This document shows positions 1 through 64,000 of a stretch of 64,000 nucleotides of DNA, one piece after another. The stretch covers positions 1,240,001 through 1,304,000 of the forward strand of contig NZ_JADOTZ010000001.1 of assembly GCF_015751895.1 (NCBI RefSeq), read 5' to 3'. The stretch's first letter is position 1, and every line of letters begins with the position of its first letter. The position numbers and the translations under genes were made by a program. The DNA is from Zhihengliuella flava (GTDB taxonomy: Bacteria; Actinomycetota; Actinomycetes; Actinomycetales; Micrococcaceae). Under the pieces are notes generated by a model. The model searched no databases. It was not told the DNA's origin and saw nothing but the letters and a program-made list of their open reading frames with translations.

Positions 1-547
1 AGAGCCACCCGGCGGCGCGCAGGCCGAACGTGGTCGGCACCGCATGCTGGGTCAGCGACCGCGCCACGCACAGCGTGCCCCGGTGTTCCTCGGCCAGCCG
101 GGCCAGCGCCGCGGAGGCGTCCGCCACCTGACCCACGAGTGCCCGGCCGGCGCGTTGGGCCACGAGCATCGCGGCCGTGTCCATGATGTCTTGGCTGGTG
201 GCCCCACGGTGCACGACGGCGGCGGCGGCCTGCACTTGTTCCTCGTCAGCCCCCGCGGCCCGGGCGTGGTCCCGCGTCCGGGCGCGCAGGTCCCCGAGCA
301 GCGGGATCAGCACGTTGGCCCCACCCCGGACGCGCTCAGCGAGGCAGACGAGGTCGTACTCCCCCACCGCGGCAGCCGCGGTCACGGCCTCCGCCGCACC
401 CTCCGGGGCGAGGCCGGCGTCGGCGAGCGTGGCCACCCAGGCGGCCTCGACGTCGAGCAGTGCCTGCACGTACGCGGAATCCGTGGTGTGCGCCCAGGCG
501 TCCCCGCCGGCGGCCACCGGATCGAGCAAGGAAAAATCAGCCAACAT
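1..547 (-). CDS. pcaB: 3-carboxy-cis,cis-muconate cycloisomerase, N-terminal part
   Basis: Lactonising enzyme after ring cleavage in the protocatechuate branch of the beta-ketoadipate pathway. The frame opens with ATG at 547 and runs without a stop off the left edge, so about 182 residues are visible. The motif HRGATSQDIMDTA is the conserved fumarase/aspartase-superfamily signature of PcaB. The start has a GGAG a few bases upstream, and only 18 nt separate it from the pcaG stop, so the gene is the third of a pcaH-pcaG-pcaB transcript. The rest of the enzyme lies outside the window. Confidence 0.9.
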   Translation of the reverse strand, partial: MLADFSLLDPVAAGGDAWAHTTDSAYVQALLDVEAAWVATLADAGLAPEGAAEAVTAAAAVGEYDLVCLAERVRGGANVLIPLLGDLRARTRDHARAAGADEEQVQAAAAVVHRGATSQDIMDTAAMLVAQRAGRALVGQVADASAALARLAEEHRGTLCVARSLTQHAVPTTFGLRAAGWL

Positions 548-565
548 GGGCTCCAACCTACGCGC

Positions 566-1144
566 TTAGGATTCGCGCGGGTAGGCCAGGAACACCGTCT
601 CGCCCTCGCCCTGCAGCCGCACGTCGAAACGCAGCGCGCCGTCCGCCTCCCGCTCGGCGATGAGCGTGTCCCGGCGTTCGGCGTCGACCGCGTTCAGCAG
701 CGGATCCGCGGCGAGCGCCTCGGTGTCCTCCGGCAGGTAGATCCGGGTGAAGAGGCGATTGGTCAGCCCGCGGGCGAAGAGGGTCAGGGCGATGAACGGC
801 GCCTGCCCCTCTTCCGTGGGGCCGGGGTTCACGGTGGTGAACGTGAAGTGGCCGACGTTGTCGACGGCGGCGCGGCCGAACCCGGTGAAGGTGTAACCAT
901 CCCGGCGCAGCGATCCGGTCTCCTGGGAGACGACGCCGTGTTCGTCCGGCTGCCAAATCTCCAGCAGGGCGTCCGGGATGGGGTTGCCGGCGCCGTCGGT
1001 CACGGTGCCGTGCAGGCGGATGGAGCGCGGGTGGCCGGGGGCCAGCAGCTCCGAATCCTTCTCATAGGGCAGCGCGTACCCGAAGAACGGGCCGACCGTC
1101 TGGCCGGGGGTCGGGACCAGCTTGAGGTCTGGGGCCTGAGCCAT
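566..1144 (-). CDS. pcaG: protocatechuate 3,4-dioxygenase alpha subunit
   Basis: 192-residue subunit of the non-haem iron intradiol dioxygenase that cleaves protocatechuate to 3-carboxy-cis,cis-muconate. Near the N-terminus it carries PTPGQTVGPFF, typical of intradiol dioxygenase subunits, followed by the beta-sandwich core. Alpha subunits lack the iron ligands, which sit on PcaH. Its ATG directly abuts the pcaH stop codon and the GGAGG ribosome site lies inside the pcaH 3' end, so the two subunits are translationally coupled. Length is normal for the family. Confidence 0.95.
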   Translation of the reverse strand: MAQAPDLKLVPTPGQTVGPFFGYALPYEKDSELLAPGHPRSIRLHGTVTDGAGNPIPDALLEIWQPDEHGVVSQETGSLRRDGYTFTGFGRAAVDNVGHFTFTTVNPGPTEEGQAPFIALTLFARGLTNRLFTRIYLPEDTEALAADPLLNAVDAERRDTLIAEREADGALRFDVRLQGEGETVFLAYPRES

Positions 1145-1957
1145 TTAGTGGTCCTCCTCGTCTGCGTGGGCATCGCCCAAATCCGATTCCATCCAGGTGC
1201 GGTTGCTGCCGGTCAGGACGATGTCCCAGTTGTAGCCGGTGGCCCACTCGTGGCTGGTGATCGAGTGATCGTAGGTGGCGACCAGGCGCTCGCGGGCCTT
1301 CGGGTCCACGATGGTCTGGTAGATCGGGTCCAGCGAGAACAGCGGGTCCCCGGGGAAGTACATCTGCGTGATCATGCGCTGGGTGAAATCGGTCCCGAAG
1401 AGGGAGAAGTGGATGTGCGCCGGGCGCCACGCGTTGTGGTGGTTCTTCCACGGGTAGGGGGCCGGCTTGATGGTGGTGAAGCTGTACTCGCCGTTGGGGC
1501 CGGTGATCGCGCGGCCGACGCCGGTGAAGTTCGGATCCAGCGGGGCCGGGTGCTGGTCCCGCTTGTGCATGTAGCGCCCGGCCGCGTTGGCCTGCCAGAG
1601 CTCAATGAGCTGCCCGCGGACGGGGCGGCCGTCGCCGTCGAGGACCCGCCCGGAGACGACGATCCGCTCACCGATGGGCTCGCCGTTGTGCTGGATGGTC
1701 AGGTCCGCCTCCAGCGGGTGCACGTCCCGCTCGCCGAACGCCGGCGCCCACAACTCGATGGTCTCCGGGTCCGCGAGCTGCAGGCTCTTGGTGGGGTGCC
1801 GCAGGAGGGAGGACCGGTACGGGGGAAAGTTCAGGCGCGGCTGCGTCTCCGTGGTGGATTGGGCGGCATAGTCCTCGCCGATCTGCTGAATCTCTCGGGA
1901 CAGCGTCTCTTGCGAGTCCATGGTCGCCGCCGGGTCAAGTGCGGGTTGCTGGCTCAT
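1145..1957 (-). CDS. pcaH: protocatechuate 3,4-dioxygenase beta subunit
   Basis: Iron-bearing subunit, 270 residues from the ATG at 1957. That start (MSQQPALDP) is chosen because GAGGAG lies just upstream; a longer in-frame extension to 2152 has no ribosome site and runs through the regulatory region. The intradiol core is clear: the region around GRYMHKRDQHPAPLDPNF and the HNAWRPAHIHFSLFG stretch supply the Tyr and His iron ligands known for the family. First gene of the pcaHGB transcript. A 15-bp palindrome at 2062-2076 lies about 105 bp upstream. Confidence 0.95.
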   Translation of the reverse strand: MSQQPALDPAATMDSQETLSREIQQIGEDYAAQSTTETQPRLNFPPYRSSLLRHPTKSLQLADPETIELWAPAFGERDVHPLEADLTIQHNGEPIGERIVVSGRVLDGDGRPVRGQLIELWQANAAGRYMHKRDQHPAPLDPNFTGVGRAITGPNGEYSFTTIKPAPYPWKNHHNAWRPAHIHFSLFGTDFTQRMITQMYFPGDPLFSLDPIYQTIVDPKARERLVATYDHSITSHEWATGYNWDIVLTGSNRTWMESDLGDAHADEEDH

Positions 1958-2061
1958 GTGTGCTCCTCGGTGGACCGGCGGTGAGGGCCGGCGGCCTGTG
2001 GTGCCTCGGTCGGTGGTGCACTGCCAGTGAAGCGAACCCGCCCGCCCCTGCTCCAGCAGAA

Positions 2062-2076
2062 TCCCATTCAATGGGA
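2062..2076. promoter_or_regulatory. candidate IclR (PcaR-like) operator upstream of pcaH
   Basis: Perfect inverted repeat TCCCATT-C-AATGGGA in the 163-bp gap between the IclR gene and pcaH. Its 15-bp length and position suit the IclR protein encoded immediately upstream. Binding itself is inferred. Confidence 0.5.
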
Positions 2077-2120
2077 CGCGAGATCCGCAGGCGATGGGCT
2101 GACAGTGCGCCCGCCGCAGG

Positions 2121-2870
2121 TCAGTTCGGTGCAGCACCCTCCTGCAGCGCACGCCCGATGCCCCGCGCCGCTGTCATGAGCGCCATCGCCACCACCTGCA
2201 GAGAGTCCGAATCCCGCGGGATGACCACGCCGATCGCCGCCACCGCGGCGCCGTCGGGCCCCAGCACGGGTGCGGCCGCCCCCGTCGTCGTCGGGTCAAT
2301 CAACCCGTCAAAGGTGGCGTAGCCGCGCCGCCGAATCTCGGCGAGCTCGCGGCGGACGTCGCCGTGACGGGCCGCGAGGAGGCCCTCATGCCGGCCGATG
2401 TAGCCGGCCTGAACCGGCGCCGGCGCGAAGGCCAACAAAACCATCCCCATGGACGTGCGGTGCACGGGCAACCGGGAGGCCACCGAGGCGTTGTTGATCG
2501 CGGCGCCAGGCCGTGAATGACGCTCGAGGATCAACACCTCGTCCTCATGCAGGACGGAGAGCTGCACATGCTGGCGCAGCAGCTGATTGAGGTCCTCGAG
2601 GAACGGCATGGCGACCTGGCGGAGGTCCCGGGTGGCGGAGGCCCGATTCGCCAGCTCCCACAGCCGCACGCCGAGGCGCAGCGTGCCGTGTTGCCGCGTC
2701 AGGAAGCCGACGGCGAGGCAGTCCTGCACCAACCGGTAGGCGGTGGTGCGCGGCAAGTCCGCGCGCTCAGCGATCTGGGCGACCGTTAGCTCCGGACGGT
2801 CAGGCGCAAACGCCTCGAGGACGCGCACCAAGCGGTCCAGCAGCTTCTCCCCCGAGCTCGAATTGGCCAT
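2121..2870 (-). CDS. IclR-family transcriptional regulator of the pca genes
   Basis: 249 residues. An N-terminal winged helix-turn-helix (about residues 10-70, with LTVAQIAERADLPRTTAYRL) is followed by a GAF-like effector-binding domain. IclR proteins such as PcaR and PcaU control protocatechuate catabolism in many bacteria. Lying directly upstream of pcaHGB on the same strand, it is the natural local regulator, sensing protocatechuate or beta-ketoadipate by analogy. Start ATG 2870 has AGGAT upstream. It begins 22 nt after the stop of the XRE-cupin gene, so the two may share a transcript. Confidence 0.85.
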   Translation of the reverse strand: MANSSSGEKLLDRLVRVLEAFAPDRPELTVAQIAERADLPRTTAYRLVQDCLAVGFLTRQHGTLRLGVRLWELANRASATRDLRQVAMPFLEDLNQLLRQHVQLSVLHEDEVLILERHSRPGAAINNASVASRLPVHRTSMGMVLLAFAPAPVQAGYIGRHEGLLAARHGDVRRELAEIRRRGYATFDGLIDPTTTGAAAPVLGPDGAAVAAIGVVIPRDSDSLQVVAMALMTAARGIGRALQEGAAPN

Positions 2871-2892
2871 GCGCCGATCCTACTGGGCGGGC

Positions 2893-3525
2893 CTACAGCT
2901 GACTCACGTGGGTGCGCTCGCCAGCCTCACTGAAGAGGGCGAGCAGTTCCACGGCCTGCGGCGAGGCGGCGTCGAACCAATGAGGGGTGCGCGTATCAAA
3001 CTCCGCGGCCTCGCCGGGCTGCAGCCGGAATTCGCGAGCGTCCTGCCCCACGCCGAGGACCAGCCGGAGCTCGCCGGCGATCACGTACATCCACTCGTGC
3101 CCCGGGTGGCTCTGGGGACGCGGGGCACAGGCGCCGGAGCGCCCCGGCAGGATCTGCTTGTACACCCGCATGCCGGGCCCCTCCCCGGCGGCGCCGCCCA
3201 CGACGCCGTGGCTGAGCGGCAGGATGGTGGTCTCCCCGGCGCGGACCGGGCGGATGTGCACGCGGGGATCACCGATGGGCGGGGCACCGACGAGGTCGTC
3301 CAGCGGGACCCGATAGTGGCGGGCCAGCGGCAACAGCAGCTCCAAGGTGGGTTTGCGGCCGCCGGATTCTAACCTCGACAACGTGCTGACGGAGATGCCC
3401 GTGGACTCAGCCACCTCGGCGAGCGTCAGCCCGCGGCCCTGCCGCATGAGGCGCAGGCGGGAGGCCACAGCGTCGAGCGCTTGGCGGTCATGATCCGGAT
3501 TCTGGCACTCACTCATGGGCCCCAT
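2893..3525 (-). CDS. XRE-family regulator with C-terminal cupin domain
   Basis: 210 residues. A lambda-repressor-type helix-turn-helix (about residues 18-75, LTLAEVAESTGISVSTLSRL) is joined to a cupin sensor domain (about 120-200, with HPGHEWMYVIAGEL). Such proteins sense small ligands and often control adjacent oxidoreductase or transporter genes. It is divergent from the thioredoxin-reductase-like gene at 3619. Two starts are possible: ATG 3525 or ATG 3516 (MSECQNPDH). Neither has a good ribosome site, so the message may be leaderless. The inverted repeat at 3527-3541 abuts its start and could be an autoregulatory site. Confidence 0.85.
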   Translation of the reverse strand: MGPMSECQNPDHDRQALDAVASRLRLMRQGRGLTLAEVAESTGISVSTLSRLESGGRKPTLELLLPLARHYRVPLDDLVGAPPIGDPRVHIRPVRAGETTILPLSHGVVGGAAGEGPGMRVYKQILPGRSGACAPRPQSHPGHEWMYVIAGELRLVLGVGQDAREFRLQPGEAAEFDTRTPHWFDAASPQAVELLALFSEAGERTHVSQL

Positions 3526-3526
3526 T

Positions 3527-3541
3527 TTGCCATAACGGCAA
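3527..3541. promoter_or_regulatory. inverted repeat at the start of the XRE-cupin gene
   Basis: TTGCC-ATAAC-GGCAA, extendable by one T/A pair on each side, immediately next to ATG 3525 in the divergent promoter region. Candidate operator for the XRE-cupin protein. A further TTGCC at 3548 could serve as a -35 for the rightward gene. Confidence 0.4.
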
Positions 3542-3580
3542 ACCCTCTTGCCGCGAGAACTCCTGTGGGTTCAGAATTAG

Positions 3581-3595
3581 TGAGAAGCCTTCTCA
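3581..3595. promoter_or_regulatory. palindromic operator candidate upstream of the flavoprotein gene
   Basis: Perfect TGAGAAG-C-CTTCTCA, 11 bp before the AAGGAG ribosome site of the gene at 3619 and just after a weak promoter (TTGCCG 3548-3553, CAGAAT 3572-3577). It lies at about the expected transcription start, where a bound repressor would block transcription. Confidence 0.45.
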
Positions 3596-3618
3596 ATTAT
3601 TACGACCAAGGAGTCACC

Positions 3619-4569
3619 ATGGACACCACCTATGACGTCGCCATTCTGGGCGGATCCTTCGCGGGCCTCGCCGCCGCCGTCGCGCTCGGCCGCTCGCTGC
3701 GGCGCGTCGTCGTCCTCGATGCGAGCACCCCACGCAACGCGCCCTCCCCGGGGGCGCACAATGTGCTCGCGCAGGACGGCGCCGCCCCCGCGGACCTGAT
3801 TGCGGCCGCTCGGCGCGACGCGGGAAAATACGGCGTCGAACTGCGCACCGCCGAGGTGGCCTCAGCGGAGGGGTGCCGTGACGCCCCCGGCGAGGCCTTC
3901 GGCGTCACCCTCACCACCGGAGAACGCCTCACGGCGCGCCGCCTGCTGATCGCCACCGGTACGGTGGACCAGCTGCCGCAGATCCCGGGGCTGGCCGAGC
4001 ACTGGGGCACGCAGGTGCTGCACTGCCCGTATTGCCACGGCTGGGAGGTGCGCGGGCAACGGATCGGCGTGATTGCCACGCATCCGATGGCCTCCCACCA
4101 GGCCCTGCTCTTTAGCCAACTAGGGCAGGTGGATTTCATCCTGCACGGCGAGGACGCGGCCGCCCACCTCACCGCGGACCAGCGCGCGGACCTCGCCGCC
4201 GCGGGCGTGAGCCTCGTCGAGAGTCCGGTGGCGGAGGTGACCGCGGACGGCACCGGGCTGACGGGCGTGCGGCTGGCCTCCGGCGAGCACCGGGAGTATG
4301 GCGCGCTGACCGTGCAGTCCCGACTTGCCGCGCGTGCAGAGGTGTTCACGCAATTGGGCGGGACGGTCAGCGAGAACCCGATGGGGACGTTCATCGAGAC
4401 CGACCAGCGCCAGGCCACGGCCATTCCCGGCGTCTGGGCCGCGGGCAACGTGGCGGATCCGGCGGGCAGCGTGGCCCACGTGGCCGCAGCGGGTACTACG
4501 GCGGGCGCGGCCTTGAACGCGGACTTGATCGCCGCGGACGTCCGCCTCGCGCGGGCCGGCTCGGCCTAG
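3619..4569 (+). CDS. NAD(P)/FAD-dependent oxidoreductase, thioredoxin-reductase-like
   Basis: 316 residues from ATG 3619, chosen for its perfect AAGGAG ribosome site; the longer frame from 3481 overlaps the divergent regulator. An N-terminal FAD Rossmann fold (VAILGGSFAGLAAAVALG) is followed by a CPYC redox motif in HCPYCHGWEVRG, then an NADP-binding region and a C-terminal FAD motif (GVWAAGNVAD). This layout matches thioredoxin reductase, but no thioredoxin gene is adjacent, so the electron acceptor is unknown. It is divergent from an XRE-cupin regulator that may control it. Its last 30 or so bases belong to a direct repeat. Confidence 0.85.
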   Translation: MDTTYDVAILGGSFAGLAAAVALGRSLRRVVVLDASTPRNAPSPGAHNVLAQDGAAPADLIAAARRDAGKYGVELRTAEVASAEGCRDAPGEAFGVTLTTGERLTARRLLIATGTVDQLPQIPGLAEHWGTQVLHCPYCHGWEVRGQRIGVIATHPMASHQALLFSQLGQVDFILHGEDAAAHLTADQRADLAAAGVSLVESPVAEVTADGTGLTGVRLASGEHREYGALTVQSRLAARAEVFTQLGGTVSENPMGTFIETDQRQATAIPGVWAAGNVADPAGSVAHVAAAGTTAGAALNADLIAADVRLARAGSA

Positions 4570-4868
4570 CCCACATCACACGGCCCCGTTCTTCACGCCG
4601 CCCAGTCCGGCAAGGCCCGCCAATCCGCGGGCGGCAGACCGAAGAACGGGGCAGTTTGCGCGCGCCCGGCCGCTTCCCAGCGGCAGGTCAACAGAACAGC
4701 GGGGCAGTTTGCACGCTCACCGACTCGGAGCGGATGTCCGGCTCGCGCGGGCCGGCTCGGCCTAGCCTGCATCACACGGCCCCGTTCTTCATGCCGCCCA
4801 GGCCAGCAAGGCCCGCCAATCCGCGGGCGGCAGACCGAAAAACGGGGCAGTTTGCGCGCGCCCGGCCG
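4534..4868. repeat. 139-bp direct repeat (two copies) with internal palindromes
   Basis: Copy 1 is 4534-4672 and copy 2 is 4730-4868, an offset of exactly 196 bp with only scattered mismatches. Copy 1 includes the last codons and stop of the flavoprotein gene; copy 2 carries that tail as a non-coding fossil. Inside each copy CCCCGTTCTTC (4584-4594) pairs with GAAGAACGGGG (4641-4651), and within that loop GCCCGC-CAATCC-GCGGGC forms a second hairpin. A third, partial GGGGCAGTTTGC motif lies at 4701-4712 between the copies. It resembles a REP-like extragenic element duplicated with flanking DNA. It also fills the 319-bp gap before the next gene. Confidence 0.85.
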
Positions 4869-4888
4869 TCACCGCCTGAGCGCCGGGG

Positions 4889-5434
4889 TCACCAGCGGCT
4901 TGGGGCCGCCCGGCGCGCGCTCGGCAGCCGCGTGTCCTCGAGCCACCCCTCCACCCACGCGGGCGCCTGCAAATCTGCGGGCGGCTCGACGCCAAGCGTG
5001 GCGATCACCTGTTCCATGGGCACCGGCCCCTTCGGCCCCTTGAAGCGGGCCGCGATCATCCCGGTGACGTAGACCTCCCCGTCCACCACGACGCGCTGCT
5101 CGAGGAACGCGTGCCGTTCGTCGTACCCCACGATTTTGGTTTCCACAGCAAACTTGGTGCCGAGCGTGACGGACTTGCGGAACCGGATGGTCTCTGCCTG
5201 CACCACGGGCAGCCAGCGCCGCTTCCAGATCTTGTTCCACACGCCAGCGCGCAGGAGCAGGTCAAACCGCCCTAAGTCGAAGATGGAGAAGTACATGCCG
5301 TTGTTGATGTGCCCGGCGTAGTCGATATCCGTCAGCGTGGCGCGCATGGGCATGCTCCCGACGTCGTAGAGCCCCAGACGCGAGCGCCGGCGCCAGGTAA
5401 GCATGAGCAGAGTCAACCGGAAGATCATGTGCAT
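4889..5434 (-). CDS. thioesterase-like (hot-dog fold) protein
   Basis: 181 residues of the 4HBT_2-type thioesterase family. The motif DIDYAGHINNGMYFSIFDLGR matches the conserved D-x-D/N-x2-GH-x-NN-x-Y-hydrophobic pattern of acyl-CoA thioesterases. Residues 1-16 are hydrophobic and basic, as is common in this subfamily. It is the only gene of its transcript, divergent from the MFS gene. A short inverted repeat TTACT-N4-AGTAA (5444-5457) sits just upstream of its start. Substrate unknown. Confidence 0.75.
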   Translation of the reverse strand: MHMIFRLTLLMLTWRRRSRLGLYDVGSMPMRATLTDIDYAGHINNGMYFSIFDLGRFDLLLRAGVWNKIWKRRWLPVVQAETIRFRKSVTLGTKFAVETKIVGYDERHAFLEQRVVVDGEVYVTGMIAARFKGPKGPVPMEQVIATLGVEPPADLQAPAWVEGWLEDTRLPSARRAAPSRW

Positions 5435-5548
5435 ACCGCCACATTACTCGCCAGTAACCTTGACGGAAAGAGTCTGGTCCGCGCGGCGCAACACGCTCGC
5501 CCGCAAGACTGATTGACAGAACTCAATCAGAGGCCGGAGAATCTCCCT

Positions 5549-7021
5549 ATGCCACCGCAGTCCCCTCCGCGCCGCACTCTGCCCCGAGCCCTGCGCCCCT
5601 TCGCGCACCGCGACTACTCCATCCTGGTCTCCGCCATGGTGGCCTCCGTCTTCGCCCACGGCATGTGGGCGGTCGCCATGGTCTATCAGGTGCGCGCGCT
5701 CGGCGGCGGCCCGGCGCAGCTCTCCGTGGTGGCCACCGCCACGAGCTTGGGCCTGGTGGGACTGGTCCTCGCCGGCGGCATCGTCGCGGACCGCTACTCC
5801 TGCCGGAAGATCATCATCGCGGTCGAGTGCCTCTCCCTCGTGCTCATGAGTACGACGGCGGTGCTCGCCCTGACGGGCGCCCTGCGCCTGTGGCACGTGG
5901 CCGTGGCGGGCCTGTTCATCGGGGCGGGGGCCGCCTTCTTCTTCCCGGCCTATTCGGCACTGCTACCGCGCATGCTGCCAGCGGAGGACCTACTGGCCGC
6001 CAACGGGATCGAGGGCACCGTGCGGCCCGTCCTCCAGACCGCCGCCGGGCCGGCGATCGCCGGCATGATCGTTGCCTCCCTGAGCCCGCCGTACGCGATC
6101 GCGGGCATTGCCGCATGCCACCTCGTGGCACTCGGAGGGCTGAACCTCATCAGCCGCAACCCGGCGTATGACCGGCACCGGGATGCCGCCGAGCCGGTGC
6201 CGCCCGACGCGATGCCGGCCACCACACCGCAACCCGACCCGGCACCGGCGACCGGGCCCATCACCGGCATCATCCCCGTCGTGGACCCCGCCACGTCGAC
6301 GCCGCTCTCCCCGCTCCACGACTCCGGGCCGACCACCGCGGCGCCGCCGGACGAGCCTCAACCCAAACCCGAAGACGCGCCAGCGCGGGCCAGCAGCGTG
6401 CTGGCGGACCTCAAGGAGGGCTTCACCTACACCCTCGGCACGCCCTGGCTGCTGTGGACCCTGATTTTCGCCGTGGTCTCCGTCGTCAGCTTCATCGGGC
6501 CCATTGAGGTGCTGCTGCCGTTTGTGGTGAGCGATCAGCTCGGCGGAGACGCGCAGACCTTCGGATTCGTGCTCGCCGCCTTCGGGATCGGCTCCGCCGT
6601 GGGGTCCATGCTGACCGTCTCGTTACCCATGCCGCGGCGCTACCTCACGGTCATGGTGGGCGTCTGGGCGTTGGGCACCCTGCCGCTGGTCATCACCGGA
6701 TTCGTCACCGAGGTCTGGATGCTGCTGGCCGCCCTGTTCGTGGTCGGCGTGACCGGGGCGGTGGGCAACGTCATCTGGGGCACGCTGCTACAGCGCCGCG
6801 TCCCGCCGCGGATGCTCGGGCGCATCTCCAGCCTGGACTTCTTCGTCTCACTGGCCCTCATGCCCGTGTCCATGGCGATCGCCGGACCGCTCGGCGAGGT
6901 GATCGACCTCTGGATCATCTTCGTCGTCGCCGGATGCGTCTCCCCCGTGGCGGGACTCGTCGCCTGGCTGGCGGGGCGGATGCACGAGGATGAGCTCGCG
7001 CACCCGCTCCGCGCGCGCTAG
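5549..7021 (+). CDS. MFS transporter, EntS-like exporter type, with a long central loop
   Basis: About 490 residues from ATG 5549, chosen because GGAG lies about 10 nt upstream; TTG 5513 gives 502 residues but has no ribosome site. Twelve hydrophobic segments and a loop motif after TM2 (GGIVADRYSCRK) identify a major-facilitator protein of the group that includes enterobactin and macrolide exporters. A stretch rich in Pro, Ala and Thr of about 75 residues (roughly 205-280) separates the two six-helix halves, longer than usual. The stop overlaps the stop of the convergent GH15 gene. Substrate not deducible. Confidence 0.85.
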   Translation: MPPQSPPRRTLPRALRPFAHRDYSILVSAMVASVFAHGMWAVAMVYQVRALGGGPAQLSVVATATSLGLVGLVLAGGIVADRYSCRKIIIAVECLSLVLMSTTAVLALTGALRLWHVAVAGLFIGAGAAFFFPAYSALLPRMLPAEDLLAANGIEGTVRPVLQTAAGPAIAGMIVASLSPPYAIAGIAACHLVALGGLNLISRNPAYDRHRDAAEPVPPDAMPATTPQPDPAPATGPITGIIPVVDPATSTPLSPLHDSGPTTAAPPDEPQPKPEDAPARASSVLADLKEGFTYTLGTPWLLWTLIFAVVSVVSFIGPIEVLLPFVVSDQLGGDAQTFGFVLAAFGIGSAVGSMLTVSLPMPRRYLTVMVGVWALGTLPLVITGFVTEVWMLLAALFVVGVTGAVGNVIWGTLLQRRVPPRMLGRISSLDFFVSLALMPVSMAIAGPLGEVIDLWIIFVVAGCVSPVAGLVAWLAGRMHEDELAHPLRAR

Positions 7022-8859
7022 GCGCCGGCGGCGGCGTTGATCGCGTCTGCGGCGCGGATCAGGCCGAGGTGGGAGAAGGCTTGCGGGAAGTTACCGGCCA
7101 TGCGCCGGTTCCCCGTGTCATACTCCTCCGCCATGAGGCCCAACGGGTTGGCGTAGCCGATGAGCTTGTCCATCAACGCGCGGGCCTCCTCGAGCCGGTC
7201 CGTGCGGGCGTACTGCTCCACCAGCCAGAAGCAGCACGCCAAGAACGGATGCTCGCCCGGGGGCAGTCCGTCGAGCCCTGAATCCGTGCGGTAGCGGAGG
7301 ATGAGCCCCTCCTCGTCCACCAGGTCTCGCTCCAGGCGCTCCACGGTGCCAAGCATCTCCGGCGAATCGTAGGCCGTGAAGCCCACCTGGGGCAGGACCA
7401 AGAGGGAGGCGTCCACCTCCGTGCCGCCGTAGGTCTGCGTGAAGGAATTGATCTCCCGGTTGAAGCCCTGCTTCATGATCTCCGCGGCCAGATCATCCCG
7501 CCGCTTCTCCCACAGCTCCGCGTCGCCGTCGAGCCCGTGCTCGCGCACCGCGCGGACGCCGCGGTCAAAGGCGGCCCACATCATGACGCGCGAGTGGGTG
7601 AAGTGCTTCTTTTCGCCGCGCATCTCCCAGATGCCGTGGTCCGTGCGGTCATAGTTCAGCTCCACGTAGGAGAGCAGGGCCTTCTGCAGCGGCCAGGAGA
7701 AGTGGTCCTCGAGCCCGCCCATGTTGCGCAGCTTCTCCAGCGCCACCATGACCTCGCCCACCACGTCGCCCTGGTACTGGTCCACGGCCCCATTGCCCTC
7801 GCGGACGGGGACGGCGCCCTCATACCCGGGCAAGTGGGTGAGCTCGCGCTCCGGCAGGCGGCGCTCGCCGGAGAGCCCATACATGATCTGCAGGTCCTCG
7901 GGGTTGCCCGCGATGGCCCGGAGCAACCAGTTGCGCCACTGCACGGCCTCCTGCTGGTAGGAGTGCGTCATCATCGCCTCCAGCGTCAGCGCGGCATCCC
8001 TCAGCCAGCAGAAGCGGTAGTCCCAATTGCGCTCGCCACCGAAGGACTCGGGCAGCGAGGTGGTGGGCGCGGCCACGATGCCGCCCGTCGTCTCGTGCGT
8101 TAGGGCGCGCAGCACCAGCAGGGAGCGTTGGACCATCTGGCCGTAATCGTGATGTTCGGGCACGTCCCGCGCCCACGAACGCCAGTAGGACGCGGTGTCC
8201 TGCAGGGCGGCGCCGACGTCGATCCGATCCGGCACCTGCCGGTGGGACGGGTACCAGGAGAGCTCGAAGTCCACGACCTCGCCGGCGGAAATCAGGAAGT
8301 CGCCCTCGTGCTGCAGCCCGTTGGCGCGCGGCAGGCGGTCGCCGTGGAGGACGAGCGCGTCCGGGCCGCCGACGGCGACGATCGACTTGCCGCCGCGGCT
8401 GGCGATGCCGTGCCGCCGCACCCAGGGAACGACGTCGCCGTAGTCCAACCGGAAGGAAATCTCCTGATGCATGCGGACGCTGCCGGCGAGGCCCTCGACG
8501 CGGCGGATCAGGCTGGCGCGGTGCGCGCCAATGGGCATGAAGTCCGTGACGAGGGCGTGGCCGGTGGACGTCTGCCACAGGGTGCGCAGCACGAAGGTGG
8601 AGTTGAGGTAGCTGCGCTCCACCACCACCGGGGTGTCCTCATCGTTCGCGTCGACGCCCGCGGCGGAACTGCCATTGTCCGGCGCCCCTGCCGGGGCCAG
8701 GAGCCATCGGCCGTGCGTCGGGTCGCCCAACAGCGCGGTGAATTGCGCGCCCGAATCGAAGCGGGGGAAGCACAACCAGTCCACGGATCCGTGGAGGGAG
8801 ACCAAGGCTCCGGTGTGCAGGTCTGACAACAGGGCGTAGTCCTCGATGGGTGATGCCAT
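7018..8859 (-). CDS. GH15-family glycoside hydrolase (glucoamylase/trehalase-like)
   Basis: 613 residues from ATG 8859 (MASPIEDYALLSDLHTGALV), the usual N-terminus for this family; upstream in-frame sequence looks non-coding. An N-terminal beta-sandwich (HGSVDWLCFPRFDSGAQF) precedes the (alpha/alpha)6 catalytic domain with GERNWDYRFCWLRDAALTLE. Actinobacterial members include the GH15 trehalase of mycobacteria, so trehalose or another alpha-glucoside is the likely substrate. No signal peptide is seen, so it is probably cytoplasmic. It converges on the MFS gene, with a 4-bp overlap of stop codons. Confidence 0.9.
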   Translation of the reverse strand: MASPIEDYALLSDLHTGALVSLHGSVDWLCFPRFDSGAQFTALLGDPTHGRWLLAPAGAPDNGSSAAGVDANDEDTPVVVERSYLNSTFVLRTLWQTSTGHALVTDFMPIGAHRASLIRRVEGLAGSVRMHQEISFRLDYGDVVPWVRRHGIASRGGKSIVAVGGPDALVLHGDRLPRANGLQHEGDFLISAGEVVDFELSWYPSHRQVPDRIDVGAALQDTASYWRSWARDVPEHHDYGQMVQRSLLVLRALTHETTGGIVAAPTTSLPESFGGERNWDYRFCWLRDAALTLEAMMTHSYQQEAVQWRNWLLRAIAGNPEDLQIMYGLSGERRLPERELTHLPGYEGAVPVREGNGAVDQYQGDVVGEVMVALEKLRNMGGLEDHFSWPLQKALLSYVELNYDRTDHGIWEMRGEKKHFTHSRVMMWAAFDRGVRAVREHGLDGDAELWEKRRDDLAAEIMKQGFNREINSFTQTYGGTEVDASLLVLPQVGFTAYDSPEMLGTVERLERDLVDEEGLILRYRTDSGLDGLPPGEHPFLACCFWLVEQYARTDRLEEARALMDKLIGYANPLGLMAEEYDTGNRRMAGNFPQAFSHLGLIRAADAINAAAGA

Positions 8860-8924
8860 TGCACCAGACAACCGCACCGGCGGCGCTGATGCAAGGCCCG
8901 CCACGCCCCGTTGCGGCGCCGGCT

Positions 8925-8946
8925 CACCCCCGGAATGACGGGGGTG
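8925..8946. other. perfect hairpin upstream of the GH15 gene
   Basis: CACCCCCG-GAATGA-CGGGGGTG, an 8-bp stem with a 6-nt loop, 66 bp upstream of the GH15 start. It lies in the 340-bp divergent gap before the fru operon, which otherwise holds only the fru promoter. Function unknown; could be an operator or a leader hairpin. Confidence 0.35.
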
Positions 8947-9085
8947 TAACCGACGTGTTGCGCGCAGGGAACGGGGCCGGGTGATGCAGCGAACACCGCC
9001 GCGGGTGCCGCTCGCCCTGAGGCCATCTTGAGCCAAGCCCCACCTACCCATTTGTCTGTTTATGTGGGAATGGGCACCCACCCCC

Positions 9086-9115
9086 TTGACGTTGCCACAC
9101 ATTCGGGCATAAAGT
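9086..9115 (+). promoter_or_regulatory. candidate promoter of the fru-pts operon
   Basis: TTGACG (9086-9091) and TAAAGT (9110-9115) with 18-bp spacing, 85 bp before fruR. The segment just downstream (9120-9138) is comparatively AT-rich and may hold the FruR site, but I could not define a clear palindrome. Confidence 0.5.
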
Positions 9116-9199
9116 CATCGAAACACAGATTCATGTGACGCCCGTTACGCCATCACGCCGCTGGCCGCACCGGGCTCACCCCGCACAGGCAGGAGGCGC

Positions 9200-9982
9200 A
9201 TGTTCGCCGAAGAACGCCACCAGCTGATTGCCGCGCTGGTCGCCGAACACGGAAAAGTGACGGTCGCTGATCTGGCCGCCCGCTTCTCCATCACCCGGGA
9301 GACCGTGCGCCGCGACCTAGCGCAACTCGAGCGCACCGGCACCCTGCGCCGCGTCCACGGCGGCGCCGTCGCCAGCACCTCCGCCAGCACCACGGAACAG
9401 AGCCACGTCACCCGCACCACGCTGCACGCCGACGCGAAGCAGCGGATCGCCGACGCCGCGCTGGACGTGCTCCCGTCCGGGGACGTCTCCGTGGTGCTCG
9501 ACGCCGGCACCACCACCGAGCTCTTCGCCTCCGCTCTGGCTCATACGGCCAGCAACCGCGCGGGTGAGCTGCTGGCCATCACGCACGCGCTGCCCGTCGC
9601 CGCCCGGCTGGGCGCGGCCGAGGAGTTTCAGCTGGAGATCGTCGGCGGCCGGGTCCGGGGCCTGACCAGCGCCGCCATCGGCCCTCGCGTCGTGGAGCAC
9701 TACGCGGCGCTCCGCCCGGACATCGCCTTCGTGGGCACCAACGGCCTCTCCGCCGGGTTCGGCCTGAGCACCCCGGATGACCTCGAGGCGGCGGTCAAGA
9801 CGGCGATCGTCGATTCCGCGCGCCGCGTCGTCGTGCTCGCCGACTCCAGCAAGTTCGGCGCCGAGGCGTTGGTCCGCTTCGCCGCGCTGGACGCCGTGGA
9901 CACCGTCATCACGGACGCCGCGCCCGGCGGTGAACTCGCCACGGCCCTTGAGGCCGCCGAGGTGGAGGTGGTGCTGGCATGA
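9200..9982 (+). CDS. fruR: DeoR-family repressor of the fructose PTS operon
   Basis: 260 residues from ATG 9200, preceded by AGGAGG. N-terminal DeoR helix-turn-helix (KVTVADLAARFSITRETVRRDL) followed by a DeoR sensor domain with the conserved VVLDAGTTTELFA segment and the VVVLADSSKFG C-terminal motif that binds a phosphosugar. First gene of fruR-fruK-fruA-ptsI-ptsH; its TGA overlaps the fruK ATG (ATGA). By analogy with corynebacterial FruR it should repress the operon and respond to fructose 1-phosphate. Confidence 0.9.
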   Translation: MFAEERHQLIAALVAEHGKVTVADLAARFSITRETVRRDLAQLERTGTLRRVHGGAVASTSASTTEQSHVTRTTLHADAKQRIADAALDVLPSGDVSVVLDAGTTTELFASALAHTASNRAGELLAITHALPVAARLGAAEEFQLEIVGGRVRGLTSAAIGPRVVEHYAALRPDIAFVGTNGLSAGFGLSTPDDLEAAVKTAIVDSARRVVVLADSSKFGAEALVRFAALDAVDTVITDAAPGGELATALEAAEVEVVLA

Positions 9983-10959
9983 TCGTCACCCTCACGGCCA
10001 ATCCCAGCCTGGACCGCACCATTGAACTGGACGCACCGCTCAGCCGCGGCGGCGTGCAACGCGCCGTCTCCACCTCCGCGCAGGCCGCCGGCAAGGGCGT
10101 CAATGTTTCCCGCGCCATTGCCACCGCGGGCGCGGACACGCTCGCCGTGCTCCCCGGCGACGCCCGCGATCCGCTGATCACCGCCCTGACCGCGGACGGG
10201 TTGCCCCACCGGGCGCTGCCCATCGGCGCGGGGCTGCGCAGCAACATCACGCTCACCGAGCCGGATGGCACCACCACCAAAATCAACGAGCCCGGCCCGC
10301 ACCTCGACGCCGAGGCGCAGGAGGCGCTCACGCGCCTCGTCACCACCGCGTCCGACGGCGCCAGCTGGCTGGTGCTCGCCGGTTCCCTGCCGCCCGGGGT
10401 GGGCGCGGAGTTCTACGCGCGCCTGACGGCGGCCCTGCGCACCCGGCTCGGTGCACGGTGCCCGCGCATCGCGCTCGATACCTCAGGCGCTCCGCTCACG
10501 GCCGTGCTTCGGCTCGCCGAGACCGACGGCCCCGCCGTCGTCCCCTCCCTGCTCAAGCCGAACGCCGAGGAGCTCGCGGAGATCGTCCCGGGCACCTCCG
10601 AGGCGGAGCTGGAAGCGGACCCGGCGCGCGCGGCCGCGGCGGCGGCCCGCCTGATCGAGGCGGGTGCCGAGGCGGTGCTCGCCACGCTCGGTGCGGCCGG
10701 GGCCCTGTTGATCACCGCGGACGGTGCGTGGCACGCCACCCACGCGCCCGTCACCGCCCGCAGCACGGTCGGCGCCGGGGACTCCTCCCTCGCCGGATTC
10801 CTCCTGGCCCACGCGGCCGGGGCCGCGCACCCCGACTGCCTGCGCCGGGCGGTCGCCTACGGAGCCGCGGCGGTCTCGCTGCCCGGCTCCACCATCCCCT
10901 CACCCACTCACACCACCGAGGACGCCGTGAGCGTCACGGACCTGACCACCAAGGATTGA
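9979..10959 (+). CDS. fruK: 1-phosphofructokinase
   Basis: 326 residues, PfkB/ribokinase fold. Converts fructose 1-phosphate, the product of the PTS permease, to fructose 1,6-bisphosphate. Features: N-terminal VTLTANPSLDRTIEL, the GKGVNVSRA substrate loop and the C-terminal GAGDSSLAGF signature with the catalytic Asp. A slightly longer Ala-rich segment around residues 215-235 is unremarkable. It overlaps fruR by 4 nt, and only 2 nt separate its stop from the fruA start, so it is tightly coupled. Confidence 0.95.
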   Translation: MIVTLTANPSLDRTIELDAPLSRGGVQRAVSTSAQAAGKGVNVSRAIATAGADTLAVLPGDARDPLITALTADGLPHRALPIGAGLRSNITLTEPDGTTTKINEPGPHLDAEAQEALTRLVTTASDGASWLVLAGSLPPGVGAEFYARLTAALRTRLGARCPRIALDTSGAPLTAVLRLAETDGPAVVPSLLKPNAEELAEIVPGTSEAELEADPARAAAAAARLIEAGAEAVLATLGAAGALLITADGAWHATHAPVTARSTVGAGDSSLAGFLLAHAAGAAHPDCLRRAVAYGAAAVSLPGSTIPSPTHTTEDAVSVTDLTTKD

Positions 10960-10961
10960 CC

Positions 10962-13037
10962 ATGACCGATGCACCAGGGACCGCAGCCACCGGCCCACAG
11001 GATCTGATCACCGCGGAGCTCGTGCGCCTCGACGCTGACTTGGGCGCCGATTCCGCCGCCGTCATCGACGCGCTCGCGGCCACCGTCGCCGACACCGGCC
11101 GTGCGCAGGACGCCGCCGCGCTGGCCGCCGACGCGCAGGCCCGCGAGGCGAAGACCGCCACGGGCGTGCCCGGCGGCATCGCCATCCCCCACTGCCGTTC
11201 GGCCGCGGTGACCGTGCCGACCCTCGGCATGGCCCGGCTGACCCCGCCCGTCGACTTCGGTGCCAAGGACGGCCCGGCGGATCTGGTGTTCTTCATCGCG
11301 GCCCCGGCCGGTGCCGACCAGGATCACCTGAAGCTGCTCTCCAAGCTCGCCCGCGCGCTGGTCAAGAAGGACTTCACCGCGGCCCTGCGCGCCGCCGCCA
11401 CGGAGCAGGAGGTCGTGGACCTGGTGCTCGGCGTCGTCGCCCCCGCACCGGCCGCCACGGACGCGGGCACGACGACGACGGCGCCCGCCGCGGCGACGTC
11501 GCCCGAGCCTGCCCCGGCCGGGGGCGCAGCGACCCGCGCCAAGCGCCTCGTGGCGGTGACCGCGTGCCCCACCGGCATCGCCCACACGTACATGGCGGCG
11601 GATTCGATTGCCCAGGCGGCCGAGGAGGCCGGCGTGGAGATCGCCGTGGAGACCCAAGGCTCCTCCGGCTCCACGCCGCTGGACGCCAAGGTCATCGAGG
11701 CCGCCGACGCCGTGATCTTCGCCGTGGACGTGGACGTGCGGGACCGCGCCCGGTTCGCGGGCAAGCCCGTGATTCAGGTCCCCGTCAAGCGCGGCATCGA
11801 TGAGCCGGCGGAGCTGGTGGCCCGCGCCGTGGCCGCGGCGGACGACCCGCAGGCCGCCCGCGTTCCGGCGGCCTCGGGCTCTGCCTCCAGCGAGGGGCAG
11901 TCCACCGGTGAAGGCCGCGAGAGCGTTGGCGCTGCCCTGAAGCGCGCCCTGCTCACCGGCGTCAGCTACATGATCCCGTTCGTCGCCGGCGGCGGCCTCC
12001 TGATTGCCCTCGGCTTCCTGCTCGGCGGGTATGACATCACGGACGTCGCGGACACCATCCTCACCGAAAACACGCTCTTTGACCTGCCGGAGGGCGGGCT
12101 CGCCGCCTACCTCGGGGCGGTGGCCTTCAAGATCGGCGGCCTCTCCATGGGCTTCCTCGTCCCCGCCCTGGCCGGTTACATCGCCTACGCGTTCGCGGAC
12201 CGCCCGGGCATCGCGCCCGGCTTCACCGCGGGCGCCGTGGCGGGCTTCATGGGCGCCGGCTTCCTCGGCGGCATCGTCGGCGGCCTGATCGCCGGTGTGG
12301 CCGCCAAGTGGATCACGTCCTGGTCCGTCCCGCGCTGGCTGCGCGGCCTGATGCCGGTGGTCATCGTCCCGCTGCTGGCCTCCATCATCGCCTCCGGCCT
12401 GATGTTCCTGTTCCTCGGCGGCCCGATCGCCTCCCTGACTGAGGCGCTGAACGCCTGGCTGTCCGGCATGACGGGCACCGCAGCGGCGGTGCTCGGCCTC
12501 ATCCTGGGCCTCATGATGGCGTTCGATCTGGGCGGCCCGGTCAACAAGGTAGCCTACTCCTTCGCCGTCGCCGGCCTGAGCGCCGGTTCCCTCACCGAGA
12601 ACCCGGCCCCGCTGATGATCATGGCGGCCGTCATGGCCGCGGGCATGGTCCCGCCGCTGGCCATGGCTCTGGCCACCGCCATCGCCCCGCAGCAGTTCTC
12701 CCTCGCCGAGCGGGAGAACGGCAAGGCGGCCTGGCTGCTGGGCGCCGCCTTCATTTCCGAGGGCGCGATCCCGTTCGCCGCGGCGGACCCGCTGCGCGTA
12801 ATCCCCGCGTCGATGCTCGGCGCCGCCACGACGGGCGCACTCATCATGAGCTTCGATGTGGTCAGCCAGGCCCCGCACGGCGGCATCTTCGTCTTCTTCG
12901 CGATGGACGGCACCTGGCCCCTGTTCATCGTCGCCACCGTCATCGGCACCGTCATCTCGGCGGCCGCGGTGCTGGCGCTGAAGAAGTTCGCCCGCTCCTC
13001 CGCCCCCACTGAGCCGGCAGCAAAGGTTGCAGCATGA
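10962..13037 (+). CDS. fruA: fructose-specific PTS permease, EIIABC
   Basis: 691 residues from ATG 10962; extended frames upstream are read-through of another frame. Domains in order: EIIA (about 15-150, phospho-His in GIAIPHCRS), a linker rich in Ala, Thr and Pro, EIIB (about 195-295, phospho-Cys in TACPTGIAHTYMAAD), a second linker, and EIIC with about ten membrane segments (about 325-680). It imports fructose and phosphorylates it at C1, taking phosphate from HPr encoded in the same operon. Its stop overlaps the ptsI start by 4 nt. Confidence 0.95.
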   Translation: MTDAPGTAATGPQDLITAELVRLDADLGADSAAVIDALAATVADTGRAQDAAALAADAQAREAKTATGVPGGIAIPHCRSAAVTVPTLGMARLTPPVDFGAKDGPADLVFFIAAPAGADQDHLKLLSKLARALVKKDFTAALRAAATEQEVVDLVLGVVAPAPAATDAGTTTTAPAAATSPEPAPAGGAATRAKRLVAVTACPTGIAHTYMAADSIAQAAEEAGVEIAVETQGSSGSTPLDAKVIEAADAVIFAVDVDVRDRARFAGKPVIQVPVKRGIDEPAELVARAVAAADDPQAARVPAASGSASSEGQSTGEGRESVGAALKRALLTGVSYMIPFVAGGGLLIALGFLLGGYDITDVADTILTENTLFDLPEGGLAAYLGAVAFKIGGLSMGFLVPALAGYIAYAFADRPGIAPGFTAGAVAGFMGAGFLGGIVGGLIAGVAAKWITSWSVPRWLRGLMPVVIVPLLASIIASGLMFLFLGGPIASLTEALNAWLSGMTGTAAAVLGLILGLMMAFDLGGPVNKVAYSFAVAGLSAGSLTENPAPLMIMAAVMAAGMVPPLAMALATAIAPQQFSLAERENGKAAWLLGAAFISEGAIPFAAADPLRVIPASMLGAATTGALIMSFDVVSQAPHGGIFVFFAMDGTWPLFIVATVIGTVISAAAVLALKKFARSSAPTEPAAKVAA

Positions 13038-14743
13038 GTACCACCACCGAACCCACCGCCTTCGCGGGCGTCGGCGTCAGCGCCGGGCGCGTGATTGGGC
13101 CGGTCCGCCGCATGCCGGAGCCGCTGGCTCCCCCCGCCGATGGTGCGCCCCTGCCCGACGGCGCCAGCGCCGAGGCCGAGTCGGAGCGCCTCACGGCCGC
13201 CACCCAGGCCGTGGCCGCAAACCTCAAGGAGCGGGCCGCGCACGCCACCGGCGACGCCGCGGCCGTCCTGAAGGCCACCGCGCTCATGGCCGCGGACCGC
13301 ACCCTGCTGAAGTCCGCCACCCGCCTGGTGGCTTCCGGCACCAGCGCCGAATCGGCCATCTGGGAGGCGGCCGACGCCGTCGCCACGCAGCTCACCGCCC
13401 TCGGCGGGTACATGGCCGAGCGCGCCACGGACGTGCTGGATGTGCGCGCCCGGATCGTCGCGGAGCTGCGCGGCGTCCCCGCCCCGGGGATTCCCGACGC
13501 GGACGAGCCGTTTGTCCTCTGGGCGGTTGACCTCGCCCCCGCGGACACCGCCACCCTCGACCCGACCAAGGTGCGCGCGCTCGTCACCTCCGACGGCGGG
13601 CCGCAGTCCCACACCGCGATCATCGCCCGCGCGCTCGGGCTGCCTGCCGTCGTGGCCGCCACTGGCACGGAGGCGCTGGCCGACGGGGACCTCGTCTTTG
13701 TCGACGGCATCGATGGTGCGATTGTCCGCAACCCGGGGTCCGCGGAGGAACAGCTCGCCGAGGCGTACGCCAACCGGGCCGAGCTGCCCGCGTTCGACGG
13801 CGCCGGGCGGCTGGCCGACGGCACCGAGGTGCCGCTGTTGTCCAACGTGGGCAGCGGGGAGGACGCCGTGGCGGCCGCGGCGGCGAACGCCCAAGGCGTC
13901 GGGCTGCTGCGCACCGAATTCTGCTTTCTGGGCAAGGACACCGAGCCGGACCACGAGGAGCAGGTGGCGGCCTACCGCGCCGTATTTGAGCAGTTCCCCG
14001 GGCGCAAGGTCGTCGTCCGTACTCTGGATGCCGGCGCCGATAAGCCGCTGCCGTTCCTCACCGACGATTCGGAACCGAACCCCGCTCTCGGCGTGCGCGG
14101 CTACCGCACGGACCTGGCCACGCCGGGCGTGCTCTCCCGCCAGCTCGCCGCCATTGCCGACGCCGCCGAGGCCACCGCAGCGGACGTGTGGACCATGGCG
14201 CCCATGATCTCCACCCCGGCCGAGGCGGAGCGGTTCGCGGCGCTGTGCGCCGAGGCGGGCCTGAAGACCCCGGGCGTCATGGTGGAGGTTCCGTCCGCGG
14301 CGGTGCTCGCCCCGCAACTGCTGCAACGCGTCGAGTTCGCTTCCATCGGGACCAATGACCTGACGCAATACACCATGGCGGCCGACCGTCAATTGGGCGC
14401 CCTCGCCGAGCTCAACGATCCGTGGCAGCCCGCCGTGCTGCACCTCATTCGGACCACGTGCGACGGCGGTGCGGCGGCCTCCGGTCGCCCGGCACCCAAG
14501 CCGGTGGGCGTCTGCGGCGAGGCCGCCGCGGACCCGGCCCTCGCCGTCGTCCTCGTGGGCCTCGGGGTCGCGACGCTGTCGATGAATCGGCGGGCGCTGC
14601 CCGCCGTGGCGGCGATCCTGCGGACCGTGGATGCCGCCACCGCGCGGCGCCTGGCGGACCTGGCCCTCGCGGCCGGTTCAGCCACCGAGGCCAAGGCCGC
14701 CGTCCGCGCCGAGCTGCCGGACCTGGACCGGTTCGGCCTCTAG
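13034..14743 (+). CDS. ptsI: PTS enzyme I (phosphoenolpyruvate-protein phosphotransferase)
   Basis: 569 residues, normal length. Autophosphorylates from PEP and passes phosphate to HPr. The phospho-histidine lies in SDGGPQSHTAIIARA; the C-terminal PEP-binding barrel contains GVGLLRTEF, the EFASIGTNDLTQYT signature and the catalytic Cys region GVCGEAAADP. Starts inside the fruA stop (ATGA). Having EI and HPr in the fructose operon suggests they are made mainly when fructose is used. Confidence 0.95.
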   Translation: MSTTTEPTAFAGVGVSAGRVIGPVRRMPEPLAPPADGAPLPDGASAEAESERLTAATQAVAANLKERAAHATGDAAAVLKATALMAADRTLLKSATRLVASGTSAESAIWEAADAVATQLTALGGYMAERATDVLDVRARIVAELRGVPAPGIPDADEPFVLWAVDLAPADTATLDPTKVRALVTSDGGPQSHTAIIARALGLPAVVAATGTEALADGDLVFVDGIDGAIVRNPGSAEEQLAEAYANRAELPAFDGAGRLADGTEVPLLSNVGSGEDAVAAAAANAQGVGLLRTEFCFLGKDTEPDHEEQVAAYRAVFEQFPGRKVVVRTLDAGADKPLPFLTDDSEPNPALGVRGYRTDLATPGVLSRQLAAIADAAEATAADVWTMAPMISTPAEAERFAALCAEAGLKTPGVMVEVPSAAVLAPQLLQRVEFASIGTNDLTQYTMAADRQLGALAELNDPWQPAVLHLIRTTCDGGAAASGRPAPKPVGVCGEAAADPALAVVLVGLGVATLSMNRRALPAVAAILRTVDAATARRLADLALAAGSATEAKAAVRAELPDLDRFGL

Positions 14744-14802
14744 AGTCAGCACCACCTCAGCTCATCCCCCTCAGAACCAACCGCACACCCAAGGAGAACG
14801 TC

Positions 14803-15081
14803 ATGGCAGAACGTACCGCCACCATCGCCAGCCGCGTGGGCCTGCACGCCCGCCCCGCCTCGATCTTCGCCGAGGCGGCCGCCGAACAGCCCGTCGAGGT
14901 CACGATCGCCCTCGAGGGCGAGGCCCCGGAGGAGGCGCTGGACGCCTCCAGCATCCTGTCCCTCATGGGCCTCGGCGCCGAGCACGGCACCACCGTGGTC
15001 CTGCGTGCCGAGGGTGAGGGCGCCGACGCGGCTCTGGAGACTCTGGTGAAGATCCTCGAGACGGATCACGACGCCGAGTAG
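14803..15081 (+). CDS. ptsH: phosphocarrier protein HPr
   Basis: 92 residues from ATG 14803 behind AAGGAGA. The phospho-accepting His lies in SRVGLHARPAS, and the regulatory-site region reads ASSILSLMGLG, with Ser where HPr kinase acts in Firmicutes. Last gene of the operon, 59 nt after ptsI, and followed directly by a strong terminator hairpin. Confidence 0.95.
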   Translation: MAERTATIASRVGLHARPASIFAEAAAEQPVEVTIALEGEAPEEALDASSILSLMGLGAEHGTTVVLRAEGEGADAALETLVKILETDHDAE

Positions 15082-15090
15082 AACACCCCC

Positions 15091-15132
15091 GCCAGCCCCT
15101 GGACCGGCCCAGTCGCCGAGCCGGGGGCTGGC
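15091..15132 (+). terminator. terminator of the fru-pts operon
   Basis: GCCAGCCCC (15091-15099) pairs with GGGGCTGGC (15124-15132), a 9-bp perfect stem with a 24-nt loop starting 9 nt after the ptsH stop and followed by GCGTTT. Confidence 0.6.
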
Positions 15133-15156
15133 GCGTTTAAGCGCTCGCGGCCCCGC

Positions 15157-15489
15157 TCATGTGGTGTTCGCGAGCACCACGAACACTACGGTGCCGGCGC
15201 TAACGCTCAGCAGCGTTCGCCGGCCCGAGGCGAGGTGAACCACCGCGGTGACGGCCGCAGCACAGGCGGCCTGCCACCAGAGGTGATCCTCCGCCTCGCC
15301 CGCAGCCGCCTCGAGGAGCGTACTGGCGGCGAGGATCGCCAGAATCCCAGCGGGTAGCCACAGGCCCAAGGCCTGGACGAGGCGCGAGCGTCGCAGGGGC
15401 TTGAGCATCGCAAAGGGCACGGCGCGCAGCGCGAAGGTGATGACGAAGACGGTGGCGAGCACCGCGATGAAGTACCCATGATCAGCCAC
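15157..15489 (-). CDS. azlD: AzlD/BrnE-like branched-chain amino acid exporter, small subunit
   Basis: 110 residues from GTG 15489, which overlaps the azlC stop by 8 nt; TTG 15510 would add 7 residues. Four hydrophobic segments and the ALRAVPFAMLKPLR motif place it in the AzlD family. Together with AzlC it forms a two-component exporter like BrnFE of Corynebacterium glutamicum, which exports leucine, isoleucine, valine and methionine. Confidence 0.85.
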   Translation of the reverse strand: MADHGYFIAVLATVFVITFALRAVPFAMLKPLRRSRLVQALGLWLPAGILAILAASTLLEAAAGEAEDHLWWQAACAAAVTAVVHLASGRRTLLSVSAGTVVFVVLANTT

Positions 15490-16228
15490 GGAACCACCGG
15501 ACCAGAGCAAACCTGAACACCAAGGACCCGGTAAACAACAACAGCGCCACGACCAGGGCAGAATCCGGCGTCAGCAGCACCGCGATCGCAAAGCTTGCGG
15601 CCGCGAGAACCAGCGTCACCCCGTGCCGCGCCGACCTGCAGGCGTCGAGGGTCAGCGTGATGAACAGCGCGCACAGGGCGAACCCCAGCCCCCTGATGGT
15701 GCCAGGAATGAAGTGGGCCAGGAAGACGCCCAGCAGCCCTCCGCCCACCCAGTAGGTGTGGAACGCAACTTGCATGGCCAGCAGCCGGCGCCCGGTCCAG
15801 TCAGCCTGCCGGGTGGCCGTGACAGCGTAGGCTTCGTCGATCAGCGCGTAGACCGAGTACAGACGGCCCACCCTGCTGCGGACGACGTACAGGGGAAAGG
15901 TGAACGCATAGAAGACATGCCGGAAGTTCACCAGCACGGCCGTGACGGCGATTGTCGCGAGCGGGGCGGCAGCGGCCAGCAACCCCACCACGATGAGTTC
16001 GAGCGATCCGGCAAAGGCGGCAAGGGAGAGCCCCGGGGCCAGCCACCATGGCAGGCCCGCTTGGACCACCAAGATCCCAAAGGCGACGCCGATGGGGACC
16101 ATGCCGAGGCCCGCCGCGAAGGACGCCCGAATGCCCTCGCGGATCTCGCCGCGCGGACGCGAGTGGTCCGCGGAGGCCGGCGGCAGGTGGGCCGCCGGCA
16201 GTAGTTCACGTTGATCGTTTCTCACCAC
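15482..16228 (-). CDS. azlC: AzlC/BrnF-like branched-chain amino acid exporter, large subunit
   Basis: Up to 248 residues from GTG 16228; GTG 16225 is equally possible and lies 6 nt after an AATATT -10-like box, suggesting a leaderless message. The AzlC domain starts at about residue 30 (IREGIRASFAAGLGMVPIG) and contains FAGSLELIVVGLL and LVNFRHVFYAFTFP, with 7-8 membrane segments. Divergent from an Lrp-family gene exactly as brnFE is from lrp in C. glutamicum, so export is probably Lrp-controlled. Confidence 0.9.
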   Translation of the reverse strand: MVRNDQRELLPAAHLPPASADHSRPRGEIREGIRASFAAGLGMVPIGVAFGILVVQAGLPWWLAPGLSLAAFAGSLELIVVGLLAAAAPLATIAVTAVLVNFRHVFYAFTFPLYVVRSRVGRLYSVYALIDEAYAVTATRQADWTGRRLLAMQVAFHTYWVGGGLLGVFLAHFIPGTIRGLGFALCALFITLTLDACRSARHGVTLVLAAASFAIAVLLTPDSALVVALLLFTGSLVFRFALVRWFRG

Positions 16229-16239
16229 TCAAATATTTC

Positions 16240-16272
16240 GCAATCTCCCGGGCACGCGATAGCAAAGATTGC
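16240..16272. promoter_or_regulatory. candidate Lrp site between azlC and lrp
   Basis: GCAATCT (16240-16246) and AGATTGC (16266-16272) form a perfect inverted repeat with 19 nt between, in the 76-bp divergent promoter region. Spacing and location suit dimeric Lrp. Confidence 0.4.
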
Positions 16273-16304
16273 ACTCAAGAAAGCAGGAGGCGCAATATTT
16301 GATC

Positions 16305-16781
16305 ATGGATCAAACGGATCAAGCCATTATCAAGGCCCTCCAAGAAAATGGGCGGCTTTCCAACGTCGACCTCGCCGAGCGGGTGCATCTCACGCCCGGC
16401 CCCTGCCTGCGGCGGGTCCACCGGTTGGAGGCGGACGGCGTCATCGCCGGATATCAGGCGCACATCAATCCGGCCGCGGTGGGCCAGGCTTTTGAAGTCC
16501 TCGTGGATGTGGACCTGACCAACTCCACGCAGATTGTGGACCGTTTTGAGTCGATGATGCTGGCCCGCCCGGAAGTCTTGGAGCTGCACCGCATGTTCGG
16601 CTCGCCCGACTACTCCGTCCGCGTCGCCGTCGCGGACCTCGACGAGTTCGAGACCTTCCTGACCTCCACGATCATGGACACCGAGGGCATCCAGCGCGTT
16701 AATTCACGCTTCCCCATGAAAGTCCTCAAATCACTCCGGCCGCGGGCGGTGCCGCTCGGGCAGCGCGGCTCGGCCCGCTGA
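16305..16781 (+). CDS. lrp: Lrp/AsnC-family regulator
   Basis: 158 residues. N-terminal helix-turn-helix (LSNVDLAERVHLTPGPCLRRVHRLE) and a C-terminal ligand-binding (RAM) domain. Divergent to azlCD; in C. glutamicum the equivalent Lrp activates brnFE when branched-chain amino acids or methionine accumulate. The AGGAGG at 16285-16290 is 14 nt from the ATG at 16305, rather far; TTG 16299 would be better spaced and add two residues. Confidence 0.9.
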   Translation: MDQTDQAIIKALQENGRLSNVDLAERVHLTPGPCLRRVHRLEADGVIAGYQAHINPAAVGQAFEVLVDVDLTNSTQIVDRFESMMLARPEVLELHRMFGSPDYSVRVAVADLDEFETFLTSTIMDTEGIQRVNSRFPMKVLKSLRPRAVPLGQRGSAR

Positions 16782-16802
16782 ATCGGCCGGGCACACAACA
16801 AA

Positions 16803-16832
16803 GCGCCCCGGACCAGAGTCGGTCCGGGGCGC
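16803..16832. terminator. bidirectional terminator between lrp and putA
   Basis: A 12-bp perfect stem, GCGCCCCGGACC and GGTCCGGGGCGC, with loop AGAGTC. An A-rich run precedes it and GTTGTT follows, so it can stop transcription from both convergent genes. Confidence 0.8.
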
Positions 16833-16865
16833 GGTGTTGTTCTCGTTCTACCTAACCACGGCAGC

Positions 16866-19800
16866 TCAGGCGGTCACCTGGATGACGTCGTCGCTCAGGT
16901 GGTCCGGCGTTCCGAAGCGGTGCGCCGTGATGGACACGGCCTGCTCGTGCACGAACGGCAGCATCTCCACGCGCCCGGCGGACGTCACCGGCTGCGAGTA
17001 GATCGCCACGATCGGCGCGCCCTCCGCGGCCTCATAGGCCGCCGTCGTCGCGGCCTCGAGGTCCTCGGCGATGAGCCGGATGCGGCTGGAGGCGTGCGGG
17101 CCTTCGGCCGCGCCGAGCTGAGCCAAGCGCAGCTCCCAGTCCTCGTTGTTCTCCTCGACCACCCGCACGCCGGCGTTCTGCAGCGTGGTGAGCACGTCGT
17201 CGGAGACGTCCTCCACGGACACGGTCACGCGCCCGCCCGGGGCGGTGTGCCCGTGGCCCTGCCACACGGTCAGGCCCGCGCCGACCACGCGGAACAGCTC
17301 CGCGACGCGGCGCTCGTTGGGCTCCCCGCCGAGGCGGATGGTCACCGGGACGGGGCGGTAGCGGAACAGGTTCCGCTCGGCCTGCAGGCCGGACGGGTCC
17401 CGGGTGGCGCCGAACTCGCGCTCATACTGCACGACGTCGTCGGCCAGCGCCGCGGCCAACCACCGGCTGTGCTCCTCGCCGAGGAGGCCACGCGCGGCGT
17501 CCAGCAGCGCGGCCGGGGCGCCCGCCACGGCGGCGCCCATGGACTCGAGCGGCTGATCCGTCCAGTTACCGAGGCCCACCAGGTAGTTCGGTCCGCCGGC
17601 CTTGGTCGTCGCGCCCACGGCGGACTTCTTCCACCCGCCGAAGGCTTGGCGCTGCACGATGGCGCCCGTGATGCCCCGATTGACGTACAGGTTGCCGGCG
17701 TCCACGTGCTCGATCCAGTACTCGAGCTCGGCCGGATCCTGGGAGTGCAACCCGGAGGTCAGGCCGTAGTCGGTGGCGTTGACGTATTCAACGGCCTCCT
17801 CGAGGGTCTCCGCGGTCATCACACCCAAGATGGGGCCGAAGTACTCCGTGAGGTGGTACTCGCTGCCCGGCTGCACGCCGATGCGCAATCCGGGGGTCCA
17901 CAGCTTGCCGGAATCGTCCAACTGCTTCGGCTGGAAAATCCAGCGCTCGCCCTCGCCCAGCTGCGTGAGCCCGCGCAGCAGCTTGCCCTGCGCCGGCTCG
18001 ATGATGGGCCCCATCTGGGTGTTCGGGTCCGAGGGGTAGCCCACCTTCATGGATTGGATGGCGTCCAGCAGCTGGTCGCGGAAGCGCCGGCTCTGGCCGA
18101 TCGTGCCCACCAGCACCACGAGGGAGGCGGCCGAGCACTTCTGCCCGGCATGGCCGAACGCGGAGTACGCCACGTCCTTGGCCGCGAGGTCGAGGTCCGC
18201 ACTCGGGGTGACGATGATGGCGTTCTTGCCGCTGGTCTCCGCGAGCAGCGGCAGATCCTTGCGGAAGGAACGGAACAGCTCAGCCGTTTCATACCCGCCC
18301 GTGAGGATCAACCGATCCACGGCGGGGTGGCTCACCAGCTGGGTGCCGAGCTCGCGCTCGGAGAGCTGAACCAGCTGCAGCACGTCGCGACCAATCCCGG
18401 CCTCGTCGAGCGCCTCCCACACGGCGTGGACCATGACGGACCCGGTGCGGGCGGCCTGCTTGGCCGGCTTGATGATGACGGACGCGCCGGAGGCCAGCGC
18501 GGAGAGCACGCCGCCGCACGGGATGGCCAGCGGGAAGTTCCACGGCGGGGTCACCACGATGAGCTTGCTCGGGTGGTACTCGGCGCCCTCCACCGTGTCC
18601 AGCTCACGCGCCAGATGCCCGTAGTAGTGGGCGAAGTCGATGGCCTCGGAGACCTCCGGGTCCCCCTGATCGAGGGTCTTGCCGCATTCGCTGGCCATGA
18701 CTTCCAGGAACTCGGCGCGGTGGTTCGCCAGCTTCACGCCCACGCGGTCCATGACCTTGGCGCGCTCGGCCCCGGAGAGCGCCGCCCACTGCTCGGCGGC
18801 GGACAGGGCCGTTTGCACGGTCTGCTCCACCTGCTCGGCCGAATCCAGCGTGTGCTCGCGGATCAGGTCGTCACCGAGCTGGGAGTCCGGCACCCGCGCC
18901 AAGATCTCCTTGCCCCACTCGCGGTTGCCCGGCAGGTCCGGGTCCGTGTCCGGCGTGTTGCGGAAGCCGGCCTCGAAACGCGCGGCCGCGGCGTCGTCGT
19001 ACGTTTCAAGCTCCGTGGAGCGGTCCTGGACGCGGTGCGGCGGCGGAACGGCGCCGTTGGCGAACCGCTCCGAATCGAGCTCGTCGAGGGAGGCGAGGAA
19101 GCGGTCCTTTTCCCGCTGGAAGAGGTGCTCGTGCTTGTCCAGCTCGAACACCGCGGACATGAAGTTTTCCTCGCTGGCGCCCTCTTCGAGGCGGCGAATG
19201 AGGTACGCGATGGCGACGTCGAACTCGTTCGGGTGCACCACCGGTGTGTAGAGCAGCAGGGAGCCCACCTCGCGCTTGACGGCCTCGGCCTGTCCCGTGG
19301 CCATGCCGAGGAGCATCTCGAACTCGAGCTCCGGGATGCTGCCGGGGCGGCGCGGCGCGGACTCAACCCCGCGGACCTCGGCGAGCAGGTGCGCCAGCGC
19401 GATGTCGAACAGGTTGTGCCCGGCCACGCCGAGGCGCACGTTCTTCACCCGTTCCGGCGTCAGCGCGTAGTCCAGCACCGCCTTGTAGCTGGTGTCAGAA
19501 TCCTGCTTGGAGCCCCAGGTGGCCACCGGCCACTCGTGCAGGTCCGCGTCCATGGTTTCCATGGGCAGGTTGGCGCCCTTAACGAGGCGCACCTTGATGG
19601 GGGCGCCGCCGGAGGCCACGCGCTCGGCGGCCCAGTCCTGCAGGCGGATCATCGCGCCGAGGGCGTCCGGGAGGTAGGCCTGCAGCACAATGCCTGCGGG
19701 GACGTTCTTGAACTCCTCACGGTCCAGCAACCGGCCAAACACAGCCATGGTGAGCTCGAGATCCTTGTATTCCTCCATGTCCAAGTTGATGAACTTCTGC

Positions 19801-20468
19801 GGGGAGTAGGAGGCGGCCTGCCGGTACAGCGGAGCGAGCTTCTCGACGATGTGCTCGACGGCGTCGTCGAACGCCCAGTGGTTGTGCGGGGCCACCGTGG
19901 AGGAGACCTTGATGGAGACGTAGTCGACGTCGTCGCGCGCCAGCAGCTTGGCGGTGCCGGCGACGCGGCGCTCCGCCTCACGCTCGCCCAGGATCGCCTC
20001 GCCGAGGAGGTTGATGTTCAGGTGCGTGTTCTCGCGGGTGATCTTGCGGATGGAGGGCCCCAACTTGCGGTCCGTCGCATCCACGATGAGATGCGAGACC
20101 ATCTGACGAAGCACCTTTTGCGCAATCGGTACGACGACGTCAGGCAGCACGGGCGCGAGTTTGCCGCCCAGTTGCATGGCTGACTTCATATACCACGGCA
20201 GGAAGCTGGGCACCATGGGCGCCAGTTCCGCCAGTTTGCGTGCGGCCACGGAGTTGTCCTCCGGGCGCACGACGCCGTCAACGAACCCGACCGTGAAGGC
20301 CAGACCGTTCGGGTCCTTGAGAACGCCCGCCAGCCGCTGCGCGGCCGGATCTGCGGGCACTTCCGCGGCTTCGCTCAGCCAGCGGCGGACGAGGGCGATG
20401 GCGTCATCGGCCAGGTCCCGCGGGCGCACCTGCTGTGCGCCCGCCTCAGGAGTGGAGTGCAATGTCAT
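16866..20468 (-). CDS. putA: bifunctional proline dehydrogenase / P5C dehydrogenase
   Basis: 1200 residues. Oxidises proline to glutamate in two steps. The FAD-dependent proline dehydrogenase barrel covers about residues 90-460 (VDYVSIKVSSTVAPHNHWAF; VRLVKGANLPMET), and the aldehyde dehydrogenase domain about 520-1010, with VTPPWNFPLAIPCGG, LAETSGKNAI (catalytic Glu) and GHAGQKCSAASL (catalytic Cys at about residue 778). About 190 further C-terminal residues follow. There is no ribosome site before ATG 20468, but CATAAT ends 7 nt upstream, so the message looks leaderless. Divergent from a LysR gene, with putP beyond it. Confidence 0.95.
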   Translation of the reverse strand: MTLHSTPEAGAQQVRPRDLADDAIALVRRWLSEAAEVPADPAAQRLAGVLKDPNGLAFTVGFVDGVVRPEDNSVAARKLAELAPMVPSFLPWYMKSAMQLGGKLAPVLPDVVVPIAQKVLRQMVSHLIVDATDRKLGPSIRKITRENTHLNINLLGEAILGEREAERRVAGTAKLLARDDVDYVSIKVSSTVAPHNHWAFDDAVEHIVEKLAPLYRQAASYSPQKFINLDMEEYKDLELTMAVFGRLLDREEFKNVPAGIVLQAYLPDALGAMIRLQDWAAERVASGGAPIKVRLVKGANLPMETMDADLHEWPVATWGSKQDSDTSYKAVLDYALTPERVKNVRLGVAGHNLFDIALAHLLAEVRGVESAPRRPGSIPELEFEMLLGMATGQAEAVKREVGSLLLYTPVVHPNEFDVAIAYLIRRLEEGASEENFMSAVFELDKHEHLFQREKDRFLASLDELDSERFANGAVPPPHRVQDRSTELETYDDAAAARFEAGFRNTPDTDPDLPGNREWGKEILARVPDSQLGDDLIREHTLDSAEQVEQTVQTALSAAEQWAALSGAERAKVMDRVGVKLANHRAEFLEVMASECGKTLDQGDPEVSEAIDFAHYYGHLARELDTVEGAEYHPSKLIVVTPPWNFPLAIPCGGVLSALASGASVIIKPAKQAARTGSVMVHAVWEALDEAGIGRDVLQLVQLSERELGTQLVSHPAVDRLILTGGYETAELFRSFRKDLPLLAETSGKNAIIVTPSADLDLAAKDVAYSAFGHAGQKCSAASLVVLVGTIGQSRRFRDQLLDAIQSMKVGYPSDPNTQMGPIIEPAQGKLLRGLTQLGEGERWIFQPKQLDDSGKLWTPGLRIGVQPGSEYHLTEYFGPILGVMTAETLEEAVEYVNATDYGLTSGLHSQDPAELEYWIEHVDAGNLYVNRGITGAIVQRQAFGGWKKSAVGATTKAGGPNYLVGLGNWTDQPLESMGAAVAGAPAALLDAARGLLGEEHSRWLAAALADDVVQYEREFGATRDPSGLQAERNLFRYRPVPVTIRLGGEPNERRVAELFRVVGAGLTVWQGHGHTAPGGRVTVSVEDVSDDVLTTLQNAGVRVVEENNEDWELRLAQLGAAEGPHASSRIRLIAEDLEAATTAAYEAAEGAPIVAIYSQPVTSAGRVEMLPFVHEQAVSITAHRFGTPDHLSDDVIQVTA

Positions 20469-20475
20469 GCAGATG

Positions 20476-20502
20476 ATTATGGGCGAGAGTAACGCGCCGC
20501 AA
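20476..20502 (-). promoter_or_regulatory. leaderless promoter of putA
   Basis: -10 box CATAAT (20481-20476, minus strand) lies 7 nt from the ATG, so transcription should begin at or near the start codon. A TTGCGG -35-like box sits 15 bp further upstream, slightly short spacing. It lies inside the 95-bp divergent region shared with the LysR gene. Confidence 0.45.
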
Positions 20503-20563
20503 AAACGAAGAATTCCGACGAGTACAGTTAAGGAAAACCGAACGATGCGAACGGGGGATATTC

Positions 20564-21499
20564 GTGCTCGATATTCGGCGGCTCAGGCTGCTTCGCGAAC
20601 TCAGTATTCGGGGCACCATCGTGGAGGTTGCGGCGGAGCTGAACTACTCCCCGTCGAGCGTCTCGCAGCAGTTGTCAGCGCTGGAAAAAGAGGCCGGAGT
20701 GGAACTGTTGCGCCGCGCCGGACGCCAGGTCCAGCTCACCCCGCAGGCGCAGGTTTTGGTGGCCCACGCCGAGGAGTTGCTGGCCTCGCTGGAGCGGACC
20801 GAAGCCGCCCTTGCTGCGAGTCAAACGGAGATCACCGGAACCGTCAAGGTTGCCGTGTTCCAAACGGCCGCTCTGGCCCTGATGCCCAACACGCTCCGCC
20901 GCCTGCGCGAGGAGCACCCAGACGTGCGCGTGCAGATGTACCAGCACGAGCCGGAAACGGCCCTGCGGGAGACGTGGGTGCGGGAGTTCGATTTGGTCGT
21001 TGCGGAGCAGTATCCCGGGCATTCCGCACCACATTTTCCCGGCCTGGACCGGCAGCCCCTGCTACGGGATGCCATCCGGCTGGCGGTGCCCCATCACCCG
21101 GACACCCCGGAGGGTTTTTTCCGGGTGGACAAGCTGGAGGATGCGGCCCCGCTGCCGTGGGTCATGGAGCCGGCCGGATCGGCCCTGCGGCACTGGGCCA
21201 CGCAGGTGTGCCGACTGGCCGGATTCGAGCCCGACGTGCGCTATGAAACGGCGGACCTGCAGGCGCACGTCCAACTGGTGGAATCGGGCAACGCCGTCGC
21301 CCTCTTGCCGGACCTGATTTGGACCCAGCGCGAGCCCGGCGCGCGCATGATCGAGCTGCCCGAATGGCCCCGCCGGGAGGTCTTCACAGCGATCCGTGAT
21401 TCGACGGCGTCGAACCCGGCGGTGGCGGCCGTCCGGGCCGCGCTGGAGGAGGAAGCGACACTCCTCGCCGCCGAGGCGGACATCATCTCAAACATGTAA
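20564..21499 (+). CDS. LysR-family regulator, probably of proline use
   Basis: 311 residues from GTG 20564, with GGGGG upstream. N-terminal winged helix (LRELSIRGTIVEVAAELNYSPSSVSQQL), coiled linker helix and a periplasmic-binding-protein-like effector domain. It sits between putA (divergent) and putP (same strand), which makes it the likely proline-responsive regulator. That role is inferred from context; proline regulators elsewhere include PruR, PutR and LysR types. Confidence 0.85.
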   Translation: MLDIRRLRLLRELSIRGTIVEVAAELNYSPSSVSQQLSALEKEAGVELLRRAGRQVQLTPQAQVLVAHAEELLASLERTEAALAASQTEITGTVKVAVFQTAALALMPNTLRRLREEHPDVRVQMYQHEPETALRETWVREFDLVVAEQYPGHSAPHFPGLDRQPLLRDAIRLAVPHHPDTPEGFFRVDKLEDAAPLPWVMEPAGSALRHWATQVCRLAGFEPDVRYETADLQAHVQLVESGNAVALLPDLIWTQREPGARMIELPEWPRREVFTAIRDSTASNPAVAAVRAALEEEATLLAAEADIISNM

Positions 21500-21505
21500 C
21501 GGTTT

Positions 21506-21520
21506 TATCACGATGTGATA
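21506..21520. promoter_or_regulatory. palindrome in the putP promoter
   Basis: TATCAC-GAT-GTGATA, perfect 6-bp arms. It lies just upstream of and partly overlaps the likely -35 region of putP (CATACT at 21541-21546 would be the -10). A protein bound here could repress or activate putP. The shape is more GntR-like than LysR-like. Confidence 0.45.
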
Positions 21521-21579
21521 CAGGCTACGCGGCAGGGTGTCATACTCAGAAGCTGTTCATTCCGCCAACTGAGGACATA

Positions 21580-23073
21580 ATGACTGATACAACGTTCCAG
21601 ACCATTGCGATCATCGTGTATTTCGCCGCGATGATCGCAATCGGTGTGTATGCCTATCGGCAGACGTCCAACCTTGACGACTACATGTTGGGCGGACGCC
21701 GTCTGAAGCCGGGAACTGCCGCACTTTCCGCTGGCGCGTCCGACATGTCCGGCTGGCTCCTCATGGGCCTGCCGGGTGCTATCTACGCTGGAGGCCTCGT
21801 GGAGGCGTGGATTGCTGTCGGCCTGACCATCGGCGCGTGGCTGAACTGGAAGTTCGTCGCGCCGCGTCTGCGTTCCTACACCGAGATTTCCAACAACTCC
21901 ATTACGGTCCCCTCCTTCTTGGAGAACCGCTTCCGTGACAAGTCCCGCCTGCTGCGCATCATTGCCGGCGCCATCGTGCTGGTCTTCTTCACGTTCTACG
22001 TTTCCTCCGGCATGGTCGCCGGCGGCACCTTCTTCGAGGCCTCCTTCGGTCTGCCCTACATCTGGGGCATGCTGCTGGTCGCCGTGGTGACGCTGAGCTA
22101 CACCCTGTTCGGCGGCTTCTTGGGCGCTACGCTGACCGACGTCGCGCAGGGCCTGCTGATGCTGATCTCCCTCATCCTAGTGCCGATCATTGCCTTCTTC
22201 ATGATGGGCGGCGACGGCCTGGCCGCAGGCATCGAGGCGGCCAACGCGGAGGCCGGCGTCAACCGCTTCTCCATGGTCGGCGGCATCACGGCCATCGGCA
22301 TCATCTCCTCGCTGGCGTGGGGCCTCGGCTACTTCGGCCAGCCGCACATCATCGTGCGCTTCATGGCCCTGCGCTCCGCCAAGGATGCCAAGGTGGGCCG
22401 CCGCATCGGCATCAGCTGGATGATCCTGACCGCGCTGGGCGCCGTCTCCGTGGCCTTCATCGGCCTGGCCTACTTCACCAACCAGGGCACCCCGCTGGAT
22501 AACCCGGAGACGGTCTTCCTGGACATGTCCCAGATCGTGTTCCACCCGCTGATCGCCGGCTTCGTGCTGGCCGCCGTCTTGGCCGCCATCATGTCCACGA
22601 TCTCCTCGCAGCTGGTGGTCTCCTCCTCCGCCCTTGTGGAGGACCTGTTCCTCATGACGGGCAAGGAGCTGACCCCGAAGCAGCAGATCATCTACGGCCG
22701 CCTCGGCGTGCTGATCATCGCCCTGATCGCGGGCCTCATTGCCCTCGACACGGAGAGCAACATCCTGGACCTGGTCGGCTTCGCCTGGGCGGGCTTCGGC
22801 GCCGCCTTCGGCCCGATCATCCTGCTGGCCCTGTTCTGGAACAAGCTGACCGCCACGGGCGCCCTCGCCGGCATGATCGTCGGCGCTGTGGTCTCCTTCG
22901 TGTGGGGCAGCTACCTCGAGGGCGGCATCTTCGATCTCTACGAGATCGTGCCGGGCTTCATTCTGGCCACCTTGGTTGCGGTGATCGTTTCCTCGATCTC
23001 CCCGCAGAAGAACAAGGAGATCTTCCAGGAGTTCGAGACCATGACCAGCGAGATGGAGCAGATCAAGAACTAA
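21580..23073 (+). CDS. putP: sodium/proline symporter
   Basis: 497 residues, about 13 membrane segments, sodium:solute symporter family. N-terminal YAYRQTSNLDDYMLGGRRL and ASDMSGWLLMGLPGA are characteristic of PutP; GLGYFGQPHIIVRFMALRS and the IMSTISSQLVVSSSALVEDL segment (Na+-site helix) are conserved. It supplies proline to PutA encoded next door. The start has GAGG upstream. A long hairpin terminator follows. Confidence 0.95.
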   Translation: MTDTTFQTIAIIVYFAAMIAIGVYAYRQTSNLDDYMLGGRRLKPGTAALSAGASDMSGWLLMGLPGAIYAGGLVEAWIAVGLTIGAWLNWKFVAPRLRSYTEISNNSITVPSFLENRFRDKSRLLRIIAGAIVLVFFTFYVSSGMVAGGTFFEASFGLPYIWGMLLVAVVTLSYTLFGGFLGATLTDVAQGLLMLISLILVPIIAFFMMGGDGLAAGIEAANAEAGVNRFSMVGGITAIGIISSLAWGLGYFGQPHIIVRFMALRSAKDAKVGRRIGISWMILTALGAVSVAFIGLAYFTNQGTPLDNPETVFLDMSQIVFHPLIAGFVLAAVLAAIMSTISSQLVVSSSALVEDLFLMTGKELTPKQQIIYGRLGVLIIALIAGLIALDTESNILDLVGFAWAGFGAAFGPIILLALFWNKLTATGALAGMIVGAVVSFVWGSYLEGGIFDLYEIVPGFILATLVAVIVSSISPQKNKEIFQEFETMTSEMEQIKN

Positions 23074-23119
23074 CGTTCCGCTCCACTGGCGCCACCGCGG
23101 CGCCGAGCAATCTCCTCAG

Positions 23120-23159
23120 CGGCGGGCCGCTCGTGATGCGAATCACGGGCGGCCCGCCG
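23120..23159 (+). terminator. putP terminator
   Basis: Near-perfect 40-nt hairpin: outer stem CGGCGGGCCGC/GCGGCCCGCCG, inner stem CGTGAT/ATCACG and loop GCGA, with one unpaired base pair between stems. Followed by TCGTCTT. Confidence 0.75.
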
Positions 23160-23280
23160 TCGTCTTACCCGCCCCTCACCGGGCGGAAACGGACCCGAAA
23201 CACAGTGCCGGTTATCTGGGATGACACGGTCCTCGCCGCGCGAGCGGCCACTCCGCCCCGTCCCACACCAGGAGCACATC

Positions 23281-23535
23281 ATGAACGAATCGGCTATCCG
23301 GATCAGCGACGTCACCACCCTCGTCCTCGGGGACCTCGTCGAGGTACGCCGCTTCGGCGAGGTTCTCTACGCGGGCCACATCGAGGCGATCGCCCAATCC
23401 ATGGGCGTCGCCTGGGTGCGCGATCACGTCACCGGCGCCCGCGCCATGCTGCACGGCACGGTTTTCGACGTGTTCATGCTCCGCCGCGGCGCCGGCGTGG
23501 CACAGCCCTCGGCGGCTAGGCTCGCGGCCGCCTAA
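23281..23535 (+). CDS. small hypothetical protein
   Basis: 84 residues from ATG 23281, with AGGAG 7 nt upstream. No family recognised. The sequence reads as one small soluble beta-rich domain: TTLVLGDLVEVRRFGEVLYAG, then HIEAIAQSMGVAWVRD. It contains no Cys and no membrane segment. Codon use matches the high-GC neighbours, and the start spacing supports a real gene. It stands alone between two terminated genes. Confidence 0.55.
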   Translation: MNESAIRISDVTTLVLGDLVEVRRFGEVLYAGHIEAIAQSMGVAWVRDHVTGARAMLHGTVFDVFMLRRGAGVAQPSAARLAAA

Positions 23536-23660
23536 GGAACGCGGCGCAAGCGTGAACTCAATTTCTTTGCACCATATCTGCCCAGATCAGCCATGATTCG
23601 CTACGCTCACCCCTAGGAGTCCTGACAACCCGTCGGGGCCGAACAGAAAAGAGGTACATC

Positions 23661-23924
23661 ATGGGCTTCTTGAGTTGGATTCTGATTGGTCTGATCGCGG
23701 GCGCCATCGCCAAGGCGATCCTTCCGGGCAAGCAAGGCGGCGGCTGGATCGCCACCCTGCTCCTCGGGATCGTCGGCGCTCTGCTCGGCGGCTGGATTGG
23801 TAGCGCCCTCTTCGGCGCGTCCACCAATGATGGCTTCTTCGACCTCGCCACGTGGATCTGGGCCATCATCGGTTCGCTGATCGTGCTCGTGATTTGGGGC
23901 TTCATTAGCAAGAAGCGCGCCTAG
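23661..23924 (+). CDS. GlsB/YeaQ/YmgE-family stress membrane protein
   Basis: 87 residues with three hydrophobic segments rich in Gly (LIAGAIAKAILPGKQGGGW, TLLLGIVGALLGGWIGSALF, IGSLIVLVIWGFI). This is the transglycosylase-associated/YeaQ family, usually induced by general stress in the inner membrane. AGAGG upstream of the ATG. Molecular role unknown in the family. Confidence 0.85.
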   Translation: MGFLSWILIGLIAGAIAKAILPGKQGGGWIATLLLGIVGALLGGWIGSALFGASTNDGFFDLATWIWAIIGSLIVLVIWGFISKKRA

Positions 23925-23962
23925 ACGGCGTCATAGCGCTGCGGACCCCACGCCGCTAACGC

Positions 23963-23968
23963 TACTGT
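23963..23968 (+). promoter_or_regulatory. leaderless -10 box (TACTGT)
   Basis: TACTGT ends 6 nt before the ATG at 23975, which itself has no ribosome site. This places the transcription start on the start codon. Confidence 0.4.
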
Positions 23969-23974
23969 GGCGTT

Positions 23975-25693
23975 ATGGCGTGGATCCGAACCCAAGAGCA
24001 CTTCCTGGCGCTACCGGCCTCGTCCGTCTGGGCGATCGTCGGCAACCCGGCCAGGCTGCCCGAATGGAACCCGGCGGTCGCTTCACTGCGGCCGTCGGGT
24101 TCCCTCGCGTCGAACGGCGCGCAACCGGCCGCGGAGTCCGCTGACGAGGCCATCTCCCGGGGCACCCGCCTCGCCTACATTCCCAACCCGCCACTCATCG
24201 GCGCGGTCCACACACGCACGGCGCCGGACGCCGTCGTCACCGAACTGACGCCGCCGCGGCCGGACTCAACACCTCGACATAGGGCACCACGGGATCAAAG
24301 ACAGCACGACGGCGGCGCGGCCACTTCCAGCGCAGGCAGCATGGCGTGGCGCCAGCAGCAGCCTGGCGGCGGCTTGTTGGCCCGTTGGGAAGTCATCCCG
24401 CACACGGTGCGCACACGGACGAACGACGGCGAACCCACCGACCTGCCGGGAACACTGCTGCGGCAGCGCATCTCGGTGGACGGCGCCCTCTCCCCCCTGT
24501 TCGCGGAGCTGGCCGCCAGACCGCTGGCCTCCCACTTCGCCGAAAACTGCGCGCGGCTTTACGCGCTGATCACTGCCGAGCACACGGGTAGCGCCACGCC
24601 CGCCGAGGCCGCCGAGTCCGCGAACCCGTCTGGGGCGACCCCGAAGCGCGGACGGCGCAGCAAGCGTGCGGCCGCGGCGCCGTCGTCCTCTGCTGCACAC
24701 TCCCCGCCAGTAACTCCCGCCGCAACAGAATCCACATCAGCCGCCTGCACCAGCCTGAAGGTGGTGATCCCGGGCGGCACCGGCTTCCTGGGGCGGCACC
24801 TGGCCGCGGACCTGATGACCCGCGGACATGACGTGGTGCTGCTGACGCGCAACCCGAACCCGGCGCTTCCGTTCCGACAGGCGGTGTGGGACGGGCGGAC
24901 GGTGGCCGAGTGGGCCGGTGAACTAGAAGCGGCGTCCGGGCAGCGCGTCGCCGTCGTCAACCTGGCCGGCAAGCTGGTGGACGTGCGGCCCACCCCGCTC
25001 AACGTTGAGGCGCTGCGGGATTCCCGCGTGGACTCCACGCGGGCGCTCGTTGAGGCGAGCCAGCAGCTGCCGCGCCCGGTCGAGGCGTGGGTGCAGTCCA
25101 GCACCACCGCGATTTTCTCCGACGCGGGAGACGCCCGATTGACCGAGGATTCCCCGCTGCCCACCACCGCGGGTGCGCTGCCGCAGATGACCGGCGTCGC
25201 GGAGCCGTGGGAACGGGCGGCGGCTGGCGCGAACACTGAGCGGCTGCATGTGCTGCGCACGTCGATTGTGTTGGAGCAGGAATGCCCCGCGTATGACCGG
25301 CTGGCCGGGCTCGCGCGCAGGGGCCTCGGCGGGCGCGTGGGGTCCGGCCAGCAGTGGTTCTCCTGGATCCACTTGGCCGACTGGCTGGCGATCGTCCGCG
25401 GCATGCTGGGTCTCGAGGAGACGGTGGTGCCCTCCGGCATCGTTCACGCGGCCGCCCCGGAGCCGGTCCGCAATGACGAGCTGATGCGGACGCTGCGCGC
25501 CGCCCTGGCCCCCGTGAAGTCGGTGGCCGTGAGCACGCCGGCGCCGCTGTTGCGCCTCGGCGCAGTAGTCCTGCGGACCGATCCGGAGCTGGCCCTCACG
25601 GGGCGGCACGTCACTTCCCGGGTGCTCGACGACGCCGGGTTCGCCTTCCAGCACCGGGATCTGGCCTCGGCCCTGCGGGCGATCGTCAGCTGA
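23975..25693 (+). CDS. fusion of SRPBCC domain and TIGR01777-type NAD(P) epimerase-like protein
   Basis: 572 residues. Residues about 1-205 resemble a START/SRPBCC ligand-binding domain (TQEHFLALPASSVWAIVGNP near the start), but are interrupted by low-complexity inserts (about 45-60 and 90-125). A Ser/Pro/Ala/Lys-rich linker (about 210-260) leads to a TIGR01777 domain (about 263-570) beginning VVIPGGTGFLGRHLAADLM, with WVQSSTTAIFSDAG and RTSIVLEQ. The SRPBCC-TIGR01777 combination is known in actinobacteria; function unclear, linked to YfcH/SulA-like proteins. Probably leaderless. Confidence 0.75.
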   Translation: MAWIRTQEHFLALPASSVWAIVGNPARLPEWNPAVASLRPSGSLASNGAQPAAESADEAISRGTRLAYIPNPPLIGAVHTRTAPDAVVTELTPPRPDSTPRHRAPRDQRQHDGGAATSSAGSMAWRQQQPGGGLLARWEVIPHTVRTRTNDGEPTDLPGTLLRQRISVDGALSPLFAELAARPLASHFAENCARLYALITAEHTGSATPAEAAESANPSGATPKRGRRSKRAAAAPSSSAAHSPPVTPAATESTSAACTSLKVVIPGGTGFLGRHLAADLMTRGHDVVLLTRNPNPALPFRQAVWDGRTVAEWAGELEAASGQRVAVVNLAGKLVDVRPTPLNVEALRDSRVDSTRALVEASQQLPRPVEAWVQSSTTAIFSDAGDARLTEDSPLPTTAGALPQMTGVAEPWERAAAGANTERLHVLRTSIVLEQECPAYDRLAGLARRGLGGRVGSGQQWFSWIHLADWLAIVRGMLGLEETVVPSGIVHAAAPEPVRNDELMRTLRAALAPVKSVAVSTPAPLLRLGAVVLRTDPELALTGRHVTSRVLDDAGFAFQHRDLASALRAIVS

Positions 25694-25905
25694 CCCGCCG
25701 GCTCGCGCGTGTCCCGGATTACCAGCGGACTGACAGCCCATTCTGGGCGAAATGCTCTGTGCAGCGGCTGTTTCCTACCGTAGAGTAGAAGGACCTTGGC
25801 CTTTCAGCCGCGCTTTATGTCTACCGGCGCGGCGGGCCGTTACATTCAAGATCGTCTGCGTCGGATGCGCCTTCGGTTTTCTCACCACCAAGGACGCAGT
25901 ACCGC

Positions 25906-26985
25906 ATGACGAATACCGCCGTCTCCGACGGCCCCGCACCCAAGCAACGGACCCGTACCCGCGCCACGAGCGATTACTCGCAGCTGCTCAAGCAGGTGCG
26001 CAACGCCGGTCTCCTGAACAAGACCCGCGGCTTCTACCTCTGGCTGCTCGGCGGCCTCTTCACGGCGCTGGTCGCCTGCGGCGTGACGTCCGTGCTGATC
26101 GGGCATTCCTGGTTCCAGTTGCTGGTCGCCGCCGGAGTCGGCATCCTCCTGACCCAGATCGCGTTCGTCGGTCACGAGGCCGCGCACCGGCAGGTGTTCA
26201 ACAGCCACAAGACCAACGAGTGGGTGGGATTGGTCCTGTCCAATCTCTTTGTGGGCCTGTCCTTCTCCTGGTGGAACAACAAGCACAACCGGCACCACGC
26301 CAACCCGAACACCATCGGTTCGGACCCGGACATTGAGGACCCCGTCGTCGCGTTTACCCCGGCTGCGATGGCCGAGCGCCGCGGCGTCCTGAAGTGGATC
26401 GCGGAGCGCCAAGGCTACCTGTTCTTCCCGCTGCTGTTGCTGGAGGGCCTGAACCTGCACCGCGACGCCCTGCAGACTGTGTTCGGCCGCGGCAGCGTCA
26501 AGCGCCGCCCGCTGGAAATCGTCACGCTCGCCGTGCGCCTGCTCATCGTTCCGGCCCTGCTGTTCGTGTTCCTGCCGCCGGGCATCGCCGCGGCCGCGTG
26601 GGGCGTGCAGCTGGCGGTGTTCGGCGTGTACATGGGTGCCTCGTTCGCCCCGAACCACAAGGGCATGCCGATGCTGACGGAGAAGGGCACCCTGAACTTC
26701 CTTAAGCGCCAGGTCCTCACCTCGCGTAATATCCGCGGCAGCTGGTTTAACACCTCCCTTATGGGCGGCCTGAACTACCAGATCGAGCACCACCTCTTCC
26801 CGTCGATGCCGCGCCCGCACCTGGCGAAGACGCAGCGCATCGTCTCGGCGTTCTGCGCTGAGAAGGGCATTTCCTACACGGAGGTCTCCCTCGGCGAGTC
26901 CTACCGGCAGGTCATCGCCTACCTGAATCGGGTGGGCCTCTCGGCACGCGACCCGTTCGAGTGCCCCATGCAGTCGCTGCGCTGA
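25906..26985 (+). CDS. membrane fatty acid desaturase
   Basis: 359 residues with four membrane segments. Introduces a double bond into acyl chains using a di-iron centre. All three histidine boxes are present: HEAAH (in AFVGHEAAHRQVF), HNRHH (NNKHNRHHANPN) and QIEHH (NYQIEHHLFPSMP). The QxxHH third box is typical of front-end/acyl-lipid desaturases including the mycobacterial DesA3 type. No ferredoxin or reductase gene is adjacent. The 211-bp upstream gap has no clear promoter; AAGGAC lies about 11 nt before the ATG. Confidence 0.9.
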   Translation: MTNTAVSDGPAPKQRTRTRATSDYSQLLKQVRNAGLLNKTRGFYLWLLGGLFTALVACGVTSVLIGHSWFQLLVAAGVGILLTQIAFVGHEAAHRQVFNSHKTNEWVGLVLSNLFVGLSFSWWNNKHNRHHANPNTIGSDPDIEDPVVAFTPAAMAERRGVLKWIAERQGYLFFPLLLLEGLNLHRDALQTVFGRGSVKRRPLEIVTLAVRLLIVPALLFVFLPPGIAAAAWGVQLAVFGVYMGASFAPNHKGMPMLTEKGTLNFLKRQVLTSRNIRGSWFNTSLMGGLNYQIEHHLFPSMPRPHLAKTQRIVSAFCAEKGISYTEVSLGESYRQVIAYLNRVGLSARDPFECPMQSLR

Positions 26986-27030
26986 CGCGCCGTCGGCACC
27001 GTCCGCGAGGGCGCCGTTTGCCATAAGGGT

Positions 27031-27036
27031 CATAAT
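27031..27036 (+). promoter_or_regulatory. leaderless -10 box (CATAAT)
   Basis: CATAAT ends 6 nt before GTG 27043; no ribosome site is present. Supports a leaderless transcript starting at the GTG. Confidence 0.45.
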
Positions 27037-27042
27037 GGGTGG

Positions 27043-27906
27043 GTGACTACCCCAACCGCACCGACGCCCACCGCCCGTTTCGAGTCCACGCCAGAGTTTG
27101 GCCTGCTCCTCGACGTGGACGGGCCCATCGCGTCCCCGGTGACCCGGACTGTCGCTATCGAATCGATCGGTCGGGACCTGACCGCGATGGCCAACGCCGG
27201 CGTGCCCGTCATCTTCAACACCGGCCGCTCGGACGCCTTCATCGCGGAGCAGGTAGTGCCCGTCCTGCGCGCCTCCGGCCTACTGCCGGGCGCCCCCGTG
27301 TTCACGATCGCGGAGAAGGGCGCCGTCTGGGCCGCCGTGACCCCGGGCGGGCTCGGCGAGATCAAGGTGGACCGGGAGCTGACGCTCCCCCGCGGGCTGT
27401 CCGACGACGTCCGCGCCTTGGTCGCGGAGCGGTTTAGCGCGCTGATGTTTTTCGATGAGACGAAGCGGGCCATGGTCTCCGTGGAGATGACGGTGGGCGC
27501 CGACGCGGACGAGTACCGGGCGGCGCAGCGGGATTTTGACGCGGCCATCCCGGAGCTCCTCGCCGCGCACGGCCTGGATCAGGTGCGCATTGACCCCACC
27601 ATTATCTCCACCGACATCGAGCACGAGCGGCTCGGCAAGGATCTGGGAGCCGCCCGGACCATCGACCTGCTGGCGGAACGCGGCATCGAGGCCCGCGGCT
27701 GGTTCACCATGGGCGATTCCCGCACGGACTACGCGATGGCGGATTGGCTGCACGAGCGCGGCCTCAACGTGGCCCACGTGGACGTGCGCCCGGCGGACGG
27801 CATCCCGGAGTCTGCTTACGAGGTCCTGACCTCCGCCACGGAAGCCATCCACGACGAGGCGGGGGCCGAGTTCCTCGCCCAGTGGGCCACCCGCATCCGC
27901 GCCTAG
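27043..27906 (+). CDS. HAD-superfamily phosphatase
   Basis: 287 residues from GTG 27043. Motif I is LLLDVDGPIASP (nucleophile and acid Asp), motif II the Thr in VIFNTGRSDAF, and motif III/IV the acidic FTMGDSRTDYAM near residue 225. The lid arrangement resembles Cof/mannosyl-phosphoglycerate/trehalose-phosphate phosphatases; substrate unknown. Single gene, convergent with fdhA. Confidence 0.8.
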   Translation: MTTPTAPTPTARFESTPEFGLLLDVDGPIASPVTRTVAIESIGRDLTAMANAGVPVIFNTGRSDAFIAEQVVPVLRASGLLPGAPVFTIAEKGAVWAAVTPGGLGEIKVDRELTLPRGLSDDVRALVAERFSALMFFDETKRAMVSVEMTVGADADEYRAAQRDFDAAIPELLAAHGLDQVRIDPTIISTDIEHERLGKDLGAARTIDLLAERGIEARGWFTMGDSRTDYAMADWLHERGLNVAHVDVRPADGIPESAYEVLTSATEAIHDEAGAEFLAQWATRIRA

Positions 27907-27966
27907 CCGCGCGCCGCGGCCGGCGAGTGTTCACCACACCCGTCGGCCACGAGCAAGCGCTCCGCC

Positions 27967-29184
27967 CTAGGCGCCGAGGAATCCATGAGGGTCGAGAACG
28001 TACTTCGTCGCGGCCCCGGCGTCGAACTCCGCGTACCCGCGCGGGGCGTCGTCGAGCGTGATGGCCTTGGCGTTGACGGCCTTAGAGATGGGCGCCTTGT
28101 CATGCAAGATCGCCATCATGAGCTGCCGGTTGTACTTCATGACCGGGCACTGGCCGGTGGTGAAGGACAGCGACTTGGCCCAGCCCGTGCCGAGCGAGAG
28201 GGACAGGGCGCCCTTCTGCGCGGCTTCGTCGATACCGCCCGGGTCGCCCGTGACATACAGCCCCGGAATGCCGAGCGCGCCGCCGGCTGCGGTGATCTCC
28301 ATGAGGGAGTTCAGGACAGTCGCCGGGGCCTCGTGGGAGGCGTCGTCGCCGTGGCCTCGCGCCTCGAAACCCACGGCGTCGATACCGCAATCGACCTCCG
28401 GAACGCCCAGAATCTGCTCAATCTGATCCTTGGGGTCTCCCTTGGACACGTCCACCGTCTCGCATCCGAAGGAGCGGGCCTGGGCCAGACGGCCCTCGTT
28501 CATATCGCCGACAATCACGACGGCGGCACCCAGCAGCTGGGCCCCCATGGCCGCCGCCAACCCCACGGGGCCAGCGCCGGCGACGTACACGGTGGAGCCG
28601 ACCTCGACGCCGGCAGTGACCGCACCGTGAAAGCCGGTCGGGAAGATGTCGGAGAGCATGGTCAAGTCCATGATCTTCTCGAGCGCTTGGTCCCGGTCCG
28701 GGAACTTCAGGGCGTTCCAATCTGCATACGGCACCAAGACGTACTCAGCCTGGCCGCCGACCCATCCGCCCATGTCGACGTAGCCGTAGGCGCTGCCGGG
28801 GCGATCCGGATTCACGTTAAGGCAAATCCCGGTCTTGCGTTCCTTGCAGTTGCGGCAACGGCCGCAGGAAATGTTGAACGGAACGGAGACGATGTCCCCG
28901 ACCTTCAGGAACTCCACGTCTCGGCCGACCTCAACCACCTCTCCGGTGATCTCATGGCCAAGAATCAGTCCCTCGGGGGCAGTAGTACGGCCGCGGACCA
29001 TGTGCTGGTCCGAACCGCAAATATTGGTGGCGACTGTGCGGAGGATGACTCCGTGTGGAACCTTTCGGCCCACATTGGCGGGGTTCACCCCCGGCCCATC
29101 CTTGAGCTCGAAGGTCGGGTAGTCGGTGTCGATGACCTCGACGACACCCGGCTCCTTGTAGGCAACAGCTTTGTTTCCTGACAT
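27967..29184 (-). CDS. fdhA: glutathione-independent formaldehyde dehydrogenase, zinc type
   Basis: 405 residues from ATG 29184 (MSGNKAVAY), which has AAAGGA well spaced; ATG 29190 sits on top of that site. Catalytic zinc ligands lie in NICGSDQHMVRG and LILGHEITGEV; structural zinc cysteines in CGRCRNCKERKTGIC. NAD-binding VYVAGAGPVGLAAAMGA. Long inserts around residues 120-160 and 275-300 are typical of Pseudomonas putida FdhA-like enzymes. Oxidises formaldehyde to formate with NAD+, as a detoxification or demethylation by-product sink. Confidence 0.9.
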   Translation of the reverse strand: MSGNKAVAYKEPGVVEVIDTDYPTFELKDGPGVNPANVGRKVPHGVILRTVATNICGSDQHMVRGRTTAPEGLILGHEITGEVVEVGRDVEFLKVGDIVSVPFNISCGRCRNCKERKTGICLNVNPDRPGSAYGYVDMGGWVGGQAEYVLVPYADWNALKFPDRDQALEKIMDLTMLSDIFPTGFHGAVTAGVEVGSTVYVAGAGPVGLAAAMGAQLLGAAVVIVGDMNEGRLAQARSFGCETVDVSKGDPKDQIEQILGVPEVDCGIDAVGFEARGHGDDASHEAPATVLNSLMEITAAGGALGIPGLYVTGDPGGIDEAAQKGALSLSLGTGWAKSLSFTTGQCPVMKYNRQLMMAILHDKAPISKAVNAKAITLDDAPRGYAEFDAGAATKYVLDPHGFLGA

Positions 29185-29332
29185 GGGCATTCCTTTCGAT
29201 ATCCCTGCTGAGTCACCCTCAGGCTATGCCCACATGACGCACATCACAATGGAGGATCGAGCGCACTTTCTGCCCAGTGCTGTCCGGAATTAGTGGCCAA
29301 ATGTGTTTCGTGGCGGCAGCTCTCCCCGCCGG

Positions 29333-30916
29333 TTAGTCCTCCGTCACCGTAAAGTCGATCCGGTGCCACCCGGAGGCGCCGTTAGGCACCGGGTCCGCGC
29401 GGTCGGAGGTCTGGACGTTGCCGTCGCCGTCAGTGGCGCGCACGGTCACGGCGTGCCGGCCCGGCGTCGCGTCGGACCACGTGAAGGACCACTGCCGCCA
29501 CAGGTCGATGCCGCCGTCGGCCGCCAAGTCCGCCTGCTGCCACGGGCCGTCGTCGAGCTTGACCTCCACAGCGGAGATCCCGCGCTGCTGGGCCCAAGCG
29601 GTGCCGCCGATCATGACCTCCCCGGCCGGGACGGACGCGAACGAGCGCGGCACGTCCACCCGGGAAGCGAGCTTGATGGGCCCCTTCTCCGACCACCCGC
29701 GGTCCGTCCAGTACGCTCGGTCATCCGCATAGCGGGTCACCTTCAGCTCGGAGAGCCACTTGGTGGCGGAGACGTACCCATAGAGCCCCGGGACCACCAT
29801 GCGGACGGGGAACCCGTGCTCCGCGGGCAGCGGCTCGCCGTTCATGCCCACCGCGATCAGGGAGTTGCGGTCATCGGTCAGCGCCTCGATCGGCGTGCCG
29901 GCGGTGAAGCCGTCCACGCTGCGGGAAAGCACCATGTCCGCGGAGGGATCGACGCCGGCGCGTTCCAGCAACCGGCGCACCGGCAGGCCCAGCCACCGGG
30001 CATTGCCCGCCAGATCGCCGCCCACGGGGTTGGACACGCACGTCAGGGTCACGTCCGCCTCCACCAGGTCCTCGGCCAGCAGGTCGTCAAAGCTCAGGTC
30101 CAGTTCCTGATCCACCAGCCCGTACACCCGCAGCCGCCACGTGGAGGGGTCGACGCGCGGGACGGAGAGCGCGGTATCGATCCGGTAGAAATTGGCGTTG
30201 TCCGTGACGAACTTCGGCATGCCCGGCACCGGGCTGGAGACGCCGTCGGGCAGGGCGGGGGCCGGGGTGGCCGGGGCGGGCAGGCGGATGGCCTTGCGGA
30301 TCGTGTCCACGCCGCCGCGGATGCCCGAGGCCGCGCGGCCGCCGATCAGCAGTGCCGCCCCCAACACGGCACTGCCAGCGGCGCCCAGCATGAAGCGGCG
30401 CCGATCGGTGGACGCGGCCGGGGCGCCGGCGTCGTCGTTCCCGTCCGTGGCGCGGGCCTCGGCCGGAGCGTCGGCCGCAGCGCGGGCCCACGTGGTCAAC
30501 CAGCCCAGCACCAGCACGCCGGCGAGGGTGCCAGCCAGGGTGGGGACGGCGTCGAACAGCGTGGTGGCCGCACGGGAGATGACGACGGCGCTGGCGCCGA
30601 GTCCCAGCACCGCCACGGCGAGCTGCGCGGCCGTCCGGTGCTTTTTCGCCAGCAGGCCGAGGCCCGCGGCGAGGAGGAGGACGACGAGGAACATGGTCGC
30701 GAAGAGCGCGATCTTGTCATAGACGCCGAAGAGGGCGATGGCCGCGTCCTTCACCCACGGGGGGATGATGTCGATGAACGCGCCACCGATGGAGACCAGC
30801 GGGGCCGAGGGCGCCGCGAAGAAGTTGGAGAGTGCCTGGGCGAGCCCGAGGAGTATCAGTGCTGCGGCGATGCCAGCGAGCATGAACCGCCATCCGGAGC
30901 GGAAGAACTGTGCCAT
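29333..30916 (-). CDS. membrane-anchored molybdopterin oxidoreductase, sulfite-oxidase family
   Basis: 527 residues from ATG 30916 (MAQFFRSGWRF), with AAAGG 9 nt upstream. Four N-terminal membrane segments (about 1-140), then a twin-Arg-like DRRRFMLGAAGSAVLGAA segment, then the Moco domain (about 225-420: VTLTCVSNPVGGD carries the expected Mo-ligand Cys) and a C-terminal Mo-co dimerisation domain (about 425-525, SFTWSDATPGRHAVTVRATD). Acts outside the membrane. Follows rskA by 45 nt, so it is probably in the sigK-rskA operon. Substrate unknown. Confidence 0.85.
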   Translation of the reverse strand: MAQFFRSGWRFMLAGIAAALILLGLAQALSNFFAAPSAPLVSIGGAFIDIIPPWVKDAAIALFGVYDKIALFATMFLVVLLLAAGLGLLAKKHRTAAQLAVAVLGLGASAVVISRAATTLFDAVPTLAGTLAGVLVLGWLTTWARAAADAPAEARATDGNDDAGAPAASTDRRRFMLGAAGSAVLGAALLIGGRAASGIRGGVDTIRKAIRLPAPATPAPALPDGVSSPVPGMPKFVTDNANFYRIDTALSVPRVDPSTWRLRVYGLVDQELDLSFDDLLAEDLVEADVTLTCVSNPVGGDLAGNARWLGLPVRRLLERAGVDPSADMVLSRSVDGFTAGTPIEALTDDRNSLIAVGMNGEPLPAEHGFPVRMVVPGLYGYVSATKWLSELKVTRYADDRAYWTDRGWSEKGPIKLASRVDVPRSFASVPAGEVMIGGTAWAQQRGISAVEVKLDDGPWQQADLAADGGIDLWRQWSFTWSDATPGRHAVTVRATDGDGNVQTSDRADPVPNGASGWHRIDFTVTED

Positions 30917-30961
30917 GTCAGTGACCCTTTCGTGAAGTACGTGGGCCGGCACCGGTGCGGA

Positions 30962-31837
30962 CTAGAGTTCGCTGAGCACGATCGGATCGGTGGTGGGTTG
31001 TTCTGATCCGGTAGCGGGCTCGACCGTAATGCCGATGTGGGTAACGCCCTCCATGGACCCCTCGAGCATCTTGGGCTCGCGCCCGGCGGCCTGGGCTGCG
31101 CTGAGCATGCCCGCCGGCGCCGCGCCCTCGTCGGAAATGAGCCAAAGCTCGTAGGCGCGATCCTCGGGGAGTTCGGGTAGGGCTGACGCGCTGAGGATCA
31201 TCTTGCCCTCGGCGGCGGAGTAGCTCAGGTGAACTTCTCCACCCTCCGCGGAGGGAAGATTGGCGATCTTGGCGTCTGATGCGGTCAAAATTTGGCCGGC
31301 CATCTCCTGATAGTGGAGGGACTCGGCGAGTTGGGCTTGGGTGGAGTCCAGCTCGTTCTGCTGGACCATGACAACACCGGTGAGGACGCCGGTGGAGAGC
31401 AACAGGACGGTGGCTGCTGCGGACAGCAGACGCATGGTGTGCTGCTTGCGCCGGTAGTCGGCGAGGGACACCACCTCGGCCTCAGCCTCCTCCTCCGCCA
31501 CCGTTTCCGGTGCCGGGACGGGCTGGGCCGGGCTGGTGGACTCCGCCGCCGGGGAGGCGGCGACGCCGGGCGCTGCCGGGGCGGACTCGGCGGCCTCCTG
31601 CGGGGGGAGCTGCCGGGTCTGCCGAATGGCGACCATGATGTTCTGCTTGGCCCGCGGCGGTGGGGCCTGTTCCCCAGCGGCAACCGCCAGGTGCGCCGCG
31701 GTCTCCGACAGGCTGCGCGCTTCCTCGGCGGCCTCCGGGTTCTCACCCAGGTAGGCCTCCAGCTCGGCGCGTTCGGTTTCCTCGAGGGCGTTCAGCGCCC
31801 ACGCACCGGTCATCGAATGCTTGTGGTCACTCATCAC
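30962..31837 (-). CDS. rskA: anti-sigma-K factor
   Basis: 291 residues. Short N-terminal anti-sigma domain (HSMTGAWALNALEETERAELEAYL, with the E-x-A-x-Y-L pattern of RskA), a Pro/Ala-rich linker, one membrane helix (LLSAAATVLLLSTGVLTGVVM, about residues 135-155) and an extracellular RskA domain (EDRAYELWLISDEGAAPAGML). It inhibits SigK until cleaved by regulated intramembrane proteolysis in mycobacteria. Overlaps sigK by 4 nt, so the sigma and its inhibitor are made together. Confidence 0.9.
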   Translation of the reverse strand: MMSDHKHSMTGAWALNALEETERAELEAYLGENPEAAEEARSLSETAAHLAVAAGEQAPPPRAKQNIMVAIRQTRQLPPQEAAESAPAAPGVAASPAAESTSPAQPVPAPETVAEEEAEAEVVSLADYRRKQHTMRLLSAAATVLLLSTGVLTGVVMVQQNELDSTQAQLAESLHYQEMAGQILTASDAKIANLPSAEGGEVHLSYSAAEGKMILSASALPELPEDRAYELWLISDEGAAPAGMLSAAQAAGREPKMLEGSMEGVTHIGITVEPATGSEQPTTDPIVLSEL

Positions 31838-32442
31838 GCCACCCCCAACCTGTCTCTCAAAATGATCATTCCGTCACGAATACGTGTTTTCACTGTCCCC
31901 ATGGGAACTTGCAGCAGTTTCGCCACTTCCTGATGGGTGTAACCCCCGAAGTAGGCCAACCTGATCGCGTCCCGCTGCATCTGGGTCAGCGTCTCGAGCG
32001 CCTTCAGGACCCGTTCCATATCCGCCTTCAGCACCGCAATGTCTGCGACGTCATCGGTGGATTCCTGGAACTCCTTGATCCCCTGGGTCAGGTCCCGCTC
32101 GGTACTGGCCTGAGCGGCCCGGACCCGGTCCACGGCCCGCCGGTGAGCCACCGTGCAGATCCACGATCTGGCGGAGCCCCGCTGGGCGTCGTAGCGTGTG
32201 GCGTGCTGCCACACCTCAACGAAGACTTCTTGGAGGACTTCTTCGCTGAGCCCGGGATCCCGGACCACTCGCTTGATGAGGCCGAAGACCAGCCCCGCGG
32301 ACTCGTCGTAGAGCGCTTCGAAAGCGTCCTCATCGCCGAGGGCCACGCGGGCCAACAGTGCGTCGAGGGAGGCGCGCTCGGGCGTGGTCCGCTCTGTACC
32401 TGGAAGTTTCATCACTCCCATAGTTCCATACACGGCGCCCAT
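31834..32442 (-). CDS. sigK: ECF sigma factor SigK
   Basis: 202 residues from ATG 32442, chosen because AGGAAG lies 8 nt upstream; frames reach 32502, and MKLPG further in is a later option. Sigma region 2 (DAFEALYDESAGLVFGLIKRV, EEVLQEVFVEVWQ) and region 4 (QRDAIRLAYFGGYTHQEVAKLL, VPMGTVKTRIRDG) are intact. Paired with RskA as in mycobacteria. Neighbouring fasciclin and DUF4383 genes are candidate targets. Confidence 0.9.
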   Translation of the reverse strand: MGAVYGTMGVMKLPGTERTTPERASLDALLARVALGDEDAFEALYDESAGLVFGLIKRVVRDPGLSEEVLQEVFVEVWQHATRYDAQRGSARSWICTVAHRRAVDRVRAAQASTERDLTQGIKEFQESTDDVADIAVLKADMERVLKALETLTQMQRDAIRLAYFGGYTHQEVAKLLQVPMGTVKTRIRDGMIILRDRLGVA

Positions 32443-32529
32443 GCCTCTCACTTCCTTAGCTATCTCCCGTGTCGATCCCGGCGAGGATTCGCGGGTGGCC
32501 ACCCAGCGGGTCCGCGGGGTCCGACGCCA

Positions 32530-32560
32530 GGGGCTCCGTACGCTACTGCGCCGGAGCCCC
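32530..32560 (-). terminator. hairpin after the fasciclin gene
   Basis: Perfect 9-bp stem GGGGCTCCG/CGGAGCCCC with a 13-nt loop, 22 nt after the fasciclin stop and before sigK. No U-tract, so either a weak terminator or a processing site. Confidence 0.5.
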
Positions 32561-32581
32561 CGTTGCCGTGTGGCCGGCGAA

Positions 32582-33268
32582 TTACATATCGTCCGAGGCC
32601 GGCATCAGGACCTCATCCACCAGGTACACGGTGGCGTTGGCCGTCTGGACACCGCCGCAGATGACGTTGGCGCCGTTGACCGTCAGCTCATCGCCCTCGC
32701 CGGCAACCTCAACGGTGCCGCCCTGGACGGTGGTCTGCTCGCCGGCGATCTCATCCGGGGTGATCTGGCCGGGGACGACGTGGTAGGTCAGCACGTTGGT
32801 CAGCATGTCGGCGTCGCTCACCACAGCGTTCAGGTCCTCTTCGGGGATGGCGGCGAAGGCGTCATCGACCGGGGCGAAGACCGTGAACTCGTCGCTGTTC
32901 AGCGTGTCCACCAGGTTGACGTCCGGGTTCAGCTCACCGGAGACGGCGGAGGTCAGCGTGGTCAGCAGCGGGTTGTTGGACGCTGCCACGGCCACGGGAT
33001 CCTGGGCCATGCCCTCAACCGAGCCGGCCCCGTCCGGGACCTCCTCAGCGTAGGCGGAGCAGCCCGGGCCGACCAGGTTGGCGGCCGGATCCATCATCTC
33101 CGACTCTTCGCTCTCCTCCGTCATGGGAGCCTCCGAGCTCATCGGGGCCTCGGACGTCGCCGAGGACTCCATGGGCTCCTCCTCCATGCTGCCGCTGGAG
33201 CAGGCCGAGAGGGCGAAGGCTGCGGTGGCGAGGACGCCGAAAACGGGAAGCATCTTGTTCTTGTACAT
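32582..33268 (-). CDS. fasciclin (FAS1) domain lipoprotein
   Basis: 228 residues. Signal peptide with a lipobox ([10 protein letters not shown], Cys about residue 23), a Glu/Ser/Met-rich spacer (about 25-65), then one FAS1 domain (about 90-225) with [17 protein letters not shown] and the YHVVPGQI box. Resembles MPT70/MPT83 of Mycobacterium tuberculosis, which are SigK-dependent. Here too it lies beside sigK-rskA. Follows the DUF4383 gene by 53 nt on the same strand, so probably one transcript. Role: cell-surface adhesion-like protein. Confidence 0.9.
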
Positions 33269-33321
33269 GGTGTTCTCCTATTCAGTGAGGTGAAACGTGG
33301 GTACTACTGGTTGGTCTGTGG

Positions 33322-33777
33322 TTAAGCCGTGGCCGTGTGGGCTGGGCTGCGGCGGCCCAGGATGAGGCCGAGGGCGATCATCCCGATACCGAGGCCGAAG
33401 TGCAGGATGTTGTCTGCACCGTTGACCGGTACGAAGTTGGCGGGGCTACCGTGGGGAACCAAGACGCCGTAGACGCCGAGGACCAGGTAGATCACGCCGC
33501 CCCATACCAGGTAGCGGACGGCCATCTTGCCGCTGCGGCCCGCCATGAGGCCGACGACGCCGAACAACAGGTGCACGGCGTTGTGCAGGATGGAAACTTG
33601 GAAGAGGCCCAAGAGCATGGCCTCCGAATGGTGAGAGGCGAAAGACAGGTCGCCGACGTTCGTGGTGATGCCGGGGACGAAGCCTAGGATGCCCACCAAG
33701 AGGAAGACTGCGCCGACCGTACGGGCCGCCAAGGCAACCGCCGGACGTTGCGTCCTCTGAGCTGCGGAAGTAGTCAT
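33322..33777 (-). CDS. DUF4383 membrane protein
   Basis: 151 residues from ATG 33777 with AAGGAG upstream; a frame extends to 33804 without better signals. Four membrane segments, with the conserved HNAVHLLFGVVGLMAGR and ADNILHFGLGIGMIALG stretches of DUF4383. Function unknown. First gene of a DUF4383-fasciclin pair preceded by a SigK-like promoter. Confidence 0.85.
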   Translation of the reverse strand: MTTSAAQRTQRPAVALAARTVGAVFLLVGILGFVPGITTNVGDLSFASHHSEAMLLGLFQVSILHNAVHLLFGVVGLMAGRSGKMAVRYLVWGGVIYLVLGVYGVLVPHGSPANFVPVNGADNILHFGLGIGMIALGLILGRRSPAHTATA

Positions 33778-33828
33778 CTCTCGCTCCTTGTGTTGTGTTG
33801 TCACCGCCGTTGCGCGGTCACATCAACA

Positions 33829-33856
33829 ATTCGGAGCGGTGGGGAATCCGGATTGG
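33829..33856 (-). promoter_or_regulatory. candidate SigK promoter of DUF4383-fasciclin
   Basis: On the minus strand CCAATCC (33856-33850) and CCGAAT (33834-33829) are separated by 15 nt, about 50 bp upstream of the gene. From memory the mycobacterial SigK consensus is CCATCC / CCGAAT; the -10 matches exactly and the -35 differs by one inserted A. Confidence 0.45.
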
Positions 33857-33986
33857 AGAAATCTCAAAAAAGTTTGCTGCCCGCCCCGGGCCAGGCCCCT
33901 TCGGAGGGTCAAGATCCGCGCCATTGCAGGGAAGTAGCCGCGTTGGTGGGGCGCAAAAGTTTTTGGAATCCGGCGAGAAATCCGGC

Positions 33987-34922
33987 TCAGCGGGCGCCGA
34001 TGGGCGCCTCCGACGGCGTCGGCACGTCCGCGGCGGACCGCCCGGAGGAGAGTCCGACGACGAGGATCGAGGCGCAGATTGCGGCCAGGCCCGCCCAACC
34101 CAGCGCCGGGAGGCGCTCTCCGACGACGGCGACGGCCAGCACCGCGGCCACGGCCGGCTCGGCGAGGGTGAGGGTGGTGGCGGTGCTCGGGGCGATCCGG
34201 GTTAGGCCAAACCCGAAGAGGACGTAGCCGAGGAACATGGGCACCAACGCCATATAGGCGCCGACGGCGAAGGCTTGGGGCGTGGCGAGCAGCGGGGCGC
34301 CCGTGAGCACCAGCACGGGCAACAGGGCGGCTCCCCCGAGGCCGAAGATGGAGCCCATCGCAGCGGCCCGGCCGATGCCCTGCCCCATGAGGCGGTGCGC
34401 GCCCCAGGAGTAGAGCGCGTAGGTCACCCCGGCGACGAGGCCGAGTCCCACGCCGGCCGCGGTAGCGCCGAGCTCCTCCGGCGCCTGGCCCAGCTTGGCC
34501 GCGCAGAGGACCGCGGCGCCGGCGATGCCGAGGACCGCGGCGGCCTGCCACGCGGGGCCGAGCCGGCGTCGTTCGAGAATCCGTTCGAGCAGGCCGGAGG
34601 CGATGGGGGCCGAGCCCAGCGAGACCACGGTCCCGATGGCGACTCCGGCCAGGTGCATGGAGCTATAGAAGGCCAAGGGATAGATGGCCACGCCGAGGGC
34701 CCCGGCGATCACCACCGGCCGCGCCGCGGCCAAGCGGGCGCGCTCGCGCCGCAGGGCGGGCAGGGCGATCAACCCCTGCAGGATCCCGCCCACGCCGAGG
34801 GCCGCGGCCCCCATGGCGAGGGGGCCGACGCCCGGGGCCAACGTGGCCGCGGTGCCCGTGGTGCCCCACAGCACGGCGGTGATGAGGACGGCGACGACGC
34901 CGGCGAGCGCGCCGTTCCTCAC
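33987..34922 (-). CDS. EamA/DMT-family transporter
   Basis: 311 residues from GTG 34922, which overlaps the TetR stop (GTGA). Ten membrane segments in two EamA repeats, with AVLWGTTGTAATLAPG at the first and GLVAGVTYALYSWGAHRL at the second. Drug/metabolite exporter superfamily. Translational coupling to a TetR repressor suggests a substrate-inducible efflux pump. The longer frame starting at 35522 is out-of-frame TetR sequence and not used. Confidence 0.85.
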   Translation of the reverse strand: MRNGALAGVVAVLITAVLWGTTGTAATLAPGVGPLAMGAAALGVGGILQGLIALPALRRERARLAAARPVVIAGALGVAIYPLAFYSSMHLAGVAIGTVVSLGSAPIASGLLERILERRRLGPAWQAAAVLGIAGAAVLCAAKLGQAPEELGATAAGVGLGLVAGVTYALYSWGAHRLMGQGIGRAAAMGSIFGLGGAALLPVLVLTGAPLLATPQAFAVGAYMALVPMFLGYVLFGFGLTRIAPSTATTLTLAEPAVAAVLAVAVVGERLPALGWAGLAAICASILVVGLSSGRSAADVPTPSEAPIGAR

Positions 34923-35479
34923 GGGCGCGCCAGCAGGCCGGCGGCGAGAGCGCGCGCGTGTTCCAGCCGGTCGGGGGAGGCTTCGAGGCCCGCCCGGGCA
35001 ACAGCGCCCTCGAGCAGGAAGCTGAGGTGTTCGGCGAGCCCGGCGGCCCGATCCGGGCCGGCCAGGTCCGCCACGGCGTCGGCCAGGAGCTGCTCTACCT
35101 CTTCCTTGTGGGCGCGGACGGCGGCGCGCTCCGGCGACCCGGCGGGAAACTCGGCGGCCACGTTGAGCAGGCCGCACCCACGGAATGCACCCCCGGCGGT
35201 GGGGTGCGCGTGGTCTAGATAGGCGTCGAACACGGCGAGGGCGCGTTCCTGCGCGGTGTGGGCTTGAGCGGCCCGTGCCCGGTACAGGGCTAGCCACTCG
35301 GCGTGGCGGGCCTCGATGTAGGCGCTCACCAGCTCCGCCTTGGAGGAGAAGTTGTTGTAGAGGCTCTTCTTGGCCACCTGCGCCTCCGCGGTGAGGGTGT
35401 CGATCCCCGTGGCGTGCACGCCGTCGCGATAGAAGCGGTGCGCCGCCGCGCTGAGCAGCCGATCCCGCGCTGCACCCAT
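34919..35479 (-). CDS. TetR-family repressor
   Basis: 186 residues. N-terminal helix-turn-helix (HRFYRDGVHATGIDTLTAEAQVAKKSLYNNF) with a typical TetR_C domain. It lies immediately upstream of the EamA gene in one transcript and is divergent from a luciferase-like monooxygenase. The perfect operator at 35527-35548 in between lets it control both directions. Confidence 0.9.
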   Translation of the reverse strand: MGAARDRLLSAAAHRFYRDGVHATGIDTLTAEAQVAKKSLYNNFSSKAELVSAYIEARHAEWLALYRARAAQAHTAQERALAVFDAYLDHAHPTAGGAFRGCGLLNVAAEFPAGSPERAAVRAHKEEVEQLLADAVADLAGPDRAAGLAEHLSFLLEGAVARAGLEASPDRLEHARALAAGLLARP

Positions 35480-35526
35480 GCTGGCCTCCTTGCTGCGCCC
35501 TGCCGTCGTCGTACCCCATCACCGTA

Positions 35527-35548
35527 GTAGGTAGATCTGTCTACCTAC
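35527..35548. promoter_or_regulatory. TetR operator, perfect palindrome
   Basis: Arms GTAGGTAGA and TCTACCTAC with a 4-bp TCTG centre, 48 bp upstream of the TetR start and 61 bp upstream of the monooxygenase start. The 9-bp perfect arms and divergent position are textbook for TetR; binding is inferred. Confidence 0.75.
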
Positions 35549-35608
35549 AAACGGATCACCCCGCCCGCCGGGAGGAATACCTGCCAGCGCGCCCCGGTTG
35601 AAGGGGGT

Positions 35609-36631
35609 GTGAAAAACATCGGATTCCTCTCCTTTGGCCACTGGACGGACCACCCGCAGTCGGGCACGCGCAGCGCCTCCGACGCGCTGCACCAGGCGAT
35701 CGACCTGGCGGTGGCCGCGGAGGAGCTCGGCGCGGACGGCGCCTACTTCCGCGTCCACCACTTCGCCCAGCAGTACGCCTCCCCGTTCCCGCTGTTGGCC
35801 GCCATCGGCGCGCGCACCGAACGCATTGAGATCGGCACGGGCGTGATCGACATGCGCTACGAGAACCCGCTCTACATGGCCGAAGACGCGGGCGCGGCGG
35901 ACCTCATCTCCCGCGGCCGCCTGCAGCTGGGCATCAGCCGCGGCTCGCCCGAACAGGTGATCGACGGCTGGCGGCACTTCGGCTTCGAGCCGGCCCCGGG
36001 GCAGACCGACGCGGACATGGGCCGCGCGCACACCGAGCGCCTGCTGGAGGTGCTCACCGGCGAGGGCTTCGCCGAGCCGAACCCCCGCCCCATGTTCCCG
36101 AATCCGCCGGGCCTACTCCGCGTGGAGCCGCACGCGCCCGGCCTGCGGGATCGCATTTGGTGGGGCTCCGGGTCGACGGCGACCGCGCAGTGGGCCGCGC
36201 GGCTCGGGATGAACCTGCAGTCCTCCACCCTGAAGGACGATGAGAACGGCAAGCCCTTCCACGTCCAGCAGGCCGAGCAGATCGAGGTGTACCGGCAGGC
36301 GTGGAAGGAGGCGGGCCACGAGCGCGAGCCGCGCGTCTCCGTCAGCCGCAGCATCTTCGCCCTAGTGGATGAGAGGGACTGGTCCTACTTCGGCCGGGAC
36401 CGCTACAGCTCGGACCAGGTGGGCCATATCGACGAGAAGACGCGCGCGGTGTTCGGCCGCTCCTACGCGGGCGCCCCGGACGAGCTCGTGGCCAAGCTCG
36501 CCGAGGACGAGGCCATCGCCGCGGCGGACACGCTCCTACTCACCGTCCCCAACCAGCTGGGCGTGGACTACAACGCCCACGTCATCGAATCCATCCTCAA
36601 GTACGTGGCGCCGGAGCTCGGCTGGCGCTAA
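35609..36631 (+). CDS. luciferase-like flavin-dependent monooxygenase
   Basis: 340 residues from GTG 35609 behind AAGGGGG. Bacterial luciferase family TIM barrel, single-subunit LLM class: IGFLSFGHWTDHP at the start, ELGADGAYFRVHHFAQ, RIEIGTGVIDMRYENP, and LISRGRLQLGISRGSPEQVI. It uses reduced flavin from an unlinked reductase. Probably controlled by the divergent TetR; together with the EamA exporter this may be a xenobiotic response unit. Confidence 0.85.
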   Translation: MKNIGFLSFGHWTDHPQSGTRSASDALHQAIDLAVAAEELGADGAYFRVHHFAQQYASPFPLLAAIGARTERIEIGTGVIDMRYENPLYMAEDAGAADLISRGRLQLGISRGSPEQVIDGWRHFGFEPAPGQTDADMGRAHTERLLEVLTGEGFAEPNPRPMFPNPPGLLRVEPHAPGLRDRIWWGSGSTATAQWAARLGMNLQSSTLKDDENGKPFHVQQAEQIEVYRQAWKEAGHEREPRVSVSRSIFALVDERDWSYFGRDRYSSDQVGHIDEKTRAVFGRSYAGAPDELVAKLAEDEAIAAADTLLLTVPNQLGVDYNAHVIESILKYVAPELGWR

Positions 36632-36714
36632 CGCGCCCCGGCCGGGCGCTTCTCGTCGCTACCAAACCAGCACGGTGCGACGCCGTCGCGCACCGCCCGC
36701 CTGCCGACGGCTGG

Positions 36715-36720
36715 TAGCGT
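36715..36720 (+). promoter_or_regulatory. leaderless -10 box (TAGCGT)
   Basis: TAGCGT ends 7 nt before GTG 36728, which lacks a ribosome site. Confidence 0.35.
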
Positions 36721-36727
36721 CTGGCTC

Positions 36728-37312
36728 GTGCTCAGTGCCCGCGATCCGCTTCCGTTTCGCCCGCAACGCGTCGTCGTCGCAGGCGTTTCCGGGGTGGGGA
36801 AGACGACGTTGGCTGGCCGGATCGCGCGCTGCCTCGACGTCCCGCACACCGAGATCGACGCCCTGTACCACGGCCCGGACTGGGTACCGCGAACCGAATT
36901 TCTGGACGACGTCCGCGCGCTGGTGGCGCAACCGGCCTGGGTGACGGAGTGGCAATACTCCACGGCGCGGCCCCTCCTCACCGAGCGAGCGGAGCTGATG
37001 GTGTGGCTGGACCTGCCCTTCGCCACGGTGACGCTCCCCCGCGTGATACGCCGGACGGTGCGACGACGGCTGCGGCGCGAGGAGCTGTGGAACGGGAATC
37101 ATGAGGGCCCGCTCCACACCTTGTTCACGGACCGCGAGCACATCATCCGCTGGGCCATCTCAACCCGCACCAAGTACCGCACGCGAGTCCCTCAGGCCGA
37201 CGCCGACCACCCGCACCTCACCGTGGTGCGCCTGCGCTCGCGCCGCGAGGTGGAACACTGGCTCACGGGACTTCGCGAGCCGAGCCGCGGAGCGAACCGT
37301 CAGCGTGGGTAG
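36728..37312 (+). CDS. P-loop kinase-like (FlaR-type) protein
   Basis: 194 residues from GTG 36728. Walker A VAGVSGVGKTTLAGRIA near residue 20, a LYHGPDWVP motif of adenylate-kinase-like/DNA-topology-modulation (FlaR) proteins, an Arg-rich lid (RRTVRRRLRREELW) and a WAISTRTKYR segment near the C-terminus. Probably a small nucleotide or nucleoside kinase; substrate unknown. Probable leaderless message. Confidence 0.7.
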   Translation: MLSARDPLPFRPQRVVVAGVSGVGKTTLAGRIARCLDVPHTEIDALYHGPDWVPRTEFLDDVRALVAQPAWVTEWQYSTARPLLTERAELMVWLDLPFATVTLPRVIRRTVRRRLRREELWNGNHEGPLHTLFTDREHIIRWAISTRTKYRTRVPQADADHPHLTVVRLRSRREVEHWLTGLREPSRGANRQRG

Positions 37313-37328
37313 TCACGAACCGCTGCCG

Positions 37329-37500
37329 CGACCCATTGGGTCGTCACTCATTGCTGTTGCTCCGGGTTGGGTCGTCAAGAAATGCTCCGGAATCACCCAT
37401 CTGGGACAACTTTTGACGACCCAACGTCAGCGAACCGCAGTTCTTCACGACCCAACGTCAGCGAACCGCAGTTCTTGACGACCCAACGCCGTTGGGCGTC
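37329..37500. repeat. cluster of short palindromic extragenic repeats
   Basis: Contains CGACCC-ATT-GGGTCG (37329-37343). GTTGGGTCGTCAA (37366-37378) is inverted against TTGACGACCCAAC (37413-37425). Two tandem 31-bp units (37415-37445 and 37446-37476) differ at one base. A terminal hairpin (37477-37500) is made of the same CCCAAC/GTTGGG motif. It fills most of the 326-bp gap between convergent genes. Six occurrences of the (T)CGTC/GACGA-CCC motif in both orientations mark a REP/tandem palindromic element; no transposase is present. Confidence 0.85.
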
Positions 37501-37638
37501 CCCCGAGTAGACCGGTGGATTGAGCGCTCCCGAGACCGGCGACCGGCTGCGCGCAGGCACCGGGGCACCAGCGCGGGAGTCTCCCACGCCCGTGCCCCGG
37601 TGCCTAGCTGCCTGGTGCCTCTCTCACCTAGCCGCCGC

Positions 37639-39210
37639 TTAGGCGTGAGCGGCCTGCTCCTCCACGGCCACGGACTCCAGCCCCAGGTCCTCGAGGAGGA
37701 ACCCGGCGCCCTTTTCTCCGATGAGGATGGACGGCGCGTTGGTGTTACCCGTGGTGATCTTGGGCATGATGGACGCGTCGATCACGCTGAGCCCCGCGAT
37801 CCCCTTGAGGTTCAAGCGCGGGTCCACCACGGCGTCGTCGTCCGTGCCCATGCGGCACGTGCCTACCTGGTGGTGGTAGGTCACCACGTTGGCGCGGATG
37901 TACTCCTCCAGCTCGGCGTCACTCTGCACCTCCGGCCCCGGGTACACCTCCTGGGCGCCCCATCCCTCGGCGAGCGCCGGCTGCGCCATGATCTCGCGGC
38001 ACTGCTTCAGGGAGAAGAGGAAGGAGTCCATGTCCTCCCGCTCGCTGAGGGCGCCGAGGTCGATGCTCACCGCGTCGTCCAGGCCCGGGCCGGACAGGCG
38101 GATTTCGCCGCGGCTCTTCGGGGACACGATCCCGGAGTGCAGCGTGAACGCGGTGCCCTCCACCGGCTCCATGCCCGGTGAATACATGGGCACGGCAAAG
38201 AAGATGGGTTGCGTGTCCGGGACCGGCTTCTCCGGGCTGGACTTGGCGAACAGGTGGGTCTGGGACACGGACACCCCGGGCACCGGGGCGGGCACGTCCC
38301 GCGTGGTGGTCTGGCCGATGACCGGCGCCAGGAGGTGATCGTGCAGGTTCTTGCCCACCTGCGGGGAGTTCAGGACGACGTCGACGCCGACCTCCTCGAG
38401 CTCGCTCGCCGGGCCGATGCCGGAGCGCAGCAGGATCTGCGGGCTGCCGAGGGCGCCCGCGGCGAGGACCACGTGATCCGCGCGCAGTTCGGTGAGCTGC
38501 GCGCCGGCGTCGTTGCCCACCCGGTAGCGCAAGCCCACCGCGGCGCCGTCCTCGACGATCACGGAGTGGACCTCCGCGCCGGTGACGATGGTCAGCCGGT
38601 CCCGGACCGGCTTGAGGTAGGCCTTCCACGTGTTGATGCGGATGCCGTCCTTGATGTTGACCTGTTCCTTAGAAACGCCCTCCTGGGACTCGCCGTTGTA
38701 GTCCGGGTTGAAGGGGATGCCTGCTTCGACGGCGGCGTCGACGATGGAGCTGTGGATCTCGTTGAGCTCGTAATCGTTGTCCACCGGGATCGGGCCGCCG
38801 GTGCCGTGCAGGTCAGAGGCGCCGCCGGAGAAGTCCTCCATGGCTTTGTAGACCGGCAGGACGTTGCTCCACGCCCAGTCCTGCCCGCAGGTTTCGGCCC
38901 AGCCGTCGAAGTCCTGCGGCGCGCAGCGCACCCAAATGGTGGCGTTCAGCGCGTGGGAGCCGCCCATGACCTTGCCGCGCGGCAGGTGCATCGGGTTATT
39001 GGCCGTACCGGCCATGGGGACCGTGTAGTAGTCCCAGTCGTCCGGGCTGTGCCACAGCTCGCCGAGGCGTCCGACGTCGTGAATCGCCGGGTTGGTGTCC
39101 TCACCGCCGGCCTCCAGCAACGTCACGTTCGCCCCGGCGTCCACCAAGCGGCGGGCTACCACTGAACCGGCGGATCCGGCCCCCACAACAATCACGTTCT
39201 TCGTGCTCAT
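37639..39210 (-). CDS. GMC-family oxidoreductase (choline dehydrogenase-like)
   Basis: 523 residues. FAD-binding VIVVGAGSAGSVVARRLVDAG at the start, GMC signature 1 around HLPRGKVMGGSHALNATIWV, signature 2 around ADHVVLAAGALGSPQILLRSG, and a C-terminal HHQVGTCRMGTDDDAVVD with the active-site His region. Oxidises an alcohol; similar to choline/alcohol dehydrogenases, but no betaine genes are adjacent, so the substrate is open. AGGAGAG before the ATG. Single gene. Confidence 0.9.
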   Translation of the reverse strand: MSTKNVIVVGAGSAGSVVARRLVDAGANVTLLEAGGEDTNPAIHDVGRLGELWHSPDDWDYYTVPMAGTANNPMHLPRGKVMGGSHALNATIWVRCAPQDFDGWAETCGQDWAWSNVLPVYKAMEDFSGGASDLHGTGGPIPVDNDYELNEIHSSIVDAAVEAGIPFNPDYNGESQEGVSKEQVNIKDGIRINTWKAYLKPVRDRLTIVTGAEVHSVIVEDGAAVGLRYRVGNDAGAQLTELRADHVVLAAGALGSPQILLRSGIGPASELEEVGVDVVLNSPQVGKNLHDHLLAPVIGQTTTRDVPAPVPGVSVSQTHLFAKSSPEKPVPDTQPIFFAVPMYSPGMEPVEGTAFTLHSGIVSPKSRGEIRLSGPGLDDAVSIDLGALSEREDMDSFLFSLKQCREIMAQPALAEGWGAQEVYPGPEVQSDAELEEYIRANVVTYHHQVGTCRMGTDDDAVVDPRLNLKGIAGLSVIDASIMPKITTGNTNAPSILIGEKGAGFLLEDLGLESVAVEEQAAHA

Positions 39211-39402
39211 GACTCTCTCCTGTCGCCATTGGCTGGTTACCCGCCAGTTTTCCGTGACCGCACCGCTCCCCCTAGTGATCTAGAGCACACTTCTTAGCAC
39301 GGAGTGCACGCCGGGTCCTGCGCCGAGCGCGGCGCGGCCCAGCCCCTCTAGTGACGCGCATCGCTTCGTGGAACACTGGATGCACCAATCGAGGGGGTTG
39401 AG

Positions 39403-39885
39403 ATGTCGGCGTTGCTGACCAGCCGTTCCGCGGCACAACAGAAGATCGCGCTGCCCGGCGGGCAGATCCTAGACCGGATGCTGCGCCTGATCATGGCGGG
39501 CACCGGCGGCGGAATCATCTACGGCGTGGCCACGCGGGCCAGCGTCACCGGGTGCTCCACGGTGGCCCCGGCCGACGGGGAGGGCACGGGGCAGGCGTTG
39601 ACCGACTGCGTCGCGGTGACCATGGAGCCCAGCGGGTGGGTCTACCTGTTGATGGCGCTCACGGCGATCGTCCTCGCCAGCCGCGCCCTCTATAACTCAC
39701 CGAATGAGGCGACGGCGGCGGCCCTCTTGCGCACCGCGGGCCTCGTCGTCGGGCTCATCCCGGTGGCGGCTTGGCTCATTTCCCTCGCGATGTTCATGAT
39801 GATCGATCCCACCGGCTCCGAGGCCGGGCAGCCGCCGTCGATCTTTGTGCCCTTCGCGGACATCGAGGTGGATCTGCAGGGCTAA
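39403..39885 (+). CDS. hypothetical membrane protein
   Basis: 160 residues from ATG 39403 with GAGGGGG upstream. Three or four hydrophobic segments (LRLIMAGTGGGIIYGVAT, VYLLMALTAIVLASRALY, LLRTAGLVVGLIPVAAWLISLAMFM split into two) and an external loop with two Cys (VTGCSTVA and LTDCVAV). No family recognised. The preceding 190-bp gap holds no clear signal. It converges on an MFS gene, with 7 nt between the stops. Confidence 0.65.
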   Translation: MSALLTSRSAAQQKIALPGGQILDRMLRLIMAGTGGGIIYGVATRASVTGCSTVAPADGEGTGQALTDCVAVTMEPSGWVYLLMALTAIVLASRALYNSPNEATAAALLRTAGLVVGLIPVAAWLISLAMFMMIDPTGSEAGQPPSIFVPFADIEVDLQG

Positions 39886-39892
39886 CTGCGCC

Positions 39893-41242
39893 CTAGACCA
39901 GCCCCATCAGCTTGCGGGTGCGCTTGCGCTCGATGATGAGCATGATGAGCCCCAGCAGCCAGAGCGGCATCATGGTGGCGAAGGCCCACCGGAAGGCGTC
40001 TAGCGTGTAGTCCTCCGGGCGGGAGGCCCCCATGAGGTCGAGGGCCATGCCGATGAACAGCACGGCCAGGAGTGCGGCGAGGAAGCCACCCACGTTGGTG
40101 ATGCCGGTGGCGGTGGAGAGCCGGTTCTTGGGGTTGTGGGCTCGGGCTTGATCGAAGGCAATCATGGACGCCGGCCCGCCGATGCCCATGGAGACGGCCA
40201 CGGCGAACATCAGCCACAGCGGCGCCTGCCCCGGCCACAGCAGCACCGCGCCCCACGCCACCATTTGGATGACGACGGCGGGAACCACCAGGGCGAACGT
40301 CCGCCGGGTGGGGATCCGGGCCGAGAGCAGCCCCAGCACGGGGCCGCTGATGATGCCCACCAGCACCAGCGTGGAGGACACGGCCTGCGCCTCGCCGGCG
40401 CTGAGCCCCTCGCCCTCCGTCATGAAGGGGAAGCCCCACAGCACCACAAACGCGGTGGCCGCGAACGGCGTCGAAAAGTGGGACCAGAAGGCTAAGCGCG
40501 TGCCCGGGTGCGCCCACGCGGCACGGATGCCCACGCGCGTATCCATGGCCGAGGTGACCACCTCAATGGCGCCGGTGTTGGTGTCCACGGACACGTCGGC
40601 GTCGTACTGCTGCGGATGGTTGCGCACCAGCAGGAGTGTGAGCACGGCGAACAGCACGCCGAGTCCCGCCACGGAGCCGAAGGCCAGCGTCCAGCTGGTG
40701 GCGTGCAGGAAGGCGGCGAGGGGGATGATGGCCACGATCTGGCCCAGCTGGCCGATAATGCCGGTGAGCTGGACCATCAGCGGGTTGCGCTGGGCGGGGA
40801 ACCACGTGGCGATGAGGCGGAGCACTGAGGGGAAGACGGCGGCGTCGCCGGCGCCCACCAGCATGCGCGCGAAGACGGCGATGCCGAGGGTGGGGGCAAA
40901 GGCAATGGCCAGCTGGCCGAGGGCCATGAGCACCATGCCGATCACCATGATGGGGCGGGCGCCGAAGCGATCCAGCAGCAGGCCCACGGGGATCTGCATG
41001 GAGGCGTAGACCACCAGCTGCAGTACGGCGAGGAGGGAGAGCATGGAGGCGTCGGCGGCGAACCGCTCGGCCGCGTCCACCCCGACTGCGGAGAGCGAGG
41101 TGCGGTTGACGATCGCCAGCACGTAGCCGGCCACCGCCACGCACCAGATGGTCCACATGCGCCAGCCGGGCGCGCCAGTTACGGTGCTCACTTCCCGTGA
41201 CTCTACGCCGGTGGCACGCGCGGGGTCTATCGGAGCCGTCAC
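39893..41242 (-). CDS. MFS transporter
   Basis: 449 residues from GTG 41242, 12 membrane segments. The loop motif after TM2 (IPVGLLLDRFGARPIMVIG) and the ATWFPAQRNPLMVQLTGI segment resemble the anion:cation symporter / hexuronate-type MFS group, but the substrate cannot be read from sequence. An Asp/Thr-rich loop of about 40 residues lies between the two halves. No regulator adjacent. Confidence 0.8.
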   Translation of the reverse strand: MTAPIDPARATGVESREVSTVTGAPGWRMWTIWCVAVAGYVLAIVNRTSLSAVGVDAAERFAADASMLSLLAVLQLVVYASMQIPVGLLLDRFGARPIMVIGMVLMALGQLAIAFAPTLGIAVFARMLVGAGDAAVFPSVLRLIATWFPAQRNPLMVQLTGIIGQLGQIVAIIPLAAFLHATSWTLAFGSVAGLGVLFAVLTLLLVRNHPQQYDADVSVDTNTGAIEVVTSAMDTRVGIRAAWAHPGTRLAFWSHFSTPFAATAFVVLWGFPFMTEGEGLSAGEAQAVSSTLVLVGIISGPVLGLLSARIPTRRTFALVVPAVVIQMVAWGAVLLWPGQAPLWLMFAVAVSMGIGGPASMIAFDQARAHNPKNRLSTATGITNVGGFLAALLAVLFIGMALDLMGASRPEDYTLDAFRWAFATMMPLWLLGLIMLIIERKRTRKLMGLV

Positions 41243-41349
41243 ATGTCAGCCCGCCTCACGCGGGTGGCGGCGCAGGCGGAGTACGACGGCGGGTGCCGGC
41301 AGGATCAGCTGGGCCTCGAAGTGCGCAGTGCCGGCCGCAGCTGCAGCGA

Positions 41350-41865
41350 TCAGTACACGTGCAGGCTCGCCCCATAACCGAGTGGAATTCCCGTGCCAGC
41401 AGCCCAACACTGCAGCACCTCGATGGCCTGCTTAGACGTGAGGAAATGTTCCGGTTCAAAGCGGTCAGGCTGATTGGGGGCATCCTCAGAGGCCACGGTT
41501 GGCCCGACCCGCCAGTTATACGTACCCCAGCCGTACTCATGTGTGTGCTGGCCCAGATACCCGATCTCTAGAACGAATTCGTCCTGGCCGACCTCGGTGA
41601 TCTGCACGTATTTAGTGCCGTTGTAGTCCTCGACGGCGAGGTTTGCTTGTTGCCCCACCAGCCTCAGCACCAGGCCTTCGAGTTGGTGCGCCGATTCCAC
41701 CTCATGCCATCCCGATTCATTCCACGAGCGGCTGATTTGCCACCACAAGCCGGGTAGGGGCGTCGTTGAGAGCAACAGCTCAAAATGCTCCACAAAGTCG
41801 TTGCGCGCATCCTGTTGTAGTTGTTGGAGCTGGCCGGCTCTTTCCACTGTTCCCTGCACGCTCAT
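41350..41865 (-). CDS. hypothetical protein, possibly an immunity-like protein
   Basis: 171 residues from ATG 41865 with GAGGAGG 8 nt upstream. No family firmly recognised. The C-terminal half (EIGYLGQHTHEYGWGTYNW, then FLTSKQAIEVLQCWAAGTGI and PLGYGASLHVY) has the pattern of small acidic immunity proteins such as Imm1, but the match is weak. Codon use is less GC-biased than its neighbours. Its ATG overlaps the stop of an upstream short frame (TGATG), implying translational coupling to that frame. Confidence 0.6.
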   Translation of the reverse strand: MSVQGTVERAGQLQQLQQDARNDFVEHFELLLSTTPLPGLWWQISRSWNESGWHEVESAHQLEGLVLRLVGQQANLAVEDYNGTKYVQITEVGQDEFVLEIGYLGQHTHEYGWGTYNWRVGPTVASEDAPNQPDRFEPEHFLTSKQAIEVLQCWAAGTGIPLGYGASLHVY

Positions 41866-42002
41866 CAATGCGCCTCCTCGAATTTCCCATGGTCCTTGTA
41901 CCGAAGAATACCCGCACGACACCACTCGCCTTCTAGATAAGTGTGGAATTCACATTCCAGCTTTCCTAACGTGTGCCTTCCAGGAGCTAGAGTGAAATTC
42001 AT
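41865..42002 (-). CDS. short hypothetical frame coupled to the gene at 41350
   Basis: 45 residues from ATG 42002 (MNFTLAPGRHTLGKLECEF); the frame is open further to 42095. It ends GKFEEAH and its TGA overlaps the next ATG, with that gene's ribosome site inside it. Could be a genuine small gene, or the leftover C-terminal tip of a larger protein (for example a toxin) whose body is gone. The extended form would overlap the divergent gene at 42050. Confidence 0.4.
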   Translation of the reverse strand: MNFTLAPGRHTLGKLECEFHTYLEGEWCRAGILRYKDHGKFEEAH

Positions 42003-42049
42003 CGATGAGCCGGCAACCGGCTTGCTCAGGAAAGAGTTGGGGAATTCTA

Positions 42050-42532
42050 ATGACATCAATGCGTGCGCCCGAACCGCTGCGGGATCCGAAGCCACAGCTT
42101 TCCACGCGAGAACGGTACGATTTTCGGCCCCTCACCCTGACTTGGCAGGAAGCGGCGCACGATGCCGTCGAGGCGCTGCTCAGCCGTGACCCGCACATCG
42201 TCCCCACTTCGGAATTCCTCGAGGGCTTCAAGTGTGCCCCCGAAGAAATTCTCAGCGAACTTGATGAGCACGACTGGGACGAGCTCTTTTTCCAGGATTA
42301 CTTGGCCAAGAATCGGCAGTTGCTACGAGAAGGTGCCACTCCGCCATTCAAGGACGCCGATCTCCTCCGAACGAAACAGGCAATCATGGCAAACTCTTCC
42401 CGTCAGCTCAATGGAATCATTAAACAAATACTTGCAGGCGCACAAACAACCACTGTCAGGACGTGCGAGGGCATGCACCCACCCCAAGGTTTACGCCCGC
42501 CGGTTGCCTCGCCTGACGAAGCATCCGATTAG
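42050..42532 (+). CDS. hypothetical protein
   Basis: 160 residues from ATG 42050 with GGGGA 7 nt upstream; an in-frame ATG at 42005 has no site. Acidic and helical in the middle (PEEILSELDEHDWDELFFQDYL), with no membrane segment, Cys cluster or recognised domain. AT-richer than the surrounding catabolic genes, consistent with acquisition. Divergent from the 41350 pair. Confidence 0.55.
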   Translation: MTSMRAPEPLRDPKPQLSTRERYDFRPLTLTWQEAAHDAVEALLSRDPHIVPTSEFLEGFKCAPEEILSELDEHDWDELFFQDYLAKNRQLLREGATPPFKDADLLRTKQAIMANSSRQLNGIIKQILAGAQTTTVRTCEGMHPPQGLRPPVASPDEASD

Positions 42533-42640
42533 CGACCAGCAGCGGACCCGCGCCGCATGGCCTCGACGCCGACCGCGGGACGCCCTGGTGCTAGCCTGCT
42601 GGCACTCGCATTAAGCACTCTGCCTTCAGGAGGCATCCCC

Positions 42641-43132
42641 ATGCAGATTCGACTCGAGCGGGCGCAGGACACCGACGCGATTCGAGCGTTGATCGAGGAA
42701 GCGTTCGTGCCCGTGGAGCACAGCGACGGCAGTGAACCTCGCATTGTGGATCAGTTGCGCCGTGACGGGGACCTCACGCTGTCTTTGGTAGCGGACGACG
42801 GCGGCACGATCGTCGGCCACATCGCCTTCTCCCCCGTCAGCGCCGGGCGGGCGATGACGGGCTGGTTCGGCCTTGGCCCGGTCTCGGTCGCACCCCACCG
42901 CCAGGGCGAGGGCATCGGCCGCGCCTTGATCGAGGCCGGGCTGGCCGCCCTCCGCGAGCGCGGTGCCGCCGGCTGCGCCCTCCTGGGCGACCCGGCGCTC
43001 TACAGCCGGTTCGGCTTTGCCAGCGGCGCGCTGACCTACCAGGGCCTGCCCCCCGAGTACATCCAACACCTCACTCTGGACGGCTCGGCCGCTCCCCACG
43101 GGGAGCTGACGTACGCGCCGGCCTTCGGGTAA
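42641..43132 (+). CDS. GNAT-family N-acetyltransferase
   Basis: 163 residues from ATG 42641 with AGGAGG upstream. Acetyl-CoA-binding motif A in LGPVSVAPHRQGEGIGRALIEAGL (Q/R-x2-G-x-G/A), and the later GDPALYSRFGFASG characteristic of the YhbS-like GNAT subgroup. Substrate unknown. High-GC like the bulk of the window. Confidence 0.85.
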   Translation: MQIRLERAQDTDAIRALIEEAFVPVEHSDGSEPRIVDQLRRDGDLTLSLVADDGGTIVGHIAFSPVSAGRAMTGWFGLGPVSVAPHRQGEGIGRALIEAGLAALRERGAAGCALLGDPALYSRFGFASGALTYQGLPPEYIQHLTLDGSAAPHGELTYAPAFG

Positions 43133-43195
43133 ACGCCTCCACCTGACTGCCGGACCGTCACCGCAGCCACACCGACGCCCCCCACCTCGACTTAA

Positions 43196-43211
43196 TAGGT
43201 CATTTGACCTA
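43196..43211. promoter_or_regulatory. TetR operator candidate
   Basis: TAGGTCA-TT-TGACCTA, a perfect palindrome directly upstream of the saccharopine-dehydrogenase-like gene and overlapping its -10 box TAAGTT (43210-43215). The TetR gene is the second gene of the same transcript, so autorepression is likely. Confidence 0.65.
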
Positions 43212-43221
43212 AGTTGTGGCT

Positions 43222-44271
43222 ATGACTGACTTTTTGCAGCATTCACCCACGGGCCCTGTGCTCATCGTCGGCGGCTACGGCACCGTGGGCAGCGCCCTCG
43301 CACGCATGAGCGCCCCCGCGTGGCCGCTACTGATCACTGGCCGCAATCTATCCAAGGGCCAGGCGCTCGCGGAGGAACTGGGAACCACCCTCCGCCGCTG
43401 GGATCTAAAAGATCCAGAACCATTCACGGCAGCACCGCGAGCCATCGTCAGCACGGTCAATGACCCCGATGACCGGGTTCTGCGCGCCGCAGCCACTGCG
43501 GGCATCCCCTACGTGGACGTCACCCGCTGGACCAGCCGCATGATGAAAGCGGCCACCACCGCCGCCCACTTGGACCCGAGCGCGCCCGTCGTACTGTCCT
43601 CCGGCTGGATGGGCGGCGTCGTCAACCTGGTGGCGGCCTCCCTGAGCGAGGAACTCGGCGGCGCAGACCGCGTGGACGTCGCCATTCGGTATGACGTCAA
43701 GGATCAGGCGGGCGTGGATTCAGTCGACTTCATGGACCGCCTAGGGCAGGACTTTGAGGTCCGGCGGGACGGAACGCTGACCACGGTCAGCCCGCTGTCC
43801 GACGCCGGTTGGGTGGACATTGGCGGGCATCGCACCCGGGTGGCCCGCCTGGATACGCCCGAACAGATCACGTTGCCCATCACGCTGGGCATCGGGGAGG
43901 TCACCACCCGCATCGGCTTCAGCTCCCGCGCCGCCACCTCCGCGCTCCTCGCGGCGAAGAAAATGGGGCTTTTCCGCTGGGGCCGCGGCGAGCGGTGGAC
44001 CGGCCTGCGTCGATCCCTGCTCTACTCCCCCGGGCCGGGCGGGAGCGCCATGATCCGTCTCGATGCCCAACGTGCCGGAGAGCGCCGTTCGGTGATCATC
44101 ACGGACCCCGCGGGCCAGGCGCACCTGACGGCACTGGGCGGGTATTTGGCACTCCAGCAGGCCTTGGACGCATCGACGAGCGCTGGCGTGGCTTTTCCCG
44201 AATCCCGGCGGGATCTTGCCGGCGCGCTCGCGACGCTGGCCGCGCACCACGTCTCGGTGGTGCCCGCCTGA
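43222..44271 (+). CDS. saccharopine-dehydrogenase-like NAD(P)-binding protein
   Basis: 349 residues from ATG 43222; GTG 43216 would add two. A TAAGTT box ends 6 nt before the ATG, so it is probably leaderless. Rossmann motif VLIVGGYGTVGSALARM near residue 15 followed by IVSTVNDPDDRVLRAAATAGIPYVDVT, as in saccharopine dehydrogenase/homospermidine-synthase-like proteins. Reaction unknown. One-nt overlap with the TetR gene (TGATG) shows a two-gene operon. Confidence 0.75.
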   Translation: MTDFLQHSPTGPVLIVGGYGTVGSALARMSAPAWPLLITGRNLSKGQALAEELGTTLRRWDLKDPEPFTAAPRAIVSTVNDPDDRVLRAAATAGIPYVDVTRWTSRMMKAATTAAHLDPSAPVVLSSGWMGGVVNLVAASLSEELGGADRVDVAIRYDVKDQAGVDSVDFMDRLGQDFEVRRDGTLTTVSPLSDAGWVDIGGHRTRVARLDTPEQITLPITLGIGEVTTRIGFSSRAATSALLAAKKMGLFRWGRGERWTGLRRSLLYSPGPGGSAMIRLDAQRAGERRSVIITDPAGQAHLTALGGYLALQQALDASTSAGVAFPESRRDLAGALATLAAHHVSVVPA

Positions 44272-44870
44272 TGGCCACTAAAGGAGAATTGCGCCGCGAA
44301 TCCCTGCTGGACACCGCCGAACATGTGCTGGTCACCGCAGGCAACGCCAATGCGTCCATGCGCAGCTTCGCCGCTGCCGCCGACGTGCGGATGGGCCACC
44401 TACAGCACTATTTCCCGACCCGCTCGGACCTCATGCAAGCGGTCCTCGAGCGGTTCATGCGCCGCTCCTTGGCCTCCATGCGTCAGGCGACGGGCATCGA
44501 TCTGGAACAGGAGGACGACGCCCCGCTCACCAGCGCTGACACCCAGCGCATCGCCACGGCGTTGCTCGAGGCGCAATGCGAGCCGACGACGGCGCGGCTG
44601 TACGTGGAGATCTGGGCGATGGCCGCTTCCGATGAGTCCATTGCCACCGAGCTGCGGGGCTTCTACGCGAGCTACGCGAAGCACGTGCGGCGCGTTGTGG
44701 AGCGAGCCCGGCCGGAGCTCAGCCACGACGCCCGGGACGCCAAGGCGCACTCCATCATTGCCCTGCTGGAAGGCGCCGTGATCTCCGGCGCAGCGTTCGC
44801 CGGGCTCCGCTCGGCCGGGACGGACACCGAGATCATCGGGGCCATCAACCACCTGATCCACGGCGCTTAG
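44271..44870 (+). CDS. TetR-family regulator
   Basis: 199 residues from ATG 44271; longer upstream frames are shadows. Helix-turn-helix in MRSFAAAADVRMGHLQHYFPTRSDLM, with the helical ligand domain after. It probably represses its own operon through the palindrome at 43196-43211. Confidence 0.85.
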   Translation: MATKGELRRESLLDTAEHVLVTAGNANASMRSFAAAADVRMGHLQHYFPTRSDLMQAVLERFMRRSLASMRQATGIDLEQEDDAPLTSADTQRIATALLEAQCEPTTARLYVEIWAMAASDESIATELRGFYASYAKHVRRVVERARPELSHDARDAKAHSIIALLEGAVISGAAFAGLRSAGTDTEIIGAINHLIHGA

Positions 44871-44892
44871 CGAGGAGCCGAAGAGGGGCCCG

Positions 44893-45096
44893 CTACGTGC
44901 GGCCGCCGAAGGTGCCGGTAATGAGCGCGTAGGACTCAGCCATGGCCCGGGCCCGCGCCGGGTCCGGTTCGTCTTGGATGCGCCCCAGCAGATGCTCGCG
45001 CGTCTTGAGCTCTTGGTACTTGAGGACGTTCTTCAGCTTCTCGATGTCACTGTTCTGCGCGCCCCGCGTCTTGTTTTCGAACGGCTCTGTTGTCAT
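44893..45096 (-). CDS. small hypothetical protein
   Basis: 67 residues from ATG 45096 with GGGAG 8 nt upstream. Charged and helical (DIEKLKNVLKYQELKTREHL), no Cys, no membrane part, ends FGGRT. Family not recognised. Convergent with the TetR gene. Confidence 0.5.
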   Translation of the reverse strand: MTTEPFENKTRGAQNSDIEKLKNVLKYQELKTREHLLGRIQDEPDPARARAMAESYALITGTFGGRT

Positions 45097-45257
45097 GTTC
45101 TGCTCCCGCCTCGGAAAGTGGTGCGTTGAACGAACTCTACTGCTGGCGCCGCGACCACGCTCCTCCATCCCCCACCGCTGACGAGGAGCGGGCTGCCTGT
45201 GGACATGCAGACGTGTCCACAGACAACCCGCTCCCCGGTCCGCATCGGCCGGGCGGC

Positions 45258-46424
45258 CTACCCGACGGGTAGCGTCACCAGCCCTTCCACGTGCGCCCGC
45301 ACCTCGGGCCGGTCCTCGGCGGCGAGGGCCTCGCGCAGGGAGGCGATCAACACGTCGTCAATGCGCACGCGCTCTCCCGATTCGGCGGAGGCGACGGCGG
45401 CCTCCACCATGGCCAGGCTGCGCAGGTTCTCCGCGGCCTCCGTCTCCGGGCTCCGGCCCGTGCGCAGGCAGTCGATGAACTCGGCGAGCGCCCCGGCGAT
45501 CTCCTGCTCCCGCGGCACCACCTCGGCCTGGCGGGGCTCGCCCGCTCCAGCAGCGGTGCTGCCCGCGCCGGCCACACCCTCGCCTGCGCCGGGCACGTGC
45601 ACCGTGGGCGCGTTGTCCCCGTCCCAGAGCGCGGTGCCGCGCTCGGCGCTGATCCGCCACTGCCCGTTCCAGCTGGTTTCCAGCCCGGGTGCGCACCAGC
45701 TGCCGGAATAGGTCAGCCGGGCGCCGCCGTCGAACTCAAATACCGCCTGCGCGTTGGCCGCCCCGCGGTACCAGGACCAGCCGGGGTTGTGCTCCTCGCA
45801 GTACACCGACACCGGGTCCGCGCCGATCACGCGGCGCGCGGCGTCGAAGTGGTGCACCGCCATGTCCACCAACAGCACGTGGTCCATCTCTTCCCGGAAC
45901 CCGCCGAAATGCGGGGCCTTGAAGAAGCCGCAGTCCACGGCGCCGATCTCCCCCAGCTGGCCCACCTGCCCCACCAGCGCGTCCAGCGCGGCGAAGTAGC
46001 GGCGGGACTGGCTGATCATCAGCAACTGCCCGGCCGCGCGGGCGGCCGCCGCTTGGCGCAGCGCCTCGGCCACGGTGGGCGCGGCCGGCTTTTCGCACAA
46101 CACCGGCAGCCCCGCGAACAACGCCTCCTCGTTGACCACCCGGTGGGCGGCCGGCACGGTCACGTTGACGACGGCGTCGGCCCCGGCCCGCGCGGCGACC
46201 TCGGCCACCGAGGTGCCCAGCACGACGTCGTCCGCCCCACCCGCGGTGAGGTCGGCGAGCGCCGCGCGGGCCGTGTCCAGGTTGAGATCGACGACGCCCA
46301 CCAGTTCCGCCGCCTCGCTAGCGGCGATGGTGCGCAGCCAGTTGCGGCCCATGCCGCCGGCACCGACTTGGACGAGGCGCAGCGGCCGGTCGGCCGGCAG
46401 GCGCGGAGTTGCGAGTCCGCTCAA
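45258..46424 (-). CDS. Gfo/Idh/MocA-family oxidoreductase
   Basis: 388 residues from TTG 46424, overlapping the ThuA-like stop (TTGA) with GGAG nearby. N-terminal Rossmann (VQVGAGGMGRNWLRTIAAS), EKPAAPTV (the catalytic EKP motif), and a C-terminal alpha/beta domain with HHFDAARRVIG. NAD(P)-dependent sugar or sugar-acid dehydrogenase; last gene of the thu-like operon. Confidence 0.85.
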   Translation of the reverse strand: MSGLATPRLPADRPLRLVQVGAGGMGRNWLRTIAASEAAELVGVVDLNLDTARAALADLTAGGADDVVLGTSVAEVAARAGADAVVNVTVPAAHRVVNEEALFAGLPVLCEKPAAPTVAEALRQAAAARAAGQLLMISQSRRYFAALDALVGQVGQLGEIGAVDCGFFKAPHFGGFREEMDHVLLVDMAVHHFDAARRVIGADPVSVYCEEHNPGWSWYRGAANAQAVFEFDGGARLTYSGSWCAPGLETSWNGQWRISAERGTALWDGDNAPTVHVPGAGEGVAGAGSTAAGAGEPRQAEVVPREQEIAGALAEFIDCLRTGRSPETEAAENLRSLAMVEAAVASAESGERVRIDDVLIASLREALAAEDRPEVRAHVEGLVTLPVG

Positions 46425-47209
46425 TTCTCCATCGCCCCCTCGTACCCGTGGCCGTTGTAGAAGTCCTCGCGGTCATACCGCAGCAGCGTGGGGGTCTGGC
46501 GTTCCGGGCGGAGGCTCTTGGCCCACTCCACCCCGTTGGAAATCACGCGGCGGACCTCCTTCTGGTGGTACACGGGGTAGTCCTGATCGCCCGGGCTAAA
46601 GTAGAAGATCCGCCCGTGGCCGCGGCGGTAGGTCATGCCGGAGCGGAACACCTCACCGCCGGTGAACGTGGAGAGGAACACCAGCTCGTCCGGGGCGGGC
46701 ACATCAAACTGCTCGCCGTACATCTCCTGCGCCGGGATGATGAACGGGTGCGGGATCCCGCGGGCGATCGGGTGGGTGGGATCCACGGTCCACACCAGCT
46801 CCCGGTCGTCCTTGGAACGCCAGCGCAGGGTGCACGTGGTGCCCATGAGCTTGGTGAAGATCTTGGACCAGTGCCCGGAGTGCAGCACCAGCAGGCCCAT
46901 GCCGTCTAGGACGTGGCGGTGCACGCGGGCGACCACCTCGTCGTCGACCTCGGCGTGGGCGGCGTGCCCCCACCACACCAGCACATCGGTGCCGGCGAGC
47001 AGCTCCTCGGTGAGCCCGTGCTCCGGGTCGTCGAGCGTGACGGTCTGGACCCTCGCCCGCTCGCCGAGGTTTTCCTCGATCCCTTCCTTGATGGTGGTGT
47101 GCATGCCGTCCGGGTAGAGGTCCCGGACCTTCTGTTGGACTTGCTCGTGGCGGTTCTCTCCCCAGACAACAACGTTGATGGGGTAGTCGGGCGTGGTGGT
47201 GCCGTGCAC
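46421..47209 (-). CDS. thuA: ThuA-family trehalose utilisation protein
   Basis: 262 residues from GTG 47209 behind AAGGAG. ThuA fold (class I glutamine amidotransferase-like): VVVWGENRHEQVQQKVRDLYPDG at the start, TDVLVWWGHAAHAEVDD and LLVLHSGHWSKIF. In Sinorhizobium ThuA and ThuB convert trehalose and related disaccharides through 3-keto intermediates. Neighbouring Gfo/Idh dehydrogenases can play the ThuB part. 4-nt overlap with the downstream dehydrogenase. Confidence 0.9.
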   Translation of the reverse strand: MHGTTTPDYPINVVVWGENRHEQVQQKVRDLYPDGMHTTIKEGIEENLGERARVQTVTLDDPEHGLTEELLAGTDVLVWWGHAAHAEVDDEVVARVHRHVLDGMGLLVLHSGHWSKIFTKLMGTTCTLRWRSKDDRELVWTVDPTHPIARGIPHPFIIPAQEMYGEQFDVPAPDELVFLSTFTGGEVFRSGMTYRRGHGRIFYFSPGDQDYPVYHQKEVRRVISNGVEWAKSLRPERQTPTLLRYDREDFYNGHGYEGAMEN

Positions 47210-47244
47210 GGTGGGCTCCTTAAGTCAGGTGGTGGTTGAAGCGG

Positions 47245-48132
47245 TCACTTGACCGCGCCGCCGGTGGCCCCAGCGGCGATGAATTTTTGGGCGATGAGTA
47301 GCAGGACGATGGCGGGCAGGGAGGAGAGCACCGCGGTAGCCATGACCGCGCTCCAGTTGGACACCTGGGTGCCCAGGTACTGGTAGATGCCCAGGGTCAC
47401 CGGCCGCAGCTCGTCCGTAGTGGTCAGGGTCAGCGCGAACAGGAAGTCGCTCCACGCGAAGAGGAACGCGAACAACCCGGCGGTGACGACGGCGTTGCGG
47501 GAAACGGGCAGGGCGATCGCCACGAACGCCCGCACGTGCCCGGCGCCGTCCACCCGCGCCGCCTCGAGGATCGATGGCGGCAGCCCCTGCATGAACGCGC
47601 GCAGGATGAGGATGGCGAACGGGATGGAGTGGGAGGCGTCCGCCAAGATCAGCCCCACCGTGGAGTTCAGCAGGCCCACGGAGTTATAGGCCGCGTAGAG
47701 GGCGTTGGCGATCACGATGCCCGGAATCATCTGGGCGATCAGGATGATCAGCAGCGCCGCGTCGATCCAGCGGTAGCGGAACTGGGCCAGCGCGTAGGCG
47801 GCCGGCGTCGCGATCGCCAGGGACACCACGACGGCGCCGAGCGAGATCACGATCGAGGTCACCAGGTTGCCGCCTTGGTCCGCGATGGCGGTGCGGTAGC
47901 CCTCGAAGCTCGGGTTCCAGGGGATGAGCCCGGCGTTGAGGGTGTTGCCCGCCGGCTGCAGGGAGGCGTTGATCATCCAGTAGACGGGGAACAGCATCAG
48001 GCCCACGAACAGCACGCCGAGGGCGGTGTAGAGCAGGTTGGTCCTGGAACGGGTGGAGGTCGGCCGGAAGTCGGGCCGCTGCGCCACGGGCAGCGCCGGG
48101 GCGGTCCCGGCATCAAGTGATGGACTGGTCAT
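47245..48132 (-). CDS. sugar ABC transporter permease, MalG/ThuG type
   Basis: 295 residues, six membrane segments. Conserved EAA loop: EAARVDGAGHVRAFVAIALPV. CUT1 family. Start ATG 48132 has GGAGA upstream. Works with the permease encoded at 48148 and the binding protein at 49144. Confidence 0.9.
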   Translation of the reverse strand: MTSPSLDAGTAPALPVAQRPDFRPTSTRSRTNLLYTALGVLFVGLMLFPVYWMINASLQPAGNTLNAGLIPWNPSFEGYRTAIADQGGNLVTSIVISLGAVVVSLAIATPAAYALAQFRYRWIDAALLIILIAQMIPGIVIANALYAAYNSVGLLNSTVGLILADASHSIPFAILILRAFMQGLPPSILEAARVDGAGHVRAFVAIALPVSRNAVVTAGLFAFLFAWSDFLFALTLTTTDELRPVTLGIYQYLGTQVSNWSAVMATAVLSSLPAIVLLLIAQKFIAAGATGGAVK

Positions 48133-48147
48133 GAGAGTTCTCCGTCT

Positions 48148-49140
48148 CTAGTTGGCCTGCCGGCGCGTGGAGCGCAGGTAGATCAGCGCGAACACCAGGG
48201 AGATGAGGATCAGCACGTTGCTAAACGCGGCGCCGACGCCGAACTCGAAGTCCACAAAGGAGGACTGGTAGGAGCGAATGGCGATGGTCTGGGTGGAGTT
48301 GGCGGGCCCGCCGTTGGTCAGGCCCAAGATGATGTCGATGACCTTCAGCGTGTAGACCACGCCGAGGACCAGCACCACGGAGATGACGCCCTTGAGGTTC
48401 GGCAGGGTGATGTGCCAGAACGCCTTCCACCCGGTGGCGCCGTCCAGCGCCGCCGCCTCATACTGCTCCTCCGGGATCTCCTGCAGGCCCCCGTAGAGGA
48501 TGGTGACGTTGAACGGGATGCCCACCCAGATGTTCACCAGGATCACGGCCAGCAGCGCGTAGTCCGGGCTGGTCAGCCACGGGATGGCGCTCAGGCCCAC
48601 GGCCTCCAACCCGCGGTTGAGCACCCCGCCGTCCAGGTCCATGATGGAGCGCCACGTGGCGCTGGCGACGATCAGCGGCAGCAGCCACGGCAGCAGCAGG
48701 ATGGCCCGCAGGAACCCGCTGAGCGGGAACTTGCGGTGGAAGAACACGGCCAGGGCCATGCCGATCGCGAACTGCCCGGCGATGGATCCCACCGTGAACA
48801 CGGCCGTGTTCCACAGGGCGGGCACGAACAGCTGGCTGCTCATGGCGGTGACGTAGTTGCCGAACCCCACCCACGGGGCCTCGCCCGTGAAGAACGTCTG
48901 GGTGGTGTAGTCCTGGAACCCCATGATGAGGTTCTTCACCACGGGGTAGCCGAAGAACGCCACCACGTAGACGGCCGCCGGCGCAATGAAGAGGAACTTG
49001 ACGACGTCGTCCCGGCGGATCCGCCGCGCCCGCGGCGGGCGCTTTACCGGGGTGGGCGCGGTGCCCGCCGCGGCAGCCGGGGCTGCCGCGGCGGACGGCG
49101 CGGCGCCGTCGTCAACTGCGTGTTGGTGCATGACGGCCAT
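48148..49140 (-). CDS. sugar ABC transporter permease, MalF/ThuF type
   Basis: 330 residues. Long N-terminal cytoplasmic tail rich in Ala and Pro (about 1-45), then six membrane segments with the EAA loop YEAAALDGATGWKAFWHITLP. CUT1 family. Only 3 nt follow the binding-protein stop. No ATPase gene is in the cluster, as is usual in actinobacteria where a shared MsiK-type ATPase serves several importers. Confidence 0.9.
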   Translation of the reverse strand: MAVMHQHAVDDGAAPSAAAAPAAAAGTAPTPVKRPPRARRIRRDDVVKFLFIAPAAVYVVAFFGYPVVKNLIMGFQDYTTQTFFTGEAPWVGFGNYVTAMSSQLFVPALWNTAVFTVGSIAGQFAIGMALAVFFHRKFPLSGFLRAILLLPWLLPLIVASATWRSIMDLDGGVLNRGLEAVGLSAIPWLTSPDYALLAVILVNIWVGIPFNVTILYGGLQEIPEEQYEAAALDGATGWKAFWHITLPNLKGVISVVLVLGVVYTLKVIDIILGLTNGGPANSTQTIAIRSYQSSFVDFEFGVGAAFSNVLILISLVFALIYLRSTRRQAN

Positions 49141-49143
49141 GGT

Positions 49144-50385
49144 TTAGCCCTGGCCTGCCTGCTCGAACGCCTCCTCCGGCTCGGCCTGCCCGGTCAGGGC
49201 CAGCTGGATGCCGGTGTAGATGTCCGTGGCGGTGGCCGGCCACTCGGTGCCGAGCTGGCCGGTGCGGGAGCGGGCGTTGCGGACCTGCTCGGCGAAGGCC
49301 TCCATGGAGGGGACGTCCTCGACGTAGCCGTCGATCAGGTCCGTGCGGGTGGGCACCTTGTAGGTGGCGTTGGCGATGGCCATCTGGTTTTCGTCATTGG
49401 AGATGCACTCGACGAACTCGGCGGCCTTGGCCTGCTTGGCCTCGTCCTCGGTGTTCGGCACGGTCCACACCTCGCCGCCCAGCGGGGCGATCGGGGTGGC
49501 GCCCTCCTCGTTCACGGGCACCTGCACGGAGGCGTATTCCACGTCCGATTCCTCGAGGGACGGGATCTGCCACGGCCCGTTGACCATCATGGCCATGTTG
49601 CCGGCGACGAACTGGTCCTTCACGTCCGCCTGGGACCAGTTGACCACGGATTCGGAGGCGGAGCCGGAGTCCACCAGGTCCACCCAGAGCTCTAGGGCCT
49701 CGGCGGCCTCCGGGCTGGTCAGGTCCGTCTCGTCCGCACCGTTGGTCCACATGAAGGGCAGGAACTGCCACGCGCCCTCATAGGTGGCGACGGCGGAGAA
49801 GCCGATCCCGTAGCGGTCCCCCTCGGTCAGCTGCGCGGCGGCCTCCTTGAGCTCTTCCCACGTGGTGGGCGGCTCGATGCCGGCCTCCTCCAGCATCTCG
49901 ACGTTGTAGAAGAGGCCCAGGGTGTTGACCACGGGGCCCAGCCCGTAGACCTCGCCCTCGTAGGTGGCGGCCTCCAGGATGCCGTCGGCGAACCCGGAGG
50001 TGTCCACGCCGTACTGGCTCAGCGGGGTGAGCCCGCCGGTCTGGGCGATCTCCTGCACGTCCGGGTTATCCAGCATCAGCACGTCCGGCAGGGTGTTGGA
50101 GGAGGCGCGCTGCAGGACCTTCTGGATGAGGTCCGCGCCGGGCATGGCCTCACGCTGGATCGTCACCCCGATCTCGGTGCCGCAGGCCTCGATGGCGTCC
50201 TGCCAGAGGGTCTTCTCCGGTTCGTTGTTGTAGTAGTCCAGCACGGTGAGGGTCTCGACGTCCCCGCCGCTGGCGGCGTCTCCCCCGCCGCCGCACGCGG
50301 TCAGGGCCAGGGGGACGACGGCGGCCGTGGCGGCCAGGGACAGCAGTCGCCGGTGAGTGCTGCGCTGGGTGGGCTTCTGGGTCAT
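49144..50385 (-). CDS. sugar ABC transporter substrate-binding lipoprotein
   Basis: 413 residues behind AAGGAGAG. Signal peptide with lipobox LALTACGGGG (Cys about residue 31), then a family 1 (MalE-like) binding fold with NMAMMVNGPWQIPSLE and SPEAAEALELWVDLVDSG. Captures an oligosaccharide, probably trehalose or a related disaccharide by its link to ThuA. Confidence 0.9.
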   Translation of the reverse strand: MTQKPTQRSTHRRLLSLAATAAVVPLALTACGGGGDAASGGDVETLTVLDYYNNEPEKTLWQDAIEACGTEIGVTIQREAMPGADLIQKVLQRASSNTLPDVLMLDNPDVQEIAQTGGLTPLSQYGVDTSGFADGILEAATYEGEVYGLGPVVNTLGLFYNVEMLEEAGIEPPTTWEELKEAAAQLTEGDRYGIGFSAVATYEGAWQFLPFMWTNGADETDLTSPEAAEALELWVDLVDSGSASESVVNWSQADVKDQFVAGNMAMMVNGPWQIPSLEESDVEYASVQVPVNEEGATPIAPLGGEVWTVPNTEDEAKQAKAAEFVECISNDENQMAIANATYKVPTRTDLIDGYVEDVPSMEAFAEQVRNARSRTGQLGTEWPATATDIYTGIQLALTGQAEPEEAFEQAGQG

Positions 50386-50407
50386 GGTTCTCTCCTTCTG
50401 AGGTGGC

Positions 50408-50425
50408 GGCCCGCCGGGGCGGGCC
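50408..50425 (-). other. GC hairpin between dehydrogenase and binding-protein genes
   Basis: GGCCCGCC-GG-GGCGGGCC in the 90-bp gap. It may tune downstream expression or protect the message; no U-tract. Confidence 0.3.
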
Positions 50426-50475
50426 AGCGATGGTGATCGAGCGGTGCGTGAGTCGGTAAGGGCTGGGGCGGGTCT

Positions 50476-51699
50476 CTAGTGCGGCACGGGCGTGGCGCGG
50501 GAACCGTCGGCGGCGCTGGCCTCGACGGCGGCGAGGACCTGCTGGACGTAGGCGCCGTCGTCGAACGTGGGCTCGGGCGCCCGGCCCGCGGCGAGGGCGC
50601 GGGTGAGGCCCACGGCCTGGTGGATGAAGGTCTGCTCGTAGCCAAGCCCGTGGCCGGGCGGCCACCAGGCGCCGGCGAACGGGTGGTCCGCCTCGGTGAC
50701 GTGGATGCGGCGGAAGCCGGCCTCGGCGGCGGGGAGGGTGTGGTCGTGAAACCAGAGCTCGTTGAGGTTCTCGAAGTCGAAGTACACGGAGCCGGCGGAG
50801 CCGTTGATCTCCAGCTGGATGGCGTTCTTGCGGCCGGTGGCGAACCGGGTGGCCTCGAAGCTGGCCAGGGCGCCGGATCCGGTGCGGCCGATGAACAGCG
50901 CGGCGTCGTCGACCGTGACCTGGCCCCGTTCCTCGCCGGCGGCGGTGGCGGAGAGCCCGCCGGAGGCGCTCGGCAGGGGGCGCTCGGTGACGAAGGTTTC
51001 CGTCAGGGCGCTGACCTCGGCCAGGCGCTGGCCGGTGACGAACGCGGCCAGGTCGATCAGGTGGGCGCCGATGTCCCCGAGGGCGCCGGAACCGGCGCGA
51101 TCCTTCTGCAGGCGCCAGACCAGCGGAAAGTCCGGGTCCACGATCCAGTCCTGCAGGTAGCGGGCCCGGATGTGGCGGATGGTGCCGAGCCGGCCGGCTA
51201 CGACGAGCTGCTGGGCGTAGGCGATCGCGGGCGTGCCGCGGTAGCTGTAGCCCACCATGGCGTGGACTCCGCGGCCGGCGGACTCGCGGGCCGCCGCCAC
51301 CATGGACTCGGCCTCGGCGATGGTGTTGGCCAGCGGCTTCTCGCAGAGCACGTGCTTGCCGGCCTGCAGCGCGGCGATCGCGATGGGGGCGTGCAGGTCG
51401 CCAGGGACGCAGATGTCGATCACGTCGACGTCGTCGGATTCGATGAGCCGCCGCCAGTCGGTCTCCACGCGGGCAATGCCGAAGCGCTCGGCGAACTCAC
51501 CGGCACGGGTGGCGTCCCGCCCGCAGACCGCTGTGACCTCGGGGCGCAGCGGCAGGTCGAAGAACTTCGGCGCGCTCTGCCACGCCTGCGTGTGGATGCT
51601 GCCCATGAACGAGTGGCCCGCGAGGCCGATGCGTAGGGGCGGGCGCTGGGCGGATGCGGCCGGTGATTGATTCTCCGGCGGGGTGACGGCCTGTTCCAC
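50476..51699 (-). CDS. Gfo/Idh/MocA-family dehydrogenase, ThuB-like position
   Basis: 407 residues from GTG 51699 behind GGAGGAG. Rossmann N-terminus (IGLAGHSFMGSIHTQAW), the catalytic CEKPLANT (EKP), and ALGDIGAHLIDLAAFVTG. First gene of the minus-strand thu-like operon, directly downstream of the LacI operator. Likely oxidises a disaccharide at C3 with NAD(P)+, upstream of ThuA; inferred from operon context. Confidence 0.85.
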   Translation of the reverse strand: MEQAVTPPENQSPAASAQRPPLRIGLAGHSFMGSIHTQAWQSAPKFFDLPLRPEVTAVCGRDATRAGEFAERFGIARVETDWRRLIESDDVDVIDICVPGDLHAPIAIAALQAGKHVLCEKPLANTIAEAESMVAAARESAGRGVHAMVGYSYRGTPAIAYAQQLVVAGRLGTIRHIRARYLQDWIVDPDFPLVWRLQKDRAGSGALGDIGAHLIDLAAFVTGQRLAEVSALTETFVTERPLPSASGGLSATAAGEERGQVTVDDAALFIGRTGSGALASFEATRFATGRKNAIQLEINGSAGSVYFDFENLNELWFHDHTLPAAEAGFRRIHVTEADHPFAGAWWPPGHGLGYEQTFIHQAVGLTRALAAGRAPEPTFDDGAYVQQVLAAVEASAADGSRATPVPH

Positions 51700-51748
51700 G
51701 GCTCCTCCTGTTCTGGTGTCTCTGGCTCGGTGGGATTTCCTGCTGAGC

Positions 51749-51764
51749 GGTTAAGCGCTTAACC
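51749..51764. promoter_or_regulatory. LacI-family operator
   Basis: GGTTAAGCGCTTAACC, a perfect 16-bp palindrome with the central CG typical of LacI/GalR sites. It lies in the 143-bp divergent region, 50 bp upstream of the dehydrogenase operon and 79 bp upstream of the LacI gene. Confidence 0.85.
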
Positions 51765-51842
51765 TGTTGATTGAAGAGTATGGAGTGGCTCACGTCACAC
51801 TGTCAAGAGGGCGGATACTGTGGAGCCGGAGAGGAGGCGTTC

Positions 51843-52865
51843 ATGGCCACCATGCAGGACGTTGCGCAGCACGCTGGCGTATCTATTGCCACCGTGTCCT
51901 TTGTGCTGAACGGGACCAAGGCGGTGTCCGAGCCGACCAAGCGGCGCGTCGAGTCCGCCATGGCCGAGCTGGGCTACCGGCGCAACCCGGCCGGCAGCGC
52001 GTTGGCGCGCGGACGCACGGACATCATCGCGCTGCTGTATCCCGCACTGCAGCGGCAGCTGCACGCGACGGCGACGCGGTTCTTCACCAGCGCGGCGGAG
52101 CGGGCGCAGGAGCGGGGGTTCAGCCTGGTCATGTGGCCGGCGGCCAACGAGGCGCAGGAGATCGATGCGCTGACCAAGAGCGGGCTGATCGACGGGGTGC
52201 TGCTCATGGAGGTGCAGCTGGAGGACGAGCGCGTGGAGGCACTGCGCCGGGGGACGACGCCGTTCGCGCTCATCGGCCGCACGCAGGACCCGACTGGCCT
52301 GCCGTTTGTGGACATCGACTTTGAGCAGACTGTCATCTCCGGCCTTGAGGAGCTGGTGGCGCGCGGGCACACCAGCATCGCGTTCATCTATGACCACTCC
52401 GGGCCCACCACCCTGCACGCCTACGGCGCCATCGCCCGGGCCAGCCGCACGTTCCGGGACACCATCGCGCAGTCCGGATTAAGCGGGGTGACCGTGGACT
52501 GCCGGGAGAATCCGCGGGCGGGACGCGAGGTCGGTGAAACCTTCCGCGAGCGCTACCCGGACGTGACGGCGGTGCTGATTATGAACGAGCTGGCGAGCCC
52601 GGGCTTCATGACGGGCCTGCGTCAGGCGGGGACCCAGGTGCCGGAGGATCTCGCGGTGTTATCCCTCGTCTCGTCGGACACGGTGGCCTCGATGTCAGAC
52701 CCAGAACTCGCGTTCATGCGTGCCCCGGCCGAGGAACTCGGAAGGCTCGGCACGGACGCGGTGATCGACCGCATCACCGCGCCGGATTCGCCGTTGCCGA
52801 ACACGCTGGTGCCGTGTGAAATGGTCAACGGGAATTCTCTCCCTAGACTCACTGAACAGGCATAG
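51843..52865 (+). CDS. LacI-family repressor of the thu-like operon
   Basis: 340 residues from ATG 51843 (GAGGAGG upstream). N-terminal helix-turn-helix (MQDVAQHAGVSIATVSFVLNG) and hinge helix RNPAGSALARGRTD, then a periplasmic-binding-protein-like effector domain. Divergent from the operon it should control, as ThuR is in Sinorhizobium. The inducer is probably the imported disaccharide or its phosphate. Confidence 0.9.
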   Translation: MATMQDVAQHAGVSIATVSFVLNGTKAVSEPTKRRVESAMAELGYRRNPAGSALARGRTDIIALLYPALQRQLHATATRFFTSAAERAQERGFSLVMWPAANEAQEIDALTKSGLIDGVLLMEVQLEDERVEALRRGTTPFALIGRTQDPTGLPFVDIDFEQTVISGLEELVARGHTSIAFIYDHSGPTTLHAYGAIARASRTFRDTIAQSGLSGVTVDCRENPRAGREVGETFRERYPDVTAVLIMNELASPGFMTGLRQAGTQVPEDLAVLSLVSSDTVASMSDPELAFMRAPAEELGRLGTDAVIDRITAPDSPLPNTLVPCEMVNGNSLPRLTEQA

Positions 52866-53242
52866 AAATACGCGCCGCCCCTTCCATAGCCGCGCGAAAT
52901 CACGTTCAGCAATATTCCATTAAAACCGCGCAGCAACGTATCTTGCCATGCCTCAGTGTTCACTATCTATTAGTGGCCCAAATTTGCACTCATGACACCC
53001 AGCCGTCAATCGGTCGACACAGTACACTCCACGCATAACTTCAAACCACCGCTTGAAAGAGAAGACCACACAGTTCACCTAAAAGCCTCGCAAAATATCG
53101 GAGCATCTAACATATTCCTCACCAGCCGAGTAACCACGACTGATTCGAGACGAACGGCTGGACATCCATGCTTGTTCTAGGAATTTGGTAGCATTCGAAG
53201 ACAACTCGCACGAGCGAGAAGATTTCCAACTTGGGGGGCAAC
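52866..53242. other. 377-bp AT-rich gap at the island edge
   Basis: Clearly AT-richer than the preceding DNA, with no convincing gene; a 62-codon frame at 52992 has no signals. The stretch near 53180-53195 (GAATTTGGTAGCATTC) may hold a -10 for the next gene. I found no tRNA or direct repeat that would mark an integration site. Confidence 0.5.
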
Positions 53243-54049
53243 ATGCGTCAGGACCTCGCCACGGCGACTTCACACTTGGAAACCGCTACCGGCCGGGGTG
53301 CCTCTAACATACACGGCGTTGAGAATTACCTTAGGGACGGAGAGACGGTTTACGCCGTTGCGCTCGTTGGTATTTTCAACTCGCATGCAGTTGCGGTCGT
53401 AACAGATACACGACTCTTCATTACGACCTCAAACGTCATATCTCTTCCCATTGTCCGCACAACGCTGAACGCCACACAGAGTCAAGACGTCGTCCACACA
53501 GTGATTGGCCACGCAGGGGCATCTTACGAAATAAGCTTCTACAGTACGGCCTACGGCCAGTGGATCGACGGTTTCATTCGCGCGAAGAACGGCCAAGAAC
53601 CCCGAGGAAAGTTCGAACCACTACAGGTCGAACAGAAATTGGATACTCCCGATACTCTTGCAGGACAATCCCACGACAAGCAAGCCCCTGGAAAGGGCCA
53701 CAATAATCCTGCACTAGGATGCCTTGGTATTCTCGCCGTCATTGTTTTGGGCGCTTTCCTCTTTAGTTCATGTGACGAAGGTGGATCAACACCGTCCCCT
53801 AATACCAGAGAAGCTGAGCGTATGTGCGAAGAATCCATTTCGGGCGCCTTGAGAGCGCCGTCAACGGCTTCATACAGCCACCGAGTGCAAACACATAGCA
53901 CGAACGCAAATGACTACAGAATATTGGTTGATGTTGACGCGCAGAATGGTTTTGGTGCCATGGTTCGTGAAACTTACAGCTGTAAGCTCCTCTGGCATCC
54001 GAGCACGCGAAGTTGGGACCTCACGAGTGTCACTCAGCAACCGTTCTAA
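53243..54049 (+). CDS. hypothetical protein with PH-like domain and one membrane helix
   Basis: 268 residues from ATG 53243 behind GGGGGG. Residues about 25-110 (VENYLRDGETVYAVALVGIF, VAVVTDTRLFITTSNVISLP) resemble the bacterial PH/YokE-type domain. A hydrophobic helix (LGCLGILAVIVLGAFLFSS, about 158-176) precedes a C-terminal domain with two Cys (RMCEESISGALRAPSTASY, YSCKLLWHPSTRSW). AT-richer codon use than neighbours suggests acquisition. Role unknown. Confidence 0.6.
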   Translation: MRQDLATATSHLETATGRGASNIHGVENYLRDGETVYAVALVGIFNSHAVAVVTDTRLFITTSNVISLPIVRTTLNATQSQDVVHTVIGHAGASYEISFYSTAYGQWIDGFIRAKNGQEPRGKFEPLQVEQKLDTPDTLAGQSHDKQAPGKGHNNPALGCLGILAVIVLGAFLFSSCDEGGSTPSPNTREAERMCEESISGALRAPSTASYSHRVQTHSTNANDYRILVDVDAQNGFGAMVRETYSCKLLWHPSTRSWDLTSVTQQPF

Positions 54050-54365
54050 GTGACGTGCATCTACACCACCTGGCCACCTAACCCCTTCGACCCAGAGCTA
54101 GAACTGAACCCAGGACGGTTCAAGCCAGGTTCACAGCCGGCCGCGTAGCGGACGCCCCATAGCCGATCTCCGAGCTAGCGAGGAGACCGGCCTAACTCTC
54201 GGTGAGGTCCCGTGACCGACCTCGCTCTACGTCCAGATAGGATCGGCAGAAACGTCGCAGTTCAAATGACTCGGCAACAGCACTGCGCTCTTGCGTCTCG
54301 TGTACGCGAGCTAGGCAAGAGCACATCGCGCCACCGGGGGAATGGTGTCGCAGAAGGGGTACTCA
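54050..54365. other. 316-bp gap with hairpin before the methyltransferase
   Basis: Contains an imperfect hairpin CCGATCTCC/GGAGACCGG (54163-54190, one mismatch, loop GAGCTAGCGA) that could terminate the gene at 53243, and a TAGGAT box (54238-54243) that may be the -10 for the methyltransferase operon. No gene seen. Confidence 0.4.
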
Positions 54366-55721
54366 GTGGCAGAGAAGAGTAGGAACTCGAGCCTCACGGC
54401 TGCGAAGAAGGCAAAGAACGATGAGTTCTACACGCAGTGGGCGGACATTGAGCGCGAGATGAACGCCTATCTCGAATACGACCCTGATGTATTCCGCGGA
54501 AAGACTGTCCTACTGCCTTGCGATGATCCTGAATGGAGTAACTTCGCCAAGTTCTTCGCGCTGCATTTCTCGGACTACGGACTGAAGAAGCTCATCTCCA
54601 CCAGCTATGCCCCGAACAGCAACCCGAACGTGAAGGACGTGTACGCACCAACGCTGTTTGAGTTTGACGACCCAAAGTTCGATGAGACGAAGACACGCGA
54701 GAATGGGAAGAAGTTCGTTCTCGATGCAAACGATCTCAACGGCGACGGGCGAGTAGACATCGACGACCTCACCTGGGAGTACCTAGAAGGCGATGGCGAC
54801 TTCCGCAGTCCAGAAGTGACGGAGCTGCGCGACGAAGCTGACTTCGTGATCACTAACCCACCGTTTTCACTCTTCCGTGATTTCCTGGGTTGGCTTGTCG
54901 AGGGAGACGTGCGGTTCTCCATAGTCGGCAACAGCAATGCCATTACGTACCGAGAAGTGTTCCCCTTGATCAAGGGGAACAAGCTCTGGAAGGGTGCCAC
55001 AGCAAATTCCACGGACATGGTGTTCGGCGTCCCTAAGGGCACTGCGGTCAAGGAAGCAGACAGACAGAAAGCCGAACGGATGGGGTACGCCTCCAATGAT
55101 GAGTACGACTTCACGCGCCTCGGAAACTCGTGCTGGTTCACAAATATTGAGCATGGGCGACGGCATGAGCCTCTGCAGCTGATGACAACAGCCGATAACG
55201 CTAAGTTCAGCCGACACAAGGACGTACGCGACTCCAACTATGCAACGTATGACAATTTTGAGGCGATCGAGGTTCCGTACGTAGATGCCATCCCCAGTGA
55301 TCACCAGGGCATCATGGGTGTTCCCATCACCTTTCTCGATAAGTACAACCCTGATCAGTTCGAGATCCTCGGCACTACTGAGGGCGACTACCCTGCCACG
55401 AAGAAGTATGCGAAGAAGAAGCGTGTCGTGAACGGGGTCCCCCAGAAGTCGAACACAGGAACAATGAGTGGAGTCATCCGCGAATCTGAATTCGGTAAGG
55501 GCACCTACTTCGATGTTGGCTACCCAGTCCGCGCCGTGTACAAGCGCATCCTCATCCGTCACCGCAATGAGGCCAACGGCAATCTCCGTGTTGTGTTCGG
55601 CGAAGGCACAGGACTTCAGGACGTCGAAGTCGAGTCGCCTAATAGCACGGTTAACGTTCGCAAGGTCACGGACGAACAGGGCAACACTCGGCTGGTTGCC
55701 GAAGGGGGGAGCGCGGAATGA
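54366..55721 (+). CDS. adenine-specific DNA methyltransferase, EcoRI family
   Basis: 451 residues from GTG 54366, chosen for AAGGGG 6 nt upstream; ATG 54342 adds eight residues with a poorer site. The N-terminus [18 protein letters not shown] is typical of this family. Catalytic NPPF is at residues 164-167 ([15 protein letters not shown]), which marks an N6-adenine (gamma-type) enzyme. Just before it lies [12 protein letters not shown], an EF-hand/dockerin-like loop. Should methylate adenine in a short recognition site. The TGA overlaps the downstream nuclease ATG. Island codon use. Confidence 0.85.
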
Positions 55722-56905
55722 AGACCACATTGAAGCAACACACAGTTGCCGCGGTCACCAAGGGATTCGTCTACAACGAACTTGAAGCTAAGGGCCTCTA
55801 TGGCCTCTCAGGTTCTCTCGTTATCCAGCCTGAGTATCAACGCAACTACATCTACGGCGACGGTAAGAAGGACGTTGCCGTCATCGAATCGCTGCTTAAG
55901 GGCTACCCGCTCGGCCTGATCTACTTCAACGACGCCAGCGCAGCGTTCAGCGACGGCAAGGACCACTTCGAAGTGCTGGACGGCCAGCAACGCATTACCT
56001 CCATCGGCCGGTTTGTCACTGGCAAGTTCGCCATCAAACGCGGTGACCGTGAACAGACGTTCTCGTCTCTGCCCGCCGAAGATCAGGCACTCATCATGGA
56101 CAGCCAGCTGCTCGTGTACGTGTGTGAGGGCACGGAAGGTGAGATCAAGGAGTGGTTCAAGACGATCAACATCTCCGGTGTCCCGCTCAACGAACAGGAA
56201 CTATTGAACGCCGTCTACTCGGGACCGTTCGTCACAGCGGCCAAGGCAGAGTTCTCTAACTCAGGCAACGCCTTGCAGCAGAAGTGGGGCGCGTATGTAA
56301 AGGGTGATCCCAAGCGCCAGGAGGTGCTTGAAACGGCTCTGGAGTGGGTCTCTGACTCGAAGGGCCAGTCAATCGAGCGGTACATGGCCGATCACCGACA
56401 CGATTCAGCCATCACGGAACTAAAGACGTACTTCACCACGGTCATCGACTGGGTAGGGGGCGTGTTCACGCGGAGCCCTGACCCGGAGATGCGCGGGCTT
56501 CCGTGGGGTAAGTGGTACGAAGAGTACAAGAACACGGCCTATGATCCGGGCGCTCTCGAGGCCCGGGTTCAAGAGCTGCGCGAGAGCGAAGCTGTGCGGG
56601 ACCGAAAGGGTATTTACCCCTTCGTGCTCGGCGGCGAAGAGGACACTCGCCTGCTCAATGTGCGGTTCTTTGAGCCCTCCACGATTAAGGCTGCCTACAA
56701 GCGTCAGACGGCGGACGCGAAGTCCCAGGGGATCTCTAACTGTCCCTTGTGCGCGGTTGGCAACAATGCCAACAAGACTAAGATTTGGGCGCAGAAGGAG
56801 ATGGACGCCGATCATGTTCACGCGTGGTCAAAGGGTGGGGCCACCACCGCCGAAAACTGCGAGATGCTGTGCATCACGCATAACCGCGCCAAAGGGAACA
56901 GGTAA
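55718..56905 (+). CDS. DUF262 (GmrSD-like) protein with C-terminal HNH nuclease
   Basis: 395 residues. The DUF262 ParB/NTPase-like domain covers about residues 20-230, with [10 protein letters not shown] and the diagnostic DGQQR at 88-92 ([13 protein letters not shown]). C-terminal HNH nuclease: CPLC at 342-345, DADHVHAW at 363-370, then [19 protein letters not shown], giving zinc Cys pairs and the catalytic His/Asn/His. Related DUF262 proteins act in Type IV restriction (GmrSD) and other anti-phage systems. 4-nt overlap with the methyltransferase makes the pair one module. Confidence 0.85.
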
Positions 56906-56912
56906 CTGTTCC
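56895..56912 (+). terminator. hairpin across the nuclease stop codon
   Basis: GGAACAG-GTAA-CTGTTCC, the TAA stop being in the loop. A stronger hairpin, GGCCGGC-AGAAG-GCCGGCC followed by TTTC, lies at 57008-57026 and may be the true terminator. Confidence 0.4.
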
Positions 56913-57294
56913 GGCTGTAAAACAAGGGTTCATGGCCACCAGCGCCGCTTCCTGGATTCCAAGGGTTCTGCACGTGTTCGAGCCTGACGACATGGACATT
57001 CGGTCATGGCCGGCAGAAGGCCGGCCTTTCGTCCTCGTCCCCGACGGCGGCACGTTCCGGTTCGGTCGCGCTGCTCGCTGGAAGGATGAGCAAGTCCTCG
57101 TAGATTTCCCGGCTCGTACGCTGAATGCGTTCGAGAACAACAGCACATGGCTGCATATCTCTCAGCTAGAGCGTGTGCCTGGGATGATGCCGGAGTGCGC
57201 AGCTGCGCGCACCGGGTACGACGCTTTTGACGTGCTGTGGAAATCTGACCGGTGCCCCCTGGCCACGGCCCAAGCGAGTCTTAGAATCAGCTGC
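56906..57294 (+). other. open frame of doubtful status after the nuclease
   Basis: From ATG 56932 the frame is open for 121 codons into the next feature (WIPRVLHVFEPDDMD, then RPFVLVPDGGTFRFGRAARW). No family recognised, weak ribosome site, and a terminator-like hairpin (57008-57026) lies within it. It may be a decayed gene from the mobile region. Confidence 0.35.
57282..57287 (+). promoter_or_regulatory. leaderless -10 box (TAGAAT)
   Basis: TAGAAT ends 7 nt before ATG 57295, which has no ribosome site; supports a leaderless start for the zinc-finger/HTH gene. Confidence 0.4.
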
Positions 57295-57660
57295 ATGGAC
57301 CTAGACCTAATGAATCAGCCACTATCGGAGCCGCCAAAGCAGCGGGCTCTTGTCCTCCCGCGCGCTCCGATTACGTGCGTGATATGCGGTGCTCAGGTGC
57401 CCCCAATGAGAGTGGTGGGCGCCGCTCCCCCAGTGCTGACCCGATCTGCTCGGACGAGTGCTGGGATGCTCTACGGGAGGAGCTGCAGATTGCGAGCGTG
57501 CCCAAGCACATCACGCGCGATGAGGCGATTCTCCGGCTCCACGTTGAAGGCAAGCCAGGGGAGAAAATCGCGGCGTGGTTCGGCCTCACTCCCCCGTGGG
57601 TGAAGAAGATTGTTCGTCACCAGCTCGATCCGCCCCGCACATCTGACGCTCGACGTCCCG
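57295..57660 (+). pseudogene. zinc-finger/HTH protein split by a -1 frameshift
   Basis: From ATG 57295 the first frame gives MDLDLMNQPLSEPPKQRALV and then ITCVICGAQVP, half a CxxC zinc knuckle. The other half (DPICSDECWDALREELQ) and a helix-turn-helix-like segment (GEKIAAWFGLTPPWVKKIVR) continue in the -1 frame after the CCCCC run at about 57400-57404. Restoring one base joins them into a CxxC...CxxxC protein of phage/mobile-element type. Without it the first frame stops at 57603. The C-terminal end is uncertain; it appears to run out before the lipoprotein gene. Not recognised further. Confidence 0.5.
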
Positions 57661-57765
57661 CACCCAACCCATTCTGTGAGGCCGGCCACATAGCCTTCCC
57701 TGACCGGCCACACACCGGTTTCCGCCACTTCCCAGGCGGGATCATCACCACCGTTGGGGGACCTC

Positions 57766-58464
57766 ATGAACACCACCATCACCACGCGGAGGCCGCGGGC
57801 CTCCGCCCGGCGGGCGCTCACCGCGCTCTTCGCTTCCGCCGGCCTGCTGTTCGCCATCGCGGCGTGCGGGTCCGGCTCCACGGAGGACGACGGCGCCGCC
57901 ATCGCCTCCGCGTCCATCGACGCCGCAGCCGCGTCCGAATCCGCCGCTGCAGAAGAAGCCGCCGCGTCCTCGAGCGCCGCTGCCGAGTCCTCCCGTGCCG
58001 CGGAGGAGTCCGCCAGCGCGGCCGCCGAATCCTCCCGCGCCGCCGCCGAGGCCGAGGCCTCCCGGCAGGCGGAAGAAGAGGCCGCTGCGGAGGCCGAAGC
58101 TGAGGCGTCGCGAGAGGCTGCCGAGTCCGCTGCCGCGGCCGCCGAGGCCTCCCGCCAAGCCGAGGAGGAGGCCGGGACCGTCAGCCAGCAGAACGCACTG
58201 CGCAGCGCCAACAGCTACCTGGACTTCACGGCGTTCTCCCGCACGGGCCTCATCGATCAGTTGATCTTTGAGGACTACTCCGCCGAGGACGCCACGTGGG
58301 CCGTGGACCGGGTCGACGTCGATTGGATGGAACAAGCTGCGCAGTCGGCACAGGACTACCTGGACTTCACGGGCTTCTCCCGGCAGGGGCTGATCGACCA
58401 GCTGATTTTTGAGGGATTCACCCAGGAGCAGGCCGTCTACGGAGTGGACCAGACCGGGCTCTAG
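57766..58464 (+). CDS. Ltp-family surface lipoprotein with two C-terminal repeats
   Basis: 232 residues from ATG 57766 behind GGGGGA. Signal peptide with lipobox (LLFAIAACGSGS, Cys about 31), a long low-complexity stalk of Ala, Glu and Ser (about 38-138), then two tandem copies of about 42 residues with A-x-YL-DF-x-x-FSR-x-GLIDQLIFE (about 142-185 and 190-232). This repeat is the Ltp family (host cell surface-exposed lipoprotein, PF07553). Streptococcal phage TP-J34 Ltp blocks DNA injection by other phages. Whether this one does is unknown. Confidence 0.8.
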   Translation: MNTTITTRRPRASARRALTALFASAGLLFAIAACGSGSTEDDGAAIASASIDAAAASESAAAEEAAASSSAAAESSRAAEESASAAAESSRAAAEAEASRQAEEEAAAEAEAEASREAAESAAAAAEASRQAEEEAGTVSQQNALRSANSYLDFTAFSRTGLIDQLIFEDYSAEDATWAVDRVDVDWMEQAAQSAQDYLDFTGFSRQGLIDQLIFEGFTQEQAVYGVDQTGL

Positions 58465-58577
58465 GCCAGGCGGCCGGGGCCCGCGTGCCCAGCCCCGGGC
58501 CACTGGCATCGCGGATCACTACATCCCGGGGCACCGCACCGCGGGACGCAGCACCGCGGCGCCCCCTGCACAACACG

Positions 58578-58619
58578 GAGGCCGTGGGGTCCCGCCCGGT
58601 GGCGGGTTCCCACGGCCTC
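58578..58619. terminator. bidirectional terminator between the Ltp-like and sulfatase genes
   Basis: GAGGCCGTGGG (58578-58588) pairs with CCCACGGCCTC (58609-58619), and CCCGCC with GGCGGG inside, loop CGGT. Very stable, symmetric between the two convergent stops. Confidence 0.7.
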
Positions 58620-58632
58620 GTCGCGCGTGCGC

Positions 58633-60279
58633 CTACGCGGACGACGTCGGGGCCACGCCTGTGTCCGCCACGGAGGCCATCGCCTCCAGCAGCGCCACCT
58701 GCAGCTCGCAGCGCAGCTCGGCCGCGGCGGGGTCCTCGGCGAGGTTGTGCATCTCCTGCGGGTCCGTGAGGTGGTCATAAACCTCCACCTCGGCCGAGCC
58801 GAAGTAGCGCGTCATCCGCCCGCGCGGCGTGAGCACCGTGCGGATGGTGATCGGCGCCGGAAGCCCCTCCGGGGTGAACGGCTGCTCCTCCTCGATGAGC
58901 AGCTCACGCCGCCACGCGGCTGAGGCGTCAGCCTCCGCTCCGGCCGCTGCGCCGTCGTCCGCTAACAGCGGCACTAGGCTGCGGCCCTGAATCCCGCGGA
59001 ACGGCTGCGCCCCCGTGATCTCCAGCAGCGTCGGCGCCAAGTCCGCCGTGGAGACCAGCTCGCCGCGGCGCCCGGCCGCGACGCCCGGGCCGGCGATCAC
59101 CAGCGGCACCCGCGTCACCGCCCGGTAGTGCACAAAGTGCTTGAGCATCAGGCCGTGATCGCCGAACACGTCCCCGTGATCCGCGGTGAACACCACCACC
59201 GTGTTCTCCGCCTGGCCCGTCTCCTCGAGGGCGGCCAGCACGCGCCCCACCTGATCATCCACGAACTCGATCTGCCCGTACTGTGCGGCCATGGCCTGCC
59301 GGTACTGCGCCTCGTCCGCGGCGAAGGACATGGTGGGGTCCGGATCCGGGGTCCCGCGGCGCTCCGCCATGAGCCGCACGTGCTCCGGCGAGCGCGCGTG
59401 ATCCTGGTGGAAGCTCTCCGGCAGGGGCACGTCCTCCGGGCGGTGGCGTTGGGCATACTCCGCCGGCGGCGCGAACGGGTGGTGCGGGTCCGGGAAGGAC
59501 ACGAACAAGAAGAACGGGTCCTCCTGCTCCGCCGCCGCCCGAATGCGCGCCTCGGCCCGCTCCCCCACGTACGCGGTGGGGTGCTCCGACGCCGGGATCG
59601 CCGAGGTGTAAACCTGCTCCCACGCGGAGGAGACCCGGCTGCTCGCGCCCGGCCCGCCGTGGCCCGGGTCCACCCCGCGCTCGCGCGCCCAGTGCCGCCA
59701 ATGGCCGCCCGGGGCGTCGCCGTGGCCCACCACGAGGTCCACGTCCTGGTACCCGTAGTAGTCCGCCGGCAGCGGCAGGGGGGCGGCGTCGTGCCGGGCC
59801 CGGTCCTCCTGCAGGTCCCAGCCGGGCTGGCGTTCGCGGACGACGGCGTCCGGCGCGGCCGCATCCGCCAGCAGCGGGGAGGTGGCGCGGATCTGCTCCA
59901 GCTGATCCGGCTCGAACTCCCATCCCATGTTCTGGTGGTGCAGCTTGCCCACCGCCGCCGTCCCGTACCCGTCCCGGGCCAGCTGGCGCACCACCGTGCT
60001 GGCGTCCGGATCCAACGGGATCCCGTTGCACCGGGTGCCGTGGGCCGACGGCCAGCGGCCCGTCAGCAGGCTGGCCCGGTTCGGCATGCACGTGGGGCTG
60101 GTGACGTGGGCCTCGTCGAAGACGCGCCCGCGGGCGGCCAGCGCGTCGAGGTGTGGCGTGCTGACGTGGCGGTCCCCGCCGAAGCCCAGGTGATCGGCCC
60201 GCAGCTGATCGGCGATGATGAACAGGACGTTGGGCCGGTCCGTGCCCCCGGGTCCGTCAGCGCCGCCGGGGCGGCTCAC
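58633..60279 (-). CDS. sulfatase (type I, Cys-type)
   Basis: 548 residues from GTG 60279, which overlaps the ABC ATPase stop (GTGA). NVLFIIADQLRADHLG begins the alkaline-phosphatase-like fold; the sulfatase signature C-x-P-x-R is TCMPNRASLLTGRW (Cys becomes formylglycine). Metal-binding FTADHGDVFGDHGLM is present, and VGKLHHQ supplies the second signature Lys/His. No signal peptide, so cytoplasmic. The operon with an importer suggests hydrolysis of an imported sulfate ester. A formylglycine-generating enzyme must be elsewhere. Confidence 0.9.
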   Translation of the reverse strand: MSRPGGADGPGGTDRPNVLFIIADQLRADHLGFGGDRHVSTPHLDALAARGRVFDEAHVTSPTCMPNRASLLTGRWPSAHGTRCNGIPLDPDASTVVRQLARDGYGTAAVGKLHHQNMGWEFEPDQLEQIRATSPLLADAAAPDAVVRERQPGWDLQEDRARHDAAPLPLPADYYGYQDVDLVVGHGDAPGGHWRHWARERGVDPGHGGPGASSRVSSAWEQVYTSAIPASEHPTAYVGERAEARIRAAAEQEDPFFLFVSFPDPHHPFAPPAEYAQRHRPEDVPLPESFHQDHARSPEHVRLMAERRGTPDPDPTMSFAADEAQYRQAMAAQYGQIEFVDDQVGRVLAALEETGQAENTVVVFTADHGDVFGDHGLMLKHFVHYRAVTRVPLVIAGPGVAAGRRGELVSTADLAPTLLEITGAQPFRGIQGRSLVPLLADDGAAAGAEADASAAWRRELLIEEEQPFTPEGLPAPITIRTVLTPRGRMTRYFGSAEVEVYDHLTDPQEMHNLAEDPAAAELRCELQVALLEAMASVADTGVAPTSSA

Positions 60280-61130
60280 TGCTGCGCCTTGCGGATCAGG
60301 GACAGCGTCCGGGAACGCAGCTCCGCGAACTCCGGCAGCGAGCGGGTGGCGATCTGGTCCCGCTGCCCGGGCAGATCGACGTCGATCACCTCCAGCACGC
60401 CGGCGGGTTTGCCGCCGATCGCCACAATGCGGTCCGAGAGATAGACGGCCTCGTCGATATCGTGCGTGACCACCACGATGGTCATGCCGAGCTTGTCCCG
60501 GATGGACAGGCACAGGTCCTCCAGCTCAAAGCGGGTTTGGGCATCCACGGAGGCAAACGGCTCGTCCATCACTAGCACCTCCGGCTGGTAGGCCAACGCG
60601 CGGGCGATCGCCACGCGCTGCTGCATGCCGCCGGAGAGCTGCCACGGGTACTGCTTGGCCGCGTGGGACAGGCCCACGGCCGCCAGCGCGTCCTCGATCC
60701 GGTGGGCCACCTCCGCCTTCGGCAGGCGCATGTGACGCAGCGGCAGCTGCACGTTCTTCTCCACGGTCAGCCACGGCATGAGGGAGCGGGAATAGTCCTG
60801 GAACACCAGGGCCATCTCCGCGGGCGGGCCGTCCACGGGCTTGCCGTCGATGTACATGGCGCCGCCGGTGGCCGGATGCAGCCCGGCCAGGCACTTCAGC
60901 AGCGTCGTCTTGCCCACGCCGGAGGGGCCCACGATGCAGGCCACCTCCCCCTGGTCCACGGAGAACGTGAGGTCCCCGATGATCTGCTTCTCCTGCTCGC
61001 CGCGCCCGTAGGACTTGGCGAGGTGTTCCACGCGCAGGCGCGGTTCTGACTGAGTCATGGTGTCCTCCCGGAGGGACGAGGTGTTGGTGCTCTGGACGGA
61101 GCCAGCGGTGGCGGCCGTGACAGTGCTCAT
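60276..61130 (-). CDS. ABC transporter ATPase, SsuB/TauB type
   Basis: 284 residues from ATG 61130, whose ATGA overlaps the permease stop, with AGGAG 8 nt upstream; the later MTQSEP is a weaker choice. Walker A GPSGVGKTTLLK, signature LSGGMQQRVAIARAL, Walker B VLVMDEPFASVDAQTR and H-loop VVVTHDIDEAVYL. Powers import of nitrate/sulfonate/taurine-type substrates; here sulfate esters are likely, by the linked sulfatase. Confidence 0.9.
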   Translation of the reverse strand: MSTVTAATAGSVQSTNTSSLREDTMTQSEPRLRVEHLAKSYGRGEQEKQIIGDLTFSVDQGEVACIVGPSGVGKTTLLKCLAGLHPATGGAMYIDGKPVDGPPAEMALVFQDYSRSLMPWLTVEKNVQLPLRHMRLPKAEVAHRIEDALAAVGLSHAAKQYPWQLSGGMQQRVAIARALAYQPEVLVMDEPFASVDAQTRFELEDLCLSIRDKLGMTIVVVTHDIDEAVYLSDRIVAIGGKPAGVLEVIDVDLPGQRDQIATRSLPEFAELRSRTLSLIRKAQQ

Positions 61131-61903
61131 GCTGCATGCTCCTGACGTTTTGATCCGATGTACCAGGCCAGCGCCCGCGAGCGCACGGCCTCGAAGACGA
61201 GGTTGGCGGCGAACCCGAGGAAGCCGAGCAGCAGGATGCCGGCCCACATGTCCGCGGAGAGAAAGCTCTGCTGCGCCAGCAGGGTCATGGCCCCGATGCC
61301 CTGGGAGGAACCCAGCATTTCCGAGGCGATCATGACGATGAAGCCCACCTGCAGGCTGACCTGCATGCCGGCGGCGATCTGCGGCCCGGCCGAGGGCAGG
61401 TAGACCCGCAGCAGGCGCTCGCCCCGGGTCAGCCGGTAGACGGAGCAGACGTCCTTGAGGCCCGTATCCACCGCGCGGATCCCGTCGATCGTGGAGATCA
61501 TGGTGGGGAACGTGGCCGCCAGAACAATGGAGGTCACGCGCATCTCCTGACCGAACCCGATCAGCGTGATGAGGATGGGGATCAGCGCCACCGGCGGGAT
61601 GCCGCGGATGAAGTGCAGGGCCGGCTCGAACATGGCCCGCAGCACCGGCACCGTGGCGATCACGAACCCGAGGAGGACCCCGAGCACGACGGCGATCAGG
61701 TAACCGGTCAGCAGGTTCTGCAGGCTGGGCAGCACGTCGGAGGCGAACCGGTCGAACAGCCACAGCTCCTGGAAGCGCTCCAGGATGGTGGACAGCGGCG
61801 GGAAGAACGCGTTGGTCGAATTCGCGGACATCCCCCACCAGAGGGCGATCACGGCCACCGGCGTTCCGATGCCGAGGATGAGGTTCAGCGTGCGGCGGTT
61901 CAC
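61127..61903 (-). CDS. ABC transporter permease, SsuC/TauC type
   Basis: 258 residues from GTG 61903 (VNRRTLNLILG), overlapping the other permease stop (GTGA). Six membrane segments; EAA-like loop in VYRLTRGERLLRVYLPSAGPQ. Second permease of a heterodimer, next to the ATPase by a 4-nt overlap. Longer frames upstream are out-of-frame shadows. Confidence 0.9.
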   Translation of the reverse strand: MNRRTLNLILGIGTPVAVIALWWGMSANSTNAFFPPLSTILERFQELWLFDRFASDVLPSLQNLLTGYLIAVVLGVLLGFVIATVPVLRAMFEPALHFIRGIPPVALIPILITLIGFGQEMRVTSIVLAATFPTMISTIDGIRAVDTGLKDVCSVYRLTRGERLLRVYLPSAGPQIAAGMQVSLQVGFIVMIASEMLGSSQGIGAMTLLAQQSFLSADMWAGILLLGFLGFAANLVFEAVRSRALAWYIGSKRQEHAA

Positions 61904-62724
61904 GGGGTCTCCTTCCGGAAGGAGGGGTGCCAATGCAGGACGCGGCGTTCGACGGCGGAGCTGGCCCACTGGGAGGCCACGCCGAGGATGCCGAGGACCA
62001 GCACCAGCGCGTACAGCGTCGGGTAGAGCCCGCCAGCCTGAGCCTGATAGATGCTGCGGCCGAGCCCGGGGGCGCCGCCGAGCAGGCCGGCGACCACCAC
62101 GATGATGAGCGAGGCGGGAGCGGAGACGCGCACCGCGGTGCCGATGAACGCCGTCGCACTGGGCAGCACAACCCGCCACAGCGTCTCCGGGCCGCCCATT
62201 CCGTAGGAGCGGGCGGTGGCCAGGGCCACCGGGTCCGCGTCCCGCACACCGGCGATCGCCTGGATGGACACGGTGAGCAGGCACCCGGCGACCACGAGGA
62301 AGAGGGCCATCTGCGAGGTGGGGCCGAACACCATGACCGCCAGCGGCAGGATGACGATCGGCGGGATCGGCTTGAGGAACTCGGTGATCGCCAGCGTCGC
62401 CGCCCACACGGGCTCAAACATGCCGATCAGCACGCCCAAGATCACCCCGCCGACGACGGCGAGCGCGAGGCCCGCCGCGGCGCTGGCCACGGTGATCCCG
62501 GTCTGGACCCAGAACTCCTCGGTGCCGAACAGGCTCACCAGCGCGCCGAGCGTGTCCGTGACCGTGGGCAGCCCGGTGCCGAAGGCCCCGGAGGCGGCGG
62601 CGAGCTGCCACGCGCCCAGGAGGATCAGGGCCCCGGCGGCGCCGAGGACGGCCTGCGCGGCCGGGGTCTCGACGTCGATCCTCCGGGCCGGCGCGTTACG
62701 GTGCGTCGTAGATGAGGTTGTCAT
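61900..62724 (-). CDS. ABC transporter permease, SsuC/TauC type
   Basis: 274 residues from ATG 62724. Five or six membrane segments, EAA-like loop TARSYGMGGPETLWRVVLPSA. Start lies 29 nt inside the binding-protein gene end, so translation is coupled. Two permease genes instead of one are known in aryl-sulfate-ester importers and some NitT/TauT systems. Confidence 0.9.
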   Translation of the reverse strand: MTTSSTTHRNAPARRIDVETPAAQAVLGAAGALILLGAWQLAAASGAFGTGLPTVTDTLGALVSLFGTEEFWVQTGITVASAAAGLALAVVGGVILGVLIGMFEPVWAATLAITEFLKPIPPIVILPLAVMVFGPTSQMALFLVVAGCLLTVSIQAIAGVRDADPVALATARSYGMGGPETLWRVVLPSATAFIGTAVRVSAPASLIIVVVAGLLGGAPGLGRSIYQAQAGGLYPTLYALVLVLGILGVASQWASSAVERRVLHWHPSFRKETP

Positions 62725-63682
62725 CCAACTCCACCTCCGACTCCAGGTAGCCCAGCTCCACGAGCGAGGTGTTGACGGCGGAGATGCTCTCCTCGGTCAC
62801 CTCGGTGGGCCAGTAGGTGTCCGCGCCGGCCTCGATCACCGCGCGGTCCACCTTGGTCAGCTCGGCGGCCTTGTCCAGGGCCTCTTCAAAGTTGTTGTTG
62901 GCGTACTCGTTGGACTTGTTGATGGCCCGGACGAATCCGGCGGCGGCCTCCGGGTTGTCCTCGGCGAAGGAGCCGGACGCGACCCACAGGCCGACGGCGC
63001 CGGGGCCGAAGAACTCGACGCCGGGGGACGCGATGAGCTGGTGGCCGGACTCGGCGGCGTTGCTGGTGAACGGGGAGACCAGGCCGGCGGCGTCGATGCG
63101 CCCCTGCTCCAGCGACTGCAGGGCCGAGGAGAAGTCCAGGACCATCCAGTTCACGGTGGAGGGGTCCCCGCCGGCGTTCTGGATGGAGTTGGCGATGGTC
63201 ACCTCCAGCTGGGCGTTGCGGGCCGGGACCGCGACGGACTTGCCTTCCAGATCCGCCGCGGATTCGATCCCGCTGTCCGCCGCCGCGTAGAGCCCCGTGT
63301 CATCCACCTGGCTCTTGTCCTCCATGTCCGCCGCGTCAGCCGGGTAGCCGTCCGCGGCGGCGAGGATCTGCAGGTCCACGCTCTGGGAGAGCCCGTTGAG
63401 CAGCGGGATGGACGGGGTGTAGGTGATGTCCATTTGGCCGCTCTGGGCGGCGGCGATGCCGGCGGGCGGGTTGGCCACCACGCTGGTTTCGATCTGGAGT
63501 CCTTCTTCCTCGAAGTACCCCTGCTCGACGCCGAGGGCAATCGCCGCATCGGAGCCAATACCAATGGTGCCGACACTCAGCGTGGTCATTTCTCCCTCAG
63601 CGGCTGGCTCGTCCGCTCCGCAGGCCGTCAGTGCTGCGCCGAGGGCGAGGACTGAACCGAGGGCCACAATGCGCTTGTTCAT
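62696..63682 (-). CDS. ABC substrate-binding lipoprotein, NitT/TauT (AtsR-like) family
   Basis: 328 residues from ATG 63682 with GGAG well spaced; 22 upstream in-frame codons overlap the amidohydrolase end. Lipobox LGAALTACGADE (Cys about 21). SsuA/TauA-like fold: VGTIGIGSDAAIALGVEQGY, then ANPPAGIAAAQSGQMDITYT. Binds the substrate for the downstream permeases; with the sulfatase gene in the operon, a sulfate ester or sulfonate is the best guess. Confidence 0.85.
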   Translation of the reverse strand: MNKRIVALGSVLALGAALTACGADEPAAEGEMTTLSVGTIGIGSDAAIALGVEQGYFEEEGLQIETSVVANPPAGIAAAQSGQMDITYTPSIPLLNGLSQSVDLQILAAADGYPADAADMEDKSQVDDTGLYAAADSGIESAADLEGKSVAVPARNAQLEVTIANSIQNAGGDPSTVNWMVLDFSSALQSLEQGRIDAAGLVSPFTSNAAESGHQLIASPGVEFFGPGAVGLWVASGSFAEDNPEAAAGFVRAINKSNEYANNNFEEALDKAAELTKVDRAVIEAGADTYWPTEVTEESISAVNTSLVELGYLESEVELDDNLIYDAP

Positions 63683-63698
63683 GTTCTTCTCCAATGGG

Positions 63699-64000
63699 TC
63701 AATCGTGCGTGTGATGGGTGGTTGAGTGCCGGTAGACGATGCGTCCACCGGAGACGGTGAGGGCCGTGGGATTGTCCAAGAGGTCCCGCGGGTCCTCGGG
63801 CAACGGCCGGGTCAGGACGCAGAGGTCGGCGAGCTGGCCGACGGCGACCTGGCCCTTGTCCGCCTCCGCGTGGTCTTGCCAGGCCGGCGTGCCGGTCATG
63901 AGGGCCAGCGCGGTGCGCAGCGGGATGCGCTCGGCGTCCTCGGCTCCCGGGCCGGCGGTGGTGTCCCGGGTGGCGGCCGCGATGACGCTGTGGCGCCAAT
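63699..64000 (-). CDS. amidohydrolase-family protein, C-terminal part (YtcJ-like)
   Basis: About 100 residues, open at the right edge; TGA at 63699-63701. The C-terminal stretch HAEADKGQVAVGQLADLCVL and the closing ALTVSGGRIVYR are typical of amidohydrolase-3/YtcJ-like enzymes. Catalytic metal ligands would lie off the window. First visible gene of the sulfatase-importer operon, 16 nt before the binding protein. Its real substrate is unknown. Confidence 0.75.
   Translation of the reverse strand, partial: WRHSVIAAATRDTTAGPGAEDAERIPLRTALALMTGTPAWQDHAEADKGQVAVGQLADLCVLTRPLPEDPRDLLDNPTALTVSGGRIVYRHSTTHHTHD

Follow-up and report, generated by a model that had tools for sequence, protein, structure and literature searches.

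How can a methyltransferase of the EcoRI family and a nuclease of quite another family work as a pair, and which of the two chooses the DNA target? The question is raised by two adjacent genes in a stretch of 64,000 nucleotides (the window, positions 1240001-1304000) of the 2.9 Mb single-contig genome of Zhihengliuella flava. One codes for an EcoRI-family adenine DNA methyltransferase (M) and the other for a DUF262-HNH nuclease (R). Both proteins already have PADLOC models, named 'Type II methyltransferase' and 'Type II restriction enzyme' and nothing more specific, and the R model matches all 69 aligned R over their full length. Full-length models of both proteins rule out a defence idea without precedent. 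No NCBIfam model was above cut-off for M or R. A literature search for DUF262 together with methyltransferase, Type II, HNH or EcoRI found no study of the M-R pair in the texts it covered, subscription papers and REBASE being outside its scope. PF13651, the family of M, appears among the Pfam models by which viral methyltransferases were sought (PMC7248222), and a methylome study of Prevotella intermedia describes an EcoRI-like M next to a restriction enzyme, with no GAATTC methylation (PMC5608340). RAATTY/GAATTC methylases of Campylobacter and Acinetobacter, which may or may not belong to PF13651, were set aside as guides to the specificity of M. The original prediction of an under-described system missed that R is already classed by PADLOC among the Type II restriction enzymes; what is new here is how the pair varies, with a mosaic of two segments (V1 and V2) in M beside a constant R.

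The locus and its two proteins

The two overlapping genes first proposed are confirmed by their open reading frames, by Pfam (PF13651 in M, PF03235 and PF01844 in R) and by the ATGA shared between the stop of M and the start of R (Table 1). From its ATG, M has 459 amino acids, and R has 395. The span originally given to the pair, 54366..56905, includes both genes and starts M at an in-frame GTG located a few bases 3' of AGAAGGGG; this alternative is at least as plausible as the ATG at 54342 that opens the longer frame. The pair is also, as had been noticed, AT-richer than its surroundings, with a GC of 0.55 in M and 0.58 in R against 0.67 in the LacI gene and 0.71 in the lipoprotein gene. A full-length R is absent from all four further genomes of the genus, one of which gives a partial match of 32%, and R at 70% identity was found in G413, of the same family, and G429, of the same order. 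The low GC and the lack of a full-length R in the four genus relatives fit horizontal acquisition, and by these signs the stretch was probably acquired. A clean empty site was discarded, the flanks standing apart in the two genus relatives where both were found (G396 and G398).

Two other genes of this region deserve mention. The one at 53231-54046 (+) codes for a protein of 272 amino acids with no Pfam match, the C-terminal half of which resembles PHROG 13160 (function undescribed). Its GC is the lowest among the five genes measured (0.53, GC3 0.54), and it perhaps belongs to the same acquired stretch as the pair. At 57754-58461 (+) there is a lipoprotein with repeated Ltp domains (PF07553, 2e-31) that matches phage superinfection-exclusion families (PHROG 15667, 4e-37); DNA related to this gene was found at other places in genus and family relatives.

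Table 1 Features of the M-R pair in positions of the window
Feature	Position	Strand	Basis
M, EcoRI-family adenine DNA methyltransferase gene	54342..55721	+	ORF; PF13651 E 3e-117; PADLOC MTase_II 8e-86
CDDPEWSNF core motif, M residues 60-68	54519..54545	+	C60, D61, D62, P63, S66 and F68 invariant in 73 aligned M
EF-hand-like (calcium-type) loop, M residues 131-142	54732..54767	+	sequence pattern
NPPF, M residues 172-175	54855..54866	+	sequence; invariant in 73 rows
V1, first variable mosaic segment, M residues 212-262	54975..55127	+	putative target-recognition domain 1
V2, second variable mosaic segment, M residues 345-400	55374..55541	+	putative target-recognition domain 2
C-terminal tail of M, residues 409-459	55566..55718	+	gap in nearly all aligned relatives
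R, DUF262-HNH nuclease gene	55718..56905	+	ORF; Pfam; PADLOC REase_II 3e-92; fold match BrxU E 1.5e-4
DUF262/GmrSD_N part of R, residues 35-167, ParB/Srx-like fold	55820..56218	+	Pfam, predicted fold
DGQQR nucleotide-site motif, R residues 88-92	55979..55993	+	invariant in 69 aligned R
HNH part of R, residues 341-395 (NCPLC, DH, N and HN residues)	56738..56902	+	Pfam, alignment, fold (4h9d HNH nickase match)

The PF13651 match covers residues 18-369 of M with 392 bits against a gathering score of 26.4, which makes M a member of the family. The motifs read from the letters at the outset, NPPF in M and DGQQR and HNH in R, are all there, and they are invariant in the 73 M rows and the 69 aligned R respectively (for HNH, residues D365, H366, N380 and H388). 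After V2 the window M carries about 50 extra residues that have no counterpart in nearly all its relatives. Pfam identified in R GmrSD_N, that is DUF262 (PF03235, 7e-21), HNH (PF01844, 5e-6) and, weakly, PF14279. The predicted fold of R (pLDDT 88, pTM 0.59) was nearest to BrxU, and ParB, SspE and an HNH nickase were also matched with weaker E-values. R has the DUF262 with DGQQR of Type IV GmrSD enzymes; Pfam found in it no DUF1524, the C-terminal domain of GmrSD, and no known modified-base reader domain beyond DUF262. For M, a Foldseek structure search gave no PDB match below E 1e-3, and sequence searches for solved relatives returned nothing useful for either protein.

Pairing of the two genes across genomes

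Scanning species genomes with R yielded at least 578 relatives, of which 80, with 61-69% identity in the best segment, were kept. Judged by their titles, these 80 of at least 578 come from Actinobacteria, Bacteroidota, Saccharibacteria, other Patescibacteria, Spirochaetes, Chloroflexi, Proteobacteria and one archaeal MAG. An EcoRI-family M lies upstream on the same strand in 80 of the 80 kept (of at least 578 listed), which excludes chance pairing; three of the loci (L035, L042 and L048) have other open frames between M and R. In addition, genomes were sampled with R only, and it was found in 26 of 344 genomes from the order of a Saccharibacteria genome, 41 of 393 from the order of a Bacteroidales genome and 8 of 299 from the family of a Microbacteriaceae genome. 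Out of 83 matches in the three samples 67 were fetched as loci (28/28, 30/46 and 9/9), including six genomes that are also among the 80 (L147, L148, L150, L158, L210 and L214). M is upstream of R in 63 of these 67 loci and in 36 of 37 viral loci. The exceptions, four and one, are all at contig ends (within 150 bases in the four sampled loci), and R without M was seen nowhere that this could be tested. The pairing is observed directly, and the conserved neighbourhood proposed as a check of the prediction holds for 63 of the 67 loci sampled, contig ends accounting for the remaining four. The suggestion of a 'Type IV-like' defence finds no such support, since a free-standing modification-dependent enzyme requires no M and here R always comes with M where testable; a free Type IV-like nuclease was rejected for this reason. 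Adjacent methyltransferase and restriction enzyme genes are, on the other hand, the arrangement of Type II systems.

The pair is also found on mobile elements. R matched 236 plasmid records, in 43 of which the match spans 80% or more of R, and Flavobacterium phage laban6-1 carries both genes. Searching from the side of M, PF13651 was present in 11 of 396 genomes of a phylum sample and R was downstream in 8 of the 11, the window's included. As for the other M of this sample, L087 has no R within the fetched stretch, L082 ends with the contig and L091-L092 are broken pieces.

Two subfamilies of R could be distinguished, A, which includes the window R, and B, about 40% identical to it. Subfamily B is common (L083, L084, L086 and others), with R of about 360 amino acids and M closer to M.EcoRI; two of its loci, L196 and L197, have V2 swapped and a near-identical R. 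Four loci (L043, L067, L113 and L120) contain two tandem M genes (363-411 aa) before one R, the two M being.20-.29 alike in V1 and.16-.23 in V2. A third gene in the system was ruled out, as no flanking family occurs in more than five of the 80 loci. The top flanking families occur in 5 of 80 (one gene and four others), 76 of the 80 loci having one flank or both longer than 1.5 kb, and the most shared ones look like recombinases by sequence. A gene annotated as Shedu immune nuclease adjoins the pair in the Dietzia plasmid L234. In the Vibrio harveyi plasmid L229, M is followed by a subfamily-B-like R start cut by the record end; because of this start the M of L229, L233 and L095 were left out as 'M without R' controls.

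Variable segments of M and a constant R

The aligned M consist of a conserved core and two segments, V1 and V2, that come in discrete types common to distant phyla. Median identities were calculated leaving out M shorter than 300 and R shorter than 345 amino acids. For subfamily A (136 rows including four duplicate genomes, 9180 pairs) the median pairwise identity was.65 in R and.64 in the M core, falling to.22 in V1 and.07 in V2, and the Spearman correlation with R identity was.40 for the core,.07 for V1 and.11 for V2. Subfamily B (33 rows) gave medians of.62,.61,.22 and.10 in the same order, with correlations of.35 between R and V1, which tracks R weakly, and.13 between R and V2. The duplicates L210, L158, L088 and L214 (= L010, L028, L012 and L054) were dropped from the pair, typing, 20-residue identity and loop counts; L124 (= L097) was dropped as well, and L135-L138, with R cut off, were left out of the sampled loci. 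Along the 132 remaining subfamily A loci the mean pairwise identity per 20 residues was.13 in V1 and.08 in V2. Other low stretches of M were the N-terminus (.18), residues 91-130 (.34-.41) and the tail of the window M itself, and the lowest value anywhere in R was.42.

Typing at 50% identity produced 32 V1 and 57 V2 types, with 76 V1-V2 combinations in the 119 rows whose types both recur (M.EcoRI among them), and V2 types common to both R subfamilies and M.EcoRI. Judged by these types, V1 and V2 recombine. Of 165 loci, 14 share V2 (at least.5) with the locus nearest to them in R, and 47 share V1. Among the 165 non-duplicate loci there are 21 pairs with R at least.95 identical, and V2 is below.35 in 17 of these pairs and both segments in 14; many come from one Saccharibacteria group. 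Swaps at R of at least.90 occur in separate groups (L023/L024, L033/L055, L059/L066, L196/L197, L199/L203 and L211/L054). In the Bacteroidales pair L023/L024, R differs at one of 386 residues and the M are 27-31% alike in V1 and 14-17% in V2. Their DNA, compared in blocks of 60 bases, is.85-1.00 identical over most of the M core and R and drops within the cassette only at V1 (.48) and V2 (.43), with further differences beyond R and over one stretch upstream of M. That M varies in modules and R stays constant is observed directly, and the variability suggests that V1 and V2 are probably target-recognition domains, i.e. the parts that read DNA. Both segments of the window M fall outside the EcoRI clusters in this typing, so the EcoRI sites located in the window were left out of account. 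Both clusters of the window M are shared with L012, L014, L018, L021, L141 and L157, which should for that reason have the same or a similar target.

A small control is provided by M located downstream of a gene of the true R.EcoRI family (four loci and six pairs; L094 from Escherichia, L228 and L235 from Klebsiella, L232 from Leuconostoc). Here V1 (.70-.93) and V2 (.81-1.00) are above the core (.65-.88) in each pair. Small as the control is, it points to segments that are kept where the partner has its own specificity and free beside DUF262-HNH.

The calcium-type loop of M, which we take to resemble those of dockerins, also differs between the two situations. Its pattern was found in 111 of 132 M of subfamily A and 29 of 33 of subfamily B (127/136 and 29/33 with a looser pattern), in none of the four M beside R.EcoRI, and once in a background of 60,742 residues; the L229 M, before its subfamily-B-like R start, does not have it. 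As a pattern it is typical of M that accompany DUF262-HNH R, yet not universal, and it is a candidate docking site for R. By sequence, M had a single PDB match (E 0.038), to a carbohydrate-binding protein that aligns with it along this loop.

Furthermore, 9 of 188 rows (duplicates and the window included) contain a simple repeat inside V2: (AG)15 in L002, (GA)9 in L030, (GA)13 in L053, (GA)6 in L098, (CA)21 in L133, (GA)11 in L165, (GA)7 in L170, two (AAGC)4 in L174 and (GA)6 in L175. Most of these loci are MAGs or metagenome contigs, in which repeat counts can be wrong, and L174 starts at a contig end with M visible only from the repeat onward. In these loci two or three versions of the V2 cassette, or of its end, stand in separate frames, an architecture observed directly in the relatives. 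L002, L030, L053, L098, L170 and L174 have further complete V2 entries in other frames; in L133, L165 and L175 the frames have one entry in common and diverge into three V2 ends. In every one of the nine, no more than about 30 bases separate the end of the last frame from the start of R. By our own reading, the V2 that bears the repeat, or its end, is of EcoRI type in eight; L002 has its EcoRI type in the final cassette. L030 and L053 are in different frame states with R 97% identical, and in L002 and L098 M is now in a stop frame with R intact. Under a null of synonymous codons the observed openness had a frequency of.106 in L174 and.214 in L098, so that two of the nine are not unusual, and between 0 and.05 in the other seven; another version of this null gave.011 for L030 and.079 for L053. 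The window M has neither repeat nor spare V2 cassette, and is for this reason a fixed-state member rather than a phase-variable one.

Possible working of the pair and comparison with known systems

We favour, with a probability of about 0.6, a two-gene restriction-modification module in which M doubles as the specificity subunit for a constant effector, R. M would read its DNA target through the two exchangeable domains V1 and V2 and methylate an adenine in it. R would have no site specificity of its own and would work through M, probably bound to it, its NTPase (DGQQR) freeing the HNH nuclease only once M meets an unmethylated target. Whether V1 or V2 is swapped through recombination or the V2 repeat slips, marking and cutting would be retargeted together, so that the host would not be left with an unmatched nuclease. 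We infer in this way the DNA contact of V1 and V2, the M-R complex, the gating by NTP, the cleavage and the defence; the roles first assigned to the proteins, M protecting the host and the NTPase gating the HNH, appear likely. Points that weigh on the other side are the missing PDB match for the M fold, the further weakly conserved stretches of M, the fixed state of the window M, the two repeat loci that the codon null makes unremarkable (and the.079 of L053), the uncertain repeat counts in metagenomic loci, the weak link of V1 to R in subfamily B, the P. intermedia case, whose R may or may not be of this kind, and the L229 M without the calcium-type loop.

An R with a fixed specificity of its own should not survive such changes in M, so R most likely acts through M, and two interchangeable segments beside a constant R speak against an ordinary site-specific Type II enzyme. 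In such an enzyme R itself would recognize the sequence of M, a few R residues altering the specificity, and both the full-length PADLOC REase_II match and the presence of M with R wherever testable would agree with it. We nevertheless regard it as very improbable: in L023/L024 one R residue in 386 changes while both V segments change, one R serves two different M in the four tandem loci, V2 switches frame with R constant, and the four real EcoRI pairs show the opposite pattern. The next best explanation, though an unlikely one, is that R senses the m6A made by M in any context, the mark releasing or restraining R and unmarked phage DNA being cut. SspE, a DUF262-DUF1524 protein, is reported to read a host mark (PMC9646914), and it is among the matches of the predicted R fold. 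As such an R would read the methyl group only, the specificity of M would be free to drift, and a constant R with a variable M is accounted for as well. Yet this R might be confused by m6A from unrelated methyltransferases, the stop-frame M of L002 and L098 would leave it without a mark, and apart from DUF262 Pfam finds in it no known reader domain for modified bases.

We give equally little credit as to the Type II enzyme to an epigenetic switch or addiction module, in which M would mainly alter gene expression and R would be a toxin restrained by the M protein, with defence secondary. Carriage of the pair by plasmids and phages fits this, and phase-variable methyltransferases of other types are described as phasevarions. 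Against it, the nuclease and NTPase motifs are invariant in the 69 aligned R from many phyla, and the sporadic distribution (0/4 in the genus) is usual for defence genes.

If M does direct R, the textbook family of EcoRI methyltransferases includes restriction systems that are programmable, the swap of one short segment changing the target, a logic like that of Type I carried by two small proteins. A marking enzyme that tells the cutter its targets could let the pair be retargeted quickly. This could explain failed predictions of specificity by homology to M.EcoRI and supply combinable recognition modules for DNA tools, and it could extend known phase variation by a switch of specificity with three positions set by the reading frame. 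Whether all this amounts to a widespread unrecognised class is to us an even bet. In such a class EcoRI-type M with two plug-in domains would direct a sequence-blind DUF262-HNH nuclease, perhaps docked via the calcium-type loop, and in some lineages the V2 repeat would pick among up to three domains by frame, giving heritable retargeting.

Among known systems, GmrSD and BrxU have, like R, a DUF262 with DGQQR and an HNH-type nuclease part, and BrxU is the best fold match. They are not known to require a methyltransferase. GmrSD and BrxU are reported to act on modified cytosine and to carry DUF1524 (PMC4619093, PMC12707154, PMC10952713); R has PF01844 HNH and an accompanying M. SspABCD-SspE also combines modification genes with a DUF262-HNH effector gated by NTP hydrolysis, but its mark is a phosphorothioate and it is reported to have a sequence-specific reader and DUF1524 (PMC9646914), while the partner here is a methyltransferase. 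LlaJI is similar in that a Type IV-like NTPase-nuclease has turned into a methyltransferase-protected system; it differs by recognizing its own site through a B3 DNA-binding domain and by having two methyltransferases (PMC12707154). In the MhoVII system of Mycoplasma hominis the target recognition domain of the Type II methyltransferase contains a dinucleotide repeat, but the outcome reported is a full-length or truncated enzyme, and the passages on it do not mention alternative recognition cassettes in other frames (PMC12898733).

Type I systems, with TRD1 and TRD2 of HsdS, share two variable recognition segments and a constant nuclease (PMC12707154), and their specificity is described as switching by recombination (PMC7394358). 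They have a separate HsdS and a helicase-type HsdR, whereas here the variable segments are inside the methyltransferase; no separate HsdS or translocating HsdR was found, with no third gene in more than 5 of 80 loci and an R made of DUF262 and HNH only. The EcoRI system itself is the nearest on the side of M: M.EcoRI belongs to the same family, with 39% identity over residues 9-348, and L108 and L201 have both V1 and V2 of EcoRI clusters. R.EcoRI, in contrast, is of another endonuclease family and is encoded upstream of M, V1 and V2 stay alike and the four M beside it are without the calcium-type loop. In the class outlined above, classical EcoRI may be the relative with fixed specificity.
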